Assembly (NCBI GenBank): GCA_011773985.1
Contig: WVWN01000003.1
Span: 1-59,688, forward strand
Length of the DNA stretch: 59,688 nucleotides
Direction of reading: 5' to 3'
Source: Candidatus Zixiibacteriota bacterium
GTDB lineage: Bacteria; RBG-13-66-14; B26-G2; WVWN01
Part shown: one piece after another, positions 1 to 59,688 of the stretch
How positions within the stretch are numbered: the first letter of the stretch is position 1
Layout: the number at the start of each line of letters is the position of its first letter
Made by a program: the position numbers and the translations under genes
Notes under the pieces: model-generated
Database searches by the model: none
What the model was told of the DNA's origin: nothing
The model's input: only the letters and a program-made list of their open reading frames with translations

Positions 1-1844
1 TTGAGCGACGCGCGTTCGCCCCCCACGGTCCCGCCCCCCGACGCCAGGAAGCCGGCGAAGAATTCCTTGCGTCCCGAGACGACGTTGCCCGCCAAGTCCG
101 CACTGCGCCAGGTTACGACGCCCTTGCCCACGTGGCTGTTTACGTTATAAGTGCCGATGAAACAATATCGGGGTCCGGCGTTGGCGAATTCAACCCTTTT
201 TCTCGAGCCGTTCCGTTCCCCACTTTTTACGAAGAGGACGTCGGCTTCAGCCCCGAAGAGTTTCTCGTCGCCGCCGAGGAGTATTTCGAGCGCCGCGGGG
301 TTGGCTTGGGGCCGCGCCACCGCCACCTTTACGGCGGGAGCGCGGTGATCGTACGTCGGGATGAAGCTATATTTAAATTTCAAATTGGTGCCGTTGTACC
401 CCGCGCAATCGATGACCGCGAGGACCGATTCGTATCGGAACGGGTCCCGTATTTGGATAATGCCTTTGTCGTTCGGCGTGAACATCGGCGAAGCGGTACC
501 GGCTTTACCGTCGAGGTCGGTCCAATTGGCGCCGTCTTCCGTAACGAGGACGTGCCCGCCCCAGTCTTTGGACTCGGCCTTGTTTCCGGCATAGGCCTCG
601 AATTTGATTACCGCGGCCGGCCAGGACGGCAAGGAAGTGAAGCGATAATAGCCGGCGCCGAGGTAATTCATTAACCGGGGCGCCTTTGGTTCATGATTAA
701 CGGGGTATTCGGTCCAGGTTTTGTGGGGTAATAGCGTGGGATATTTTGCGCCGTACTTATAATGGCGGCGGTCGTCGCGCGCGCCCGTGAACCAGTTCCA
801 GACGGTCATTAGCTCGAACGCGTCTTTGAATGCCCGCCCCTCCACGTACGCGTTCGTTCGGTCGTGGCGCTCGAGGACGAAGGTTATGGCCTCTTCGGAC
901 GTGCGCTCGAGGTCGGGGACGCGCGTGTACCACGCGTCGCCCTTCGTCGTAGCGCGCCAGACGTCGCGGATTATCGGGTCGTCTTTGCCGGACCTCGGCA
1001 CCCACGTCGGCGCCACCCAGTAGCGGCGGCTCCAGTCCTCCAGAAAGTATACGAAGGTCGTGCCGTGACGAGTGAGGGATTCACAGGAATTTATGAATAG
1101 TTCCTCGAAGTACGTTTTTCCGGGTACGGCGGGCGGGTAGGCCCGTTCCATTAACCACCATTTGGTAGCTTCCGCCAACCACTTGGGTACGGGCGTACCG
1201 CTCGTTTCCGCGGCGTCGAACATATATAGAACCGCGGCCCCCCAAAGGCTGCCCGCCACTTGGCGCGACGTCGCCTCGTCGTAGACGTTGCTCACGTTGA
1301 AGTATGCGGAGTAACAACGCCGGCTCGAGCCCGGGAACGGGCCGAAGGGGTACGCAATGCCGGTCATCCCCGCTTTCAGTTGGCCGCAATAGATATCCCA
1401 CCGGTCGCTTTCGCCGTAATCTTCGTCCTCGCCGGGCCAATTCAGTTCCGCGTAGTGGTCGCGGATAGGCAAGTATCTCGCTTCCGTGGGGTCCGGATGG
1501 TAATACCACTTGTCGGCTTTGGCCTTCCGAGCGGCTAATTCGAAGTCGACGCCGATCCGCTCGACGACGTCCGGGAAGCCGTTTTTGTTCTCGTCGCGTT
1601 GGTCCTTGAGGGCGTTGGGGCCGTCCAAAACGTACCAGACCCTGAAGTTGCCCGAGGCCTGGTCGAAGTAGTACGTTTCGAACCCGCCGTAACGGGAATC
1701 GCCCCAGGCGCAGGGGCGATACCTCTTGCCGCCGTCGGCGTCGAGATTGAGGACCCGGGGCCCGCCCCCGCCCGGGCCGTCCGCGAACGCGGCCGCGGCG
1801 TGTATCGTTAACGTTAATAAAAGTAGCGCCTTTTTACGGCCCAA
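1..1844 (-). CDS. Secreted protein, degenerate MXAN_6640-like metallopeptidase relative (3' end outside window)
   Basis: An open frame runs without a stop from a TTG at 1844 to the left edge, so the C-terminus is missing. The TTG is preceded by AAAGGGGG about nine bases upstream, and the N-terminus (LGRKKALLLLTLTIHAAAA) is a signal peptide, which decides the start. The first ~60 mature residues hold a phrase like WYVLDGPNALKDQRDENKNG followed by FPDVVE, and a later WLAEATKWWLMERAYPP. Both resemble the MXAN_6640/DUF6055 family of putative zinc peptidases, in which an HExxH helix precedes a 'WL.EGTA.W' stretch. Here that helix reads AGSLWGAAVLYMFDA and lacks both histidines, so it is probably not a protease. 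The later part looks like beta-rich domains. Family assignment is by eye. Confidence 0.7.
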   Translation of the reverse strand, partial: MGRKKALLLLTLTIHAAAAFADGPGGGGPRVLNLDADGGKRYRPCAWGDSRYGGFETYYFDQASGNFRVWYVLDGPNALKDQRDENKNGFPDVVERIGVDFELAARKAKADKWYYHPDPTEARYLPIRDHYAELNWPGEDEDYGESDRWDIYCGQLKAGMTGIAYPFGPFPGSSRRCYSAYFNVSNVYDEATSRQVAGSLWGAAVLYMFDAAETSGTPVPKWLAEATKWWLMERAYPPAVPGKTYFEELFINSCESLTRHGTTFVYFLEDWSRRYWVAPTWVPRSGKDDPIIRDVWRATTKGDAWYTRVPDLERTSEEAITFVLERHDRTNAYVEGRAFKDAFELMTVWNWFTGARDDRRHYKYGAKYPTLLPHKTWTEYPVNHEPKAPRLMNYLGAGYYRFTSLPSWPAAVIKFEAYAGNKAESKDWGGHVLVTEDGANWTDLDGKAGTASPMFTPNDKGIIQIRDPFRYESVLAVIDCAGYNGTNLKFKYSFIPTYDHRAPAVKVAVARPQANPAALEILLGGDEKLFGAEADVLFVKSGERNGSRKRVEFANAGPRYCFIGTYNVNSHVGKGVVTWRSADLAGNVVSGRKEFFAGFLASGGGTVGGERASL

Positions 1845-1967
1845 GACGGTCCGCCCCCTTTAACGGCGTTTATTATTGTTAAATTTTACCTTCTTAACGT
1901 GCTGAAGTCAATCTCTCGACGTGTTTTGGGAATTTCTATTCGCGTTTACCGCGGCACGCACGGGAGC

Positions 1968-4076
1968 TCATCTGCTCGCCTCTTTTCCGGTTCGAAAATG
2001 CAACGCCGCGGCGGGTAGTTGCCCCGTGGCCAGGTATGCCGCGAGGCCCGTTTGTTCCGGATTCACGGCCACCGATTCTTCGTAATACCGGCGGGCCGTC
2101 TCGGCGTCGCCGAGTTTTAAATACGCGAGCGCCAATTCGTTTAAGGTGGAGGCGTATTGGCGCCGGAACATTCGCGCGTCGTGCCGATAGCGTTCGGTCC
2201 GGGGCAAGGATTTCGAGTAGAGCGATACCGCTTTTTCCGGGTGCCCGGCGTCGTTGTAGAAAGAGGCTATCAGCAAACCCAGTTCGGCGTCGTCCTCGGC
2301 GGCGCGGCCGGCCGCCGCCAGGTTCCGGAACGCGACGTCTTTTCGGCCGCGGCCCAAACAGTATTCCGCGGCCATTACGAAGTAGTTGGCCCACGTCCGG
2401 GGCACCGTGGGATTGTAAAGCGGCCGTCCGGCGACGACGCGTTCGCCGATCTTGCGGAACTCGCGGTATTCGTAGCGACTCCAGGGCGGCCGTAACGGCC
2501 TTTCCTCGACGCCCAGGCGGCGCGCGCGGTAGAGGATGCCGAAGGGCTCGAGGTCCGCGCCCCAGGCGCCAGCGCTGCCCTCCCGGATATTGTAAAAAGC
2601 CGGCCGGTCGGCGGTCGCCGACAAGAGGCCGCGGCGGAAATCGAACCACCACATTTCGGCCGCGTCCGGGTCCACGATGAAACGCGGCGCGCGTTCCGCC
2701 GCCGCCAATTCGCTTCGGATGACGTTGCGCGGGTCGACGACGACGAGGTCGGGCCGCCGCCCCTCTATGAAGCGGAAGTACGATTGCGCGAAAAGGCCCT
2801 GGCGGCCGTAAAACGGAAACATAGCGATGGCACGGTAAGGCAGCGTCCGGAGGCGGTTGCGGCCGTTTTCCGCGGCGAAGCGGAAGTCGCGGAAGTTCGC
2901 AAGGCTGAAATTATATATACCCGGGTAGGCGGGGAGTAGCGTCAGCGCGACGGCAGCCGCCGCGGCGACGCGTTTCCCCTTTATTTTGTATATTAACCAG
3001 GCCGCGCCGGCCGCGGCGAACGGCGCGCATATCAGGAAGAACGATAAATACCAGACTTCTATCTCGAAGACCTGAATGGGCGTCAAAAGGCCGACGAGCG
3101 GCAGCATCGTCGCCGGCCCGACTATAGCCGCCAATACCGCGAGCATTCCGGCGAAGGGCGTCCGCGATTTGAGCAGCCAAACGAGGCCGACGGCCGCGAG
3201 TACGCCCGCGCCGGGGCCGAATTGCCACAGAAGCAAGCGGCCGAGCTCGACCGTGTGGTGGCCGAGATAGCGATATCTGGGCCAATATATGGTACCGAAC
3301 TCGCGGCGGCGGACGTGGTCGAGGAAGCGCGGAAGGTCCGCGGGCACGCCCCAGTTGAGCGGCGGCTCGCGCGAGGCCCGGAGCGCGAGGTACAGGTATA
3401 TGGAGACGCCGAGGAGCAGGAATGCCGCGGCCGCTACGGCCGACGTGTAGCCGCCGGCCGCGCGCCTCGTCTTCCACCAGAGGTACGCCAAAAGCGGCCC
3501 GGTCGCGGCGAGCGAGAGCGGATGGTTGGCCGCGGCCAGCGAGGCGGCGAAGGCCGTGGCGTAGAACCACCGCGCGTCGGCCGAGGCGTTGGCGCGCGCG
3601 CCGCACCAAAGCGTCGCCGCGAGCAGCGCCGCGTTCAGCGCGTAGACCTCGGTGATAACGGCCTGCGGCCAGAAGGTTTGCGAGAAGGCGAAGAGGGCCC
3701 CGGCGACCCACGAGGCCGCGGCTAGTAGGCCCGGCCTTTTTACGACCGGCGCGAGGAGCTCCCACGTCAGCAGAAAGACGAAAGCCGAGGCGAGCGCGCC
3801 GAAGGTGGCCGAGGCGACGTTGACGCGCCACGCGACCTCGCCGAACGGTAAGTAGGTGAAGAGGTGGCCGGCGAGGGTCTCGAGCGGGTAGCCGGAGGGG
3901 TGGTCGACGCCCAGGACCGCGCAGCCCAGCGCGAACTCCATCGAGTCCTCGAAGTTGAGGGATGGCGCGAGGGTGTAGAGGTAGACGAGGAGGGGTACGA
4001 CGAAGGCCGCGGCCAGGCCGACGTTGCGCCAGGACGTCTCGCGGTTTCGGAAAGCCGGTTTCGTTTCCGCGGCCAT
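1968..4076 (-). CDS. DUF2723 / GT-C-type integral membrane protein with C-terminal TPR region
   Basis: This 702-residue protein starts with a short cytosolic leader and then has a dozen or so hydrophobic segments over residues ~15-400. The sequence PSLNFEDSMEFALGC followed by VDHPSGYPLETLAGH near residues 40-70 is the hallmark of DUF2723 (TMEM260-like), a family related to GT-C membrane glycosyltransferases that use lipid-linked sugars. The acidic residues of the first loop (ED) are the expected catalytic site. The soluble C-terminal 150 residues contain TPR-like helices (AELGLLIASFYNDAGHPEKA, LALAYLKLGDAETARRYYEE). It is probably a single-gene unit, with 124 bases between its start and the terminator region of the next gene. 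Substrate is unknown. A second membrane GT-C candidate with the same TPR ending lies at 10952-13141. Confidence 0.8.
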   Translation of the reverse strand: MAAETKPAFRNRETSWRNVGLAAAFVVPLLVYLYTLAPSLNFEDSMEFALGCAVLGVDHPSGYPLETLAGHLFTYLPFGEVAWRVNVASATFGALASAFVFLLTWELLAPVVKRPGLLAAASWVAGALFAFSQTFWPQAVITEVYALNAALLAATLWCGARANASADARWFYATAFAASLAAANHPLSLAATGPLLAYLWWKTRRAAGGYTSAVAAAAFLLLGVSIYLYLALRASREPPLNWGVPADLPRFLDHVRRREFGTIYWPRYRYLGHHTVELGRLLLWQFGPGAGVLAAVGLVWLLKSRTPFAGMLAVLAAIVGPATMLPLVGLLTPIQVFEIEVWYLSFFLICAPFAAAGAAWLIYKIKGKRVAAAAAVALTLLPAYPGIYNFSLANFRDFRFAAENGRNRLRTLPYRAIAMFPFYGRQGLFAQSYFRFIEGRRPDLVVVDPRNVIRSELAAAERAPRFIVDPDAAEMWWFDFRRGLLSATADRPAFYNIREGSAGAWGADLEPFGILYRARRLGVEERPLRPPWSRYEYREFRKIGERVVAGRPLYNPTVPRTWANYFVMAAEYCLGRGRKDVAFRNLAAAGRAAEDDAELGLLIASFYNDAGHPEKAVSLYSKSLPRTERYRHDARMFRRQYASTLNELALAYLKLGDAETARRYYEESVAVNPEQTGLAAYLATGQLPAAALHFRTGKEASR

Positions 4077-4151
4077 GGGTTCTAATCGTAAAAATTAGTT
4101 CGGGTCACGTCAATCTAAAAAGGGTACCGGGGCGAGCGAGATTATCGTGAA

Positions 4152-4176
4152 TAAAAAAGCCGCCCGGCGGGGCGAC
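4152..4176 (-). terminator. Intrinsic terminator of the 4208-5788 gene
   Basis: Read on the minus strand, GTCGCCC-CGCC-GGGCGGC forms a hairpin (one G-U pair) followed by TTTTTTATT, 32 bases after the stop codon of the secreted glycosidase-like gene. Confidence 0.75.
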
Positions 4177-4207
4177 TCTTTAAGTTATTAATTCTGTAGA
4201 CCCTTAA

Positions 4208-5788
4208 CTACGGGTGCCACGGCGCGGGCGTTTGGAATTTATATATGGCCACCTCGCCCGGGTAGAAAAAATCCTCCCAATAACCGCTACCGTCGTGTTG
4301 CGGAATCTCCATAGCGCCCTCGCCGACTTTATAAACGGTACTGTACCTCGCGCCTTTGCCCCAGTGATCCCAGTAATTGTGTGCGCTGAAGAAAGGCCTG
4401 AAGCGGACTTTATACTCTTCGGCCGCGCCCTCGTGCGGCCGGCACGCGACTATCAAGTAGGTCCACTCGTAAAACTTTTTTGCGACGCCCTCCATAATGA
4501 TCCGGTCGGAGAGGAAGTGCGTCTTGGGTACCAATTTACCGCATACGAAAGTCGACTCTTCTACGACTTCGCTGGGCTCCGGTAGCGGCCAAGTGGTAAC
4601 CGCTGCGACCGTATAATCGTAGTCGCCCTTTATGGCGCCGTTAATTTCGTAACCGGATAACTCGTTTATTAAATCCCTTAAGTAAGCCGGTATGTTAGTG
4701 TCGCGGTAGAAGAAATCGTACTCTGAAGGCGTATGGTAGTCGACGTCGTCGTACCAAACCAAGCCCTTGGCGCCGTGGATGATAGCGTCGTAGGCCTGAA
4801 AGAACATTTGGTTGCGGGTGAGGTATTCCTCGCCTTGGTCCTTCCCTTGTAGTACCGCTATGTAGGGTTTGCACCGGGGGCCGCCTTCCGGCGGTACTAT
4901 TATCCACTCGGAACGGGCCGCTTCGTGAACAGCGTCGGCGACGCTCCCGGTAACGGAGGAGTAATAATTAGGAAGGAGGCAGCCTAACAAGGGCGCACAT
5001 TGTTCGTTTGCCAATCTTAGCATTTCGGGTTCGGGATACGGGAGTACCACGGCCCCTACGATGTCGGCGGCGCTGTGGTAATCTTTCCATAGGTCGCGCA
5101 CCTTGACGGGGTCGCCCTGGGCCATAAATATATTATGTGCCGCTCCCCTTTGCTCTTCTAAAGTTTCCAATTGGTCCGACGCAAAATTTATGTAAGTCGG
5201 CGTCGGCCGCGGTTCCGGGAGGCGGTTGCGGCTGTCGTAGTAGCGCCAGGCCGGTCGGTCCCAATGGTAATAACCCATGAAGGCTTCCGCGTGGTAGGAA
5301 TATTCCACCCATTGAACCATCTGGTTGAAAAGCTGTACCCTTTGGTCGGGCCAAACGATGTTGCCGTCGTCGTTCCACGTGCCGTATTGACTCCAGAAAA
5401 GCGCCGGGTCGGCGAGTATCTTTACGCCCGCCGCATCCGCGGCGATGAGGTGGGCGGCGCAATAGCCTTCGCTTTGGAATATTGCGCCGGGGCGGTTAGG
5501 CCAGCGTTCCGGGTCCCACGGCGCGACTACCAGGTTACCCCCCATGTTACCAAATGCCGCGTAGTCGGCCTGTAGCGTAGTAGAATCGTAGCCCATAGGG
5601 ATAGCCGGGTAGAAGAAGGTGCCGAGGGGAAAGAAGCGCTCGTACGGCCCTTCGCCCTCGGCGAGCGTTATGAAACCCTCGCCGTCCACGCCTACTTTTA
5701 AGTAGTTGAAAGGGGGCGGTTCCTGGCCGTAGGAGACGGCCGCGGAAAATAAAACAAAGCATGCCGCGGCTACTTTTGTACGAGGCAT
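4208..5788 (-). CDS. Secreted TIM-barrel, glycoside-hydrolase-like protein
   Basis: The 526-residue product begins with a signal peptide (MPRTKVAAACFVLFSAAVSYGQ). The mature start FFPLGTFFYPAIP, then GNMGGNLVVAPWDPERWP, is the pattern of extracellular (beta/alpha)8 glycosidases, where an opening strand is followed by a 'what happened to the traveller' barrel. Later segments (FMGYYHWDRPAW, AIIHGAKGLVWYDDVDY) resemble barrel strands with aromatic and acidic substrate-site residues. I cannot assign catalytic acids or a GH family. It ends YKFQTPAPWHP and lacks the LGRVKALFR-type tail found on neighbouring secreted proteins. Short 3' remnants of paralogues of this gene (ending YKFQKPPRFGES) occur twice upstream, at 6575 and 7362, so the gene family was once duplicated here. 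Confidence 0.6.
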   Translation of the reverse strand: MPRTKVAAACFVLFSAAVSYGQEPPPFNYLKVGVDGEGFITLAEGEGPYERFFPLGTFFYPAIPMGYDSTTLQADYAAFGNMGGNLVVAPWDPERWPNRPGAIFQSEGYCAAHLIAADAAGVKILADPALFWSQYGTWNDDGNIVWPDQRVQLFNQMVQWVEYSYHAEAFMGYYHWDRPAWRYYDSRNRLPEPRPTPTYINFASDQLETLEEQRGAAHNIFMAQGDPVKVRDLWKDYHSAADIVGAVVLPYPEPEMLRLANEQCAPLLGCLLPNYYSSVTGSVADAVHEAARSEWIIVPPEGGPRCKPYIAVLQGKDQGEEYLTRNQMFFQAYDAIIHGAKGLVWYDDVDYHTPSEYDFFYRDTNIPAYLRDLINELSGYEINGAIKGDYDYTVAAVTTWPLPEPSEVVEESTFVCGKLVPKTHFLSDRIIMEGVAKKFYEWTYLIVACRPHEGAAEEYKVRFRPFFSAHNYWDHWGKGARYSTVYKVGEGAMEIPQHDGSGYWEDFFYPGEVAIYKFQTPAPWHP

Positions 5789-5830
5789 AATTGAACCTCC
5801 CGCCGTTGGAATTCTATTTAAGTAATTACC

Positions 5831-6547
5831 TTATCGGTACAACCCTTTAATCTTCCCGAACGAGCCGGGGTTCGTGCCGACGACGTCAATATCGACCTGG
5901 TAGACCCAATTGTTAGTATCGTTAATGAGCCAAAGGTACTGGCCGTCAAAAGTCGTGCCGGCGGCCTCGCCGCCGTCCGGGACGGGGAAGCTCGCGACGA
6001 CGGACCCGGTAGTGGTTACGTTGTACATACGGTTGCCGGGGCCGCCGACCCACAGCTTGTGGCCGTACCAGCCGAGGTCCGTCGCGAGCCTAAAAGGCGC
6101 CTTGAAGCTCCCGACGAAAGAGCCCGCGGTAGTGAACTTAGCGGGTCCGCACCATAAGTATGGGCTTTCCCACGTAACGCCGGGACCGAAAGAACCGGTG
6201 CCGAACCAATTAACCAACGAACCGGTAGTGGTTAATTGGTAATAATATATAGACTGCGTTGGGTGGGCGTCCGAATTCCATAAATATGCGCCGTCGAAGG
6301 TTAAACCCTTGATAAAGGTATAGGTGCCGCCTATATTGAAAGAACTTACTATTGAACCGGTAGTATTTGTGCGCAAGAAAACGGAACTTGGTTGTCCGGC
6401 GAACCACAGGTACGCGCCGTCCCAACAAAGCCCTGCGGTACCCGTACCACGCGGATGCGGGAACGAAGACACGACGTCGCCGAACGCGGCGTAAGCTACG
6501 CCGGCCGGTAACGACAAAATAACGGCAATTTTTAGTGTTTTAACCAT
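5831..6547 (-). CDS. Secreted beta-propeller-like protein with conserved C-terminal tail (copy 1)
   Basis: This 238-residue protein has a signal peptide (MVKTLKIAVILSLPAGVAYA) and is built from repeating ~45-residue strands with the pattern TTTGSxVxSFxxP...xxGLxxDGxYLW, as in six-bladed propellers. It ends NPGSFGKIKGLYR, a variant of the 13-residue tail shared by many secreted proteins in this window. The gene at 6618-7334 is a close paralogue over the full length, differing mostly in the middle blades. The start is supported by AAGGGGGATAAGAT just before ATG. Function unknown; secretion is inferred from the signal peptide and surface display or processing from the shared tail only. Confidence 0.75.
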   Translation of the reverse strand: MVKTLKIAVILSLPAGVAYAAFGDVVSSFPHPRGTGTAGLCWDGAYLWFAGQPSSVFLRTNTTGSIVSSFNIGGTYTFIKGLTFDGAYLWNSDAHPTQSIYYYQLTTTGSLVNWFGTGSFGPGVTWESPYLWCGPAKFTTAGSFVGSFKAPFRLATDLGWYGHKLWVGGPGNRMYNVTTTGSVVASFPVPDGGEAAGTTFDGQYLWLINDTNNWVYQVDIDVVGTNPGSFGKIKGLYR

Positions 6548-6574
6548 ATCTTATCCCCCTTCGCCGCTTCCGCC

Positions 6575-6607
6575 TTAGCTTTCGCCAAAGCGGGCGGGCT
6601 TTTGTAA
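6575..6607 (-). pseudogene. 3' remnant of a glycosidase-like gene (11 codons)
   Basis: Between the two tandem 238-residue genes the minus strand reads LQKPARFGES-stop. This matches the end of the larger remnant at 7362-7440 (KFQKPPRFGES-stop), which in turn matches the C-terminus of the 4208-5788 protein. It is a junction scar of a tandem duplication. Confidence 0.55.
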
Positions 6608-6617
6608 CGTTACTAAT

Positions 6618-7334
6618 TTACCGGAAAAGCCCCTTAATCTTCCCGAACGAGCCCGGGTTCATGCCGACGACGTCGATGTCGACCTGGTAGACCCAACCGT
6701 TGGTGTCGTTGATAAGCCATAAGTATTGGCCGTCGAATGTAGTCCCGGCGGCCTTGCCGCCGGCGGGGACGGGGAAGCTCGCGGCGACGGAGCCGTTGGT
6801 GGTTACGTTATACATACGGTTGCCCGGGCCGCCGACCCACAACTTGTGGCCGTACCAGCCGAGGTCCGTCCCCAAAGCGAAGGGCGGATTGAAACTGGTC
6901 ACGAACGAACCCCCGGTAGTGAACTTGGCTGGCCCGCACCAGAGGTAGGGGCTTTCCCACGTTACCCCGGGCCCGAAACCCCCAGCCCCAAACCTACTCA
7001 CATGAGACCCGGTTGTGGTTAAACGGTGATAAGAATAAAGATAAGTTAAATTCCACCACGAGTACCAAAGGAATGCACCGTCGCAAGTCAAACCTCTAAT
7101 ATAACTGTACCCGGCCCCTATGTTAAAGGACCCCGCGAACGAGCCGGTAGTTGTCGTCCGGATAAAATGTGATGCAGGCTGGCCCGCAAACCACAAGTAA
7201 GCACCGTCCCACGCTAGGCCGGAGTACCCAACTCCTCCCGGATGACGGAACGATGAAACGACGTCGCCTAACGCGGCGTAGGCTGTGCCGGCTAGTAAAA
7301 ATAAAGTAATGGTAAATTTTAGTGTTTTAAGCAT
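6618..7334 (-). CDS. Secreted beta-propeller-like protein with conserved C-terminal tail (copy 2)
   Basis: A 238-residue paralogue of the gene at 5831-6547. It has a signal peptide (MLKTLKFTITLFLLAGTAYA), repeated TTTGSxxxxFxxG blades, and the C-terminal tail NPGSFGKIKGLFR. The C-terminal third is almost identical to copy 1 (GPGNRMYNVTT, GTTFDGQYLWLINDTN), while the centre is more diverged. Both copies are preceded by the same AAGGGGGATAAGAT leader and by the same fragment of a glycosidase-like gene, showing that gene plus upstream scar were duplicated together as a ~0.79-kb unit. Role unknown. Confidence 0.75.
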   Translation of the reverse strand: MLKTLKFTITLFLLAGTAYAALGDVVSSFRHPGGVGYSGLAWDGAYLWFAGQPASHFIRTTTTGSFAGSFNIGAGYSYIRGLTCDGAFLWYSWWNLTYLYSYHRLTTTGSHVSRFGAGGFGPGVTWESPYLWCGPAKFTTGGSFVTSFNPPFALGTDLGWYGHKLWVGGPGNRMYNVTTNGSVAASFPVPAGGKAAGTTFDGQYLWLINDTNGWVYQVDIDVVGMNPGSFGKIKGLFR

Positions 7335-7361
7335 ATCTTATCCCCCTTCATTCCGGCCGCG

Positions 7362-7440
7362 TTAGCTTTCGCCGAAGCGCGGCGGCTTTTGGAATTTGTA
7401 TATGTGGACGTCTTCGCCCAGGTATACCCGCGAAGCTAAC
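7362..7440 (-). pseudogene. 3' remnant of a glycosidase-like gene
   Basis: The minus strand encodes ASRVYLGEDVHIYKFQKP then PRFGES-stop with no start codon. It aligns with the end of the intact neighbour at 4208-5788 (FFYPGEVAIYKFQTPAP). The rest of the paralogue is gone; directly upstream is a terminator, not coding sequence. Confidence 0.6.
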
Positions 7441-7449
7441 GATAAATAA

Positions 7450-7490
7450 AAAGGCGCCCGCGGTTCCCGTCGAGAGGAACGGCGCCCAAA
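7450..7490 (-). terminator. Terminator-like hairpin with T-run, no gene left upstream
   Basis: On the minus strand GGGCGCCGTTCC and GGAACCGCGGGCGCC pair around TCTCGACG and are followed by TTTTTATTT. No intact minus-strand gene precedes it; it may be left over from a deleted gene. Confidence 0.55.
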
Positions 7491-7584
7491 ATTCTCGCTG
7501 GCCTTATTTCGTCTCCCCACGGCGACTTTTCACCCTCGACGCTAACGTTATACCTTCCCGCCCGCGCTGTCAAGAGCTATTTAA

Positions 7585-7618
7585 TAAAAAATCCTCCGCT
7601 CGAGGCGAGGAGTTTTTA
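7585..7618 (-). terminator. Terminator belonging to the fbp 3' remnant
   Basis: AAAAAATCCTCCGCTCGAGG paired with CGAGGAGTTTTT forms a hairpin flanked by A and T runs. The same structure follows the intact fbp gene at 9546-9576, so gene end and terminator were duplicated together. Confidence 0.65.
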
Positions 7619-7641
7619 CCGGCCTCGTATTCCGGCCCCTC

Positions 7642-7740
7642 AGATATCTTCGCAGCGGCCCTCGAGCTTCTCCCGGACCGCGGGCATGGTGGCGTATTCC
7701 ATCTCGCCGTACGTGGGGCGGTGCGGCGTTAAGGGCCGGC
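7642..7740 (-). pseudogene. 3' remnant of fructose-bisphosphate aldolase/phosphatase gene
   Basis: The minus strand encodes PHRPTYGEMEYATMPAVR then EKLEGRCEDI-stop. This aligns with the C-terminus of the intact enzyme at 9599-10699 (PHRLPFAEMEYTTMPAV, EKLEGRWEDI), with roughly 85-90% identical bases by eye over about 100 bases. Homology ends abruptly near 7740, where the TrmB promoter begins. An open frame continues upstream to 7840 but is not homologous there, and it would overlap the TrmB start. Confidence 0.75.
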
Positions 7741-7764
7741 CGGGGCGAGCGGTGAATTTTTTCC

Positions 7765-7793
7765 TTGACACGGCAGGCCGGGTATAGTATATT
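7765..7793 (+). promoter_or_regulatory. Sigma-70-type promoter of the TrmB gene
   Basis: TTGACA (7765-7770) is followed after exactly 17 bases by TATATT (7788-7793), a near-consensus promoter 27 bases before the ATG of the TrmB gene. Confidence 0.8.
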
Positions 7794-7814
7794 TTACCTA
7801 CAGTATGTAGGTAA
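7794..7814 (+). promoter_or_regulatory. Palindromic operator, probable TrmB autoregulatory site
   Basis: TTACCTAC-AGTAT-GTAGGTAA is a perfect 8-base inverted repeat that starts right after the -10 box, covers the expected transcription start and includes the AGGT Shine-Dalgarno-like bases. A dimer bound here would block transcription and leader access, so autoregulation is the simplest reading. No second copy was noticed upstream of fbp or of the gene at 8801. Confidence 0.65.
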
Positions 7815-7819
7815 ATAAT

Positions 7820-8683
7820 ATGACCGACGAGCCCCCCCACGATTTCCTCCTGACGTTAGGCCTGACGGCGTACGAGGCCCGGACGTACGCGGCGTTGTTA
7901 AAGCACCCCGCAGCGGCCCCCGCCGTCGTTGCCCGCGAAGCCGGCATCCCGGCCCCCCACGTCTACCGCGTCCTGCGCCGTCTGGTGGAATCGGGCTTTG
8001 CGGCCCGGTCGTCGGCCGGCCGGATCACGTACCGCCCCGTCGACCCGGACCAGGCGATCGCGAGGCTCGAGGCCCAAGAGCGCGAGCGGCGCGACCGTAC
8101 GGACCGGGCCGTGGCCGTCGGAAAAGAGGTTTTAAAAAAAATTTTCGCGGAGGCGGCGCGGGAACCGGCGTTGGAGGAATATATCGAGATCAACAAGAAT
8201 CAGGCCCGGATCTTCGCCCGCATGGCCGACCGGCTCGAGGCCGCTCGGCGTCAAGTCTTGGCTTTCGCGAAGCCGCTCGGCTTCGCGACGACGCCGGCCC
8301 GGGGGTCCTTCGCGGAAAGGTACGCGCTCACCCTCCGGGCGCTGAAACGGGGGGTAGAGATCAAAGCCCTCTACGAGTCGCCGGAAAGCGCGAGTCCGGC
8401 CGGGGAGCAAAGGCTTAAGGATTTAAACCGGCTCGCGGCGCGCGGCGAACAGATCAGATTGGTGAAAGAGCTGCCGATGCGGATGTACGTCTTCGACGGC
8501 CGCGAAGTGGCGATTACGCTCGAGGACCCGGCGACGACGAAGCCGACCATAACCTGTCTCGCGGTAACCCACCGTGCTTTGGCGACCGGGTTAACGGTCT
8601 TCTTTGAAAAATATTGGGCCGAGGCCAAGCCGCTGGCCCGGCCCCGAGGAAAACGAAAGCGTAAGACCGCGGGGGCCGGTTAA
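7820..8683 (+). CDS. TrmB-family sugar-responsive transcriptional regulator
   Basis: The 287-residue protein opens with a winged helix (LTLGLTAYEARTYAALLKHP through the recognition helix HVYRVLRRLVESGFA, residues ~10-75), followed by a basic, charged coiled coil (residues ~80-115, RLEAQERERRDRTDRAV) and a C-terminal effector domain of the TrmB type (residues ~115-265). TrmB proteins are common in archaea and some bacteria and control sugar uptake and glycolysis/gluconeogenesis. The gene sits between a 3' remnant of fbp and the intact fbp gene on the opposite strand, so control of gluconeogenesis is a reasonable but untested guess. It has its own strong promoter with an overlapping palindromic operator. 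Confidence 0.85.
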   Translation: MTDEPPHDFLLTLGLTAYEARTYAALLKHPAAAPAVVAREAGIPAPHVYRVLRRLVESGFAARSSAGRITYRPVDPDQAIARLEAQERERRDRTDRAVAVGKEVLKKIFAEAAREPALEEYIEINKNQARIFARMADRLEAARRQVLAFAKPLGFATTPARGSFAERYALTLRALKRGVEIKALYESPESASPAGEQRLKDLNRLAARGEQIRLVKELPMRMYVFDGREVAITLEDPATTKPTITCLAVTHRALATGLTVFFEKYWAEAKPLARPRGKRKRKTAGAG

Positions 8684-8704
8684 GCCTCCTTCCGCGGAAA
8701 GGAA

Positions 8705-8720
8705 TTCCCGCGCGCGGGAA
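8705..8720. repeat. Perfect 16-base palindrome after the TrmB gene
   Basis: TTCCCGCGCGCGGGAA lies 22 bases after the TrmB stop and about 80 bases before the next gene. There is no T-run, so it is either a weak terminator hairpin or a protein-binding site. Confidence 0.5.
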
Positions 8721-8800
8721 AGGCCCTCGCCTCGCCGGTACCGTCAAGCTGCGTTTTAGGTTTTAAACCCCGAAAACCCTAACCAGGGGAGGCAAGAAAG

Positions 8801-9409
8801 ATGAGAGAAGGAATTTGCACGATCGCCGTCGCGGCCACGGTGTTCGCCGCGGCCGCCGCCGTCGCCGCGGAATACGAGCTTAAATGGGACAACGGGACGA
8901 TCAGCCACGGCGTTCATTACGTTACCGGTCCCGACATATGGGTCGGTAACGATTTCAACGTGTCGACCCTCAAGACCTCCCACCGCTACATCCGCCAGTT
9001 CGGGGTCGTGATGGGCCCGGGATCAAACCGCGTGTGGGACGGCTTCCGCCTCGCGATCTGGGCTTGGCCCCGCGGCAACAAGATCTGGCCAGAGAACGGC
9101 GTGCCCGTGTTCGTCAAACCCACGGGCGGAACGGCGTGGTATTGGTTTGACGTGAATTGGGTTCTCCCCTCGCAGTACACGGCCTTTATCGCGGCCGTGG
9201 AACAGTATTACAACCCGCCGAATTGCGACGACATCTTCGTCGACACGGGCCCGAAGCGAAATCATTCCTGGATGGGTTACGGGACCCCCACCTGGTACGC
9301 CTGGCCTCAAAATAATAACGTTATGGTCCGCGTCCGCTATGACCCGGATTATAGCGGTTCCGCCGTAGCGCCGACGAGCCTGGGGCGGGTGAAGGCGCTA
9401 TATAAATGA
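8801..9409 (+). CDS. Secreted protein of unknown function with conserved C-terminal tail
   Basis: A 202-residue protein with a signal peptide (MREGICTIAVAATVFAAAAAVAA) and a well-placed Shine-Dalgarno (AGGGGAGGCAAGAAAG before ATG). The mature part is a single aromatic-rich beta domain (YELKWDNGTISHG, RQFGVVMGPGSNRVWDGF, WYWFDVNWVLPSQYT), resembling small jelly-roll domains, with no catalytic motif that I recognise. It ends APTSLGRVKALYK, the same C-terminal tail as the NHL and SYPTPG proteins at 23-32 kb although the domain is unrelated, which argues that the tail is an independent module. It is the only tail-bearing gene on the plus strand and lies inside the segment bounded by the fbp 3' repeats. 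Confidence 0.7.
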   Translation: MREGICTIAVAATVFAAAAAVAAEYELKWDNGTISHGVHYVTGPDIWVGNDFNVSTLKTSHRYIRQFGVVMGPGSNRVWDGFRLAIWAWPRGNKIWPENGVPVFVKPTGGTAWYWFDVNWVLPSQYTAFIAAVEQYYNPPNCDDIFVDTGPKRNHSWMGYGTPTWYAWPQNNNVMVRVRYDPDYSGSAVAPTSLGRVKALYK

Positions 9410-9506
9410 GGACAACGGCGGGAGGGGGGAGGTAGGGCGACGTACCGGGGCGACCTCCGGGCCGCCCCTTAACGCTTAACGCCGCGTCGGGAAACGCGAG
9501 GGCGCC

Positions 9507-9529
9507 GCGGCGGGTAGGAAACCCGCCGC
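9507..9529 (+). terminator. Strong hairpin after the secreted protein gene
   Basis: GCGGCGGGT-AGGAA-ACCCGCCGC is a perfect 9-base-pair stem 98 bases after the stop of the gene at 8801-9409. No T-run follows directly, so termination is likely but not certain. Confidence 0.45.
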
Positions 9530-9545
9530 TACTTGGGCGTTAAGA

Positions 9546-9576
9546 TAAAAACCCCCCGCTCAAGGCGAGGGGTTTT
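9546..9576 (-). terminator. Intrinsic terminator of fbp
   Basis: On the minus strand AAAACCCCTCGCC-TTGA-GGCG-type pairing with GCGGGGGGTTTTT gives a hairpin with T-run 23 bases past the fbp stop. The A-run on the other side makes it potentially bidirectional. Confidence 0.7.
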
Positions 9577-9598
9577 CCGCGTCCCGTTCTTAGGACAC

Positions 9599-10699
9599 TT
9601 AGATATCTTCCCAGCGGCCCTCGAGCTTCTCCTGGACCGCGGGCATCGTCGTATACTCCATCTCGGCGAAGGGGAGGCGGTGCGGTTCGAAGGGGCCGTG
9701 CTTGCGGAGGTAGCCGGCGACGAGGTTGGCGGTGCGGCGGGCCTCGTCGTACGAGGGGTCGTCGAACATGTCGCGGGGCCCGATAAGTTTACCGTCGGCT
9801 AGTTGGTATCCCATGCAAACGACGCGCGGCGGCCCGTCGAAGCGGGACGGGTGCGCCTCCTTGACCGAGACCGGCATCAGCGGGCCCATGTGCGAGCCGC
9901 GCATCCAGCCCGAGGTCGTGTGCGGGAACGCGAACGGCTCGAGCGCCTCGCCCACCGCGGGCAGCCCCGACTGACAGCGGACGACGCAAACCGGGTCGTC
10001 CTTGCCGACGTAGCGCCCGGCGATGAGCGCGAGCTTCTGCGTCGACGACGACGCGGCGATGTCGCCGTCGTCCTTGCGGTAGACGGCGCGTATGAGGAAG
10101 TGGTCCGGCGAGCCGACGAAGACGAGCATGTCGTAGAGCTCCTCCGGGCAAGAGAAGACGATGTGCTTGCTCTTGTGGATGTCGTAGACGTCGAAACGGA
10201 AGCCGTCGTGCATGTTGGGGTCGATGACGAGGCCGGCGGTGTTGAACGGGTCCGCGAACATCTTGTAGAGCGGCAGGTTCCAGGCGCCGGGGGCGCACTT
10301 GTCGCCCGCGAAGACGAGGACCGGCTCGCTCTTACGCTCCTCGAACTCCATCTCCGCGACGCCCGGGCCCATGCCCTTTACGTTCCCCGAGAACGCGTCC
10401 GCCAACAGGTCCTGGCCCGCGCCGTAGAGGTGGAGCCCTTTCGCGACCTCGGTGCCGGCCACGAAGGTATCCCAGGCCAACTTATGGATCTTCTCGGCGT
10501 CGGTCCCCTGGGTGTGGGTCATTACGAGCTCGAGGTCGTCGCCGCAGGTGAAGACGTCGAAGTCGACGAGGAGGCCGCCCTTCTGGGCCTTTTCGAGTTC
10601 CTCGCGGCCTTTGGCGATGACGTCCGGGTGGCTCGCGGAGTGACCCACGAGGCCGCCGATGTCGGCCTTGATGACGCTCAGGGTGATTTTACCGGCCAT
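9599..10699 (-). CDS. fbp: Bifunctional fructose-1,6-bisphosphate aldolase/phosphatase (class V FBPase)
   Basis: The 366-residue enzyme condenses triose phosphates and dephosphorylates the product to fructose 6-phosphate, giving one-way gluconeogenesis; it is typical of archaea and deep-branching, often thermophilic, bacteria. Recognisable features include the N-terminal SVIKADIGGLVGHSA (Asp13, His20), TCGDDLELVMTH (Asp54-Asp55), GAGQDLLAD (Gln96), FAGDKCAPGAWN (Asp133-Lys134), and the AVYRKDDGD stretch near residue 207 with the Tyr and Lys expected for acid/base and Schiff-base chemistry. Length matches the family. The start is supported by GGAGGCACC shortly before ATG, with an AT-rich promoter region behind it. 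A 3' fragment of a second copy lies at 7642-7740. Confidence 0.92.
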   Translation of the reverse strand: MAGKITLSVIKADIGGLVGHSASHPDVIAKGREELEKAQKGGLLVDFDVFTCGDDLELVMTHTQGTDAEKIHKLAWDTFVAGTEVAKGLHLYGAGQDLLADAFSGNVKGMGPGVAEMEFEERKSEPVLVFAGDKCAPGAWNLPLYKMFADPFNTAGLVIDPNMHDGFRFDVYDIHKSKHIVFSCPEELYDMLVFVGSPDHFLIRAVYRKDDGDIAASSSTQKLALIAGRYVGKDDPVCVVRCQSGLPAVGEALEPFAFPHTTSGWMRGSHMGPLMPVSVKEAHPSRFDGPPRVVCMGYQLADGKLIGPRDMFDDPSYDEARRTANLVAGYLRKHGPFEPHRLPFAEMEYTTMPAVQEKLEGRWEDI

Positions 10700-10916
10700 G
10701 GCTTAGGTGCCTCCTTAATTTATTGAAGGATAAGGGCCTCTTTGGCTAAATCCTATTATTATAACATTATAAAATTTATTGCGCAAGCGCACGGCTCCCG
10801 AAGGTTACTTTTTTCTCATCGTTAAATAAGGTTTTATTGGTAACGTGGGGCGGCCGTGCCGTCGGGCGCCGAGGCGGCGGAAAGGCGTTATATTGGTGGA
10901 AAACAATAACGAGAGG

Positions 10917-10941
10917 CCGGCCGGTGACGGCCGGTTTTTTT
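10917..10941 (+). terminator. Orphan plus-strand terminator
   Basis: CCGGCC-GGTGAC-GGCCGG followed by seven T on the plus strand. There is no plus-strand gene upstream; it lies just after the 3' end of the minus-strand gene at 10952. It may end an unrecognised short RNA in 10750-10916 or limit antisense transcription. Confidence 0.5.
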
Positions 10942-10951
10942 GGGCGGCTTT

Positions 10952-13141
10952 TTACCTCGTCGCGTCGCGTTGGCTTTTTAGAGCTTTGAGGTATTCCCGG
11001 GGCCGCGGGTCGCCCGGCCTGGCGACGGCCGCGCGCTCGAACGCCGTCCGCGCCTCGTCGTATTGACCCAACGCTGCTTGGCACTGCCCCAACCTCAGCG
11101 TAGCGTCCTCGAAATCCGGGTGTAATCTCAGCGCGCTGGCGAACGCCGCGGCCGCGGCCACGTAGTCGCCGGCGGCCTGGTTCTCCCGGCCCAAATTGTA
11201 ATAGTAATCCGCGCGGCGGAAGTCCCGGTAGAAGGCCTTCAGCGCTTCTTCTTTCGGGATGGCGCCGAACCGGCCGGGGTCGTAGAGGGGGTGGTAGGCG
11301 CGGGAGCGGAAGCCGTCGTAGGGCCGCCCGACCTCGAAGACGCGGACGTTGTACGTCTCGAGGACGAGGCGGAACCGGCGCAGCTTCTCCGGGTGGAACT
11401 GCATGAGGGCCGCGGCCGAATTGGGCCCCGGTTCTCGAGCCGTCGCGTTGTAAAACGAACCCGTGCCGCGCGAGAGGACCTGCGGCGCGAAGTGCACCAC
11501 GTATTTTACGCCCCACCGGCGGCACAGGCGGTAGAACGTCTCCTCGTCCGCGACCGCCGCCTCGGCGTAGGCGAGGGCTTTGCGCCGGACCTCGGGCACT
11601 TCGAACATCGGGTTTAGCGCGATGGGCCAACCGGCCAGATATAAATAAGGAGGGCTCAAGGAGAAATCGGCCAGCACGGGCCCGGGCGACGGGTGGCGCG
11701 CCATCCACAATAGCAGCTCGACGCGCTCGGAGCCGTAGTACCAGGGGATTTCCGGTTCGTACCCGGTGACCGAGGCCACGACGCCGCGGAACCACTCCGG
11801 GGGTTTTTGGTTAGTACTCGTATAAATATGAAAGCCCCACAACGGAATGAGGACGAGGGCGTAGCAAAGCCGTGCCTTTACGCGCGCGACGCCCGCCGCA
11901 GGGTAAATGCTGAGGAGCGCGACCCACGGCGCGAGGAATATGGTCAGCCTGGATATCAGGAGATATAGGATTATGAAAACCGGTGCGGCCGCGGCGACGA
12001 ATTCGCCCTCCCGCAGCCGCCTTCGCGCGAGGTGGTACCACCACAATATTAAGCCCGCGGCCGCGAGAACGGCCATGGGGCCGTATTCGATAAATAACCT
12101 CAGTCTGTCGGGCGATTGGTACGGCCCAACCCAGAATAGTCGGGCCTCCGGCGAGAGGGCCGCCGGGCCGGGATATTTCCCCAGATGGACGACCTTTGCC
12201 CAGATCAGCTCGAAAACGTGGCCGTAAGCGGGGGAGCGCCCGAAGGCCAAAGAGGAGGCGACGAGGACGACGGCGGCGCCGGCCACGAGCCACCTCGCCC
12301 TATCCGCTCTTTTTGCCATTTTGGCCAGTGCCCACGCCGCGACCGGGGCCGCCGCCAGCGCCGCGCCCACGTTCCACAACGCTCCTTTAACCCAAAGGGG
12401 TTTGTTGAGTACCGCGGCTGCGGCGAGGCCGACCGCCAACGCGGCGCCCGCGAAGGCCGCCCGGGCCGGGCGCCCGGCGACGCCGTACGCGACGACGAAG
12501 AGCGCGAGGACGGCGACGTAAAATTGGCTCATATGCCAGCAGGAGCCGGCCCACAGCGTCGCCGCCGCGCCGGCCCCGGCGACGAGCCACCGCCTTCGGC
12601 CGTCGTCCGAAGTCAACAAATATAACGTCGCGGCCGTCGCGACGAGTAGGCCGGGCATGGCGAAATCTTCGCGCAGGAAGTTGCTCCAGCCTCGCGAGTA
12701 GGCGCCGAACGTTCCGGCGTAGATGAGCGTCGCGGCCGCGGCGGGCCACGGCCTTCGGTAGACGGCGTAAGCCAACGCCACGAAGGCCACGACGCTCGCC
12801 GCGGAGAGAACATTTATCAGCGCGCGCGTGGCGAGAAAAGTGTCCCCCCGGTGCAATTTGTAAAATAGGGTCGCGGTGCGGTCCGGCACCGTGAGTATCA
12901 TCCGGTCCGCCGGGAAGCCCTCGGGCCAGAGGGCAAGCCGGTCGAGCTTGGGCGGTTCTCGCCCCAACATCCTCATCTCGGCGTAGCGGAAGCGCATGCA
13001 GGATTCGACGAAGTAGGAAAATTCGCGGGGCGAAAGGCGGTCCATTAGGGCGTAGCGGAACGTCGCTCCGGCGACGGCGGCCAGCACGAGCGCGCCCCAG
13101 GGCGTATAACGGTGAGTGAGGAATGTCCTTATAAGTTTCAA
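10952..13141 (-). CDS. STT3/PglB-like GT-C membrane glycosyltransferase with C-terminal TPRs
   Basis: A 729-residue protein with a short N-terminal anchor, then a loop containing SCMRFRYAEMRMLG and LALWPEGFPADRM. This is the arrangement of the first lumenal loop of oligosaccharyltransferase STT3/PglB ('D..YH.R...WPEG'). About eleven more membrane segments follow (residues ~90-440). The soluble part after residue 450 includes a GVKYVVHFAPQVL sequence as in periplasmic domains of this family, and ends in TPR helices (YYNLGRENQAAGDYVAAAAAF, ATLRLGQCQAALGQYDEA). I see no clear WWDYG motif, so oligosaccharyl transfer is not certain; another lipid-sugar donor reaction is possible. It is transcribed alone, divergent from the gene at 13309. 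Confidence 0.65.
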   Translation of the reverse strand: MKLIRTFLTHRYTPWGALVLAAVAGATFRYALMDRLSPREFSYFVESCMRFRYAEMRMLGREPPKLDRLALWPEGFPADRMILTVPDRTATLFYKLHRGDTFLATRALINVLSAASVVAFVALAYAVYRRPWPAAAATLIYAGTFGAYSRGWSNFLREDFAMPGLLVATAATLYLLTSDDGRRRWLVAGAGAAATLWAGSCWHMSQFYVAVLALFVVAYGVAGRPARAAFAGAALAVGLAAAAVLNKPLWVKGALWNVGAALAAAPVAAWALAKMAKRADRARWLVAGAAVVLVASSLAFGRSPAYGHVFELIWAKVVHLGKYPGPAALSPEARLFWVGPYQSPDRLRLFIEYGPMAVLAAAGLILWWYHLARRRLREGEFVAAAAPVFIILYLLISRLTIFLAPWVALLSIYPAAGVARVKARLCYALVLIPLWGFHIYTSTNQKPPEWFRGVVASVTGYEPEIPWYYGSERVELLLWMARHPSPGPVLADFSLSPPYLYLAGWPIALNPMFEVPEVRRKALAYAEAAVADEETFYRLCRRWGVKYVVHFAPQVLSRGTGSFYNATAREPGPNSAAALMQFHPEKLRRFRLVLETYNVRVFEVGRPYDGFRSRAYHPLYDPGRFGAIPKEEALKAFYRDFRRADYYYNLGRENQAAGDYVAAAAAFASALRLHPDFEDATLRLGQCQAALGQYDEARTAFERAAVARPGDPRPREYLKALKSQRDATR

Positions 13142-13233
13142 TTTTTTCCGAGCGGGTTTTAAGTCGGTGCGCGCGCCTCGCCCATACTATCAAAGCGAAG
13201 CGCGGGGGTCAACGACCTCGGGCAAAAGTGAGC

Positions 13234-13262
13234 TTGACTTGCTCGCGCGGCGCGGCTAATAT
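13234..13262 (+). promoter_or_regulatory. Sigma-70-type promoter of the 13309 gene
   Basis: TTGACT (13234-13239), a 17-base spacer and TAATAT (13257-13262). It overlaps the first codons of the longest open frame (13228), which shows that translation must begin further downstream. Confidence 0.75.
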
Positions 13263-13308
13263 GGCGCCATGGAGAGAGCGACGGGCGGTTCCGGTAGGTA
13301 AGGCCGCG

Positions 13309-14181
13309 GTGTCGGGAGAATTTTCAATCCAGACCGAGCTCAAAGTAGCGCGTTCGTTTTTGGCCGACGCCGAAGCTAAGCTCCACGCCAAGGCGGACGT
13401 TATCTTCGAGCTCGCGCGGCGCCTTTACCGCGACCCGGTGCCGATAACGACGACTTTCGCGTACGGGGAGTTGTTCGGCGTACCGCCGCCCGGGGAACGC
13501 GAGAAGCCTCCGCTCGACGTCGGCACCAAAAGCGAGTACGGGGAGTGGTTGGAGGAAGCGGCGCTGCCGATATACCGAGACCTCTCCGCGGCGCTCGAGC
13601 GCCTGAGGAAGATATCGCGGCGATACCCCGGCGCGGCGCTCATAGAGGACGGCGAGCCGAAGTATCGCGCCGCGGTTTTACTCGCGTACGGCTGGCTGTT
13701 GTTGGGGGATTATTATTTTTACCGGTGTAACTGGGCGAACGCCGCGAAGATGTATCGGGCCGCGTTCAAGTTGGAGCCCTCGAGCCAGGAGCTCCTCTAC
13801 CGGTTGGGTTTAAATTTTATAAACGACGGCGACTTGGGCCGGGCGCAAAATTTCCTCGAGCGCGCAATCGAGCAGGAGCCGAGCTCGCAAGTCGCGGTCG
13901 AAGCCCACAAGCAAATTGAACGTTTGGCCTCTATTGGCGAGGTAGGGAAGGCGTTCCGCGGTTCGCCCGCCGTCCTCAAAACCTTAGTCGGCGTTACGAT
14001 AGGGGCTTTAGTGGTTTGCCTTTCGTGTATCTGTCTCGGCCTGTGGGGTGGTTTGAGACCTTGGGCGGAAGAGCCGGGGTTCCCGTCGGCGGCGACGGTC
14101 ATACTTATAGTCCTGGGAGGGGTGATATTCCTGGCGCCCGCGGTCGCGACGGCGATCTATTATTTCGCGAAACGTAGGTAG
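13309..14181 (+). CDS. Membrane-anchored TPR protein
   Basis: I place the start at GTG 13309, preceded by TAGGTAAGG, because a near-consensus promoter at 13234-13262 covers the longer open frame beginning at 13228. The resulting 290-residue protein has a soluble N-terminal helical region, two TPR motifs around residues ~135-205 (LAYGWLLLGDYYFYRCNWANAAKMY-like, then LYRLGLNFINDGDLGRAQNFLERA), and two transmembrane helices at the C-terminus (VGVTIGALVVCLSCICLGLWG and VILIVLGGVIFLAPAVATAIYYF). It would face the cytosol as a tail-anchored scaffold. Partner proteins are unknown. It is followed by a small unrelated gene. Confidence 0.65.
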   Translation: MSGEFSIQTELKVARSFLADAEAKLHAKADVIFELARRLYRDPVPITTTFAYGELFGVPPPGEREKPPLDVGTKSEYGEWLEEAALPIYRDLSAALERLRKISRRYPGAALIEDGEPKYRAAVLLAYGWLLLGDYYFYRCNWANAAKMYRAAFKLEPSSQELLYRLGLNFINDGDLGRAQNFLERAIEQEPSSQVAVEAHKQIERLASIGEVGKAFRGSPAVLKTLVGVTIGALVVCLSCICLGLWGGLRPWAEEPGFPSAATVILIVLGGVIFLAPAVATAIYYFAKRR

Positions 14182-14237
14182 TACGGTTTTTCGAAGGTTT
14201 CGGCACGATGAAGAACGTTATCAAAGGAGGTTTTAAT

Positions 14238-14603
14238 ATGCCGCGATATATGAGGACGATATTACTAAGTGGTTTAGTTTCGTTAGCGGCGTATGTTTTC
14301 CTTGGTAATATAACCAGCATTCTAAAGTTTTCCTCAGATGGCAAAGTAGCATATATGGTTACGGTCGAGGAAAGCCACCTTCAGAAGCGGTACCGAAGTC
14401 CCGACCCCGCGGGCGAGACTTATATATTTTACAAAGATAGTATAATTGAAGGCCCGTCGCCAAAGAAAGGTTATGCTTTATTCGCGTGTCTCCCAGGCGA
14501 CCTTGATACGTCGGGTACGAAGGGGTTAGAATACGTTAAACGTTACGGCGGCAACCTTAAGAAGGGGACCGACGCGCGGATAAAGTACTTTATCACGCCG
14601 TGA
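14238..14603 (+). CDS. Small membrane-anchored hypothetical protein
   Basis: The ATG at 14238 is chosen because a perfect AAAGGAGG sits nine bases upstream; the frame is open from 14208, but that start has no ribosome site. The 121-residue product has one N-terminal membrane segment (TILLSGLVSLAAYVFLG) and a polar remainder of ~90 residues. It lacks recognisable motifs. Base composition is more AT-rich than its neighbours, which may indicate acquisition. No function is proposed. Confidence 0.55.
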   Translation: MPRYMRTILLSGLVSLAAYVFLGNITSILKFSSDGKVAYMVTVEESHLQKRYRSPDPAGETYIFYKDSIIEGPSPKKGYALFACLPGDLDTSGTKGLEYVKRYGGNLKKGTDARIKYFITP

Positions 14604-14667
14604 AGATCCGTTTTGTTTACGGCGCGATACATATCCCTTAGAACTTGGCCCGGCGGCCGCGCAAAAT

Positions 14668-14697
14668 AAAACCGGACGAACCGCCGGGTTAGTTTTT
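14668..14697. terminator. Bidirectional terminator between convergent genes
   Basis: AACCGG-ACGAACCG-CCGGGTT-AGTTTTT on the plus strand, with AAAATAAAA on its other side, lies between the convergent genes at 14238-14603 and 14735-15124. The stem is short and imperfect. Confidence 0.5.
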
Positions 14698-14734
14698 ATC
14701 CTCTCACTCGGCGTTACAAGTATAGTAAATTTAT

Positions 14735-15124
14735 TTACGCGGGAGGGCCGTGGCCGCATCCGCACGACGGGTCGGCTTCGGCCAATTCGCCGCGCGCGAA
14801 CTTGGCGGCGACGTCGTCCAGGTATTCTTCGGCGGTGAAAACAACCCGCACTCCCGACGAGGCGCACGCGTCGGCCGCCCGCGGCCCCATTCCCCGGCAA
14901 ATTAAAACCTCGACGCCGGCCAGCCCCTCGCCGAAGTCGTGGGTTTGGTCCGCGCCGCGCCCCGCGGCTGGGCCGCGGGTGCCGCCGTGGTGGACGTGGA
15001 CGTTGGGCCGGTACACGACGAACTCGGCCCCGCGCGCGGCCGCCTCGTAAACGGCGAATTCGGCGGCCCGGCCAAAGTGCGCGGCGAGGCTTTTGCGGTC
15101 GTCGGTGGGCATCGCGATCTTCAT
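14735..15124 (-). CDS. NifX/NifB-type (dinitrogenase FeMo-cofactor biosynthesis) domain protein
   Basis: A 129-residue protein beginning MKIAMPTDDRKSLAAHFGRA, the signature of the NifB/NifX/VnfG domain (PF02579), which binds iron-sulfur or FeMo-co precursors and is often found near hydrogenase and ParA/Mrp ATPase genes. It has a histidine cluster in the middle (VHVHHGG), a second conserved stretch (LAGVEVLICRGMGPRAADAC), and a metal-binding CGCGHG tail. The open frame extends upstream to 15226, but MKIAMP is the family start; a GTG nine bases upstream is a possible alternative. It is the last gene of a three-gene operon after a MerR regulator and a zinc ribbon, implying metal- or redox-responsive expression. 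Confidence 0.85.
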   Translation of the reverse strand: MKIAMPTDDRKSLAAHFGRAAEFAVYEAAARGAEFVVYRPNVHVHHGGTRGPAAGRGADQTHDFGEGLAGVEVLICRGMGPRAADACASSGVRVVFTAEEYLDDVAAKFARGELAEADPSCGCGHGPPA

Positions 15125-15161
15125 AACGAGCACCCCCGCGTCGTACACCTCGGCCGTTGGG

Positions 15162-15365
15162 TTATTGTTTTTTGGGTTTTTGGCTCGCGCGGCGGCCCCG
15201 GCCGGGACGCCCCGGCGCCGGGCCACATCCCTCCGGCGGGCCGCCCGCGTCCACGCGGTGGAGGAGGCCCCCGCACTCCGGGCACTTCATGTCCCGGCCC
15301 GTGCCCCCGGTACCGTGGGGAACCTCGAACTCGTAGCCGCACGCCGCACATTTGAACTTCCGCAC
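15162..15365 (-). CDS. Small zinc-ribbon (FmdB/rubredoxin-like) protein
   Basis: A 67-residue product with a GTG start preceded by CGGAGGTA. Two CxxC knuckles (MRKFKCAACGYEFEVP and MKCPECGGLLHRV) form a zinc ribbon, followed by a basic, Gly/Pro-rich tail. Such proteins are common beside NifX-like and regulatory genes. It is 18 bases downstream of the MerR gene and 37 bases upstream of the NifX-like gene. The molecular role is unknown. Confidence 0.7.
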   Translation of the reverse strand: MRKFKCAACGYEFEVPHGTGGTGRDMKCPECGGLLHRVDAGGPPEGCGPAPGRPGRGRRASQKPKKQ

Positions 15366-15383
15366 AGTATACCTCCGCGGGCG

Positions 15384-15770
15384 TTAGGTCCGGTACTCCT
15401 TGCGAAACCGACACGTCCTACAAACCTCGCGGCCTCGCCGACAGCAGGCGCGTATCCTCTCCCAACAAGGCCCCGGGCCGCGGCGCGCCGGACACGCCTT
15501 TCGTTCCTCCGCGCTGCACCCGCGGATCTCCCAGCAACCCTCGTAGTTGAGAAGGCGCACGAGCGCGGGAAGGCTGATCTTCGCGCCGTGGACGATATCC
15601 CTGAGACATCGGAGCCAGGCGAGGTCGGCGGCCGAGTAGTACCGACGGCCGCGCCGCCGAGAAGGTTCGACAAGGCCGGCTTGTTCGTAGAGGCGAAGCG
15701 TGCGCGGGTGAACGCCCAGCGCGTCGGCGGCGACGCCGATGGGTACCGACTCGATCTCTATATTCGCCAT
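15384..15770 (-). CDS. MerR-family regulator with cysteine-rich C-terminus
   Basis: A 128-residue protein (start ATG 15770; the frame is open to 15779). Residues ~5-75 are the MerR winged helix (PIGVAADALGVHPRTLRLYEQ, then GRRYYSAADLAWLRCLRDI). The last 50 residues carry many cysteines (CWEIRGC, CPARRGPGPCW, IRACCRRGREVCRTCRF), suggesting a metal or Fe-S sensing site. It heads the operon with the zinc-ribbon and NifX-like genes and has a promoter with an entirely A/T spacer directly upstream, so it probably regulates its own operon. Confidence 0.85.
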   Translation of the reverse strand: MANIEIESVPIGVAADALGVHPRTLRLYEQAGLVEPSRRRGRRYYSAADLAWLRCLRDIVHGAKISLPALVRLLNYEGCWEIRGCSAEERKACPARRGPGPCWERIRACCRRGREVCRTCRFRKEYRT

Positions 15771-15787
15771 TTTCAACACTGGATTTT

Positions 15788-15816
15788 ATATTAAATATAT
15801 AAATTATAATTGTCAA
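15788..15816 (-). promoter_or_regulatory. Promoter of the MerR operon
   Basis: On the minus strand TTGACA, a 17-base spacer made only of A and T, and TAATAT, 18 bases before the MerR start. No GC-containing dyad sits in the spacer. Confidence 0.75.
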
Positions 15817-15845
15817 GAAAAAAACGCCCGTGCCGCGGACGGGGG
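15817..15845 (-). terminator. Terminator-like hairpin directly behind the MerR promoter
   Basis: On the minus strand CCCGT-CCGCGGC-ACGGG followed by GTTTTTTTC, abutting the -35 box. There is no minus-strand gene upstream (the helicase gene diverges), so it may insulate the promoter or be a relic. Confidence 0.4.
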
Positions 15846-15926
15846 CGGCTCGTCCGGTCTTGCCACGTCGGCTGCGTTCCGCAATATGATTTTATTTATC
15901 GGCGCCGATATGCTAATATTTAACTA

Positions 15927-17651
15927 ATGGCCTCCGCTTACCGAAAGCCGTTGATCGTCCAGTCGGATCGCACGCTATTTCTGGAGGTCGACCACCCCCT
16001 GCACGAGGAGGTCCGCGACCGCCTGTTGCCTTTCGCCGAGCTCGTCAAAAGCCCGGAGCACGTGCACACCTACCGCGTAACGCCGATATCGCTCTGGAAC
16101 GCCGCAGCCGCCGGCCTCGGCTCGGACGACATCGTCGGAACGCTGAGGGAGTACAGCCGCTACGATGTCCCCGCCATAATCGAACGGTTGGTTTACGACC
16201 AGATAAGCCGCTACGGTAAGGTGAAGTTGTTGCGCGACGACGGCGGTTACTACCTGGACGTCGAGGAGGACGTCTTGCTCGCGCAGATCATGAACAACCG
16301 GAAGGTGGCGGCATATTTCGAGGGCGGCGTCTTCGACGCGAGGAGAGTGCGGCTCAAGGAGTACGCGCGGGGGCACGTAAAGAGCGCGTTGATCCGCTTC
16401 GGCATTCCCGTCGAGGATTTGGCCGGGTACGTCGAAGGCGCTCCCTTGGAAATCACGTTGCGCGGGCGACGCGCCGCCACGGGCGAACCGATCGTCGTCC
16501 GCGATTATCAACGGGCCGCGGCGGAGGCTTTTTACCGGGCGGGCTCCGCCGCGGGCGGTTCGGGCGTGGTCGTGCTGCCTTGCGGCGCGGGGAAAACCAT
16601 CGTCGGCATGGTCGCCATGGCTGAAGTCGGCGTCCAGACGCTCATCCTCGTGACTAACGTTACCGCGGTGCACCAGTGGCGAGAGGAACTTTTGGATAAG
16701 ACGATGCTCGCGGCGGGGGACATCGGCGAGTACACCGGTATGGCCAAGGAAAGGCGGCCGGTTACGGTAGCCACTTATCAGATCCTGGTTTGGCGGCCCA
16801 CCAAAAAAGGCCCGTTTCCCCATTTCAAACTTTTCAACGAGCGCGACTGGGGTCTTATCATATACGACGAAGTCCACCTGTTGCCGGCGCCGGTTTTCCG
16901 GATAACGGCGGAGATACAGGCCCGACGCAGGCTCGGCCTGACGGCGACGCTCGTCCGCGAGGACGGAAAAGAGGACGAAGTCTTTTCCCTCATCGGGCCG
17001 AAGCGGTACGATACCCCCTGGAAGGAGCTCGAGCGCAAGAACTGGATCGCGCGGGCGGTGTGCCGGGAACTCCGCGTCGCGATGGTCGCCGAGGACCGCC
17101 TGCGCTACGCCGTCGCCTCCAACCACCGGCGGTTTCGCGTGGCCGCGGAAAACCCGCGGAAGGTCCCCGTCGTAGAACGGTTGCTGGAGCTTCATCGAGG
17201 CCACAGCATTTTGATTATAGGGCACTACTTGAACCAGCTCGACATTATTGCCGAGGCGGTCCGGGCGCCGCTAATAACCGGCAAGACCCCCCAGGGCGAA
17301 CGCGACGTGCTATACGAGGAATTCAGGCGGGGCCGGATTCCCGTATTAGTCGTTTCAAAGGTGGCCAACTTCGCGCTCGACCTGCCCGACGCCAACGTGG
17401 CCGTCCAGGTTTCCGGCACCTTCGGCTCGAGGCAGGAGGAGGCCCAGCGTCTGGGTAGGATTTTGCGGCCCAAGTCCGGCGAGAACGTGGCGTATTTTTA
17501 TACGCTCGTGTCCCGCGATACGGTGGAACAGGATTACGCGCTGAAACGAGAGCTTTTCTTGACGGAGCAGGGTTACCAGTACGAGATCGCCGACGCCGAC
17601 GGCTTCTTCGCCGCGATGCCCCGGGCGGCGGCGGGAGCGCCGCGGCCGTGA
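15927..17651 (+). CDS. XPB/Rad25-type DNA helicase
   Basis: A 574-residue SF2 helicase. Residues ~1-190 match the XPB N-terminal damage-recognition region. They are followed by the Q-like motif VVRDYQRAAAEAF, Walker A PCGAGKT (from residue 218), the DEVH box (314-317), SAT-like LTATL, the XPB-specific RED loop (Arg344-Glu-Asp), and helicase C-terminal motifs (SKVANFALDLPDANVAVQVSG, EEAQRLGRILRP). XPB homologues act in DNA opening and repair; bacterial versions occur sporadically, for example in actinobacteria and thermophiles. It overlaps the next gene by four bases, suggesting co-transcription with a beta-barrel lipoprotein, which is an odd pairing. No Bax1-type nuclease neighbour is seen. 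Confidence 0.9.
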   Translation: MASAYRKPLIVQSDRTLFLEVDHPLHEEVRDRLLPFAELVKSPEHVHTYRVTPISLWNAAAAGLGSDDIVGTLREYSRYDVPAIIERLVYDQISRYGKVKLLRDDGGYYLDVEEDVLLAQIMNNRKVAAYFEGGVFDARRVRLKEYARGHVKSALIRFGIPVEDLAGYVEGAPLEITLRGRRAATGEPIVVRDYQRAAAEAFYRAGSAAGGSGVVVLPCGAGKTIVGMVAMAEVGVQTLILVTNVTAVHQWREELLDKTMLAAGDIGEYTGMAKERRPVTVATYQILVWRPTKKGPFPHFKLFNERDWGLIIYDEVHLLPAPVFRITAEIQARRRLGLTATLVREDGKEDEVFSLIGPKRYDTPWKELERKNWIARAVCRELRVAMVAEDRLRYAVASNHRRFRVAAENPRKVPVVERLLELHRGHSILIIGHYLNQLDIIAEAVRAPLITGKTPQGERDVLYEEFRRGRIPVLVVSKVANFALDLPDANVAVQVSGTFGSRQEEAQRLGRILRPKSGENVAYFYTLVSRDTVEQDYALKRELFLTEQGYQYEIADADGFFAAMPRAAAGAPRP

Positions 17652-18805
17652 CGGCGAGGTGGGCGGCGCACGCGTCCGCGGCGGCGGCGTTGGCTACGGC
17701 GTTATTCCTTAGCTCGTGCGGCAACGTCTATTACCGCGATTGGTCGCCGAGCTATCGCCAGGAGACGATACATCTGGGCGAAGTCAGCCACGTCGTCGAC
17801 GCCCGTTCCGTCGGCCTGGCGGGCGCGGGGCGGGCCTCGGTTTACGGCGCCGAGGCGGCCGTATCCAATCCCGCGGCGTTGGCTTCGCTCCGCGGGGGGG
17901 CGGTGAGCGCGGGGGGCGGTTACCGTTTTTGGGGTTACAATTTGCAGCCGGCCCCGGAAGACGTTCAAGCAGAATCCTTCGTCGGCTCCTTTGCCGGCTC
18001 GTACGCCGCCGGGGCGTGGGCCCTTGCCGCGGAACGGTTCGCGGTAGGAGGCGCCCTCTGGACGCCCCACGACTACACGTACGAAGTCGGGGGAGAGGGC
18101 ATGGGCGGGGAGATGAAGAGTCGCGGCGCGTTGCGCGCCGTGGGGCCGGCTATGGCCGTAAGGGCGTGGGGGTTGTCTTTAGGCTTGGGCGCGGACTTCC
18201 TGTGGGGCCGCCAAACGATTACCTCCGACCAGGAGGGGTTCGCTGGTTTCGACGGCCGCGGCAAGGGATACGACGTACGGGCGTCGGCGATGAAGCGTTT
18301 CGACGTCGCTCCCGGCTGGAGATTGTCGGCGGCGGCGTTGGGTAAAAAAGGAGCGGCGGTTGATTTCACGGGCGAGGCGGATTACGACGTCCAGTTTCCG
18401 CCTTCGGCGGGCGCGGCGTTTTCCCTTAAGGCGTACAGCATAAGCGTGCACGTCGACTACCTTTACACGTTTTATAGCGCGATGGATGCGAGCGATGACG
18501 ACGTGGCGCGGGTGATAGATGCCGTCGCGCGGGACGCCGGTTGGGCGTCTTTAGGGGCCGAGTACGTCACCGCGGGGGGCGCGGTGGCGCGGGCCGGCCT
18601 CAGTTACCGCCCCTGGTACATAAGAAATGCCGCGAGCCGGCGCGTCGATTCTTGGAGGTACGCAATCGGCGGCGGGTGGCCGGCGTTAGACCGTCACGGC
18701 CGGCTCGACGTTGGGTTGGGGTACGGCCGGCGGGGGGAGCTCGCCTCGGACGGTTACTTCGCGGACATTATAGAATTACAGGCGACGTTCAATTATTTCT
18801 GGTAG
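17648..18805 (+). CDS. Outer-membrane beta-barrel protein with lipoprotein signal (UPF0164/PorV/FadL-like)
   Basis: The 385-residue protein starts at a GTG that overlaps the helicase stop. The N-terminal hydrophobic segment ends in LFLSSC, a lipobox. Then DARSVGLAGAGRASVYGAEAAVSNPAALASL is the conserved opening of the PorV/UPF0164/FadL-like barrel group. The remainder is a series of amphipathic strands rich in Gly and Tyr, ending with an aromatic residue (ATFNYFW), as outer-membrane barrels do. It indicates a diderm cell envelope. PorV-type proteins sometimes serve secretion systems, but the role here is not known. Confidence 0.75.
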   Translation: MTARWAAHASAAAALATALFLSSCGNVYYRDWSPSYRQETIHLGEVSHVVDARSVGLAGAGRASVYGAEAAVSNPAALASLRGGAVSAGGGYRFWGYNLQPAPEDVQAESFVGSFAGSYAAGAWALAAERFAVGGALWTPHDYTYEVGGEGMGGEMKSRGALRAVGPAMAVRAWGLSLGLGADFLWGRQTITSDQEGFAGFDGRGKGYDVRASAMKRFDVAPGWRLSAAALGKKGAAVDFTGEADYDVQFPPSAGAAFSLKAYSISVHVDYLYTFYSAMDASDDDVARVIDAVARDAGWASLGAEYVTAGGAVARAGLSYRPWYIRNAASRRVDSWRYAIGGGWPALDRHGRLDVGLGYGRRGELASDGYFADIIELQATFNYFW

Positions 18806-18852
18806 ACGGGTAGCGTTTTCGGTTTGTTTTTCGCGACTATTGACGGCGGAGC

Positions 18853-19521
18853 TTGACGAAGGAAAGACCCATCGTAAGATGCGCGCGCCACGCGGGACGG
18901 CCCGCCGTGGCGAATTGCGTCGTTTGCGGCGAGCCGGTTTGCGGGGAGTGTGCGCGCGTAGTCGACGGCAATTATTATTGCGCGCGGGACGAGCCTTCCG
19001 CCGGTGCGAAAGACGCGGTGCCTCGGCGCGGGGGCGGCCGCTTGCGCCTTGGCCTTTTGCTCGTCGTCGTCGCCGCGGTCGGGGTTTCCTGGGGCGTTTT
19101 GGCGTTGCTTCGACCCAAGGTGGAGGCGGGCGCGAAGCTATACCGGCGGGCGTTGACGCGCCAGCGGCTAACCGAGATAGCTGAGGCGGCCGCCGCCTAT
19201 AAAAGAGACGTGGGCCACTACCCTACTGAAGAGGAGGGCCTTAGGGCGTTGGTGGTCGACCCGGGCGATGGCGCGAAATGGTTTGGACCTTATTTACGGG
19301 AGTCTTACGTTGACGACGGCGCCGTCGTGGACGTAGCCGGAAGGTCGTTGGGATACCGCGCTTCCGCCGGGGGGTACGTCATAATAGCCGCGGGCGAAGA
19401 CGGCGAATTGGGCACGGGGGACGACGTGGAATTATCTTTGGAGGAGGGTTCGCGGCCGCGGCCCGAAGTCCCCGTTCCAGATTTGCGGGGTTTTTTCGCC
19501 TCCGGGGGCGACGTGGGTTGA
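18853..19521 (+). CDS. B-box-like zinc finger fused to a GspG-type pseudopilin domain
   Basis: A 222-residue protein (TTG start after GGCGGAG). Residues ~8-48 hold a B-box-like zinc module (CARHAGRPAVANCVVCGEPVCGECARV, then YYCARD), residues ~64-88 one transmembrane helix (LRLGLLLVVVAAVGVSWGVLALL), and residues ~100-200 a type II secretion major-pseudopilin domain (EIAEAAAAYKRDVGHYPTEEEGLRAL, FGPYL, IIAAGEDGELGTGDDVE). Normal GspG has a prepilin-peptidase signal where this protein has a zinc finger, and the membrane helix is not of prepilin type. So it is probably not a pilus subunit but a membrane protein with a cytosolic zinc module and an outward pseudopilin head. Convergent with larC. Confidence 0.75.
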   Translation: MTKERPIVRCARHAGRPAVANCVVCGEPVCGECARVVDGNYYCARDEPSAGAKDAVPRRGGGRLRLGLLLVVVAAVGVSWGVLALLRPKVEAGAKLYRRALTRQRLTEIAEAAAAYKRDVGHYPTEEEGLRALVVDPGDGAKWFGPYLRESYVDDGAVVDVAGRSLGYRASAGGYVIIAAGEDGELGTGDDVELSLEEGSRPRPEVPVPDLRGFFASGGDVG

Positions 19522-19538
19522 AATAGGGTAGGGCGGCG

Positions 19539-20777
19539 TTAGTCGAAATCTCCGGGCGCCGGTTCCTTGCCGGCGCTTTTTTCGTCCGGGGCGCGCGCGG
19601 CAAGTCGCGCCGCTGCGGCCTCGAGCGCGCGCGCAACTTCGCGGACGGCCACCCCCGCCCTCGAGGCGAGTTCGGCCGCGCTCTCGTACTCCGCGTGAGG
19701 GAACATTTCGCCCTCGGCGCCGACGGCTAATTTTACTTTGCCCGTGCCGTATTCGCTTTCTACCGTTACGACGCGCCTCTCCAGGATTTTACGGGCGGCC
19801 TCGTAGTAGCGGACGCCGAGGGTGGACGTATAGCGGAGGACGAGGTCGCACAAGCGTTCGCGGTCCTCCAGCCGGCCTATAATTTTTACGGCGTGGCCCG
19901 GGCGGCCCTTCTTCATTACCGCAGGCGTAACGGCGACGTCCAGCGCGCCGGCGCCCAGGAGCGCTTGCGCAGCGAAGGACAGCTCCTCCGGCGTCATGTC
20001 GTCGACGTTGGCCTCGAGTACGGCCACTTGGCCCTCGAGGCCGGCTTTCGCCTGCGGGAGCGTTTCCCCCAGGAAGGCGCGCAACACGTTCGGGAATTCG
20101 GGCGGGTCGGCCGTGCCGGGGCCGTAGCCCGCGGCTTCGATCGTCATCGTCGGCATCTGCCCGAACCCGTCGGCGACGGTGGCGATGAGCGCCGCGCCCG
20201 TAGGCGTCGTGAATTCGCCGGAGACGCCGCCGCCGAAAGCCGGAACGCCGCGCAGAAGCTCGAGCGTCGCCGGGGCCGGGACGGGCAACTTGCCGTGCGC
20301 GGTTTCGACGTAACCGGAGCCGAGCCTAAGGGGCGAGGCCACGACACGGTCCGCCTTTACTATTTCCAAAAGGATAAAAGCGCCCACGACGTCGACCACG
20401 GCGTCCACCGCGCCGAGCTCGTGGAAGGTCGTACGGCCGACGGCGGCCCGGTGGGCCCGTCGCTCCGCCTCCGCCAACTTCCGGAAGGTTCGGCCGGCTC
20501 TTTCCTTGACGTACGGCGATAACGGCGCACGGGCGAGCAGAACTTCCACCGCGCTCACGTCGTCGAAGTGCGGCGCTTCCGCGGACACGATTACTTCTAC
20601 GCCGACCGCTTCTACGCCGCCCCGCAGACGGGGTGGGTAAGCCAATTGGACGCCGGGGAGCTTTAGCCGCGCCAGGCCCTCCTCGAGCCTTTTACGGCCG
20701 TCCGTCAAGTCGAGGAAGGCAGAGAGCAACGTATCGCCGCTCGCGCCGGCGTTTCCGTCAAGGTACAGGAGCTTCAT
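19539..20777 (-). CDS. larC: LarC, nickel-pincer cofactor nickel chelatase
   Basis: A 412-residue protein starting MKLLYLDGNAGASGDTLLSAF, the LarC N-terminal signature. The middle includes TTFHELGAVDAVVDVVG and GEFTTPTGAALIATV, and the C-terminal domain has LEANVDDMTPEELSFAAQ and KKGRPGHAVKII. LarC inserts nickel into the bis-thiocarboxylated pyridinium mononucleotide to complete the NPN cofactor used by lactate racemase (LarA) and relatives. The gene is intact, not split into larC1/larC2. The frame is open far upstream to 21257, but ATG 20777 overlaps the larB stop as ATGA, the usual operon arrangement. Confidence 0.93.
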   Translation of the reverse strand: MKLLYLDGNAGASGDTLLSAFLDLTDGRKRLEEGLARLKLPGVQLAYPPRLRGGVEAVGVEVIVSAEAPHFDDVSAVEVLLARAPLSPYVKERAGRTFRKLAEAERRAHRAAVGRTTFHELGAVDAVVDVVGAFILLEIVKADRVVASPLRLGSGYVETAHGKLPVPAPATLELLRGVPAFGGGVSGEFTTPTGAALIATVADGFGQMPTMTIEAAGYGPGTADPPEFPNVLRAFLGETLPQAKAGLEGQVAVLEANVDDMTPEELSFAAQALLGAGALDVAVTPAVMKKGRPGHAVKIIGRLEDRERLCDLVLRYTSTLGVRYYEAARKILERRVVTVESEYGTGKVKLAVGAEGEMFPHAEYESAAELASRAGVAVREVARALEAAAARLAARAPDEKSAGKEPAPGDFD

Positions 20778-21538
20778 TTTTCCGCCGCGGCCGCGCGGCG
20801 GGCGATCAAGGCCGCGGCGTACCCGGCGCCGAAGCCGTTGTCTATGTTGACGACCAATACGCCGCCGGCGCACGAGTTGAGCATAGTTAAAAGAGGAGCG
20901 ACGCCGCCGAAGCTCGCGCCGTAGCCGACGCTCGTCGGAACCGCGACGACAGGCCCGCCGCCCAAGCCGGCGACGACGCTCGCCAGAGCCCCCTCCATCC
21001 CGGCGACGACGATTACGCAGTCGGCCTTTCGGATAACGTCGAGTTTGTCCACGAGGCGATGCAGGCCGGCCACGCCAACGTCGTAGACCCTCTCGACGTT
21101 GCACCCGACGACCTCGGCCGTAACCGCGGCCTCCTCCGCGACCGGTATGTCCGCCGTCCCCGCGGAGAGGACGAGTACGCGGCCGCGAAGTTCCACGGCC
21201 GTTTCGCCGGCGACGACGACCGCGCGCGCCTCCTCGTGGTAGCGGGCGCCGGGGCATTTCTCGCGGATCGCTTCGTAAGTCTCGCGCGTGGCTCTCGTGG
21301 CGAGTACGGGGGCGCCCGTTTCGGCGATGCGTGCGGCGATGGCTGTGGCTTGCGCGGGCGTCTTTCCCTCGCAGAACACGGCCTCCGGGAAGCCGGTGCG
21401 GAGCGGCCGGTGCGTGTCTACGCGCGCGAAGCCCAGGTCGGCGTACGGCAGATGGCGCAAGCGTTCTACCGCTTCATCGACGCCAACGTCGCCCGCGGCT
21501 ACGGCGCGGAGTAATTCCTCGAGTTTCTTAGGGTCCAT
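20774..21538 (-). CDS. larB: LarB, pyridinium-3,5-biscarboxylic acid mononucleotide synthase
   Basis: The 254-residue protein has the family's helical N-terminus (LEELLRAVAAGDVGVDEAVERL) and the DTHRPLRTGFPEAVFCEGKTP segment, then a PurE/AIR-carboxylase-like C-terminal half (VLSAGTADIPVAEEAA, VVAGMEGALASVVAGL, VPTSVGYGASFGG, NIDNGFGAGYAA). It carboxylates and hydrolyses nicotinic acid adenine dinucleotide in the first step of nickel-pincer cofactor synthesis. It lies between dus (11-base overlap) and larC (4-base overlap); the sulfur-inserting LarE is encoded at 43133-43960. LarA is not in the window. Confidence 0.93.
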   Translation of the reverse strand: MDPKKLEELLRAVAAGDVGVDEAVERLRHLPYADLGFARVDTHRPLRTGFPEAVFCEGKTPAQATAIAARIAETGAPVLATRATRETYEAIREKCPGARYHEEARAVVVAGETAVELRGRVLVLSAGTADIPVAEEAAVTAEVVGCNVERVYDVGVAGLHRLVDKLDVIRKADCVIVVAGMEGALASVVAGLGGGPVVAVPTSVGYGASFGGVAPLLTMLNSCAGGVLVVNIDNGFGAGYAAALIARRAAAAEK

Positions 21539-22532
21539 CCTCGGGCGGCTTTGCGAACTCTTCCAATAGGTCGGCGACGTCGCGGCGGCAGGCGACGCGG
21601 GCCGCGCGGGGTAGGAGGGCTTTGGCGCCGCGCGCCCCTTTTAAGTACGCGAGGAGGTGTATGCGGAAATGCCGCGCCGCGCGCTCCTCCCCGTCGAGCG
21701 CCGCGGCCTTGTCGAAATGGAACATTATCGCCTCCGCCAATTCGGCCCGCGACGGCGCCGCCGGCACCGCGCCGTCCGCCAGGTAGGTTTCTATATCGTT
21801 AATTAAATAAGGTCGGCTCACCGCGGCCCGCCCCACCATGACCCCCGCGGCGGCTGTTTCTTTCAACAGCGCTTCGGCGTCCTGCGGCGTTTCGACGCCG
21901 CCGTTGGCCCAGACCGGCAAAGGGACCGTTTCCGCGATCTCCTTTACGGCGTAAAAATCCACCGGCCCGCGCAGGCCCTGGTCGACGGCGCGGCCGTGTA
22001 CGGTCAGTGCCGCCACCCCCTCCTCGGAGAGCAACTTCGCCGCGGCGAGGGTGCTTTTATCGGACGGGTCGCGCGCCAACCTCATCTTGGCGGTGACGGG
22101 GACGGGCGAGGCCGCGACGACGGCCCGGGCGATTCTGCGCAGCGCCACCGCGTTACCCGCCAGCGCCGCGCCGGCTTCCTGCTTGCGTATCTTGGGCGCG
22201 GGGCAGCCGAGGTTAACGTCGACCAGCGGGAAGCCGGCGTCCGCGACTATCTTCGCCGCCTCGGCCATACCACCGCGCCGGGCGCCGAAAATCTGCGCCG
22301 CGACCACCGGCGCGTCGTCGTCGCCCCGGGCCAGGAGGCGGAGGGTATTGCGGTTACGGCGAACGAGGCCCTCGGCGGATATGAGCGGCGTGACGGCGTA
22401 GGGGCAGCCGAACGTCGCGACGGCGGCGCGGAAAGGATACTCGGTGTAGCCGGCCAGCGGCGCGAGCGCCACGCGCCCGGGGACCTCGACGGTGCCGACC
22501 TTTATCGTACGGGAGTTCGAAGCCTCGGCCAA
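21528..22532 (-). CDS. dus: tRNA-dihydrouridine synthase (DusB-like)
   Basis: A 334-residue FMN-dependent TIM barrel that reduces uridines in the tRNA D-loop. Signature elements are LAPLAGYTEYPFR, the catalytic-cysteine motif DVNLGCPAPKIRKQEAGAAL (Cys110), VTAKMRL, ALTVHGRAVDQGLRG and ANGGVETPQDAEALL, followed by the helical C-terminal domain. The start is TTG 22532, two bases after the stop of the upstream HEPN gene; the usual DusB-like N-terminus begins shortly after it. It leads into larB with overlapping ends. Confidence 0.9.
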   Translation of the reverse strand: MAEASNSRTIKVGTVEVPGRVALAPLAGYTEYPFRAAVATFGCPYAVTPLISAEGLVRRNRNTLRLLARGDDDAPVVAAQIFGARRGGMAEAAKIVADAGFPLVDVNLGCPAPKIRKQEAGAALAGNAVALRRIARAVVAASPVPVTAKMRLARDPSDKSTLAAAKLLSEEGVAALTVHGRAVDQGLRGPVDFYAVKEIAETVPLPVWANGGVETPQDAEALLKETAAAGVMVGRAAVSRPYLINDIETYLADGAVPAAPSRAELAEAIMFHFDKAAALDGEERAARHFRIHLLAYLKGARGAKALLPRAARVACRRDVADLLEEFAKPPEDGP

Positions 22533-22534
22533 TT

Positions 22535-22945
22535 TTAACCTTCTCCCGGCGCCAGTTTATTTACCAAATCCACGGCCTTGCGCGCGAGCTCGAGCGCGAC
22601 CTCGGCCTGCTCGGGCGTGACGGCGTACGCCGGGACGTCCTCGGCGAAGCTGTCGGGGAAGCGCGGTGCTGTGTAAAAGTCGTCGAGTTTGCCGACGTCG
22701 GCGACGGCCTCGAAAGGCGCGGCGCGCGAGCTGCACTTCAGCACGAGGGACCTTATCGAATGGCCGAAGACGGCGGTTTCGTCGTTGTAGTAGAGGTATG
22801 CTTTGAGAGCGCGCTCCGCGGCCTGGTGGGCCAGAAACGTCGCCCATTCGTAAGCGTCGTTTTTCTGGAGGACCGCGGCCGCGTCGAGGTCGCGTTGGGC
22901 TTGCTGCAGCCAACGTTTGAATATGCGCAGTTTATCTTCTTCCAT
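22535..22945 (-). CDS. HEPN-domain protein
   Basis: A 136-residue all-helical protein with the HEPN core: RWLQQAQRDLDAAAVL, WATFLAHQAAERALKAYLYY and the FGHSIRSLV segment. HEPN proteins are often RNases or tRNA-binding partners in toxin-antitoxin modules, usually beside an MNT nucleotidyltransferase. No MNT gene is next to this one; the neighbour is dus, so a tRNA-related role is as likely as a toxin role. The canonical RxxxxH active motif of toxic HEPNs is not clear. Confidence 0.85.
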   Translation of the reverse strand: MEEDKLRIFKRWLQQAQRDLDAAAVLQKNDAYEWATFLAHQAAERALKAYLYYNDETAVFGHSIRSLVLKCSSRAAPFEAVADVGKLDDFYTAPRFPDSFAEDVPAYAVTPEQAEVALELARKAVDLVNKLAPGEG

Positions 22946-23203
22946 AACGCTCCCGGCGCCCCGGCCTTCACGTTAAGGCCAGGAAGGGGACGACGGATTA
23001 CGACGGCGTTCTTTCGTTTAGAACGCGGCCCTCACGCCGTAAAATTATCATAAATCGGTATATTAGGCAAAAAGAAAAGCCGCCTCCCCGCGGTTCCGTG
23101 TAAACGCGAGACATGTAGGGGCCGGTCTTTAGGCCGGCCCGGCGCCGGCCGAAAACGGGCCGACCCGAAGGCCGGCCCCTACGTTTGCACATCTGTTGTG
23201 GGT
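22946..23203. other. Intergenic region with REP element
   Basis: About 260 bases between the convergent-direction-neutral ends of the NHL and HEPN genes. Apart from the palindromic repeat at 23115-23182 and a short AT-rich stretch near 23040-23080, I see no gene. Confidence 0.6.
23115..23182. repeat. Long palindromic REP-like element, copy 1
   Basis: A 68-base imperfect palindrome beginning GTAGGGGCCGGTCTTTAGG and ending with its complement CCTACG-type arm (GGCCGGCCCCTAC). The same element, preceded by the same GTAAACGC(G/A)AGACAT flank, recurs at 32209-32275. It lies just past the 3' end of an NHL gene. The hairpin could also end transcription of that gene. Confidence 0.75.
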
Positions 23204-24166
23204 TTACCGGAACAACGCCTTCACGCGGCCGAGGGAGGCCGGCGCGACGGCGACGTTGACCCACCGGAAGTACTGGATGCGGTTGTTCTGGGTGTCCGCG
23301 ACGTAGACGCGGTTCCCGCCGGGCGCCACCGCGACGCCGAACGGGTTCTTGAAGCGGCTGTTCGCCCCGCCCCGCGAGCCCCACTTGCCCAGGAACGAGC
23401 CGCTAGCCGTGAAGTACTGGATGCGGTCGTTGCCCATGTCGGCGACGTAGACGTAGCCGTTGGGCGCGACGGCGATACCCCAGGCCGATTCGAACTGGCC
23501 GTCGGCCGCGCCGCGCCTGCCCCACTGGCCCAGGTACGAGCCCACGGGGGTAAAATACTGGACGCGGTGGTTGTCGCCGTCGGTGACGTACGCGTTGTTG
23601 TTGGGGGCGAGTGCGACGCTTATGGCCGCGAGAAACTCGCCCTGGCCTGAGCCCCGCGAGCCCCACTTGCCCAGGAACGAACCGCTGGAGGTGAAGTACT
23701 GGACGCGCTCGTTTTCGCTGTCGACGACGTAGACGTAGCCGTTAGCGGCCGCGGCCGCGTCGGTAGGCATCTCGAACTGGCCGTTGCCGGTCCCCTTCGA
23801 GCCCCACCGCCCGAGTAAGCTGCCGCTCGCGGTGAAGTACTGGATGCGGTTGTAGTTAGTGTCGGCGACGTAGACGCTGCCGGCGGGAGCCACGCCCAGG
23901 CCGAACGGGAAGTACATCTCCAAGACGCCGCCGAATTTGCCGAGGAACGAGCCGGTCGGCGTGAAGTATTGGATGCGGCTGTTGTAGGTGTCGGCGACGT
24001 AGACGTTTCCGCTGGGGCCGACGGCCACGTCCATCGGCGTGGCGAACTGGCCGTCGCCCATGCCGCTGGAGCCCCATTTGCCCTCGTAGACCCATTCCGC
24101 GAGAGCGCCGGAGGCGAGGGCCAGCGCGGCGAGCGCCGCGGCCGTAGCGATTTTGCCTAGTAACAT
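23204..24166 (-). CDS. Secreted NHL-repeat beta-propeller with conserved C-terminal tail (NHL-1)
   Basis: The 320-residue protein has a signal peptide (MLLGKIATAAALAALALASGALA) and six NHL repeats of ~47 residues with the pattern GxGxGQFxxPxGVAVAPNGxVYVADTxNxRIQYFTxxGSFLGKWG, giving one six-bladed propeller. It ends APASLGRVKALFR. NHL propellers usually bind ligands or proteins, often outside the cell. The leader contains GAGAGGAGA before ATG. It is the last and most GC-rich NHL gene of the array, and its stop (TAA) is not fused to a palindrome, unlike the others, although a REP element follows 20 bases later. Confidence 0.85.
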   Translation of the reverse strand: MLLGKIATAAALAALALASGALAEWVYEGKWGSSGMGDGQFATPMDVAVGPSGNVYVADTYNSRIQYFTPTGSFLGKFGGVLEMYFPFGLGVAPAGSVYVADTNYNRIQYFTASGSLLGRWGSKGTGNGQFEMPTDAAAAANGYVYVVDSENERVQYFTSSGSFLGKWGSRGSGQGEFLAAISVALAPNNNAYVTDGDNHRVQYFTPVGSYLGQWGRRGAADGQFESAWGIAVAPNGYVYVADMGNDRIQYFTASGSFLGKWGSRGGANSRFKNPFGVAVAPGGNRVYVADTQNNRIQYFRWVNVAVAPASLGRVKALFR

Positions 24167-24230
24167 GAGTCTCCTCTCGATAATAAGTGGTTTCCTTAAA
24201 TATAGCAGAATAAGGCGGCCGGCTCCAATT

Positions 24231-24256
24231 AAAAAAGGCCGGCGCCAAGGCCGGCC
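24231..24256 (-). terminator. Terminator after NHL-2
   Basis: On the minus strand GGCCGGCC and GCCGGCC pair around TTGGC and are followed by TTTTTT, 23 bases after the NHL-2 stop. Confidence 0.7.
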
Positions 24257-24278
24257 CGTATTTTAACGGCAAACGCCC

Positions 24279-24824
24279 CTACCGGAACAACGCCTTTATC
24301 CGCCCCACGGACGACGGCGCGACCGCGGGCTCGGTCCAGCGGAAGTACTGGATGCGGTAGTTAAAGGTATCGGCTACGTATACGCGGGTGGCTGTAGGCG
24401 AAGGGGCTACGCCTGCGGGCCAATATAACTCGCCGTTGCCTGACCCGCGGGTACCCCATTTGCCGAGGAACGAACCGGCGGCAGTGAAATATTGTATGCG
24501 ATGTCTCTGCGTATCGGCGACGTAAACGTTGCCGTTGGGTGCTACGGTGATGCCTTCCGGGTATCTGAATTCGCCGTTACCCGAACCATAAGTACCCCAT
24601 CTACCAAGGAAAGAACCTGTTCCCGTGAAATACTGAACGCGGTTGTTATACGTGTCTATTACGTAGACGTTGCCATTAGGGTTTAGGGCTACTTCGTAAG
24701 GGTTTTCGAATTGGCCCGGGCTATTCCCGCGGGAGCCCCACTTGCCTTCGTAGACGTAGTCGCTTAACGCGGGAATCGCCGCGGCAACCGATATCGCAAT
24801 CCCCAAAAACGCGTTCGTTTTCAT
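24279..24824 (-). CDS. Shortened secreted NHL-repeat protein with conserved tail (NHL-2)
   Basis: At 181 residues this is a reduced paralogue of the ~320-residue NHL proteins: signal peptide (MKTNAFLGIAISVAAAIPALS), about three NHL repeats, then the usual ending RIQYFRWTEPAVAPSSVG followed by RIKALFR. The ends match NHL-4 (28010-28981) closely and three central blades are missing, so it arose by in-frame loss of repeats through recombination between blades. Whether three blades can fold alone or need to pair is an open question. The stop codon context TAGGGGCG is shared with the rest of the array. Confidence 0.8.
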   Translation of the reverse strand: MKTNAFLGIAISVAAAIPALSDYVYEGKWGSRGNSPGQFENPYEVALNPNGNVYVIDTYNNRVQYFTGTGSFLGRWGTYGSGNGEFRYPEGITVAPNGNVYVADTQRHRIQYFTAAGSFLGKWGTRGSGNGELYWPAGVAPSPTATRVYVADTFNYRIQYFRWTEPAVAPSSVGRIKALFR

Positions 24825-24876
24825 ATCGGTTCCTCTGCGCGGATACCGGACCCCTAAGCGCGCGGCGGGGCAAAAT

Positions 24877-24898
24877 GGGGCGACTGGCCAGTCGCCCC
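24877..24898. repeat. 22-base perfect palindrome at the end of the frameshifted SYPTPG gene
   Basis: GGGGCGACTGG followed directly by its reverse complement. It overlaps the TAG stop of the gene at 24899. Copies occur at 25888, 27989 and 30143, each at the same position relative to a tail-coding gene. Confidence 0.85.
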
Positions 24899-25652
24899 TA
24901 CTCGAACAGCGCGTTCACGCGGCCGAGGGAGGCGGGTACGACATATTCCGAGGTCCGGGTATACCAGTAATAGTAATCCGTAGCGTCGTCTATTACGTAT
25001 AACTCCTTGTCGTAAGGGGGCGCCGTATACGCGGTATAACCTAAGCCGAGGGCGTTTGGATTCCCGTGATAATCGGTACGCCGTTCTCATATACCGTATG
25101 CGTCGCCGCGTCGGCGACGTATAAGTGGGCGTAGCCGCAACAGCCGGTGGGGCGGCGCCCGGGGCCCGCGAACGTACCGACGAGCGAGCCCGTCGTTCGG
25201 TTTAAAAGGGCGATTGAGTTACGGTCGGGGATGGCGACTATTAAACCGGGAGGAAAGGACGCCTTAAAGTCTAAATCCGCCGGCCCGTAGAACGGGCACC
25301 GAAACGAGCTTACGACCGAACCTTGCTTCGTGGTCTCGTATATCCACGACGTCCGGTTATTAGTTATGTAAAACGTTTCGGTATGGTAATATACACCCCA
25401 CGCCCCCGGCCCCCCGGGCGCGGGGAAACTCGACCGGATTGTACTCTGTTCCCAAGAGTAGCGATACACGTAAGGGTTAGGGCCGTCTATGACGATATAA
25501 CCCGCAAAGGGCGTACCACTCGAATAACCCCGCGGATTGGGCCCCGGCGTGGGGTACGAGGCCATCAACTTCCAAGCGTCGCCATAACTCGCGCCGCAAA
25601 CGCAAACGAGTAATAATCCCAAGGTAAGTAACTTCTTCGCCGCTTTAATCAC
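24899..25652 (-). pseudogene. Secreted SYPTPG-type protein with conserved tail, disrupted by a frameshift (A-1)
   Basis: Starting at GTG 25652 the frame encodes a signal peptide (VIKAAKKLLTLGLLLVCVCG) and a ~200-residue domain nearly the same as the intact paralogue at 29058-29807. It meets TAG near 25042, just after GIQTP. One base lost near 25050 restores the paralogous frame: GLGYTAYTAPPYDKELYVI, YYWYTRTSEYVVPASLGRV, then NALFE-stop at 24899. So this is either a pseudogene by a -1 change, a sequencing error, or much less likely a recoded gene. The tail has Asn where the others have Lys (GRVNALFE), which may reflect relaxed constraint. Confidence 0.75.
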
Positions 25653-25782
25653 CTCCCACGACGACGTTGTCCTCGCGGGCCGGCTTGTAGTTGTGCTTCG
25701 TCGCCGTGAGCTTGCCTTCGAAAAATACAAAACCGCCGCTGCCGCGAAGGGCGCGCCGGTTGGGTATAGTTTTCTCTACCAT
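25645..25782 (-). pseudogene. Remnant of a C25-peptidase-like C-terminus, fused to a new 5' leader (copy 1)
   Basis: A 45-codon open frame with ATG 25782 after GAGGAGGGAAGT encodes MVEKTIPNRRALRGSGG, then FEGKLTATKHNYKPARE and DNVVVGGD-stop. The latter half matches remnants at 29800, 27712 and 31960 and looks like the end of the post-catalytic Ig-like domain of C25 (gingipain-type) peptidases (G-x-x-TATKHNYxP). The first half is out of frame with the remnant homology. Its stop overlaps the GTG of the following gene, so it may now act as a translated leader. Confidence 0.6.
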
Positions 25783-25808
25783 ACTTCCCTCCTCGTTCCT
25801 TCTAGTTA

Positions 25809-25838
25809 ATTATATACTTTAATCAACTCCTGCGTCAA
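25809..25838 (-). promoter_or_regulatory. Array promoter, copy 1
   Basis: On the minus strand TTGACG, 18 bases, TATAAT, then a leader ending GAGGAGGGAAGT-ATG. The same promoter and leader recur almost unchanged at 27910-27939 and 32121-32150, each upstream of a C25 remnant and an SYPTPG gene. Confidence 0.75.
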
Positions 25839-25841
25839 GCG

Positions 25842-25877
25842 GTTTTTTTATTAAGAAAACCCGCCTCGGCGGCGGCC
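25842..25877 (-). terminator. Terminator after NHL-3
   Basis: On the minus strand CCGCCGCCGAGGCGGG followed by TTTTCTTAATAAAAAAACC. It separates NHL-3 from the next promoter. Confidence 0.65.
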
Positions 25878-25887
25878 TAACGTAGTA

Positions 25888-25909
25888 GGGGCGACTGGCC
25901 AGTCGCCCC
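25888..25909. repeat. 22-base perfect palindrome at the NHL-3 stop codon
   Basis: GGGGCGACTGG plus reverse complement; the first G is the G of the TAG stop of NHL-3. Same element as at 24877, 27989 and 30143. Confidence 0.85.
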
Positions 25910-26877
25910 TACCGGAACAACGCCTTAATTCTACCCACCGACGAGGGCGCGACCGCGGGCTCGGTCCAACGGAAGTACTCGATCCGGTGGTTACGATGGT
26001 CTACGACGTAGGTACGGCCGCCGTTCGCCGTCAAGGCTAGGTTAAAGGGCCAATCGAATTCGCCGTTACCCCTCCCGGGAGTCCCCCATTTCCCTAGGAA
26101 CGAGCCGCTCGAGGTAAAATATTGGATGCGGTTATTATTCCTGTCGGCTACGTAAATGTAACCGTCGCTCCCGTACGTGATCCCTTCGGGGAATTGGAAT
26201 TGGCCGTCGCCCGTACCTTGCGAGCCCCATTTGCCGAGGAACGAGCCGCTAGAGGTGAAATATTGGACGCGATGATTATCGCGGTCGGTAACGTAAACGT
26301 TACCGTTCGGGGCGACCATTACGTACATGGGCGGCCTGAATTGGCCGTCGCCCCTCCCCGCGGAGCCCCATTTTCCGAGGAAAGACCCGCCCGGCGTGAA
26401 GTATTGGACGCGGTAATTGCCGACGTCGGTTACGTACCAGTTCCCGCTCGCCGCGAACGCTATTCCCTTAGGCCCCCGGAACTGGCCATTCCCCGTACCC
26501 TCCGAGCCGTGAAAGCCGAGATAGGACCCGGTGGAAGTGAAGTATTGGACGCGATGATTATCGAAATCGGTAACGTATACGTCACCCCTCGAGGCAAACG
26601 CCAAGCCCCGGGCGAGGTCGAACTGGCCCGGGCCCGTACCGAGCGAACCCCATTTGCCGAGGAATGACCCGGTAGCAGTAAAGTATTGTACCCGGTTATT
26701 ATAAGCGTCTGCCACGTATACGTTGCCATTGGCTGCTATCGCGATATCTTCCGGGAGGTTGAACTGGCCGTTACCGGTGCCTCCGGAACCCCACTGGCCT
26801 TCGTAGACCCAAACACCCGAGGCCAGCGGGGCGGCGACCACAAACCCGCCAACTGTGCATAAGACGTAACGCTTCAT
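25909..26877 (-). CDS. Secreted NHL-repeat beta-propeller with conserved tail (NHL-3)
   Basis: A 322-residue protein: signal peptide (MKRYVLCTVGGFVVAAPLASG), six NHL blades beginning VYEGQWGSGGTGNGQFNLP, and the ending IEYFRWTEPAVAPSSVG then RIKALFR. Relative to other array members the blades have more positively charged exposed loops (RNNNRIQYF, RDNHRVQYF). The start is preceded by AAGGGGAAACATT. It follows the SYPTPG gene A-2 by 83 bases, probably on one transcript from the array promoter at 27910. Ligand unknown. Confidence 0.85.
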   Translation of the reverse strand: MKRYVLCTVGGFVVAAPLASGVWVYEGQWGSGGTGNGQFNLPEDIAIAANGNVYVADAYNNRVQYFTATGSFLGKWGSLGTGPGQFDLARGLAFASRGDVYVTDFDNHRVQYFTSTGSYLGFHGSEGTGNGQFRGPKGIAFAASGNWYVTDVGNYRVQYFTPGGSFLGKWGSAGRGDGQFRPPMYVMVAPNGNVYVTDRDNHRVQYFTSSGSFLGKWGSQGTGDGQFQFPEGITYGSDGYIYVADRNNNRIQYFTSSGSFLGKWGTPGRGNGEFDWPFNLALTANGGRTYVVDHRNHRIEYFRWTEPAVAPSSVGRIKALFR

Positions 26878-26960
26878 AATGTTTCCCCTTTTATTATTTA
26901 TAACGATGAATAAGGGCCCGCATTTACGCAGACCCTATTTACGGGCGAACTGTCGCGCAT

Positions 26961-27698
26961 CTATTTAAACAATCCCTTGACGCGGCCGAGCGACCCCGGC
27001 GCGACGGCCTCGTGGCCGCGCCACTCAAATCTATATATATAGTTAGTGGCCCTGTCAACAACCAACGTACGTGCATAAGGCGGGCCGTCTGTTAAACGTT
27101 CCGCACACGCGGCTACCGGGGCATTCAAGTATCCGGTACCATAACCCAAAAAATATACCTTATGGGTCGCCGGATCGCCTAATATAGCGTTAGACGTGCT
27201 AACAGCGTCAATAGCCGTCAAACGGGTCCCAGGGCCGCGGAAAGAACTTAGGACCGAACCGGTCGTTGTTATCCTTATTGCAAGGTTATCGTCCGGAATA
27301 GCGACATATAGCAACCAATCGCTAAGGTCGGCCGGGTGGGCCTTGGGGCAGCGGAATGAAGATATAACCGAACCGGTCGTCGTTAATTCATAGATGAAGC
27401 TATTATTATAGTTAGAAACCAAAATAGCATCCGAACCCCAACTCCTTAAACCCCAAACACCCCGCGGAACGTCCAACGTAATATATTCCGACGGCTTACC
27501 CAGGTTATATACCCGCGGCGGCGAGCCGTCGCAAAGTACAGAACCGCCGTACGGGGCGTAGTAAGCGATACCGCGCGCGTTAAGGGCCGGAGCGGGATAG
27601 GAGCCAACGACCATCCACCCCGTAGCCTCAATACTACCTACCGGGAGGAAAACAGCCGCTAACAACAAAGCTGCCGGTGATCTCACGTTAAAACCCAC
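26961..27698 (-). CDS. Secreted SYPTPG-type propeller-like protein with conserved tail (A-2)
   Basis: The most diverged of the four A-type proteins: 245 residues, signal peptide after a GTG start (SPAALLLAAVFLPVGSIEA), then WMVVGSYPAPALNARGIAYY, blades with TTTGSVISSFRCP and TTTGSVLSSFRGPG, and the tail VAPGSLGRVKGLFK. The start is uncertain: GTG 27698 gives the longest frame, a second GTG lies four codons later, and neither has a good ribosome site. Paralogues lie at 24899, 29058 and 31211. Function unknown. Confidence 0.7.
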   Translation of the reverse strand: MGFNVRSPAALLLAAVFLPVGSIEATGWMVVGSYPAPALNARGIAYYAPYGGSVLCDGSPPRVYNLGKPSEYITLDVPRGVWGLRSWGSDAILVSNYNNSFIYELTTTGSVISSFRCPKAHPADLSDWLLYVAIPDDNLAIRITTTGSVLSSFRGPGTRLTAIDAVSTSNAILGDPATHKVYFLGYGTGYLNAPVAACAERLTDGPPYARTLVVDRATNYIYRFEWRGHEAVAPGSLGRVKGLFK

Positions 27699-27711
27699 TT
27701 GGCGAAAATCA

Positions 27712-27883
27712 TTACTGAATATTCAGGTCCGTCTTGTAGGCCGGGACGCAGTTTTTCATGGTCGCCGTAAGGTGAACGTTGCTCGCGGCCTCGGGAACGA
27801 TAAACTCGCAATTGCCTTCGTCGAAATACAAAGCCGCCGCTGCCGCGAACGGCGCGCCGGTTGGGTATAATTTTCTCTACCAT
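27712..27883 (-). pseudogene. Remnant of a C25-peptidase-like C-terminus (copy 2)
   Basis: The ATG at 27883 (after the conserved leader) opens MVEKIIPNRRAVRGSGGF but runs out of frame. In the +1 frame the homologous sequence reads KLYPTGAPFAAAAALYFDEG, then NCEFIVPEAASNVHLTAT and MKNCVPAYKTDLNIQ-stop (27712). This copy keeps a stretch of the original beta domain that the other copies have lost. Confidence 0.6.
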
Positions 27884-27909
27884 ACTTCCCGCCTCGTTAT
27901 TTCTTGTTA

Positions 27910-27939
27910 ATTATATGCTTTAATCAACTCCTACGTCAA
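27910..27939 (-). promoter_or_regulatory. Array promoter, copy 2
   Basis: TTGACG, 18 bases, TATAAT on the minus strand. It differs from copies 1 and 3 at very few positions. Confidence 0.7.
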
Positions 27940-27944
27940 GCGCT

Positions 27945-27978
27945 TTTTTTATTAAGAAAAGCCGCCTCGGGGGCGGCC
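27945..27978 (-). terminator. Terminator after NHL-4
   Basis: On the minus strand GCCGCCCCCGAGGCGGC followed by TTTTCTTAATAAAAAAA. Confidence 0.7.
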
Positions 27979-27988
27979 TAACGTCGTA

Positions 27989-28010
27989 GGGGCGACTGGC
28001 CAGTCGCCCC
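27989..28010. repeat. 22-base perfect palindrome at the NHL-4 stop codon
   Basis: Same element as at 25888; overlaps the TAG stop by one base. Confidence 0.85.
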
Positions 28011-28981
28011 TACCGGAACAACGCCTTTATCCGCCCCACCGACGACGGCGCGACCGCGGGTTGCGATTCGCGGAAATACTGAATACGGTGGTTGTAAGAG
28101 TCCGCTACGTAAACCTTATTTGCCGTCGGCGTAGCGGCGACGCCAAGCGGCATATAAAATTGGCCGTTACCAGACCCACGCGTACCCCATTTACCAAGGA
28201 ACGAACCGCTTGGCGTAAAATACTGGACGCGGTGATTATACGTATCGGCTACGAAAATCCTGCCGACCGGCGAAGCGCCTACGCCCGCGGGCCTGTTGAA
28301 TTGCCCGTCGCTCGTACCGTAAGACCCCCATATGCCGAGGAAGCTGCCGGTCGACGTAAAGTATTGGACGCGATGGTTTAAAGCTTCGGTAACGTAAACT
28401 TGATAGCGGGTTGAGAGGAAACCAAGGCCGTGGGGCTGATTAAACTGGCCCCACGCCGTACCGTACGAACCCCATTTGCCCAAGAAGGAACCGCTCGAGG
28501 TGAAGTATTGGACGCGGTGGTTATAGTATTCTGCAACGTAAACGTTGCCGTTCGGCGCCACGGCGACGCGAATGGGACGATTGAATTGACCGTTACCGGA
28601 GCCCAGCGTACCCCATTTACCTAGAAACGACCCAGTGGGGGTGAAATATTGTATGCGGTGTCTTTGCGTATCGGCGACGTAGACGTTGCCGTTCGGTGCT
28701 AAGGCTATGCCTTCCGGGTATCTGAATTCACCGTTACCCGAACCATACGTACCCCATCTACCAAGGAAAGACCCTGCTTGCGTAAAATACTGAACGCGGT
28801 TGTTGTACGTGTCGACGACGTAAACGTTCCCGTTAGGCGCGAGCGTTATTTCACGAGGTCTATCGAATTGGCCCGGGCTATTCCCGCGGGAGCCCCACTT
28901 GCCTTCGTATACGTAGTCTGTTAAGGCCGGGGTAACCGCGACTAGTAAAATGGCAATAACTAAAAATATGGTCCGCTTCAT
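28010..28981 (-). CDS. Secreted NHL-repeat beta-propeller with conserved tail (NHL-4)
   Basis: A 323-residue protein with a signal peptide (MKRTIFLVIAILLVAVTPALT), six NHL repeats starting YVYEGKWGSRGNSPGQFDRP, and the tail QPAVAPSSVGRIKALFR. The N-terminal blades are nearly identical to those of the short NHL-2, which looks like a deletion derivative of this type. It follows gene A-3 by 76 bases on the same strand. Probably periplasmic or surface exposed. Confidence 0.85.
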   Translation of the reverse strand: MKRTIFLVIAILLVAVTPALTDYVYEGKWGSRGNSPGQFDRPREITLAPNGNVYVVDTYNNRVQYFTQAGSFLGRWGTYGSGNGEFRYPEGIALAPNGNVYVADTQRHRIQYFTPTGSFLGKWGTLGSGNGQFNRPIRVAVAPNGNVYVAEYYNHRVQYFTSSGSFLGKWGSYGTAWGQFNQPHGLGFLSTRYQVYVTEALNHRVQYFTSTGSFLGIWGSYGTSDGQFNRPAGVGASPVGRIFVADTYNHRVQYFTPSGSFLGKWGTRGSGNGQFYMPLGVAATPTANKVYVADSYNHRIQYFRESQPAVAPSSVGRIKALFR

Positions 28982-29057
28982 TTAGGCCCCTTTACGCGTT
29001 ACCCTAAGCGGTTCCTGCTCCGCCACCCCGTATAAAGCCCCGAAAGGCCGTTCGCCC

Positions 29058-29807
29058 CTACTCGAACAACGCCTTCACGCGGCCGAGGGAGGCGGGTACG
29101 ATATCTCCCGACGTACGGGCGTAGTAGTAATAGTAATCCGTGGCGTCGTCAACGACATATAACTTGATGTCGTATGGCGGTTCCATACTCCAAGTATAAC
29201 TAAAACCTACCGGCGTTTGGATACCCGCGATAATCGGTACGGCGTCCTCGTATATCTTGTGGGTCGCGGCGTCGGCTACGTAGAAGTGCGCGTACCCGCC
29301 ACACCCCGTAGGGCGGCGCCCCGGCCCGGCGTACGTACCGATAAGGGAACCCGTCGTATAGTTTAAAACCGCTATTATATTGCGGTCGGGAACCGCAATT
29401 ATAAAGCCCGGCCACGCGAATTCGCAATCGGCGGGCCCGTCGAATGGGCATTGGAAGGAATTTACTACCGAGCCTTGTGTGGTCGCCTCGTATATCCAAG
29501 AAGTTCGGTTATTGGTTATAAAAAAACCGCTACCCGTTATTTTTGCTATTCCCCACGCCCCCGGCCCCCCGGGCGCCGGGAAACTCCAAACGATCGAGCT
29601 GCTTGTCCAAGAATAAAAATAAACGTGGGGTTCGCCCCCGTCCATTACTATATACCCCGCCTCGGGACCAATGCCCCAATAACCGCGCGGATTGGACCCG
29701 GGCGTGGGGTACGAGGAGACCAACGTCCACACGTCGCCATAACTCGCGCCGCTAACACAAAACAACAACAATCCCAAGGTAAGTAACTCCTTCGCCGCCT
29801 TAATCAC
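29058..29807 (-). CDS. Secreted SYPTPG-type propeller-like protein with conserved tail (A-3)
   Basis: The reference intact member of the A family, 249 residues. GTG 29807 opens a signal peptide (MIKAAKELLTLGLLLFCVSG); mature sequence DVWTLVSSYPTPGSNPRGYW, then FPAPGGPGAWGI, TTQGSVVNSFQCPFDGPAD, YTTGSLIGTYAGPGRRPTGC, DAATHKIYED and the ending GDIVPASLGRVKALFE. The regular TTxGSxxxxF phrases point to a short propeller of about five blades, like the genes at 5831 and 6618. The GTG lies inside the 3' end of a C25 remnant, with GGGAG immediately before it. Confidence 0.75.
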   Translation of the reverse strand: MIKAAKELLTLGLLLFCVSGASYGDVWTLVSSYPTPGSNPRGYWGIGPEAGYIVMDGGEPHVYFYSWTSSSIVWSFPAPGGPGAWGIAKITGSGFFITNNRTSWIYEATTQGSVVNSFQCPFDGPADCEFAWPGFIIAVPDRNIIAVLNYTTGSLIGTYAGPGRRPTGCGGYAHFYVADAATHKIYEDAVPIIAGIQTPVGFSYTWSMEPPYDIKLYVVDDATDYYYYYARTSGDIVPASLGRVKALFE

Positions 29808-30105
29808 CTCCCACGACGACGTTGTTCTCGATGGCCGGCTTGTAATTGTGCTTCGTAGCCGTGAGTTTGCCGTCGTCGAAGCCGAATAAAAGGTCCTCGA
29901 AGGTGCACCTCCCGTGGGTGCCGGTCGTGTTTGTAAGGTAGTACCAATGTTGCCAAAGGCACACCTTGGCCCCCGGTACCGTTTGGTTACCGGTGGTCGT
30001 CACCGTAACTTCTAGCGTCTTCATCGTACCGTTCGCCCACCAAGTGTAGTCGATATTTAACGGCGCGGGCTCCGCGGTCCACAGCTCCATCGTCGGGTCG
30101 CCGCG
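29800..30105 (-). pseudogene. Longest remnant of a C25-peptidase-like C-terminus (copy 3)
   Basis: The frame encodes WRGDPTMELWTAEPAP, NIDYTWWANGTMKTLEVTV, TTTGNQTVPGAKVCLWQH, then GRCTFEDLLFGFDDGKLTAT and KHNYKPAIENNVVVGGD-stop. 'GDPTMELWT' followed by an Ig-like domain with VPGAKVCLW and TATKHNYxP is how C25 cysteine peptidases (gingipain family) end in many candidate-phylum genomes. The catalytic domain is absent. An ATG at 30090 could still be used. The upstream promoter present in the other units is missing here. Confidence 0.65.
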
Positions 30106-30136
30106 CCACGAAAAGCCGCCTCGCGGGCGGCCTACG
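30106..30136 (-). terminator. Terminator-like hairpin after NHL-5
   Basis: On the minus strand GGCCGCCCGCGAGGCGGC followed by TTTTCGTGG; shorter T-run than the sister copies. Confidence 0.5.
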
Positions 30137-30142
30137 GTCGTA

Positions 30143-30164
30143 GGGGCGACTGGCCAGTCGCCCC
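30143..30164. repeat. 22-base perfect palindrome at the NHL-5 stop codon
   Basis: Same element as at 25888 and 27989; overlaps the TAG stop by one base. Confidence 0.85.
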
Positions 30165-31135
30165 TACCGGAACAACGCCTTAATTCTACCCACCGACGAG
30201 GGCGCGACCGCGGGCTCGGTCCAACGGAAGTACTGGATGCGGTCGTTAAAGGTATCGGCGACGTAAACGCGAGAACCATTCGCAGAAACTACGACGCCTT
30301 CGGGGTAATAGAACTCCCCGTTGCCCGAACCCCTCGTACCCCACTTGCCGAGGAATGAACCGTCGGGAGTGAAATACTGGATGCGGGCGTTGTAGATGTC
30401 CGCTACGAAGACGTTGGCGTTAGGGGCCGTCGCGACGCCGTAAGGACGGTTGAATTGGCCGTCGCCGCTACCCTGCGAGCCCCATTTACCGAGGAAAGAG
30501 CCGCTCGAGGTAAAGTATTGGACGCGGAAGTTAAGGCGGTCGCCGATGTAAACGCGGGCCCCCGACGGGAGGACGGCAACGCCCATCGAGCGATTGAATT
30601 GGCCGTTACCGGAGCCGGACGCACCCCACTTGCCGAGGAACGAGCCGCTCGCGGTGAAGTATTGGACGCGGTCGTTCTCGGTGTCGCCGACGTATACGTT
30701 GCCGTTGGGAGCGACCGCTATCCCGAAAGGCCGCTCGAATTGGCCGTCGCCGGCGCCCTGTGAGCCCCATTTGCCGATGAACGACCCCGTCGGCGTGAAA
30801 TATTGGATCCGGTGTCGAGCCGTATCAGCGACGTAAACGTTGCCGTTGGTAGCGACCGCGATACCTTCCGGGTATCTAAATTCGCCGTCCCCCGAACCAG
30901 ATTTACCCCAATTACCGCGAAAATGACCTTCCCACGTGAAGTACTGGACGCGGTGGTTATAAGTGTCGGCTACGTAAACGTTGCCGTTAGGGGCTAGGCC
31001 AATACCCGTAGGCTTATCGAATTGGCCTAACTGGGACCCGGACGCCCCCCACTTGCCCTCGTAGACCCACGCGGCTAAACCCGACGTAACCGCGGCGGCG
31101 AAAACGGCAACTGCGTAAAACGCAGTCCTTTTCAT
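30164..31135 (-). CDS. Secreted NHL-repeat beta-propeller with conserved tail (NHL-5)
   Basis: The frame is open to 31168, but the start is set at ATG 31135, which has AAAGGAGGCGAG directly before it and opens a signal peptide (MKRTAFYAVAVFAAAVTSGLA). The 323-residue product has six NHL blades (first: VYEGKWGASGSQLGQFDKP) and the tail EPAVAPSSVGRIKALFR. It is the upstream-most intact NHL gene of the array. It follows gene A-4 by 75 bases. Confidence 0.85.
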   Translation of the reverse strand: MKRTAFYAVAVFAAAVTSGLAAWVYEGKWGASGSQLGQFDKPTGIGLAPNGNVYVADTYNHRVQYFTWEGHFRGNWGKSGSGDGEFRYPEGIAVATNGNVYVADTARHRIQYFTPTGSFIGKWGSQGAGDGQFERPFGIAVAPNGNVYVGDTENDRVQYFTASGSFLGKWGASGSGNGQFNRSMGVAVLPSGARVYIGDRLNFRVQYFTSSGSFLGKWGSQGSGDGQFNRPYGVATAPNANVFVADIYNARIQYFTPDGSFLGKWGTRGSGNGEFYYPEGVVVSANGSRVYVADTFNDRIQYFRWTEPAVAPSSVGRIKALFR

Positions 31136-31210
31136 CTCGCCTCCTTTGCGCGGAGTACCGAACCCCAAAGCGAGAGGCCCGGTTACGAAAGAACGAAAGG
31201 CTTTTCGCCC

Positions 31211-31954
31211 CTAATCGAATAACGCCTTCACGCGGCCCAACGACGCGGGTTCGGCCTTTGACGAATCACGATATAAGTAGATATAATCGGTCGCGTCGTC
31301 AATTACCTGGACGCCGACTACGGAGCCCTTTGCCATTATGGCGATATTACCGAAGCCGGTGGGGGTTTTAATGCCCGTAATTACGGGTTTGCCTTCCTCG
31401 TAAACGGCGTGTGTTGCCGAATCCGCAACGAAGAACTCGCCGGGGTAGCCGCCACACGCCGTCGGCCGCGAGCCGGGTGCTTTGAACGTACTTACCAACG
31501 AGCCCGTATTCTCGTCTACGACGACGATAACGTTCCGTTCCGGGATCGGTATATAAAGCTTGGAGCCAAACCCCCTGTCCATGTCGGCGGGCCCGGCGAC
31601 CGGGCACCGGAACGAACTAACAACCGAGCCGGTCGTAGTAACCTCATAAATCCAGGAACTCCTTTCGTTAGATAAGTACATGTTCGAACCGGGGCCCGGA
31701 CATATGCCCCAAGCCCCCCGGCCGCCCGGCGCCAGGAAACTCGCTATAATCCGCCCCGTGTACCAATACATCCGATAGACGTAAGGCGTCGCGCCGTCCT
31801 GAACGATATATCCCCTCAATTCACCGTCGCTCGTATAACCGCGGGGATTGGGCCCGGGCGTAGGATAGGAAGCATAAAGCTCCCAGGTGGCCGCGGCCGC
31901 GGCTACGGCGATGAAAACCGTACACGCGGCCGCCCAAATAGATTTGTCTCTCAT
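31211..31954 (-). CDS. Secreted SYPTPG-type propeller-like protein with conserved tail (A-4)
   Basis: A 247-residue protein with a signal peptide (MRDKSIWAAACTVFIAVAAAAA), mature start WELYASYPTPGPNPRGYTS, blades with TTTGSVVSSFRCPVAGPAD and NTGSLVSTFKAPGSRPTAC, and the tail KAEPASLGRVKALFD. ATG 31954 lies six bases after the stop of a C25 remnant and has GGAGAG upstream. Like A-1 and A-3 it has an acidic last residue, while NHL proteins end in Arg; this is consistent across the array. Function unknown. Confidence 0.75.
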   Translation of the reverse strand: MRDKSIWAAACTVFIAVAAAAATWELYASYPTPGPNPRGYTSDGELRGYIVQDGATPYVYRMYWYTGRIIASFLAPGGRGAWGICPGPGSNMYLSNERSSWIYEVTTTGSVVSSFRCPVAGPADMDRGFGSKLYIPIPERNVIVVVDENTGSLVSTFKAPGSRPTACGGYPGEFFVADSATHAVYEEGKPVITGIKTPTGFGNIAIMAKGSVVGVQVIDDATDYIYLYRDSSKAEPASLGRVKALFD

Positions 31955-31959
31955 GATTA

Positions 31960-32070
31960 CTACTCTCCTACCGTAACGTTGTCCTCAAGAGCCGGCTTGT
32001 AGTTGTGCTTCGTCGCCGTGAGCTTGCCGTCGAAATACAAAACCGCCGCTGCCGCGAGGGGCGCGCCGGC
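31960..32070 (-). pseudogene. Remnant of a C25-peptidase-like C-terminus (copy 4)
   Basis: The minus strand reads AGAPLAAAAVLYFDGKLTAT, then KHNYKPALEDNVTVGE-stop at 31960. The ATG expected after the conserved leader (32093) runs into a stop after four codons, so this copy is not translated from there. Confidence 0.6.
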
Positions 32071-32120
32071 TTAGTTGGATTACCGAAAGGACATACTTCC
32101 CTCCTCGTTCCTTCTAGTTA

Positions 32121-32150
32121 ATTATATACTTTAATCAACTCCTGCGTCAA
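32121..32150 (-). promoter_or_regulatory. Array promoter, copy 3
   Basis: TTGACG, 18 bases, TATAAT on the minus strand, identical in its core to copy 1. Confidence 0.75.
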
Positions 32151-32208
32151 GCGCTTTCTTTATCAAGAAGAGCCGCCTCGGGCGCGGTGCCGTGTAAACG
32201 CAAGACAT

Positions 32209-32275
32209 GTAGGGGCCGGTCTTTAGACCGGCCCGCCCCCGCGCGAAACGGGCCGACCTGAAGGTCGGCCCCTAC
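32209..32275. repeat. Long palindromic REP-like element, copy 2
   Basis: Second copy of the element at 23115-23182, with arms GTAGGGGCCGGTCTTTAGAC and GGTCGGCCCCTAC around a GC-rich centre. It overlaps the stop codon of the tail remnant at 32272. Confidence 0.8.
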
Positions 32276-32312
32276 CGGAACAACGCCTTAACGCGGCCTA
32301 GTGAGGTGCGTT
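32272..32312 (-). pseudogene. Isolated C-terminal tail remnant
   Basis: The minus strand encodes KRTSLGRVKALFR-stop with unrelated AT-rich sequence directly upstream. Only the conserved tail and its following palindrome survive of a former array gene. Confidence 0.7.
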
Positions 32313-32338
32313 TAAATTTAATGTTAACCGAACGTGGA

Positions 32339-33463
32339 TTAATCCGGCATCGATTTTAAACTTTTCCTAACCTGCGCACGCCTTAAAATATATTTATTTT
32401 TTGCCTTGGCTTGTAATATAGCGATCCGGTCTAATTCATTTTTTTCGTATTTTAGTAACGCTATCTCTAAACACCTAACTATTTCTTTTATAACTTCGGG
32501 GAAAGGTATTACGGCCGGTACGAACATTAAAAACCCTTCTTTACTCGATACCTGTTGCGTAGAACCGTCTTTTCCGATAACAATCGATATTTCATCTTCG
32601 CTAAAACCCTCTTCTCTTAATATTATATAATTAGTAAATATAGTTGCAACGATATCTTCTACGAATGTATTTAAGGAGATCGGTTCGAGATTTGGGGAGA
32701 AAAATTGGAAATCCGTATCTATTTGTTTTTCCTCTATAAAGGATTTTACTAGTGGTCTATAATTAAACTTACTCATTATATAATTTTGGAATTCGTATTG
32801 CCCTAATATCGCGAAACCCGGCTCCCTTATTATTACGTTACTTATTTCTTCAATTTGGTCAGCAGCAAAAATTTTTATGCCCTCAGGGAAAGTATCCTGA
32901 AATTCGTCCTTTAGAACTAGGCCGCATATTTCCCTTTCCCAAATTAATTTTTTATTTTGCTCGTCTCGTCGTATAAGTCGTGTTTTATAACCTAGGCGCT
33001 CTATAATTTGTTCGGTTTTATTTACGCATTTTTGGGCTAGTTTCCTTTTTTCGGCTTCTGTTTCCCCGCCGATAGTTGTTAACCCCATTTCTTCAAAAAA
33101 TTCATCGAAATTTAAAACTTCCTCTTCGGCCCTTGTCCTTTTTAGATATATTTTTTCTTGTTTTAACCTGATGCGGAGGTTTTTCTTTAACGTAAGGAAG
33201 TATTCTTCGGCGTTCACTTCTTCGAAAGGCGAAATATCTATTATTACCTCGAAATTCGGTTCGCCGCTATATGTTTTTTCGTTTCCCTTCCAATACCCAA
33301 TACAATTAACAAGTGCACAGCCGCCGAAGTTCAAAGTTATATCTTCTAGGATAGACTCCAACAAAGAATCTTCGAAACGGTTGCCTTCGTTATCGTACCG
33401 GGGTATTGTTAGTTTCCAAGTCTCGATTTTTTTTAGAACGCCGTTATCGGTTATTTTATACAT
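32339..33463 (-). CDS. AT-rich gene of unknown function
   Basis: A 374-residue cytosolic protein with far lower GC than all neighbours, many Lys, Ile, Glu and Asn codons, and no signal peptide. Residues ~15-105 (ETWKLTIPRYDNEGNRFEDS, FGGCALVNCIGYWKGN, FEVIIDISPFE) look like a ferredoxin-like alpha/beta domain that I have seen in small stand-alone proteins, but I cannot name it. The remainder is alpha/beta with no catalytic motif I recognise. Composition and its position at the border of a recombining array suggest recent horizontal acquisition. It does not share a transcript signal with the array. Confidence 0.7.
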   Translation of the reverse strand: MYKITDNGVLKKIETWKLTIPRYDNEGNRFEDSLLESILEDITLNFGGCALVNCIGYWKGNEKTYSGEPNFEVIIDISPFEEVNAEEYFLTLKKNLRIRLKQEKIYLKRTRAEEEVLNFDEFFEEMGLTTIGGETEAEKRKLAQKCVNKTEQIIERLGYKTRLIRRDEQNKKLIWEREICGLVLKDEFQDTFPEGIKIFAADQIEEISNVIIREPGFAILGQYEFQNYIMSKFNYRPLVKSFIEEKQIDTDFQFFSPNLEPISLNTFVEDIVATIFTNYIILREEGFSEDEISIVIGKDGSTQQVSSKEGFLMFVPAVIPFPEVIKEIVRCLEIALLKYEKNELDRIAILQAKAKNKYILRRAQVRKSLKSMPD

Positions 33464-33524
33464 ACGGCTAATTCCCGTAATAATTATTTATTGTTGGTTT
33501 TGGAACGGTTTCCAAGATTTAAGT

Positions 33525-34298
33525 TTATATTAAAATAACCCCCATCACCAGCAACGCTACGAACGGCGCGACGCCGGCGCCTACGGTCCCCGGGTGGAAG
33601 TCCGGCCCGAAGCCCGAGGCGAATAGGCCGTGGCCCTCGACGCCCAACGATACGTAGTTCCCGGCGACCATTCCCCCCACGCAGGCGACGACTACTAGTA
33701 TTAAGCCGAGCGCGAAGGTCCGCGGCCTGCGGGGCGCTACGTCCAACACGTCCGGGTAGAGGAGGCCCAGCCGCCGGACGCGCTTGTCGAGCGCCTTGAG
33801 TAGGAGCGGCCCCAATACCACCGTGAAGATGACGTTGTTCACGACGATGATGTTCGCCAGCGCGGCGAAGGGCGCCTGGCCCAGCAGGTCTATCCCCCAG
33901 CCGATGAATAGGCCGCACGCTAAGGCGGCGAGAATTATAGCCGCCTCCATAAGTAATAAGCGCCGCCAGTTGGAAAGGTATTCCGCGGCGCCGGCGCGGA
34001 CGATGCGGTAGGGGATGTACGCCAACAGGAAGTTGCCGCCGAGGCCGAAGAGGCTACCCCATCCCAGCGTCCCCGAGAAGTCCCCCAGCAGGTTCCCTAG
34101 GGCCGAGCCGACGGCGCCCGCGGGGCCGAAGAGCAGGCCCGCGACGAAAGGGATGGCTCGCCCGGGCGAGGTCTCCGTCAGGCCGGGTATGAGCGTGAGC
34201 GGTTTGAACGGTATGAGCAGCGCCGCGTACACCGCCGCGGTCACGGCCGCCAGGACGACCATCCGCGTGTTCTCCCACATCCTCGCGACTTCGCGCAC
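33525..34298 (-). CDS. ECF-transporter S-component-like membrane protein
   Basis: A 257-residue protein with about seven hydrophobic segments. The N-terminal half carries PFKPLTLIPGLTETSPGRAIPF, then GLLFGPAGAVGSALGNLLGDF and GSLFGLGGNFLLAYIPY, the pattern of substrate-binding subunits of energy-coupling-factor vitamin transporters and related conserved membrane proteins. No ATPase or EcfT gene is adjacent; shared ECF modules elsewhere would be needed. The GTG start lies four bases after the stop of the peptidoglycan-binding gene, so they form one operon. Substrate unknown. Confidence 0.7.
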   Translation of the reverse strand: MREVARMWENTRMVVLAAVTAAVYAALLIPFKPLTLIPGLTETSPGRAIPFVAGLLFGPAGAVGSALGNLLGDFSGTLGWGSLFGLGGNFLLAYIPYRIVRAGAAEYLSNWRRLLLMEAAIILAALACGLFIGWGIDLLGQAPFAALANIIVVNNVIFTVVLGPLLLKALDKRVRRLGLLYPDVLDVAPRRPRTFALGLILVVVACVGGMVAGNYVSLGVEGHGLFASGFGPDFHPGTVGAGVAPFVALLVMGVILI

Positions 34299-34302
34299 GG
34301 CC

Positions 34303-34989
34303 TCACCTCGTAAGCTCGTAGATGCGGAGCGATACGGGGGTATCCTTCAGGTCGTTGAGCGGCTCGATTTCGACGTAGTATTTCCCGGCTAAGGATGCCT
34401 CGTCGAATATCACGGCCTTGCCCTCGTCGCCCAGATCCCGCAAAGCGTAGCGCACGTCCGCGGGCAGCGGCTTGACGACGGCGTACGCGTCGTACGGGTT
34501 TATGACGTTGGCCTCCAGACAGTCGCCCCCGCACGATATAACGTACGTCGTCCCCGGCGCCGGCTTAATGTCGTATTTGCCCTTCTCGCCCGCTTTGATC
34601 GTAATCTGGGCGGAATCGAGGAGCGTAAGCTTAGGGGGCGGCGCGGTAGACTTAGGCTTCTCGCCGGCGAGCGCGCGTACTATCGTCGCGGCCGTTTCGG
34701 CGCGGACGATGCCGGAAACCGGCAGGCCCCAATCCCGCTGGAACGCCTTGACCGCGGCCTCCGTCGCCGGCCCGAAGATGCCGTCCGTGCGGCCGAACCC
34801 CTCGAGGTAATCGCCGTATCCGATGTTGTAAAGGTCGTTTTGGAGGAGCGTCACGTAGTCGGCGGCGAAGTCGCTGTCGCGGGCGCCGAACTTCAGCGTA
34901 TTGTCGCCGTAGCGGTTGACGGCGAAGGCCGCGGCGGAGAGCGCCAACGCGGCCGCAACGACGGTTGCAACCTTAGCGGATTTAGACAT
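34303..34989 (-). CDS. Exported peptidoglycan-binding-domain protein
   Basis: A 228-residue protein with an N-terminal signal anchor (VATVVAAALALSAAAFA) and a PG_binding_1 domain at residues ~45-110 (VTLLQNDLYNIGYGDYLEGFG, GIFGPATEAAVKAFQRDWGLP). The remaining ~110 residues form a beta-rich domain (ISCGGDCLEANVINPYDAY) resembling bacterial pre-peptidase C-terminal domains. The start has GAGGAGGGAATC before ATG. It is co-transcribed with the ECF-like membrane protein. Confidence 0.75.
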   Translation of the reverse strand: MSKSAKVATVVAAALALSAAAFAVNRYGDNTLKFGARDSDFAADYVTLLQNDLYNIGYGDYLEGFGRTDGIFGPATEAAVKAFQRDWGLPVSGIVRAETAATIVRALAGEKPKSTAPPPKLTLLDSAQITIKAGEKGKYDIKPAPGTTYVISCGGDCLEANVINPYDAYAVVKPLPADVRYALRDLGDEGKAVIFDEASLAGKYYVEIEPLNDLKDTPVSLRIYELTR

Positions 34990-35099
34990 GATTCCCTCCT
35001 CGCTGGACGCGCGAGTATAAGTATATGTTGAGGGTATGGCTAAGTTAATGTTATAAGGTATTGCTTTTTTCGCGACGTTCGCTTAGCGATGGCGGCATT

Positions 35100-35792
35100 G
35101 TGAAGAACCCTTACGATTATTACTTAGAGTGGGACGCCCGGTTCTGGGAGGCGCCCTTCTTATTCGGCCTGTCGCGCGTCGGGCACGGCCTCGCCGGTAA
35201 AAGGCTCCTAGATATCGGTTCCCGGCGAGGGCGGATGTGTTTATGGTTTGCGGAAGAAGGCGCCCGCGTCGTCGGCGGCGATTTACATTACGATTATTTA
35301 ACCTATGCGGCCGCGGAGTCAAGAAAAAACGGGGGGGAGGCTTTCAGCCTGGTCCAAATGCGCGCGGAGGCGCTCCCGTTTCGCGACGGGGCCGTCGACG
35401 TAATATTTACTAAGTCGGCTTTCGTCCTCTTCAAGAAGGCCGCGGCGTTTCGGGAAATGCTGAGGGTCCTCAAGCCGGGGGGCTACGTTTGGTTGGTTGA
35501 AAATATGAAGTTAAACCCCTTCGCCGCGTTGGTCAGGTTAGTACGGCGCTTGGCCGGCGTGGAATGGGTCAAAAGGGCCGCGTACGTTACGTACGAGGAA
35601 CTGGAGTCGTACGCCCCCGCGTTTTCCCGCTACGCCCACGGGGAATTCCATCTGTTGACACCTTTGTGCCGCGTTATCCCCTTGCCGAGGCCCTTACTAA
35701 GGCGGCTCGTGGCTTGGGAAAGCCGGATCCTCAGGCGGTCCCGATGGCTGAGCCGCTTCGCGTGGCTGACGTGCGTCGTCGGCCAGAAGTAA
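35100..35792 (+). CDS. SAM-dependent class I methyltransferase
   Basis: I use GTG 35100; the longer frame from TTG 35061 would overlap a promoter-like TTGAGG-N17-TTATAA (35028-35056). The 230-residue protein has SAM motif I LLDIGSRRGRMCLWFAEEGA, the acidic end of strand 2 VVGGDLHYD, motif LPFRDGAVDVIFTKSAF and the post-I region MLRVLKPGGYVWLVE, as in the ubiE/COQ5-like group. The C-terminal part is basic and partly hydrophobic (RVIPLPRPLLRRLVAWESR), suggesting membrane association or a lipid substrate. Confidence 0.8.
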   Translation: MKNPYDYYLEWDARFWEAPFLFGLSRVGHGLAGKRLLDIGSRRGRMCLWFAEEGARVVGGDLHYDYLTYAAAESRKNGGEAFSLVQMRAEALPFRDGAVDVIFTKSAFVLFKKAAAFREMLRVLKPGGYVWLVENMKLNPFAALVRLVRRLAGVEWVKRAAYVTYEELESYAPAFSRYAHGEFHLLTPLCRVIPLPRPLLRRLVAWESRILRRSRWLSRFAWLTCVVGQK

Positions 35793-35833
35793 TCCCCGTA
35801 TTTCCTCCGTAATCCACGCACACGATAGTTTTT

Positions 35834-37003
35834 TTACCGGGGTACGTCCGTGAAGAAGTCGCGGATGCGCGGCCCCGCTGCGGCCCTGCGCCGGAGGTGC
35901 CATAGTACGAACGAGAGCGGGACGACGGCGAAGGCGACGACGGCCAAGGCGCCGAAGGCTTTACCGAGCCCCAATTTCTCGCCGACGTACCCCACGAAGC
36001 CGGTGCCGAACGAACCGAGGCCGAAGGCCAAAAAGAAGTTTACGCCGAACGCTATGCCCTGGCGCCGGGCGGAGGTAAGCCGCGAGATGAGCGTGTTCGT
36101 TACCGGTTGCGTCGAGAAGTGGGCGAAGCCGTACGCCAGCGCGGGCGCGAAGAGGAACGCGCCCTGGGAGGCGCCCAGGAAAACGAGCGCGAGGCCGGAG
36201 AAGAGGAAAGAGCACGCGAGGACCAGTTCGTATCGCCAGCGGGAGGCCAACAGGCCGCCGACGTATTGCCCGCCAATGCCCGCGAGCAACGTCGCCGTCG
36301 TCGCCGCGTTGCCGACGAAGAGGTTCCTTATCGTCGCGAGGCGCGTCGGCAAGAAGGTCGTCGCGCCGTGAAAGATGAAGCCGTTCATTATTGCGATTAC
36401 GTAAAAGAGGAGCAAGCCGGCCAAAAGGGTCTTTTGCGGGAGCGCGGGCCTTTCGGCCGCGGGCCCCGGCATGCGCGCGACGCCGCGCCCTCCCCATCCC
36501 GCGAAGGCGGCGCCGAGCGCGCCGAGCGCCGCGGCGAAGACGACGTACGACCACCGCCACCCCGCCGCGGCGGTTATCGCGCCCGCGACGACCGGCCCCA
36601 AAGATAAGCCCAAAGTCCCGAAGATGCCGTGATACGCCATGGCCTTTTCGACCGAGCCGACGCGGCGCGCTATCAAGGAGAGGCCTGCGGGGTGGTATAG
36701 CGCCGCGGCCAACCCCAGCGCCCCCAGCGCCACCCCCAGGCTGTAGATGTCCTTCGCCAACGCCAAGCCGACGCAAGCGGCGGCCATGCCGAAGCAACAT
36801 ATCCCCAGCACGCGACGCGAGCCGATCCGGTCCGCGAAATAACCGCTCGCCGGCGCGAGCAAACCGAACGACAGGTACGAGATGTTACCGACGACGGCGA
36901 TGGCGAATAGCCCCGCGCCCACGCTCTCGCGCATGGGCGTGAGGACCGCGGCGAAAGCGACCATCGTCATGTGGACGAGGCCGTGCGCCGCGCCCGTTCC
37001 CAA
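35834..37003 (-). CDS. Major facilitator superfamily transporter
   Basis: A 389-residue protein with about 11-12 transmembrane helices. ADRIGSRRVLGICCFG between helices 2 and 3 is the MFS signature loop, and a weaker repeat (LASRWRYELVLACS) follows the centre. The N-terminal HGLVHMTMVAF resembles the fosmidomycin-resistance (Fsr) subgroup of efflux carriers. The only plausible start is TTG 37003; upstream codons back to an in-frame stop contain no ATG or GTG. It begins 51 bases after the end of the propeller gene, likely in the same operon. Confidence 0.85.
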   Translation of the reverse strand: MGTGAAHGLVHMTMVAFAAVLTPMRESVGAGLFAIAVVGNISYLSFGLLAPASGYFADRIGSRRVLGICCFGMAAACVGLALAKDIYSLGVALGALGLAAALYHPAGLSLIARRVGSVEKAMAYHGIFGTLGLSLGPVVAGAITAAAGWRWSYVVFAAALGALGAAFAGWGGRGVARMPGPAAERPALPQKTLLAGLLLFYVIAIMNGFIFHGATTFLPTRLATIRNLFVGNAATTATLLAGIGGQYVGGLLASRWRYELVLACSFLFSGLALVFLGASQGAFLFAPALAYGFAHFSTQPVTNTLISRLTSARRQGIAFGVNFFLAFGLGSFGTGFVGYVGEKLGLGKAFGALAVVAFAVVPLSFVLWHLRRRAAAGPRIRDFFTDVPR

Positions 37004-37054
37004 TATTATCTTTTTTTCGTCGGCAGTGATGGCTTCCCTTATGGGATTTAAACG

Positions 37055-39061
37055 TTACCGGTAGTCGCGGTCGTAATCGTCTTCCGTGTAGTCGGGCGGC
37101 TCGCCGTCGTATTCCAGAACCGCGACGCCCGAAGCGGTGCCGAAGGCGACGCGCGCCGTCGGGCCGCCCGTACGAAGGAGGACGAGTGACCTGCAATATT
37201 CGTCGCCCAGGCCGTAGCGCGCGTAGTAGCGGCGAACGTCCCCCGTTTCCAAATTGAGGACGTTGACACCGACCCCGCGGATTGACAACCACAACCACGG
37301 CGGCGCGGCAGCCGCGGCCCAGATGTCGGTGTGGCTCAGGCCGTCGCCCCAACTTATGTTCCTCTCGAAATTCAGGTCGGCGTCCAGTACGTCGACGCCC
37401 TTGTCGAAGGTCCCCACGTAGACGTGGCCCTCGTCCGCGGCGAGCGAATAGAGGATGTCCGAGGATATCCCCTCGCCGGCGCTTAACGCGCGAATTACTC
37501 TATCGGGGGGGTCGACGTACGCTAAGCCGCCGCCGAGGGTGGCGACTACAAGCCCGCCTCGCCAGGGGAGTAGCGCTCTTACCGGATACGGAAGGAAATC
37601 CTCCCCCTCGTCGTAACTACGCTCCACTAAGACCATTTTATAAATGGTGAGGAAGCTCGCGGTCGTGCCGAGAAAGTACCGGTCCTTGATTTTCGCGGCA
37701 CACGTCCCTTCGCGGAGGCCGGGGCGAACACGCAGATCGAAAACCTTCCGTTCGCCCTCCCCTTCGGGAAGCGAGGCGAGGCCGGCGCGAGTCGTTACGA
37801 TTAACCCGCCGTCGTAGAAGTAGAGGCCGCGTACGTCGTTCCAACCGCCGGGCAGGTTAAATTTTTCTACGGCTAGGTCGCCTTCGTCAATCGCGGCCAA
37901 GCCGTTCGGCGTGGCCGCCCATATTTTACCTTCGCCGTACGATACGGCGTAAACACCCCCCGGCGGAAGGCCCTTGGCGACGGGTAAGGGCCTAATCTCC
38001 CCCGTAGTAGGCTCGAGCGTGCATGCGCCGTTCTCCGTCCCTACGACTACGGCTTCGCCCCAGCTCGCGAGTGCCGTGCAACGACTAGACGGCAATCCGT
38101 CCGCGACGCCTACGCGCCAGATGGCCGATTTCTTTTTCGCCGCGTCTTTCAACTTTCTCCAAGCCGCCCCCGTGCCCGCGGCGAATTTGAAGGGCCGGTC
38201 GTCGGCGCACCTGACGAACAACCCTTCCGCGGTAGCGTAGAACTCCAGGCCGGCGAAGGCGAGCACGTCGCGGGTATCCGCGCGGCCGAGGGGCCCCGGC
38301 GCCCGCGTCGTCTCCTCGCCTTCGTATTCGAAGGTACCCTCGTCGGTCGCTATGGTCAATTTTCCCGGGCGAGACAGAACGCGCCGCACGGCGCCCGCGG
38401 CAGGCAATTCTACGGGAACCTCGCGCCAGCCTTCCGCGCCTCGAGCCGAGGCAAACAGCCGGCCCCGGCCGCCCCAATAAATGGAACCCTCCGCAAGCGT
38501 TATCGAGTACAGGTCGTCGAGCACGACGCCATCTGGCGTGACGAAGACCTTCCAGCCGTCCTCCACCTGGGGGCTAAGGCGCGCGGGCGGCCCCATTTCC
38601 GCGGGAATGGCCTCGAAAACATTCACCGTCGTACGCTTGTCGTAGCGCCGGGCCCCCTCGAGGGTCGCAACGTAGACGTACTCGGCGTCGACGGCTATGT
38701 CGGTGCAGTCGTTGCGGGCGAAGCCCCACATCCTTACGGTTTTTTGGGACGCGCCGCCGGCGCGGGGAAGGGTGGCGAGGCCGTTGCGGGAGGCGAAATA
38801 AAAGTTATCTATATCCGCGCCAATGGCGGTAACGTAGTTGTGAATTAGGGCCTCAGCCGCGGTGATATAGGCGGCCCGGCCGGTCCGAGGCGCGTAGCGC
38901 GCTACGCCGCCGCCGAGGTAACTTAGCCAGATGACGTCGCCGTCTACTAGGACGTCGGATACGTGAGCTCGGCTTACGACGTTGCGCCAGTTCGCCGCCC
39001 CCGCCGGCGGAGCGGCCGCGAGCGCGGCGCAGAGTAAGGCACATAAGGGGTAGCCCCTCAT
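37055..39061 (-). CDS. Secreted two-propeller protein (regulator-propeller-like)
   Basis: A 668-residue protein with a signal peptide (MRGYPLCALLCAALAAAPPAGA) and repeats of ~45 residues: VSDVLVDGDVIWLSYLGGGVARYAPRTG, VTAIGADIDNFYFASRNGLATL, AVSYGEGKIWAATPNGLAAIDEG, IYVGT-type blades and FDKGVDVLDADLNF. These match the 'two-component regulator propeller' repeats, here without kinase or TM segment, giving one or two seven-bladed propellers. It overlaps the upstream M23 peptidase gene by four bases, suggesting envelope-related function. It lacks the SLGRVKALFR tail. Confidence 0.75.
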   Translation of the reverse strand: MRGYPLCALLCAALAAAPPAGAANWRNVVSRAHVSDVLVDGDVIWLSYLGGGVARYAPRTGRAAYITAAEALIHNYVTAIGADIDNFYFASRNGLATLPRAGGASQKTVRMWGFARNDCTDIAVDAEYVYVATLEGARRYDKRTTVNVFEAIPAEMGPPARLSPQVEDGWKVFVTPDGVVLDDLYSITLAEGSIYWGGRGRLFASARGAEGWREVPVELPAAGAVRRVLSRPGKLTIATDEGTFEYEGEETTRAPGPLGRADTRDVLAFAGLEFYATAEGLFVRCADDRPFKFAAGTGAAWRKLKDAAKKKSAIWRVGVADGLPSSRCTALASWGEAVVVGTENGACTLEPTTGEIRPLPVAKGLPPGGVYAVSYGEGKIWAATPNGLAAIDEGDLAVEKFNLPGGWNDVRGLYFYDGGLIVTTRAGLASLPEGEGERKVFDLRVRPGLREGTCAAKIKDRYFLGTTASFLTIYKMVLVERSYDEGEDFLPYPVRALLPWRGGLVVATLGGGLAYVDPPDRVIRALSAGEGISSDILYSLAADEGHVYVGTFDKGVDVLDADLNFERNISWGDGLSHTDIWAAAAAPPWLWLSIRGVGVNVLNLETGDVRRYYARYGLGDEYCRSLVLLRTGGPTARVAFGTASGVAVLEYDGEPPDYTEDDYDRDYR

Positions 39062-39771
39062 AACCCGGCGGCCGGCCGCGCGTCGCGTATGGGCGGAATA
39101 TGTTTACAGACGTACGCCAGCGGCTCGACGCTCACGAGCGACGACACGCCGGGCCACGGGTCGTTAGCGTATTCCACGAACCACGCCGGCTTTCCCTGGG
39201 TCTCCACCGCGACGTTTATCTCGAAGTGCAGGTGGGCCGGCGTTTCGCGGGCGCTGCCCGTAGCGCCTACCGCCGCTATGACGTCGCCCGCGCGGACTCG
39301 CTGCCCTTTCGCGCAGTGAACCGCGGACATGTGAAGGTAGTACGTGTAAACCCCCCGGCCGTGGTAGAGGGCGACTTTGCCGCCGGGGCCCCTTTTGGGG
39401 GTGAAGGTAGCCACGGTTACGACGCCGTCCGCCGCGGCCAGGACCGGCGTGCCCTCGGGCGCGAAGATGTCGGTCCCCATGTGGTTCCGGCGCCACCGGT
39501 TCCGGAAATCGGTAAGGCCCGTCTTTTCGGTATATTCAATAGAATGAAACCGCGCGCCCGCGACCGGGAAGACGAAGGATATGCCGCGGAACGCGTCGCG
39601 CGTGGGCAGCATCCGGCCCGGGGGCGTATCGGGGAGGACCAGTTTGCCGTCCGCCGGGTCGACGTATCCCGTTAGCCAACCGTCGCGCGGCACCGCGCCC
39701 TCGAGCGTTTTGCCCCTCGCGCCGCCGAGCGTAACCGATAACGCGAGCGCAACCGTCGCGCCGTAACGCAT
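39058..39771 (-). CDS. Exported M23-family metallopeptidase
   Basis: A 237-residue protein with a signal peptide (ATVALALSVTLGGARG) and a LytM/M23 domain with the zinc ligands in place: His97 and Asp101 in NHMGTDIFAPEG, His147 in YYLHMS, and His180/His182 in AHLHFE. M23 enzymes cleave peptidoglycan cross-links or act as regulators. It is upstream of the propeller gene with an overlapping stop/start. All catalytic residues are present, so activity is expected. Confidence 0.88.
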   Translation of the reverse strand: MRYGATVALALSVTLGGARGKTLEGAVPRDGWLTGYVDPADGKLVLPDTPPGRMLPTRDAFRGISFVFPVAGARFHSIEYTEKTGLTDFRNRWRRNHMGTDIFAPEGTPVLAAADGVVTVATFTPKRGPGGKVALYHGRGVYTYYLHMSAVHCAKGQRVRAGDVIAAVGATGSARETPAHLHFEINVAVETQGKPAWFVEYANDPWPGVSSLVSVEPLAYVCKHIPPIRDARPAAGL

Positions 39772-39790
39772 CAGATAGGGCCGCCCTGAT

Positions 39791-40195
39791 TTACCGCGTG
39801 AGATCCGTCGCTATTTTCCACTCGCCGCCCTGGTTGACCAGCGTGTGAGTATGTTTCACGCCGCCGAGCTCGTACGTTACCTCGGCCGTAAGGAGTTTGC
39901 TCTCCAGGTTGGTGATCTCCTCTTTGCCGTAAGGCTCGCGGCTGGCCTCGAGGCTTTTTAGGAAAAGATTACGGATCTCGTGCTCCGATAGCCCCTCTAC
40001 GCCCACGGCGGTCTTAGAAAGCGCCGTATCGGCGTAACAATCCAACGCCGCCTCGAGGTCGCCCTTCTTCATGGCTTCCGCGAAGACCTCTACCGTGTCC
40101 TCGGGCGTGGCGTAGGGGTTCTCCGCGGGTTCCTTCGTACAACCCGCGAATATGAAAACGAGCGCGAGGCCCGCGGCCAAAAAGCATTTGCGCAT
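39791..40195 (-). CDS. Small lipoprotein with NTF2-like domain
   Basis: A 134-residue protein with a lipoprotein signal ending FIFAGC. The mature part (PEDTVEVFAEAMKKGDLEAALDCYA, then HTLVNQGGEWKIATDLTR) has the order of helices and strands of DUF4878/NTF2-like domains, which usually bind small molecules or proteins at the membrane. It lies between folE2 and the M23 gene on the same strand. Role unknown. Confidence 0.75.
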   Translation of the reverse strand: MRKCFLAAGLALVFIFAGCTKEPAENPYATPEDTVEVFAEAMKKGDLEAALDCYADTALSKTAVGVEGLSEHEIRNLFLKSLEASREPYGKEEITNLESKLLTAEVTYELGGVKHTHTLVNQGGEWKIATDLTR

Positions 40196-40225
40196 ATCGT
40201 CAACCTCCCGAAGCTCAAGTGTTGT

Positions 40226-41020
40226 TTAGTTTTTTTTATCGCGTGCGATCGCCGCGTACGCGTCGTGCTGGTGTATCGATTCGTAGTTGGTGCACTCCAC
40301 CCGGTACGAGCGGACGCGCTTGTCGCCCTCGAGCTTTTCCGCGACGTTGCGAACGACGTCCTCGACGAAGCGAGGCCGCCCGTACGCGAGCTCCGTTACG
40401 GCCTTCTCGTCCTCGCGCTTCAGCAACGCGAACAGCGGCGCCGACGCGGCCTCCTCCGCCCACGCCACCACTTCCTCGATCCAGACGATATGCCGCGACT
40501 CGAGCTCCACGTAGACGTCGCCCCGCTGGTTATGGGCGCCGGCGTCGGCGATGTCCTTGGAGCAGGGGCACAGGTTGGCCACCGGGATGGTGACGCCGAG
40601 CGAGAATTTATATTTGTCCACCAGGTCGCCGATGAAGCGCGCGCGCACCTCCAGAAACGACTTCTCGCCCGAGGCCGGCGCGGCCTTGTCTATAAAATAA
40701 GGAAAGCTTATCGTGATGTGGGCCCGGGCGCCGTCGAAGCGGCTTACCATCTCTTTGAGGATGTAGGCCATCGTGCGGTAGTTGACGTTGTCGCGGTAGC
40801 CGTAGAGAATCTCGACGAAGCGGCTCATATGCGTGCCCCGGAACTGCGCCGGCAGGTCGACGAGCATGTCGACGGTGGCGATGGTGTCCTGGTGGCCGCG
40901 GTCGCGGTCCAGCACGCGCACCGGCAACCGCACGCCCTTGACGCCGACGCGGTCTATGGGTATCTGGGTTGCGGGCCGCTCGTTGGCGACGTCGTTCAAG
41001 AGCCTTTTTTTGCGGGCCAT
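40226..41020 (-). CDS. folE2: GTP cyclohydrolase FolE2 (type IB)
   Basis: A 264-residue member of the FolE2 (PF02649) family, converting GTP to dihydroneopterin triphosphate for folate or 7-deazaguanosine synthesis. Features: ATVDMLVDLPAQFRGTHMSRFVE, IPVANLCPCSKDIADAGAHNQRG with the metal-binding Cys151-Pro-Cys153, and the ending VECTNYESIHQHDAYA. FolE2 can use metals other than zinc and is found in many anaerobes. Downstream of guaA on the same strand. Confidence 0.95.
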   Translation of the reverse strand: MARKKRLLNDVANERPATQIPIDRVGVKGVRLPVRVLDRDRGHQDTIATVDMLVDLPAQFRGTHMSRFVEILYGYRDNVNYRTMAYILKEMVSRFDGARAHITISFPYFIDKAAPASGEKSFLEVRARFIGDLVDKYKFSLGVTIPVANLCPCSKDIADAGAHNQRGDVYVELESRHIVWIEEVVAWAEEAASAPLFALLKREDEKAVTELAYGRPRFVEDVVRNVAEKLEGDKRVRSYRVECTNYESIHQHDAYAAIARDKKN

Positions 41021-41029
41021 CGTTAAATC

Positions 41030-41095
41030 CTATTTCCGCTCCGGCGTTAGCCGCCTTAGCGTCTCGAGCCAGACCTCGTCGGCGCGATTCGTCAT
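41030..41095 (-). CDS. Very short open frame between guaA and folE2
   Basis: ATG 41095 encodes 21 residues, MTNRADEVWLETLRRLTPER-K, then TAG. The text looks like the N-terminus of a small helical protein rather than random sequence, so it may be a truncated gene. No function and no clear ribosome site. Confidence 0.3.
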   Translation of the reverse strand: MTNRADEVWLETLRRLTPERK

Positions 41096-41102
41096 TCGCA
41101 AA

Positions 41103-42638
41103 TTACTCCCACTCCACCGTGGCGGGGGGCTTGGAGGTTATGTCGTAGACGACGCGGTTGACGCCGGCCACCTCGTTCGTGATGCGGCTCGAGATTTCGG
41201 CCATGAGCTTGTGGCACATCCGGTACCAGTCCGCGGTCATGAAGTCCGCCGTCGTCACGCAGCGCAGCGCGCACACGTGCTCGTACGTCCGCTCGTCTCC
41301 CATCACGCCCACCGTCTTCACCGGCAAAAGCACCGCGATCGCCTGCGCAATCTCGTCGTAGACGCCGGCCCGCGTTATCTCCTCGCGCAATATGGCGTCC
41401 GCCCGCCGCAGCATCGCGAGCTTCTCGGGGGTCACCTCGCCGACGCACCGGACCGCGAGGCCCGGCCCCGGAAACGGGTGCCGCCCCACGATCTTCTCCG
41501 GCAGGCCCAGCTCGCGCCCCACCGCGCGGACCTCGTCCTTGAAGAGCTCCGCCAGCGGCTCAATTAATTCGAAGGGGACCTCCTCGGGCAGGCCGCCGAC
41601 GTTGTGGTGCGTCTTGATGATATCGGACGGCCCCTTGACCGACCGCGACTCGATGCGGTCCGGGTAGAGGGTCCCCTGGGCCAAAAATTTCACGCCGCCG
41701 ACCTTCTCGGCCTCGGCGCCGAATACGTCGATGAAGGTGTGGCCTATGATGCGACGCTTCTCTTCCGGGTCCGTCACGCCTTTAAGTTTATTTAAAAATA
41801 GCTCGGCGGCCGGCACGACCGTAAGCGGGACCCTAAGCTCGCCCTCGAAGACGCGCTCTACCTCGTCGACTTCGGCCTCGCGCATAAGGCCGGTGTCTAC
41901 GAAGATGGCGTGGACGCGGTCGCCGACGGCGCGGTGCAGAAGCGTCGCCAGCACGCTCGAGTCCACGCCGCCCGACAGCGCCAGCACGACGTGCTCGCCG
42001 CCGACGCGTTCGCGGAGCTCCCCAACCTTCTCGGCCACGAACGACGCCGGCGTCCAGGAGGCTTCCAGGCCGGCGACTTTGAACAGAAAGTTGGCGAGGA
42101 TGCTCGAGCCGTATTCGGTGTGCGTGACCTCGGGATGGAACTGGAGGCCGTAGATGCGGCGGTCGTCGTCGCCGACGGCGGCGTAGGCCGAGTTGTCGGA
42201 GGCGGCCAGCGCGCGGAAGCCGGCGGGCGGGACGTCGACGCGGTCGCCGTGGCTCATCCAGACTTCGAATTTTTTTGGAACGCCTTCGAATAGGGGTTTG
42301 GATGATTTTACGTTTAACGTGGCCGGGCCGTACTCGCGGGCCGCGGCGCGGGCGACTTCGCCGCCGAGCGTGGCCGTTATGTATTGCAGGCCGTAGCAGA
42401 TGCCGAGGACCGGGACGCCGAGGTCGAAGACGGCCGGGTCGGCGCGGGGCGCGTCGTCGGCGTATATCGAGGCCGGCCCGCCCGAGAGGATGACGGCGCC
42501 GACCTCCTGCGCCGCGAGGGCCTTCGCGTTGACGTAGTACGGTTCGATGGCGGCGAAGACGCGCTGTTCGCGCACCTTGCGCGCGATGAGCTGCGTATAC
42601 TGGCTGCCGAAGTCGAGGACTGCTACTTGAAGGCGCAT
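41103..42638 (-). CDS. guaA: GMP synthase (glutamine-hydrolysing)
   Basis: The 511-residue enzyme aminates XMP to GMP. The N-terminal class I glutamine amidotransferase has VLDFGSQYTQLIARKVRE, the nucleophile motif GICYGLQ and the His/Glu pair in GLQFHPEVTHTEYG. The ATP-pyrophosphatase domain has ALSGGVDSSVLATLL, and the C-terminal dimerisation domain ends PPATVEWE, as usual. Length and motifs are fully standard. Confidence 0.97.
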   Translation of the reverse strand: MRLQVAVLDFGSQYTQLIARKVREQRVFAAIEPYYVNAKALAAQEVGAVILSGGPASIYADDAPRADPAVFDLGVPVLGICYGLQYITATLGGEVARAAAREYGPATLNVKSSKPLFEGVPKKFEVWMSHGDRVDVPPAGFRALAASDNSAYAAVGDDDRRIYGLQFHPEVTHTEYGSSILANFLFKVAGLEASWTPASFVAEKVGELRERVGGEHVVLALSGGVDSSVLATLLHRAVGDRVHAIFVDTGLMREAEVDEVERVFEGELRVPLTVVPAAELFLNKLKGVTDPEEKRRIIGHTFIDVFGAEAEKVGGVKFLAQGTLYPDRIESRSVKGPSDIIKTHHNVGGLPEEVPFELIEPLAELFKDEVRAVGRELGLPEKIVGRHPFPGPGLAVRCVGEVTPEKLAMLRRADAILREEITRAGVYDEIAQAIAVLLPVKTVGVMGDERTYEHVCALRCVTTADFMTADWYRMCHKLMAEISSRITNEVAGVNRVVYDITSKPPATVEWE

Positions 42639-42699
42639 TTAAACTCCGGCGACGTCGCGGTCCTTAGGGTACCCGACGTCGTAGTGGAAGGTTACCTTT

Positions 42700-43110
42700 T
42701 TATCTCGCACCGGTTTTACCGAAGGCCAGGCCGACCAGAGCGCCGCCGCCGGTAAACCAGACCAACGACTCGAGGAGCCAGGCCCACGACGCGGCCGGCG
42801 GAATATTCACCCTGATGGCGACGGCGACCGTCGCCGCGAACGCGACGCCGACCCAGACGGCCAAACCGAACAGGAAACCGCGCGCGGCGCCGGCGCCGGG
42901 CACGCAACGGCCGAATATCCAATACATAAGTGCGAATAATAGGCCAGCGCCGATCGACAGCAGGGCCATATGGGTCGTCTGGGCCGGGTACGCTCGATAA
43001 ATATTTTCTACGTAGGCGACGCCGAAGATGACGTCGTGGAAGAGCAAGCCGACCGCTATTTTAAGTATTCCCGCGAGGACGCCGCCGATGATCCACCTCA
43101 AGGACTTCAC
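42700..43110 (-). CDS. Four-helix membrane protein of unknown function
   Basis: A 136-residue protein with four hydrophobic segments (WIIGGVLAGILKIAVGLLF, MALLSIGAGLLFALMYWIF, FLFGLAVWVGVAFAATVAVA, WLLESLVWFTGGGALVGLAFG). It resembles small DUF1440/DUF4199-type conserved membrane proteins in layout only. It lies 22 bases downstream of larE and upstream of guaA. Function unknown. Confidence 0.65.
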   Translation of the reverse strand: MKSLRWIIGGVLAGILKIAVGLLFHDVIFGVAYVENIYRAYPAQTTHMALLSIGAGLLFALMYWIFGRCVPGAGAARGFLFGLAVWVGVAFAATVAVAIRVNIPPAASWAWLLESLVWFTGGGALVGLAFGKTGAR

Positions 43111-43132
43111 GCCTCTGCCTCCTTCGTCACGG

Positions 43133-43960
43133 TCAATCGTTTGCGTCGTCGGCCTTCTCCACCACGCTGCCCGCCCGGTAGCCGTCGAGGTCGAGGGCCA
43201 CGAATTTGAAGCCTAGTTCGTGAAGTTTGGCCGTAACGCGCGCCCTTGCTGCCGCTTGGGCCGCGCGGGGTATCTCTTTCGCGTCGAGTTCGATTCGCGC
43301 GCACGGCCCGTAGTAACGGCAGCGTATCTGGTGAAAACCCAAGTCGGCCAGCGTTTGTTCCGCCTCCTCGACGATTTTCAATTTTTCGGTTGTTATCACT
43401 TCGCCGGTCGGGAAGCGGGAGGCCAGGCACGCCGATTGCGGCCGGTCGAAGTTGGGCACGCCGTTGTCTCGCGCCAACGACCGGACCTCCTCTTTAGTTA
43501 GGTTTACTTCGGCCAAGGGCGATATTATTCCCAACTCGCGCGCGGCCCTCGCCCCCGGGCGATGGCCCTCGAGTTCGTCGGCGGTCGTGCCGTCGGCGAC
43601 GGCGGCGATGCGCTCCTGTTCCGCCAGTTGTCTAAGTTCCGCGAAGAGTATTTTTTTACAATAATAACACCGGTCGGGCGGATTGGCGAGGAAGGTGGCG
43701 TCCTCGGTCTCGGACGAGTCGATGAATATTTGTTCCGCGGCGAGTATGCGGGCCGTGGCTTCCGCGTGTTCGGCCTCGCGGGCCGCGAACGCCGGGGACC
43801 GCGCGGTCGCCGCCAGCACGCGGCCGGGGACCGCTTTTTGCGCGCTCGCGAGCAGAAACGTCGAGTCGGCGCCCCCGGAGAAGGCGACGAGGAGCGAAGG
43901 CAACTTCCCGAGGCGGGCCAGGAGTAGTTCGTATTTTCTTTCCGCGGGGGACTGCTTCAC
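43133..43960 (-). CDS. larE: LarE, ATP-dependent sulfur transferase for nickel-pincer cofactor
   Basis: A 275-residue protein with the PP-loop LVAFSGGADSTFLL (from residue 23), the PPDRCYYCKK motif and the DRPQSACLASRFPTGE motif that includes Cys178, the position of the sacrificial cysteine in Lactobacillus LarE. The extra cysteines of the [4Fe-4S]-dependent LarE type are not evident after this point, so single-turnover sulfur donation is the likelier mechanism. It overlaps mnmA by four bases; larB and larC are 22 kb away. Together they supply the NPN cofactor. Confidence 0.93.
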   Translation of the reverse strand: MKQSPAERKYELLLARLGKLPSLLVAFSGGADSTFLLASAQKAVPGRVLAATARSPAFAAREAEHAEATARILAAEQIFIDSSETEDATFLANPPDRCYYCKKILFAELRQLAEQERIAAVADGTTADELEGHRPGARAARELGIISPLAEVNLTKEEVRSLARDNGVPNFDRPQSACLASRFPTGEVITTEKLKIVEEAEQTLADLGFHQIRCRYYGPCARIELDAKEIPRAAQAAARARVTAKLHELGFKFVALDLDGYRAGSVVEKADDAND

Positions 43961-45030
43961 GCCGCGACCTCGTCGATTACGCCGCCTCCGAGCAGGACGT
44001 CGCCCTCGTAGAAAGCGGCGGATTGGCCGGGCGCTATCGCGCGCCGCGGCTCGTCGAAAGTTACGGCCCAGCGTCCTTCGCCCGTTCGGCGCAGCGTCGC
44101 GGCCGCGCCCCGGTCGCGGTATCGGACCGCTACCGTCGCCCGAATTTCGTCCGCGGCCGGCGGGGCCAACCAGTTTGCTCGGTCCACGTCGAACCGGCTC
44201 GAGGTCAAGGCCGGCCCCTCCGCGAGCACTACCGTGTTCGTCGACGCGTCTATTTTTTTGACGTACATGCGCGTGCCGCGAGCGACGCCCAGGCCGCGGC
44301 GCTGGCCTACGGTATAGCGCGTCAGGCCGGCGTGGCGCCCCAAAACGCGACCCTCTTCGTCGACGATGGGCCCGGCTCGGCCGCCTTCGCCCGCGGCCTT
44401 CTCGACGTAGTCGGCGTAGGGGCCGTCTTCGACGAAACAGACGTCCTGGCTCTCCGGTTTATCGAAGGCGACCGCCGTTACTTCGCCGAGAAGGGCCCTC
44501 ACCTCCATTTTCCGGAGGGAACCGAGGGGGAACCGAATTTGGGCGAGACCTTCGCGCGGCGTCCCCCAAAGGAAGTACGACTGGTCCTTCGCGGCGTCGG
44601 CGGCGCGCCGGAGTATGAAAGACGAGCGCGCGTCGTCGTACTCGCGTATGACGTAGTGGCCTGTCGCGAGCGCGTCGAAGCCCATGGCCCGGGCCCGGCG
44701 CAGCAAGTATTCGAACTTGATAACGCTGTTGCAGCGGACGCACGGGTTGGGTGTCCGGCCGCGGGTGTATTCGGCGACGAAGTCGTCCACGACGGCCCGC
44801 CGGAATTCCTCCCGGTAATCGAAGACGTAGTGGGGGATGCCGATGCTCCTCGCCAAAGCCGCGGCCTCCTTTACTGCCGAAGGGGAGCAGCACGACCGTC
44901 CGGACCGTCGCTGCGAATCGTACAGGCGCAACGTCACGCCGACGGCGTCGTATCCCGCTCGCGCGAGTATTAACGCCGCCGCGGCGCTATCGACGCCGCC
45001 CGACATGGCTACTAATATCTTTGAGGCCAT
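43957..45030 (-). CDS. mnmA: tRNA-uridine 2-sulfurtransferase MnmA
   Basis: A 357-residue enzyme that thiolates wobble U34. It has the PP-loop VAMSGGVDSAAAALIL, the first catalytic cysteine in RTPNPCVRCNSVIKFEYLL, the second in PESQDVCFV, the LRRAADAAKDQSYFL motif, and the C-terminal beta-barrel (YTVGQRRGLG...AVRYRDRGAAATL). Overlap with larE, another sulfur-transferring PP-loop enzyme, suggests shared supply of persulfide or shared regulation. Confidence 0.96.
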   Translation of the reverse strand: MASKILVAMSGGVDSAAAALILARAGYDAVGVTLRLYDSQRRSGRSCCSPSAVKEAAALARSIGIPHYVFDYREEFRRAVVDDFVAEYTRGRTPNPCVRCNSVIKFEYLLRRARAMGFDALATGHYVIREYDDARSSFILRRAADAAKDQSYFLWGTPREGLAQIRFPLGSLRKMEVRALLGEVTAVAFDKPESQDVCFVEDGPYADYVEKAAGEGGRAGPIVDEEGRVLGRHAGLTRYTVGQRRGLGVARGTRMYVKKIDASTNTVVLAEGPALTSSRFDVDRANWLAPPAADEIRATVAVRYRDRGAAATLRRTGEGRWAVTFDEPRRAIAPGQSAAFYEGDVLLGGGVIDEVAA

Positions 45031-45141
45031 AGCTGTTTACGTTCTTTCTAAAAAATATCACACGCTCAGGGCCAAGTCAACGGCGGGCGGATTCGTGGCG
45101 GCCTACCCTCCGCTCGGCCGCGCGCTTCGGCGTTTGCGTTA

Positions 45142-45168
45142 AAGAAATCCCCGGGCGGACCGGGGCTT
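45142..45168 (-). terminator. Terminator of the TPR operon
   Basis: On the minus strand CCCCGG-TCCGC-CCGGGG followed by ATTTCTTTAA, about 31 bases past the end of the last TPR gene. Confidence 0.6.
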
Positions 45169-45198
45169 GGCGGGCTCCGCGGTTTATAGATTTGAAAT

Positions 45199-46083
45199 CT
45201 AGTCGAAACGCCGGCGGTACTCTTCCAGCTTTTGAGCCGCGACCAGGGCGTCGACGTGCTCGTACGCTTTGGCCATACGGAGGAAAGCTCGCTTTGCGCC
45301 GGGGTCGAGTTTCGTGACCTCGCCGTAACGGCGGATGGCGGCGCCGTAGTCGCCCTTCAAGGCGGCTAAGGCCGCGAGGTCGAAGAGCGCGCGTTTGTTT
45401 TTAGGGTCGTAGGTTAAGGCTCGGACGAGCTCATCGGCGGCGAGGTCGTATTCGCCCCGCCGGTAGTGAATTTCGGCGCGGGCGCACCTCGCTTCGGCGA
45501 CGTAGGGGAATACGTCCAGAAACTCGTTCACGTATAACTCGGCTTCGTCGCAACGGCCCGCCTCGAGGAGCGCTTCCGCGAGGTAGTAGGGTGCGGCACT
45601 TTCGCCAGCGGCCATGGCCTTTTTGAATTTCTCTATCGCCGAGGGGAGTTCGTGCCTGGCGAATTGTATCTGTCCCTGAATCAAAAAGGAGCGCCCGGCG
45701 GCGTTTTCCGCTTCGGCCGTCAGTAGTTTTAGGGCTTTCTCGGGAGCGCCGCGCCTCGCCCAACCGCCCGCGAGAATTGTTACCGCTGGGGCCGGTAGCG
45801 CGCAGGCCGGTTCGCTCATGGCCTCCGCCAGGACGGTGACCGCGCGGCCCTCGTCGAGCGTTTCGAGGCAAACCGCGGCGCCGCTCCAGGCGGGCGCGGA
45901 GGTGGGATCGTCGACGAGCGCCCGTTCGTAAAGTTCGAGCGCCTCTTCGTGGGCCCCTTGCCAGCGACGCTCGTCCGCCGACAGTATGACGTCGTCGCCC
46001 GCGAGGTCCGCGGCGGCCAGGGCGACCGAGATAATCGGTGGGATTAAGAAGAAGCTGGCCTTTTTAAGGTTTTTTCCCGGCAC
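45199..46083 (-). CDS. Exported TPR protein (fourth gene of TPR operon)
   Basis: The frame is open to TTG 46155, but that region overlaps the preceding gene. GTG 46083 opens a basic N-terminus with a hydrophobic signal (KNLKKASFFLIPPIISVALAAADLA), so I prefer it; no ribosome site decides. The ~294-residue product contains about six TPR-like helix pairs (AHEEALELYERALVDDPTSAPAW, SAIEKFKKAMAAGESAAPYYLAEALLEAG, YDLAADELVRALTYDPKNKRALFDL). It is the last of four overlapping TPR genes, likely forming a periplasmic scaffold. Confidence 0.7.
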   Translation of the reverse strand: MPGKNLKKASFFLIPPIISVALAAADLAGDDVILSADERRWQGAHEEALELYERALVDDPTSAPAWSGAAVCLETLDEGRAVTVLAEAMSEPACALPAPAVTILAGGWARRGAPEKALKLLTAEAENAAGRSFLIQGQIQFARHELPSAIEKFKKAMAAGESAAPYYLAEALLEAGRCDEAELYVNEFLDVFPYVAEARCARAEIHYRRGEYDLAADELVRALTYDPKNKRALFDLAALAALKGDYGAAIRRYGEVTKLDPGAKRAFLRMAKAYEHVDALVAAQKLEEYRRRFD

Positions 46084-46744
46084 GTAAGGCGGCGATATGG
46101 CTTCGGGCGAACTCGAGGTTCGGGCCCTCCGTCGCCACGTTAACAGTTTGCCCAAGGTAATCTTCCCATATAGATAGGGCTACGCGTTGGTCTATCTCTT
46201 CGTAGGCGAGCGCGAGCCAATATAGGACCGCCACGTCGTCGGGCACGAGGGCCCGCGCTTCCCGGTAGAACTTTATCGCTTGGACCGGCTTGTCGGCGTA
46301 ATAATAAGACAGGCCGCAGTTGAAGTTCGCGTCCGCCAAGCCCGGGTCCAACAACAACGCCTCCTCGAAAGCCCCGGCCGCGCTAAGGTATAAGCCTTGT
46401 TTATTTAATATTACGCCTAAGTTGTAGTAGACTTCGGCCCGGTCCGGGTCGCACCGGGCGCACGTTTCGTATTCGCGGCGGGCTTCTTCGAGCCGGCCTG
46501 TCTCGCCGTAGCAGTAGCCCAAATAGAAATGAGGTACGAGGTCGTGCGCGCGGCCGCTGCACGTCGATTGCAAAATGGTTATGGCTTCCTCCTGCCGGCC
46601 CGCCTCTATCAACTTTTTAGCTGCGGCGACTTCGGCGGCTTCCGCACCTACGAGAGCGGCCGTCGCGCCTGCGAAGAGTACGGGCGCAGCGGCCGCGAGA
46701 ACGACGGCCGCGCCCATTCGGAGATGAGAAAGAGCCCTGATCAT
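46064..46744 (-). CDS. Exported TPR protein (third gene of TPR operon)
   Basis: A 226-residue protein with a signal peptide (MGAAVVLAAAAPVLFAGATA) and TPRs such as LVPHFYLGYCYGETGRLEEARREYETCARCDPDRAEVYYNLG. Translation is coupled to the previous gene by an ATGA overlap at 46741-46744. No enzymatic motif. Confidence 0.75.
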   Translation of the reverse strand: MIRALSHLRMGAAVVLAAAAPVLFAGATAALVGAEAAEVAAAKKLIEAGRQEEAITILQSTCSGRAHDLVPHFYLGYCYGETGRLEEARREYETCARCDPDRAEVYYNLGVILNKQGLYLSAAGAFEEALLLDPGLADANFNCGLSYYYADKPVQAIKFYREARALVPDDVAVLYWLALAYEEIDQRVALSIWEDYLGQTVNVATEGPNLEFARSHIAALRAGKKP

Positions 46745-47340
46745 TTCGCGCTATCCGAGCCCCCGGCGCCGATGTTTTCGAGGGTGGCTAAGTATTCCTT
46801 GGCCCGTTCCACCCACTTGGCCTCTTCCGGCATCGATTCGGCGATGGTCAAATACCGGTCCCACGCGTCTATGGCTTCTACTACCTGGCCGCTCTCCGTC
46901 ATGGCGTACGCACAATTGTAAAGCACGTCCGGCGCGTACGGATCTCCTTCCAGGGCTTTTCTGTAGTTGGCGACGGCTTCGACGTAATCGCCGCGGCGGT
47001 GGTATATCCGCCCCAGATTAAAATAAGCGTCATAGTATTCCGGTTCGATGGCAAGAGCTTTGCGATAAGCCTGGATGGCTTTATCAGGTTCGCCAAGATC
47101 GCTGTAACATACGCCTATGTTGAACTGGGCAACGACGTTCTCGGGGTCCTTGGCGAGGCAACGTTCGAATTTTTCGATCGCCGCTTCGTAGTCTTCTCTC
47201 TTGTACTCGGCCTCTCCCTGTCTAAAGAACTCGTCAGCCTCTTTTTTTTGTTTTATTTTGTCTTCGGCGCCGTACGCCGAGGCCGCCAGCGCGAGGGCGG
47301 CCAACGAGAAAAACGCTATCTTAGCGAGGCGTTTAAACAT
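46741..47340 (-). CDS. Exported TPR protein (second gene of TPR operon)
   Basis: A 199-residue protein with a signal peptide (MFKRLAKIAFFSLAALALAASAYG), a charged linker (EDKIKQKKEADEFFRQGEAEYKREDYEAAI) and four consensus TPRs (VVAQFNIGVCYSDLGEPDKAIQAYRKALAIEPEYYDAYFNLG). Ten bases separate it from the upstream TPR gene. Confidence 0.8.
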   Translation of the reverse strand: MFKRLAKIAFFSLAALALAASAYGAEDKIKQKKEADEFFRQGEAEYKREDYEAAIEKFERCLAKDPENVVAQFNIGVCYSDLGEPDKAIQAYRKALAIEPEYYDAYFNLGRIYHRRGDYVEAVANYRKALEGDPYAPDVLYNCAYAMTESGQVVEAIDAWDRYLTIAESMPEEAKWVERAKEYLATLENIGAGGSDSAK

Positions 47341-47350
47341 GGCCGTCGGC

Positions 47351-48400
47351 TTAAGGACTTTCCAACACCCGGAGCCGTTGTTCGGCGGTGGCCCGGCTCG
47401 CGGCGAGGTCTTCTCGGCCTTCGGAATTGTTTAAAAATAGGTAGTAGTAATGGGCCGCCTCTTCCGCGTTCTCGTCGGCGTCGGCCAACACGGCGAGGTT
47501 GTAATAGGGTTCGGCGAAATCGGGCTTCAAACGCACTACTTCCAAGTAGCCGGCGCGCGCTTGGTCCACGTCGCCGATTTTTTGTCTAACGAAGGAGAGG
47601 CCGAATAAGTAGTAAGGGTTTTCCGGGAATGCGCTCACTATCTGTTCGTAGATTTCGAGCGATTCCTCGAACTCGCTCGCCGCGGCGTAAGTGGCCGCGT
47701 ATTCCGCCAATATGTCGGCGTTTGCCGCCGCTTTGCCGACGGCTTCGAGGTAGTACCTGACGGCCTGGCGTCGGTCGCCCGCGGCCTCGTACGTCGCCGC
47801 CAATTCGGCGAGCGTGCCTCCGTCCCGCCCGTATTTCAGCGCCTGTTCGTAATATTTAATAGCCTGCTCGGTGTCGCCGTCGGCGCGCGCCCATTGAGCT
47901 AGGGTTAAGTAAATGTCTCGCGAGCCCGCCCGCTGGGTTAGGTAACGCTCCAAGCAGGCCCGAGCCTCCGGCCGCCTACCCAAATGGTTCAATAGTTTGG
48001 CCTTCAATAAATACGCTTCGTTCTTGCTTAGGCCGTGGGCGAGAGCTTCGTCAACGTAGAACAGCGCGTTTCGGTTGTCGCCGCGACGTTGGGCTATCAC
48101 GGCGAGGTTGTAGAGGACGGCCGTGTCGTCGGGGTAAGCCTCGCGCGCTATCAAAAGGTCCTTTTCGGCGCTCCCGAACTCCCCGTTCCCAACGAGCCCA
48201 AGCCCCCTGATTAGGTGGGTGGCCGCGTCGTCGGGCCAACGTGCCAAAATTTCGTCCGCGAGCTCGACGGCCCGCCCGTAGTCGCCTACGAGCAACGCCG
48301 CTTGCGCCAGATTTCTACGGGCGGCCAGATCGTCCGCGGCGGCAACAGTCCCCAGGAGCACCCCGACTAAGCATACCCATTTGGTAAGCGAAAGCCTCAC
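47351..48400 (-). CDS. Exported TPR protein (first gene of TPR operon)
   Basis: A 349-residue protein: signal peptide (LTKWVCLVGVLLGTVAAADD) and about nine TPR units (RRNLAQAALLVGDYGRAVELADEILARWPDDAATHL, AAHYYYLFLNNSEGREDLAAS). It heads the four-gene TPR operon. TPR arrays of this kind usually organise secretion, motility or envelope complexes; nothing in the operon says which. Confidence 0.8.
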   Translation of the reverse strand: MRLSLTKWVCLVGVLLGTVAAADDLAARRNLAQAALLVGDYGRAVELADEILARWPDDAATHLIRGLGLVGNGEFGSAEKDLLIAREAYPDDTAVLYNLAVIAQRRGDNRNALFYVDEALAHGLSKNEAYLLKAKLLNHLGRRPEARACLERYLTQRAGSRDIYLTLAQWARADGDTEQAIKYYEQALKYGRDGGTLAELAATYEAAGDRRQAVRYYLEAVGKAAANADILAEYAATYAAASEFEESLEIYEQIVSAFPENPYYLFGLSFVRQKIGDVDQARAGYLEVVRLKPDFAEPYYNLAVLADADENAEEAAHYYYLFLNNSEGREDLAASRATAEQRLRVLESP

Positions 48401-48474
48401 CTTGCGGTCGAAGTCTAACAGAATGCCACGGCATCGTCAAGCTAAATGTCCTTTATTTAAAGGTTATTTTACCC

Positions 48475-48503
48475 TTGACCCTATGTTCGCTATATGCTAT
48501 ATT
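48475..48503 (+). promoter_or_regulatory. Promoter of the 48580 gene
   Basis: TTGACC, 17 bases, TATATT on the plus strand. The expected transcript begins near 48510, giving a leader of about 70 bases. Confidence 0.75.
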
Positions 48504-48531
48504 ATAGTATAACCTAATGCTGGGACAACCA

Positions 48532-48566
48532 GGCCCCCGGACGCGTTTCCGCGGGGCCGTTTTTTT
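48532..48566 (+). terminator. Terminator hairpin in the leader of the 48580 gene (possible attenuator)
   Basis: GGCCCC plus CGGA pair with TCCG plus GGGGCC around CGCGTT and are followed by seven T, ending 14 bases before the ATG and just before the AGGAGGG ribosome site. It lies between the promoter and its own gene, so premature termination is expected unless relieved. A small upstream hairpin (CTGGGACAACCAG) could be part of a switch. Confidence 0.6.
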
Positions 48567-48579
48567 AGGAGGGTATTTT

Positions 48580-49242
48580 ATGGACGGCCTCGAAGTTGTC
48601 TGGTCCGAGCTTTTCGGGGACGAAGACGTTGACGTCGAGTTCGACCACAGCCGTCGCGACGAGCCGCCCTGGTTCGGTTTTATCCCGCGAGTTTTAGGGG
48701 TCGACTTAATGCGCCCCTTCCACCCGACGTTGGCTTTGTGGTGGCGGGGCCGCGTGGTTGAAGTCGCGACCTTTACCGTCGACCGGCGGGAATTTCCCGG
48801 CACGGCCCGAGCGCTGCTCATGCTCGCCGAGTCGTTCGCCGATATGTGCCGGGAGCGGAATCTTTTCGGCGCGTACCTGGCGACTTTCGACCTCTGGCGT
48901 GACGCGCAATGCGCGGCCGCGACTGCGGCCGTCATAAGGGAGGCCGACTGGTGCGGGATGTTCGTGCTCGAGCCTGCGGAGTACGTCGGGAAGGCGGGGG
49001 TGGAGCCGGCGGCGTTATTGGCAGAGGCCATGGCGAACGCGCTCGAGGCGGGTACGATACGTCCTCCGGAGCTGGTGGCGCGCCGGCGGGCCGCGGCCTT
49101 CGTTCCGAAAAAATCAGACCTCCCCCTGGAAGGCGCCCTGGTAGCCGTCGACCAGCGGCGAGGGGAGTTTGAGGAAGACGAGTTGGACGAGTCGGGCCCC
49201 GAGCTGCAAACGCGCGCCCCGGGGCGAGGCGACGACGAGTAG
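48580..49242 (+). CDS. Protein of unknown function
   Basis: The start is ATG 48580, with TAGGAGGG directly upstream; the frame is open to 48517 but that part encodes the leader hairpin. The 220-residue product is soluble, with DGLEVVWSELFGDEDVDVEF, PFHPTLALWWRGRVVEVATFTVD, LMLAESFADMCRERNLFGAYLATFD and a charged C-terminus. The 'HPTLAL..RGRVVEVATF' run resembles a beta-hairpin of nuclease-like folds, but no complete catalytic set is visible. The last 129 bases overlap the 3' end of the convergent dut gene, so part of its C-terminus is the antisense of dut codons. Confidence 0.55.
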   Translation: MDGLEVVWSELFGDEDVDVEFDHSRRDEPPWFGFIPRVLGVDLMRPFHPTLALWWRGRVVEVATFTVDRREFPGTARALLMLAESFADMCRERNLFGAYLATFDLWRDAQCAAATAAVIREADWCGMFVLEPAEYVGKAGVEPAALLAEAMANALEAGTIRPPELVARRRAAAFVPKKSDLPLEGALVAVDQRRGEFEEDELDESGPELQTRAPGRGDDE

Positions 49243-49620
49243 CGCCCGACTCCGACCCCGGTAACCGGTATCCCAGAGCGCGGTCGCGACCGTGACGCCC
49301 ATCCTCAAAAGGCTCGAGCGCGGCCGGGCCAGAGCGCATAAGTCGTCGTGGACGTTAACCTTCTCGCGGAAGGCGACGGCGTAGCCGCCGGGCTCGAGGT
49401 GTATCCATCCCTCGTCGTCGAAGGGCAGGACGTCGACCTCGGGAATGACGCGCGCGTCGTTGTCGAAGGCGAGGCGGCCGGGGCCTTCCCATACGCCGAC
49501 CTCCGCCAGCGTCAACTCGACGCCGTTGGATTGCAGCTGCTCTTCGCCGCAGGGCGTAACCAGCGGCGGCCTCCACTCGAAGACGCGCCGACGCAACTCT
49601 TCGCCCGCCAGTATGGACAT
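49114..49620 (-). CDS. dut: dUTP diphosphatase, archaeal dUTPase/DCD type
   Basis: A 168-residue protein with the dUTPase/dCTP-deaminase fold: EEQLQSNGVELTLAEV (motif 1), IHLEPGGYAVAFREKVNV, ALARPRSSLLRMGVTVATALWDTGYRGRSRALLVV (motifs 2-3) and GARLVQLVFLKL. The text is closest to archaeal dUTPases of the DCD family, which hydrolyse dUTP to dUMP; dCTP deamination cannot be ruled out without alignment. It follows folC by one base and ends inside a convergent gene. Confidence 0.8.
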   Translation of the reverse strand: MSILAGEELRRRVFEWRPPLVTPCGEEQLQSNGVELTLAEVGVWEGPGRLAFDNDARVIPEVDVLPFDDEGWIHLEPGGYAVAFREKVNVHDDLCALARPRSSLLRMGVTVATALWDTGYRGRSRALLVVASPRGARLQLGARLVQLVFLKLPSPLVDGYQGAFQGEV

Positions 49621-49621
49621 T

Positions 49622-50920
49622 TTAATCCAAGGGCCCTTCCAAAAGCGTGAGGATTTCGCCCGCGAGGTAGAACGAGCCGGCGACGGTTACCAGCCCTTTC
49701 TCGCCCGCCAGCGCGCGGGCGCGCGCGAGTGCGGCGGCGGGCGGGTGGGCCGCTTCCACGTTTTCGAAAATGTTGCGCGTGGCGTCCGCGAGCTCGGCGG
49801 CGGCGCGGGCGCGTGGGGTTGCGGCCGCGGTCGTTATGGCGCAATCGACGTGCGGCCCCAGCTCGCGGGCGAAGTCGGCCGCGTCCTTCTCCGCGGACAT
49901 ACCCCAGAGGAGGACTTTCTTGTCCGCCCGTAGATCACGGATTAACGAGGCGAGTTCGCGGGCCGAAGCCGCGGTGTGGGCGCTGTCCAAAATGACCGCG
50001 GGCGACGCCCGGATGACCTCGAGGCGCGCTCGCGCGCGGCCCGTCTCTACGCCCCGCCTCGCCGCCTCGGCCGAAACGCCGAAGGCGCCGAAGGTCTCGA
50101 GCGCCGCGAGGGCCAACGCGGCGTTGGTCCGCTGCGCGGCGCCCGGCATCGCGGCCTTTACGTTTCGCAGCTCGTAACGCCGGCCGCGGTAGTCGAAGGT
50201 CCCGTCGCCGTTCGTCGCGAAAAATATATCGGCACCCACGAACGATAACGGCGCGCCGACGCGTGCGGCCGTTTCGCTCAGGACGCGCGCGGCGGCTTCT
50301 TCCTGCGGCGCGCTCACGGCGGGGACGCCGGCCTTAAGGACGCCCGCCTTCTCCGCCGCTATCCTCTCGAGAGAATCGCCCAGGATTTGGGTATGGTCCA
50401 GCCCGAGCGTCGTGACCGCCACCGCCGCGGGCGACGCGACGTTCGTGGCGTCGAGGCGGCCGCCGAGGCCGGCCTCGAGTACGGCGACGTCCGCTTCCCG
50501 CTCGCGGAAATATAATAACGCCGCGGCGAGCAGCGTCTCGAAGTACGTCCGGTAGTTCGCTTTCTCCGACCCCGTCATCGCCCCCTTGACGTCGCCGACG
50601 AGCCGGCCGAAGTCTTCCTTGGATATAATCTCGTCGCCGAAGGTAATCCGCTCCCGCACCGAGCGAAGGTGGGGAGACGTAAACGTTCCCGCGCGGCGGC
50701 CCGCGGCCGCGAACGCCGCGGCCAGCATCGCGACCGCCGAGCCTTTTCCCTTGGTACCGACGACGTGTACGATGGGGAACGCGTCTTGGGGCGAGCCGAG
50801 GCGCTCGAGCAGGGCGGCGAAGTTCTCGAGGTCGAAGGCGCGCGTGTCGTAGCGGCGCGGTACGTCGCGCTCGTAGTTGACCAGCGACTCGAGGAAGGTT
50901 TTGGCGTCTTCGTATTCCAT
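49622..50920 (-). CDS. folC: Folylpolyglutamate synthase / dihydrofolate synthase
   Basis: A 432-residue Mur-ligase-family enzyme. N-terminal FPIVHVVGTKGKGSAVAMLAAAF is the ATP-binding loop, followed by TFTSPHLRSVRERITFGDEIIS, VLEAGLGGRLDATNVASPAAVAVTTLGLDHTQILGD and the C-terminal VILDSAHTAASARELASLI. All family motifs are present. It lies in the order tatC-folC-dut with gaps of a few bases. With folE2 in the window it points to de novo folate synthesis. Confidence 0.95.
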   Translation of the reverse strand: MEYEDAKTFLESLVNYERDVPRRYDTRAFDLENFAALLERLGSPQDAFPIVHVVGTKGKGSAVAMLAAAFAAAGRRAGTFTSPHLRSVRERITFGDEIISKEDFGRLVGDVKGAMTGSEKANYRTYFETLLAAALLYFREREADVAVLEAGLGGRLDATNVASPAAVAVTTLGLDHTQILGDSLERIAAEKAGVLKAGVPAVSAPQEEAAARVLSETAARVGAPLSFVGADIFFATNGDGTFDYRGRRYELRNVKAAMPGAAQRTNAALALAALETFGAFGVSAEAARRGVETGRARARLEVIRASPAVILDSAHTAASARELASLIRDLRADKKVLLWGMSAEKDAADFARELGPHVDCAITTAAATPRARAAAELADATRNIFENVEAAHPPAAALARARALAGEKGLVTVAGSFYLAGEILTLLEGPLD

Positions 50921-50926
50921 AATTTC

Positions 50927-51706
50927 CTAGCCGGCGTAGGGCGACGGCCGGCGCGGCTCCTCCTCCGCTTCGGCCGGGGCCTCTTCTTCTTCCGGTTCGC
51001 CCTTGGGGTAGGCGAGCCACGCCACGCCTATCGAGATTAAGTATAATATTAACAAAGGCACGGCGAGGATGGATTGCGTGAAGACGTCGGGGCCGGGGGT
51101 GAGCGCCGCGGCTAAGATAAATACAAATAATACCACGTACTTCCATTTGGCGGTTAAGAATTTGGGCGAGACGATGCGGAGCCTCGCGAGAAAGAATATG
51201 ACCACCGGCGCCTCGAAGACGAGGCCCACCGCGAGCAGGAGCCGCAGCGCCAGCGACGCGTAGCTCCCCAGCGTCCAGTCCGCGGTGAGCGTCTCGGTCT
51301 CGAAGGAGCGGAAGAAGCGCATCGCCGGGAACAGCATGTAGTAGCCGAAGACGACGCCGGCGGCGAAGCAGGCCGACGTCGCGACGACGAAGGGCAGCGC
51401 GTAGCGCTTCTCCTTCGGTAGCAACCCGGGCGCGACGAAGCGCCATATCTGGTAGAAGATGAAGGGCGACGTGACGACGAGGCCCGCGATGAACGAGACG
51501 GCGAGGTAAACGACGAAGGCCTCCGCGGGCTTGATGTACTGGAACTTGCCGGCGCCGGGCGCGAGCAGAAGTTCGACGAGGCGGGGCGAGAAGTAGAAGG
51601 CTCCGGCGGTCCCGGCGGCCGCGGCGCCCAGGATCCAGAGGATGCGCACGCGCAGCTCCTCCAAGTGCTCGAGGAAGCTCATCTCGTCCGGTTTCTTTCG
51701 GGGCAT
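50927..51706 (-). CDS. tatC: Sec-independent protein translocase TatC
   Basis: A 259-residue protein with six transmembrane segments and the TatC signatures MSFLEHLEELRVRILW, the FYxIWRFVAPGLLPKEKRYALPFV region and SYASLALRLLLAVGLVFEAPVVIFFLA. TatC recognises twin-arginine signals of folded, often cofactor-containing, proteins. The acidic, Pro-rich C-terminus (EEEEAPAEAEEEP) is an extension. No Shine-Dalgarno is visible; the terminator of the upstream gene ends only about ten bases before the ATG. Confidence 0.95.
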   Translation of the reverse strand: MPRKKPDEMSFLEHLEELRVRILWILGAAAAGTAGAFYFSPRLVELLLAPGAGKFQYIKPAEAFVVYLAVSFIAGLVVTSPFIFYQIWRFVAPGLLPKEKRYALPFVVATSACFAAGVVFGYYMLFPAMRFFRSFETETLTADWTLGSYASLALRLLLAVGLVFEAPVVIFFLARLRIVSPKFLTAKWKYVVLFVFILAAALTPGPDVFTQSILAVPLLILYLISIGVAWLAYPKGEPEEEEAPAEAEEEPRRPSPYAG

Positions 51707-51716
51707 GATAAAGAGT

Positions 51717-51741
51717 AAAAAACTCCGGCCTTTCGCCGGAG
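51717..51741 (-). terminator. Intrinsic terminator upstream of tatC
   Basis: On the minus strand CTCCGGC-GAAAG-GCCGGAG followed by TTTTTTA. It probably ends the transcript of the nuclease-like gene (51871-53364); its closeness to the tatC ATG also allows a role in tatC leader control. Confidence 0.8.
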
Positions 51742-51870
51742 TATAACTTTATCAAAAGCCGGCCGCAAGGGTTTAGGGGCGGCTTAGAACGGCGGCGATT
51801 ACTAAAAGGCCGGGAGCGCGGTAACGCTGATTAGCCGCGAGGGTAAATTAAAAGCCACAGCGCCCGCGGT

Positions 51871-53364
51871 TTATTGCTCAACGGCTAGGTATTTTATTAA
51901 TTCTTCTTTAAACGCCGGGTTTTTGACTTGGACGTGCGAGATTTCTTTTAATATGTCGACGAACTCGTCTACGAGTCTCCCCAACACTAAACCCCACGGC
52001 GCGTAATAGTCGTGTTTTATTTCAAGCGTGTCTACGCCGGTTACGCCTTTTTTACCCAACATCACGAGTTGCGGGGCCATGCCGTCTATTACCGCTTTTA
52101 TAATCGATTCGAGGATCACGAGGTCCAAGGTAACGAAAGAGGCGTCGGCGGACGTGTGAGAGAACTTAGCGAATTCGTCCCTTAGTTTGGCCTGGAGTTT
52201 AACAGTAAGATTTTCTATTTCTACTTCGGCGCGGCGGAATGCTTTGTCTATGTCCGCCTTCGTTGCCGGCGCTTCTTTGGAGAAAAGCGGTTCCGCCCAC
52301 CGTTGTATAAGGATCGGGTTTTTACGGTACTGGTTTACCCAATAGAGGAGGGTTTCGGCTGGCCACAACGACATCGAGATACCCGTATTAACGCGGAATT
52401 TCGCCGCCAATCCTTCCGAACCGGGGGAAAACGCCGGCGCTACCAATACTAAGTATTTTACGAAATCGGCGTACGTAGCAGGCACCTTGTTTTTGAACAT
52501 GTCGAGGCAGAAGCTTTTTAGCCGGACTAGGTAGTCGGCTTTTAGCTCGTAAACGGCGCCCGCTGTTGTCTTACATTCCCCGATCCCTATGTAGGGTGGC
52601 CCTGCGCGGCCTGCGATTATTACTAGGTCCCATTCCGTCGGTTTTCTTTGAATTATAGTGTCGAACTCTAGGAGTTCGAACGCTTGGGCGGTCAGGGTCT
52701 CGAAAACGTATTCCGGTTGTTCGTGGTATCTTTCTCGCGCTACCGCGGCGTCTTGTCGCGCGATCGCCAAATAGTCCCGGTTAAGTTGCGCCAAAGTATT
52801 TTCGATGTCCCGCCCCTCGATCGCGCCGCACTCGGCGTGCCGGCGGCACTCCACTAATTTTCCTAATTCCTCGAGTGGACCACCCGAAATATGGTTTATC
52901 CGCGCGCGCTCGACCGGTAGTCGTTCCTGGTAAATTAGTTCTGCTACCGCGGCGGGGAAATGTTTACAAAATGGATAACGGCCCTTTTTAACTTGGTACG
53001 TGTAGTCGGGGCAACGGTCGTCGCAATAATACGCGAAATCCTCGGCTCCCAAGTTGTGGATCGTTACGTTATACCCGCCAACGTCCGCCGAGATTACGTT
53101 ACCCTCTACGGTTTTTATTTTAACTCTTTTATTTAAAAAATAATCTGCGCTATCTTTTATTTTTTCGATTATTTTGTCACTTACGTATTCATTTACGATT
53201 TGTTCCACATTCTCCTGAGGAAGGTCTAGGTTTTCGGCTACGTGTTTGGCGAGTGCCGCTTGGCTAAGGCCAGAGTACCCTTTTATCTCGTACCTCTTAC
53301 ATATCTCCTTCAGGTCGCCGGCCGTCAGCGTTTTTAATAAACCGGCTTTTGTTCGCTTTACCAT
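51871..53364 (-). CDS. SAP-like, SWIM-like zinc, PD-(D/E)xK nuclease-like protein
   Basis: A 497-residue protein of composite build. Residues ~10-50 (LTAGDLKEICKRYEIKGYSGL) resemble a SAP/Rho-N DNA-binding motif. Residues ~113-137 (CDDRCPDYTYQVKKGRYPFCKH) resemble a SWIM zinc module. Residues ~221-270 carry the restriction-endonuclease pattern: FETLTAQAFELLEF, then Asp246 in TEWDLVII, then Glu263-Cys-Lys265 in GIGECKTTAG. The last ~130 residues are helical. The combination suggests a DNA- or RNA-cleaving enzyme acting alone, possibly in defence; there is no methylase or helicase partner next to it. It is more AT-rich than its neighbours, consistent with transfer. Function is inferred only. 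Confidence 0.6.
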   Translation of the reverse strand: MVKRTKAGLLKTLTAGDLKEICKRYEIKGYSGLSQAALAKHVAENLDLPQENVEQIVNEYVSDKIIEKIKDSADYFLNKRVKIKTVEGNVISADVGGYNVTIHNLGAEDFAYYCDDRCPDYTYQVKKGRYPFCKHFPAAVAELIYQERLPVERARINHISGGPLEELGKLVECRRHAECGAIEGRDIENTLAQLNRDYLAIARQDAAVARERYHEQPEYVFETLTAQAFELLEFDTIIQRKPTEWDLVIIAGRAGPPYIGIGECKTTAGAVYELKADYLVRLKSFCLDMFKNKVPATYADFVKYLVLVAPAFSPGSEGLAAKFRVNTGISMSLWPAETLLYWVNQYRKNPILIQRWAEPLFSKEAPATKADIDKAFRRAEVEIENLTVKLQAKLRDEFAKFSHTSADASFVTLDLVILESIIKAVIDGMAPQLVMLGKKGVTGVDTLEIKHDYYAPWGLVLGRLVDEFVDILKEISHVQVKNPAFKEELIKYLAVEQ

Positions 53365-53435
53365 ATCGCGAACCTCCCCTCTAAGTAGTTAAATTTAGCC
53401 GCCCGGCTCAGGCGGCTAAGGTAATTATTCTTATT

Positions 53436-53508
53436 TGGGCGCTACAGGACTCGAACCTGTGACTTCTGCTCTGTGAAAGCAGCGCTCTACCAGCTGAGCT
53501 AAGCGCCC
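53436..53508 (-). tRNA. tRNA-Val (CAC)
   Basis: The minus strand folds as a full cloverleaf: acceptor GGGCGCT/AGCGCCC, D-arm GCTCAGCTGGTAGAGC, anticodon arm CTGCT-TTCACAG-AGCAG with anticodon CAC, and T-arm CACAGGTTCGAGTCCTGT. The discriminator is A and CCA is not encoded. Confidence 0.95.
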
Positions 53509-53564
53509 GCGTCATTCGGTTCCTCCCCCTCTCGTGGTTATTATACCCCTACGCGCCGGCCGTG

Positions 53565-53924
53565 TCAACTCCCCGCGGCGAGGACGTACGCCTCGAGCGG
53601 TTCGTCCCGGCCTATGTGCGAGGCGACGACCTCGCGCGCCCGCGCCGGCGTCATATCCGCGTATATGACCTCTTCCTTCGCGGGGGACGTTACGTAGACC
53701 AGCGGCTCGCGCTCGCACAGGCCGCGGCAGCCGGTCTGCGTTACGATGACGTCCGTGATGCCGCGCTCGTCGAGCTCGTCGATGAGCGCCGCGAGGACCT
53801 CCCGCGCGCCGGCGGCGATGCCGCACGTCCCCATCCCCACGACGACCGTATAGCGCGCGGCGCCCTCGGCCAACTCCTCGGCGGGCATCTTCTCCACCAT
53901 TTTACGCAGGTCTTCGAGCTTCAT
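53565..53924 (-). CDS. Thioredoxin-like [2Fe-2S] ferredoxin domain protein
   Basis: A 119-residue protein of the NuoE/HndA C-terminal type: VVVGMGTCGIAAGAREVLAAL and VIVTQTGCRGLCEREPLVYV supply three of the four cluster cysteines; the fourth position reads Ala, as seen in many stand-alone members. It probably passes electrons or signals in the adjacent [FeFe] hydrogenase-like operon, of which it is the last gene. Confidence 0.85.
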   Translation of the reverse strand: MKLEDLRKMVEKMPAEELAEGAARYTVVVGMGTCGIAAGAREVLAALIDELDERGITDVIVTQTGCRGLCEREPLVYVTSPAKEEVIYADMTPARAREVVASHIGRDEPLEAYVLAAGS

Positions 53925-53956
53925 CTCGTTCCCTCCGCCTCGAGGGCCGGGCGCAT

Positions 53957-54511
53957 CTAAGCCCCGCCGGCGGCCGCGACCCTTTCTTCGTTGTCGGCAA
54001 CGTACTTGCGGAGCGCCTTGGCTATTTGCGGCGTCGCCAGCGTGCGGCGGCGGAGTTTATCCTTTAGCTCTACCGTGCTTAGCTCGAACAGCGCGCCGTC
54101 CCGTTCGTGGCGATACTCGAAGTCGACGCGCGGGTTCGTAACGATGAGGGTCCATATCGTCGCGGCGACGTCGCCCAGCGGCGGCCGGTCGATGCTGTCG
54201 AGTCGGTAGCGCGCCTCAACGGTAGTGCCCTCGCCCGGCGCCGACGTGACGGTGAGGCCGCCGCCCGCCTGCTCCGCCGTCTGTTCCAAGAGCGGTATCC
54301 CCAGGCCCACGCGGCGCGTGGCGCGCGTCGTGAAGAACGGGTCGTGGACGCGCGATAGTGTCTCGGCCGTCATACCCGAGCCGTCGTCGCGGATAATGAA
54401 TACGAAGGTGTTCTCCCGGGCCTTCTCGTCGATTTCGATCCTCACCTTCGTCGCGCCGGCGCGGATCGAGTTTTGGGTTATGTCTAGGATATGCAGGGAG
54501 ATGTCTTCCAC
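53957..54511 (-). CDS. GHKL ATPase (histidine-kinase-type ATP-binding) protein
   Basis: A 184-residue protein beginning with the N-box MEDISLHILDITQNSIRAGA, then the G1 box IRDDGSGM and GLGIPLLEQTAEQAGGGLTVTS. There is no phospho-accepting histidine domain, so it is an anti-sigma-like or partner kinase. The same short ATPase commonly accompanies sensory [FeFe] hydrogenases of this layout. It lies between the PHP phosphoesterase and the ferredoxin genes. Confidence 0.85.
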   Translation of the reverse strand: MEDISLHILDITQNSIRAGATKVRIEIDEKARENTFVFIIRDDGSGMTAETLSRVHDPFFTTRATRRVGLGIPLLEQTAEQAGGGLTVTSAPGEGTTVEARYRLDSIDRPPLGDVAATIWTLIVTNPRVDFEYRHERDGALFELSTVELKDKLRRRTLATPQIAKALRKYVADNEERVAAAGGA

Positions 54512-54525
54512 GGCGGAGTGTCTCG

Positions 54526-55257
54526 TTAGCCGTAGCCGGCGACGTGCCGGCCGTCCTTTGCGGCGAGCGCCATTTTGAGTTCTTCGAAGGTCGGCGCCGC
54601 GAGCTCGAAGACCGTGAAGGCCGCGCCGACGTCGTTAGGGCGATGCGCGTCCGACGCGCGGATGACGGCGTACCCGCAATCGGCGTAGTCCTCGGCCTTG
54701 CCGTACGGCGAGAGCTCGACGGCGTCGAAGACGCCGGGCGGTATGAAGCCGAGCTGGCTTGTGCAGCTGAAGGCGGGCCGGTCGACGTGGCTCGCGACGG
54801 CGAGGCCGCCGTAGCGGTGTACGTAATCTACGGTCGTGCCGACGTCCATGTCGGTGGCGCCGAGGAGCAGTCGTTCGTTCATGCCGAGGACGTTCTCGTG
54901 CTCGTCGACGATCACCTGGTAGCCGAAGCGCCGCGGGTCGTTCTCGCCTTCCTGCAGCCGCTGGTACACCTTGCCTTGCATCTCGCCCGCGTCGGCCAGC
55001 GTCGCGAAGAGCGCGAGGACGTGGACCTCCTCCGCGGTCGTGACTTCCATACCGGGTATGACGGTGATGCCGGCCCTTTCCCCGAGGCGTACGGCGGGGC
55101 GGGCGTTTTCGGAGGCGTTGTGGTCGGCGATGCCGACGAGGGTGAGGCCGCGCCTTCGGGCGGCTTGGACGATTCGCCGCGGCGATTGGCTCAGGTCGCC
55201 GCAGGGTGAAAGGACTGTGTGGATATGAAGGTCGGCGCGGAAGGTTCGCAGCGTCAG
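54526..55257 (-). CDS. PHP-domain phosphoesterase, CTG start
   Basis: The coding frame upstream of the first ATG (55050) is clearly the same protein: TLRTFRADLHIHTVLSPCGD is the PHP motif I (His11, His13), followed by GLTLVGIADHN, GITVIPGMEVTT, LAVASHVDRPAF and VIRASDAHRPND, all metal-binding PHP motifs. No ATG, GTG or TTG exists between an in-frame TAG and this sequence; the best start is CTG 55257, with AGGGGG eight bases upstream and overlapping the TGA of the previous gene. The protein would be 243 residues. Likely a phosphatase or nuclease in the hydrogenase-associated signalling operon. Confidence 0.8.
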   Translation of the reverse strand: MTLRTFRADLHIHTVLSPCGDLSQSPRRIVQAARRRGLTLVGIADHNASENARPAVRLGERAGITVIPGMEVTTAEEVHVLALFATLADAGEMQGKVYQRLQEGENDPRRFGYQVIVDEHENVLGMNERLLLGATDMDVGTTVDYVHRYGGLAVASHVDRPAFSCTSQLGFIPPGVFDAVELSPYGKAEDYADCGYAVIRASDAHRPNDVGAAFTVFELAAPTFEELKMALAAKDGRHVAGYG

Positions 55258-55601
55258 CGTTCTTTCCCCCTAAGCCCCATCTTATAAAGTCGTCCCACGA
55301 GTTCGAAGCTGTTTTCTTCGGAGAGCAGAACGGTTACCCCTTCCTCCTCGGCCTTGGCGATGGTTTCGGCCGCGGGCTTCTTGCCGCTCGTGATTACCAC
55401 GCCCGCGAGGTCGTTCAACGAGCAGACGGCGACGACGTTGATGTGGGTCTGGATGGTAACCCAAAGGGCGCCCTCGCCCGCGTTGGCCATGACGTCGGAG
55501 AGCAGGTCCGAGACGTAACCGCCTTTGACGTCGCCGTCGACGCCTCCCGCGGCGGAGGCCACTTCGAGCCCGAGCTTGTCGATTATCTTCTTTAGTTCCA
55601 T
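55254..55601 (-). CDS. DRTGG-domain protein
   Basis: A 115-residue protein starting MELKKIIDKLGLEVASAAGG (ATG 55601; the open frame extends to 55709 inside the preceding gene). GGYVSDLLSDVMANAGEGALWVT and LAGVVITSGKKPAAETIAKAEEEGVTVLLSE match the DRTGG domain found in HPr kinase and beside CBS and Fe-S signalling proteins. It is a regular neighbour of group D-like hydrogenase proteins. Confidence 0.85.
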   Translation of the reverse strand: MELKKIIDKLGLEVASAAGGVDGDVKGGYVSDLLSDVMANAGEGALWVTIQTHINVVAVCSLNDLAGVVITSGKKPAAETIAKAEEEGVTVLLSEENSFELVGRLYKMGLRGKER

Positions 55602-55609
55602 CGTTGACC

Positions 55610-56980
55610 TTACTTCCTTGGGTTTTTGAGCGTGGGCGGCAGCTGCTCGGAGAGCGACCCCATCTCCCTGGCAAGTTCCTGGAGCCGCTCCCGCAACTTG
55701 AAGGTGCAATCCGTCATCTGCGATTTACCGAGTACGACGTCCTCCGCGAAGGCCCGGCAGGTCGGCGCGCCGCAGGAGCCGCAATCGATGCGGGGCAGCG
55801 AGGCGACGATGGATTCCAGTTTGTTCATCAGGGATATCGTTTCGGATATGTCGGTTCCCAGTTGAAGCGTCGGCCTCGGCCTCAGCGGCGTCTTAAGGTC
55901 GAACGCCCCCCCTTCTATAAGTTCCGTTATCTCTCCGTACGTGAGGTCGGGCGGCCGCCCCTCCTCGATGCCGAACTTTTCGCTGCGGGCCGCGCGCAGT
56001 TCGTCGATGCGGTTTTTCGCGACGAACGGGTCCTCGACCGTCAGCGGCCCGCCGACGCAGCCGCCCGTGCACGCCCGAAGCTCCAGATAATCGTAGCCGT
56101 GGTGGTATTCGTCGCTCTCGACCAGCTCTAATACGCGAACGACGTTGGCGATGCCGTCCACGGCGAGGCGGCGGCCCTTGCCGATCAACGTGTTCTCTCC
56201 CCCCGCGGCTCCCCACCCGAGCGAGAGCCCCGACGCCCGGGCGATGCCCGGCACGACCTCTATTCTCTCGAGGTTACTCATTATCCGGTTGAAGACGTCG
56301 GAGATCGCGATGGCGCCGTCCACGTGCGTATTGCCCGCGGCTTCGGGCTGCTTGACCGCGGTGGCCTTGGCCGAGCAAGGCGTTATGAAGAAGACGCCTA
56401 TCTCCTCCGGCGGTATGCCGAGGTGGCGGCTCCGGCTCTCTTTGACCACGCGGGCCGCGGCGTCCATCGGTGCCTCGACGGGGATTATGTGGGCGAGCAG
56501 CGACGGGAAGCGCACCAGGATTAGGCGGACGATGGCCGGGCAAAGCGAGGAGATGACGGGTTTGGGGTGCCTCTCGTCCTTCAGGTAGTTCCGCGTCGCG
56601 AGGGTCACGATTTCGCCGCCTAGCGCCGCTTCGTAAACCTCGTCGAACCCCAGGTAAATAAATCCGGAGAGGACCTTGTCGAGGGGGATGGAAGTCTTGA
56701 ATTGGCCCGCGGCCGCGGACGACGGCAAGGCCACCGAGTATTTGAAACGCTTTATGGCCTCGAGCGGGTCCGTCTGGGCGTACTTCGCGTGCGTGGGGCA
56801 TATGCTGATGCAGACGCCGCAGTCGATGCAGCGGACCGGGTTGATCTCGGCCTTGCCGCCCCGGACCCTTATGGCCTCCGTCGGGCACTCGCGGACGCAG
56901 TGCGTGCAGGCAATGCACCTCTCCTCCGCCAGCCTGACGGAGTGGTAGTATTCGCCTATCTTTGTGTCTTCGTCGTTCAT
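55610..56980 (-). CDS. Sensory [FeFe] hydrogenase-like protein (group D-like)
   Basis: A 456-residue protein. Residues 22-32 and 51-61 form two [4Fe-4S] ferredoxin motifs (CIACTHCVREC and CIDCGVCISIC). The central part is a [FeFe]-hydrogenase large domain with the H-cluster cysteines in altered surroundings: SSLCPAIVRL (Cys147), ITPCSAKATAV (Cys202) and RACTGGCVGGPL. The C-terminus has another four-cysteine Fe-S module (CGSCGAPTCRAFAEDVV). The absence of TSCCPxW and of the GGG ending of L3 separates it from catalytic enzymes and fits group D/sensory proteins. It leads an operon with DRTGG, PHP, GHKL ATPase and ferredoxin genes, a signalling unit that may sense H2 or redox state. Confidence 0.85.
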   Translation of the reverse strand: MNDEDTKIGEYYHSVRLAEERCIACTHCVRECPTEAIRVRGGKAEINPVRCIDCGVCISICPTHAKYAQTDPLEAIKRFKYSVALPSSAAAGQFKTSIPLDKVLSGFIYLGFDEVYEAALGGEIVTLATRNYLKDERHPKPVISSLCPAIVRLILVRFPSLLAHIIPVEAPMDAAARVVKESRSRHLGIPPEEIGVFFITPCSAKATAVKQPEAAGNTHVDGAIAISDVFNRIMSNLERIEVVPGIARASGLSLGWGAAGGENTLIGKGRRLAVDGIANVVRVLELVESDEYHHGYDYLELRACTGGCVGGPLTVEDPFVAKNRIDELRAARSEKFGIEEGRPPDLTYGEITELIEGGAFDLKTPLRPRPTLQLGTDISETISLMNKLESIVASLPRIDCGSCGAPTCRAFAEDVVLGKSQMTDCTFKLRERLQELAREMGSLSEQLPPTLKNPRK

Positions 56981-56991
56981 GGCAAACGCTT

Positions 56992-57024
56992 GCGACGCGG
57001 TTTGCTTTGGATACGCCGCGTCGC
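56992..57024 (-). promoter_or_regulatory. Inverted repeat in the leader of the [FeFe] hydrogenase operon
   Basis: GCGACGCGG and CCGCGTCGC, a perfect 9-base inverted repeat with a 15-base centre, lies between promoter and start codon. It could be a repressor site or a leader hairpin. Confidence 0.5.
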
Positions 57025-57040
57025 GAATTTTATTTTATAA

Positions 57041-57069
57041 ATTATAAGACGCCTTTCGCGCGAGGGCAA
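57041..57069 (-). promoter_or_regulatory. Promoter of the [FeFe] hydrogenase operon
   Basis: On the minus strand TTGCCC, 17 bases, TATAAT, about 60 bases before the ATG at 56980. Confidence 0.7.
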
Positions 57070-57113
57070 GGGGTTTCTAGTTTTGGCGAATGGCGGGAGC
57101 TAAGCGTTACGGT

Positions 57114-57140
57114 AAATTAAAAGGCGGCCCGGAGGCCGCC
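57114..57140 (-). terminator. Terminator of the [NiFe] hydrogenase operon
   Basis: On the minus strand GGCGGCC-TCCG-GGCCGCC followed by TTTTAATTT, 23 bases past the end of the large-subunit gene. Confidence 0.8.
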
Positions 57141-57162
57141 TTCGCCTTTCGCCCTTTAACGT

Positions 57163-58629
57163 TTAGCAGTTCCGCTTGACGGTGCGACGGAGGGTGCCGT
57201 CGGCGTCGTATATCTCGAGCTCGAGGGGCATCTTGCCGGGGAGGGCGTGCGTCGCGCAGGCCATGCACGGGTCGTACGCGCGGAACGCCATCTCCACCAT
57301 GTTGAGCTTGCCCTCGTCGACGTCGCCGCCCTTGATGACGCCCTTGGCGGCGTTGCGGACGGCGAGGTTGATGCCGGCGTAGTTGTGCGTCGTCGCGACG
57401 ATGAGGTTGACCGCGGTGACGATGCCGTTCTCGTCGGTGTCGTAGTCGTGGATGAGGTGGCCGCGCGCGGCCTCGATGGTCCCGACGCCCCGCGACGGCT
57501 TCTCGGTCGGAATGTTGCGCACGTGCTCGTCGAGGATTTCGTCTTCCTGCATGTACTGGAGCCACAGCTCGGCGCCCTGACACCCCTCAATGATGCGCGC
57601 CCAGTGGTACGCCAGCGACGCGTGCACCGGCTTGCCGCCCAGCGTCTCGTACATCTTCTCGAACTCGGCCTGCGCGAGCGGCGTCTGCATCCCCTCGGAG
57701 GCGTTGAGCCGCCCGAGCGGGCCGCCGCGGTAGATGCCGGACTCCTTGCCCGTAACCCAACCCTGCCAGCCGACGTTCTTCAGGTACGTCACCTTGAGGT
57801 AGGTCCACGGCTCGACGCGCTCCGCGAGGTGCTCGAGGTAGTCGAGGCCTTTGTACTTGGCGAACTCGTCGCCGTCGGGGTCGACGATGCGCGTCCAGCC
57901 GTCGTAGAAGTCGACCTTGTTGGCGTCGTTGACCAGGCCGATGTAATACGTCTGCTGGCCGCCGTATATTTCGGAGAGGACGAGGTCGACGTACTCTTTA
58001 TTTTTTAGGACGACGTCCTCGAATATCTGAAAGGTAAATTTGGAGAACTCGACCGCCTCCTCGGCGTGTTTGCGCATCTCGTCGCGCGTCTCGGCGTCCA
58101 GCGGCCGGCTGATGCCGCCGGGGAGGGCGATGATGGGGTGGGTGCGCTTGCCGCCGAAGTACTTGAGTACGTCGATGGACTTGGCGCGCATTTCGATGAC
58201 CTTGGCGCCGACCTCGAGGCCCACCTTGCCGACGACGCCGAGGATGTTGCGTTCGGCCGGGCTCGCGGTAGGCCCGACGACGAAGTCCGGCGCCGCGAGG
58301 TAGTAGAAGTGCAACAGGTGGTCGTAGAAGTAGTACGAGTTGTATATCATCCGCCGGAGTCTCTCGCCGTTGGGCGGCAGCTCGACCTTGTAGACCGCGT
58401 CACATGCCTTCGCGCCTGCGAAGTGGTGGACGAGCGGTCAAACGCCGCAGATGCGCGGCGTAATCCGCGGGAGCTCCTCCACCGGCCGGCCCACGCAGAA
58501 CTGCTCGAAGCCGCGCAGCTCCGGAATCTGCAGGTACGCCTCGGCGACGTCGCCGCCGTCGTCCAGGAAGATGGCGATCTTGCCGTGCCCTTCGAGGCGA
58601 GAGATGGGGTCGATCTCGATTTTCTTCAT
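57163..58629 (-). CDS. mvhA: [NiFe] hydrogenase large subunit (MvhA-type) with in-frame UGA, probable selenoprotein
   Basis: Read through one TGA (58438-58440), the frame gives a single 488-residue MvhA-type large subunit: [20 protein letters not shown], the L1 motif [17 protein letters not shown], then [42 protein letters not shown] and the L2 motif [15 protein letters not shown]. The TGA stands exactly at the second cysteine of RxCGxC, a bridging ligand of the Ni-Fe site, and there is no frame change on either side. Fourteen bases after the TGA the mRNA can form CTTCGC-AGGC-GCGAAG, a SECIS-like hairpin with G in the loop. I therefore annotate one gene with selenocysteine 64. A simple nonsense mutation or sequencing error is the alternative. 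MvhG is directly upstream. Confidence 0.85.
58401..58440 (-). promoter_or_regulatory. UGA codon with bacterial SECIS-like hairpin
   Basis: TGA at 58440-58438, then 14 bases, then a 6-base-pair stem CTTCGC/GCGAAG (58423-58408) with loop AGGC; an outer CAC/GTG pair extends it. The loop lies 20 bases after the UGA and has G as second base, within what is known for bacterial SECIS elements (16-37 bases). Confidence 0.65.
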
Positions 58630-58694
58630 AACCCTTTCTCCGTGATGAGAATTACGAAAACCATCTATGTCGTATAGCGGCGCGTCGCGTGCCG

Positions 58695-59675
58695 CTATTC
58701 GTCGCCGTCTTTGCGCTCGCCGCGCTGGACGCCGAGCATCGACCTCGCGAGGCCGAAGCGGTAGAAGTAGCCGGCGGGGTCGTCGAGTTTGTCCAAAATT
58801 TTATCGGCCTCCGCTTGCGTGTCCGCGATGACGATGGAGGCGATGGCGGAGGCGAGCTTCGCGCCCATGTCGTTCACGTTGTCGGTGGGGCCGAAGCAGC
58901 CGCGGCAGGCCTGCCCCGCTACGACGCAAGCTGCCTCGCAGCCGTCCCGCGTTGCCGGCCCGCAACACATTATGCCCTGCTCAAGGAGACACTTCTCCGG
59001 GTCGTTCTCGACGAGGTGGATGCGTTTAAATTCGGTAACCTGCTTCTCCTCCGACCGCTCGCGCGGGCACTCGTCGCACACGGCCTTCGTTCCGGCGATG
59101 ACGGTCCCTTTGGGCGGCAGCTCCCCCTTCGCCACCGCCTCCACCGCGGCTACGATCCACTTCACCTGCGGCGGACACCCCGGGAGGTAGTAATCGACGT
59201 CGACGACCTGGTCGAGGGCGTACGCACGGTCCATCGCGCGCGGCAGCGTCAGCTCGCCCTCCGGCGCGTCGTATTTGAGTTGCGGCCGAGTCCCGTCCGG
59301 GTTAACGACCGAGGGGACGGTGTCGTACATCCGGTGCGCGAGTTCCTCCGTCGTCCAGAAGTTGCCCAGCGAGGGGATGCCGCCCATCTGGGCGCAGGCG
59401 CCGAAGGACACCAAGACTTGGCTCTTCCGCCGCATCTGCTTGGCGTGGTGGACGTCGTGGTCGTTGCGGACGGCGCCGTTGAAGAAGCCCACGGTGATGC
59501 CGCCGTCCGGGATGGCCTCCAGGTCCTTATCCTTGAAGTCGAGCGCCGTAGGCCAATAGACGATGTCGGCCAGCTCCGCGACTTTGAGAATTACCTCGTC
59601 GATGTCGACGACGGCTATCTCGCAACCGCCGCAGCTCGCGGAGGGCATGAACGCGAACTTGAATTTCTCAGGCAT
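58695..59675 (-). CDS. mvhG: [NiFe] hydrogenase small subunit (MvhG-type)
   Basis: A 326-residue protein with AAGGAGGAAGTCC before [20 protein letters not shown] holds the proximal-cluster Cxx[18 protein letters not shown] and [14 protein letters not shown] the other proximal cysteines, and [32 protein letters not shown] and [15 protein letters not shown] the medial and distal cluster ligands. This is the F420-non-reducing hydrogenase (group 3c) pattern. It has no twin-arginine signal, so the enzyme is cytosolic. An mvhD-type gene and electron-bifurcating partners would be expected just outside the right edge. Confidence 0.92.
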
Positions 59676-59688
59676 GGACTTCCTCCTT

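Follow-up and report, generated by a model that had tools for sequence, protein, structure and literature searches.

The reverse-strand gene at 57163–58629 of the window (the whole stretch of DNA analysed, 59,688 nucleotides) is best read as encoding a new type of naturally occurring [NiFeSe] hydrogenase in which one bridging ligand is predicted to be a selenolate. UGA at codon 64 is very probably (about 0.88) decoded as selenocysteine (Sec) through SelA, SelB, SelC and SelD and a downstream hairpin, giving a full-length group 3 large subunit with a bridging selenolate and three cysteine ligands. The enzyme family and the decoding system are known; the ligand position and the hosts are new.

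Large-subunit gene and operon

The mvhA-type frame runs from ATG at 58629 to TAA at 57163, and its sole internal stop is the TGA at 58438–58440, placed by a preliminary description of this DNA exactly at the second cysteine of the L1 motif RICGxC, and located there (RICGV-U-P). With UGA64 read as Sec the product is an mvhA-type [NiFe] hydrogenase large subunit of 488 residues. Genomes are numbered G000 (source of the window) to G003 for the genus and G004 for the other member of the order, all of them uncultured Coatesbacteria; G141 and G211 belong to other phyla. Features of the window are as follows.

58695–59675, reverse strand: mvhG-type hydrogenase small subunit, directly upstream of mvhA (PF01058, E 1.3e-23)
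57163–58629, reverse strand: mvhA-type [NiFe] hydrogenase large subunit (frame, PDB and Pfam matches, AlphaFold2 fold)
58447–58449, reverse strand: Cys61, first (terminal) L1 ligand, kept as TGC (sequence)
58438–58440, reverse strand: in-frame TGA, codon 64, predicted Sec at the Ni–Fe bridging position of L1 (same codon in G000–G004, G141 and G211; aligned with Cys83)
58405–58455, reverse strand: codons 59–75, synonymous variation reduced in Sec forms only
58408–58423, reverse strand: SECIS-like apical hairpin, CUUCGC [AGGC] GCGAAG, starting 14 nt after UGA, loop at +20
58393–58440, reverse strand: extended predicted fold, UGA over the hairpin, −22.5 kcal/mol
57256–57273, reverse strand: L2 motif DPCMAC, Cys455 and Cys458, ordinary cysteines

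Assigned to the group 3 [NiFe] large subunits by L1 RxCGxC (U for the second C), L2 DPCxxC, N-terminal DPxxRxEGH and pairing with the small subunit, just beyond which the contig ends. L2 reads directly as a normal DPCMAC, as had been claimed, and is DPCMAC in every Sec form found; the classical [NiFeSe] arrangement, with Sec as the first cysteine of L2 (UxxC, terminal Ni ligand), is not present. The product matches PF00374 (E 6.6e-35). Nearest solved chains in a PDB sequence search are HydABCSL 7t2r and MvhA 5odc (E 2.5e-106), with Vhu-type 9sw2 and HoxH 5xf9 also matching. An AlphaFold2 model built from the window sequence and its relatives (mean pLDDT 72, pTM 0.79, low confidence at the active-site loops) compares with 5xf9, 7t2r and 5odc at TM 0.81; HoxH, HydABCSL and MvhA, the nearest solved relatives by both sequence and fold, differ in having cysteine at the codon-64 position. 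In the alignment with Hydrogenophilus thermoluteolus HoxH (5xf9), Cys83 stands opposite U64 and Cys80 opposite C61; in HoxH, Cys83 bonds both Fe and Ni, Cys465 is the other bridge and Cys462 is terminal (PMC12093298). By this alignment U64 is the predicted bridging ligand.

The operon of the relatives has the order HdrC-like, HdrB-like, HdrA-like, NuoE-like, NuoF plus GltD-like, HydC-like, MvhD, MvhG, MvhA. The earlier assignment as Mvh-type holds for a group 3 large subunit; the operon is a combined Hdr/HydABC-like/MvhDGA rather than a methanogen-type Mvh operon. Its NuoE/F-like, HydC-like, MvhD and Hdr-like subunits are shared with group 3 bifurcating and NAD-linked hydrogenases, and gene content suggests a hydrogenase that bifurcates or confurcates electrons, with links to NAD(P)H and ferredoxin. 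In four relatives (L163; L164, about 5729–6160, forward strand; L165; L166) the mvhD lying between mvhG and the HydC-like gene carries an in-frame TGA, in the context VGG-U-HPGDCHY, with cysteine at that place in G141; it is the predicted second selenoprotein of the same operon. Sec-containing MvhD/FrhD/VhuD are a known bacterial selenoprotein family, but their Sec is no ligand of the [NiFe] centre. In the window, mvhD would lie past the end of the contig. Downstream of mvhA, 53565–56980 holds ORFs for an Fe_hyd_lg_C/4Fe-4S protein, DRTGG-like, PHP-like and HATPase-like products and a 2Fe-2S protein (Pfam applied to two of them only), which we take to resemble the sensor-type cluster often adjoining bifurcating hydrogenases. 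In G001 the last 43 mvhA codons recur, in decayed form, shortly behind the intact gene (L164, about 9500–9656); a VhuU-like subunit was considered for this 51-residue match and rejected, the copy lacking the L2 cysteine pair.

Selenocysteine machinery and candidate insertion signal

A check for selA, selB, selC and selD had been proposed, and the genome of the window contains tRNA-Sec, full-length SelA, SelB and SelD. In this genome and its relatives selD likewise has a TGA in frame, at its canonical UxxK site, and is an internal control for Sec decoding. The selD of the window's genome (G000:C43:73084-73961, L151) matches in two frames or pieces, as if frameshifted in assembly; that of the relatives is whole apart from the Sec TGA. 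tRNA-Sec is detected in G000–G003 and adjoins selB in G141. Not found in G211 (83% complete; SelB present). Not found in G004, where 150 of about 369 candidates were scored, the surroundings of the sel genes were empty, and the genus tRNA-Sec used as a DNA query gave no match; an odd ARAGORN match next to selA of G004 proved not to be a tRNA-Sec.

A SECIS-like hairpin of 6-bp stem and AGGC loop, described earlier at 14 bases downstream of the TGA, is located at 58408–58423. It has the form expected of a bacterial insertion signal, which follows closely on UGA and has a small apical loop containing G (PMC1088965). The 48-nt fold starting at UGA has z = −2.8, one of 200 shuffles being as good; the folds of G141 and G211 are no better than those of shuffled sequences. 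Stability of the hairpin alone is weak evidence. Synonymously variable sites number 2 of 16 in codons 59–75 versus 177 of 327 gene-wide (P 5e-4); this is the lowest 17-codon window of mvhA, and Cys relatives have no such dip. The same hairpin, with an AGGU loop, is present in G004 mvhA. AGG-loop hairpins with a 6-bp stem at +19 to +22 are common to mvhA, mvhD and selD of the genus, with different stems: AUUACC [AGGAA] GGUAAU after the mvhD TGA of four relatives, and CGGCCG [AGGCGC] UGGCCG or close variants after the selD TGA. With such hairpins defined post hoc by a stem of at least 6 and an AGG loop between +19 and +22, 0.12% of all positions in the window have one, and 2 of 755 TGA trinucleotides are followed by one. 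In G141 and G211 the loop is CGGGUA at +22, with one compensatory C-G to U-A pair between the two genomes. A stem of at least 6 with a GG[TC] loop is found in 7/7 Sec genes versus 0/80 Cys genes; random synonymous recoding yields such a hairpin in 28–32% of draws for the Coatesbacteria proteins and 5–10% for G211/G141. The comparative evidence, not a single hairpin, carries the case.

Codon 64 in homologues and alternative readings

TGA stands at codon 64 in all five genomes of the order (G000–G004), once per protein, the mvhA products being 90–92% identical among the four genus members and 76% in G004. TGC or TGT occupies the codon in the more distant relatives within the phylum and in every parsed Cys homologue (66 of 67 parsable named homologues; the exception, L063, is G004 itself), and randomly placed stops, which had been named as grounds for rejection, are not observed. 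An in-frame UGA conserved opposite cysteine of homologues is the pattern of a bacterial selenoprotein. That faulty sequencing or assembly made TGA out of TGC or TGT might be suspected of a single metagenome-assembled genome, but it has a negligible probability here: the identical codon occurs in two other phyla as well as in several independently assembled genomes, one of them a single-contig chromosome (G004, CP070755.1, Candidatus Coatesbacteria bacterium bin3). Across the lineage, error is already refuted, and the repeated TGA stands in for the read-coverage check that had been advised for 58438–58440. A true stop, leaving either a truncated, decaying gene or a 63-residue peptide followed by a 395-residue protein restarted from ATG 58350, is what mechanical ORF calling yields, piece for piece. 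It is highly improbable, because the same TGA, with no other stop, is kept between proteins 76–92% identical. Low dN/dS is found before the TGA, in codons 65–93 (from the TGA to the restart ATG) and beyond, invariant residues lie on both sides across homologues, in keeping with the earlier remark that both flanks are in frame and conserved, and the restart is further unlikely because its ATG is CTA in G004.

Were UGA64 translated as a standard residue such as cysteine, through a suppressor of the tRNA-Cys(UCA) type or near-cognate readthrough, the active site would be an ordinary Cys4 site. Such a reading would suit the cysteine that every homologue other than the two Sec groups has at codon 64, as well as the negative tRNA-Sec search in G004, which covered scored candidates and the neighbourhood of the sel genes. 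It is nevertheless improbable, for in the window UGA serves as an ordinary stop, as the preliminary description had observed, and ends about 10 of 38 long ORFs; complete Sec machinery and the canonical UGA gene selD occur in the same genomes; and simple suppression needs neither the synonymous constraint peculiar to Sec forms nor their shared hairpin. In the selected loci that were scanned, the only UCA-anticodon tRNA is tRNA-Sec. Decoding as Sec is preferred: the observation made in the preliminary description is confirmed, and its Sec interpretation is supported.

Second lineage, relation to known hydrogenases and predicted function

The L1-TGA form is not confined to the lineage of the window. 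The pattern ICG[VI]-TGA-x-x-x-H, searched in 386 genomes, matched G000–G004 and three more. Two of these, in other phyla, are full-length homologues with RICGV-TGA-PGAHH and a normal L2. The third, G201, is a chance match, its frame being full of stops.

G141, contig C36 (L176, L178): L1-TGA hydrogenase outside the phylum of the window (pattern match)
G211, contig C211 (L175, L177): L1-TGA hydrogenase outside the phylum of the window (pattern match)

The phylum of G141 is represented by only two genomes. A tree of 45 proteins, computed with Sec masked, places G141 and G211 among Cys enzymes from Dehalococcoidia and Bacillota (75% identical). The Sec groups are separate; two changes are forced, and a single Sec clade is rejected (p-AU 0.0018). 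Since the groups lie apart, Sec at L1 either has two origins or was transferred a single time and then lost on several occasions; the tree does not discriminate gain from loss. It is likely that natural bridging-selenolate [NiFe] hydrogenases exist as a new selenium-hydrogenase class and arose at least two times from Cys enzymes, in Coatesbacteria as well as in another lineage that covers two further families.

Like the [NiFeSe] hydrogenases (HysA of Desulfovibrio/Desulfomicrobium, FruA/VhuU of methanogens, FrhA/VhuU of Asgard archaea), the protein belongs to the same superfamily and has one of four cysteine ligands replaced by UGA-encoded Sec. In those enzymes Sec lies in L2, as had been noted earlier, and takes the place of its first cysteine (UxxC, terminal on Ni; PMC13188914, PMC11212049), whereas here it is the second L1 cysteine (CxxU, bridging) and L2 is all cysteine. 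A 2026 selenoproteome review gives hydrogenase alpha subunits as UxxC only and Sec hydrogenases as exclusive to sulfate reducers and methanogens (PMC13188914); surveys of Asgard archaea place Sec hydrogenases in the FrhA/VhuU families. For FrhA Sec proteins of Syntrophobacter and Desulfotalea the accessible part of the source does not state the position of Sec (PMC1794560); the family is UxxC in reviews of 2022 and 2026. No natural L1 Sec hydrogenase was found in literature covering a minority of the subscription papers, and no paper on selenocysteine in Coatesbacteria was found in the literature search. The claim of a new active-site variant would stand for natural enzymes, for which reviews list Sec only in L2, but not for Sec at the bridging site as such, already engineered in Escherichia coli. 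In Hyd-2, Evans and co-workers placed Sec at all four ligands, including the second L1 cysteine, Cys64 of HybC, with activity at a reduced level (PMC11212049); in Hyd-1 it was placed at all four ligand positions according to citing papers (e.g. PMC9961374). Those variants share the bridging second L1 ligand with the present protein, but are engineered through allo-tRNA and belong to group 1, being neither natural nor SelB/SECIS-directed nor of group 3.

UGA64 would be translated as Sec by the bacterial SelABCD system, with the hairpin just past it directing insertion. The second L1 ligand would then be a selenolate, not a thiolate, bridging Ni and Fe, with cysteine at the three remaining ligands; Sec insertion, binding to both metals and a benefit are what we infer. 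The most likely benefit would be that oxidation of the bridging ligand becomes readily reversible. In the inactive Ni-A state a bridging cysteine is proposed to carry oxygenated sulfur (PMC7324405), and in the group 3 enzyme of Cupriavidus the bridging cysteines are reported to be sulfoxygenated reversibly (PMC12596923). A selenolate at the bridge should be more easily re-reduced and would alter Ni–Fe electronics, shifting those of Ni and the catalytic bias in an NAD(P)H/ferredoxin-linked complex of the Hdr-Hyd-MvhDGA type. In E. coli Hyd-1 and Hyd-2, H2 oxidation fell whichever of the four ligands was replaced by Sec (PMC9961374, PMC11212049), so a natural enzyme must have a protein environment adapted to it.

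Standard annotation would split the L1-TGA genes of G141 and G211 in two, and gene callers have probably been dividing L1-Sec hydrogenases in this way. Selenium in natural hydrogenases has so far been placed at one terminal Ni ligand only, the position singled out in laboratory work. If natural selection has fixed Sec at a second position, a bridge between both metals, in two lineages, then evolution has used another site, and natural enzymes become available for testing the role of each ligand in oxygen recovery, bias and hydride chemistry.
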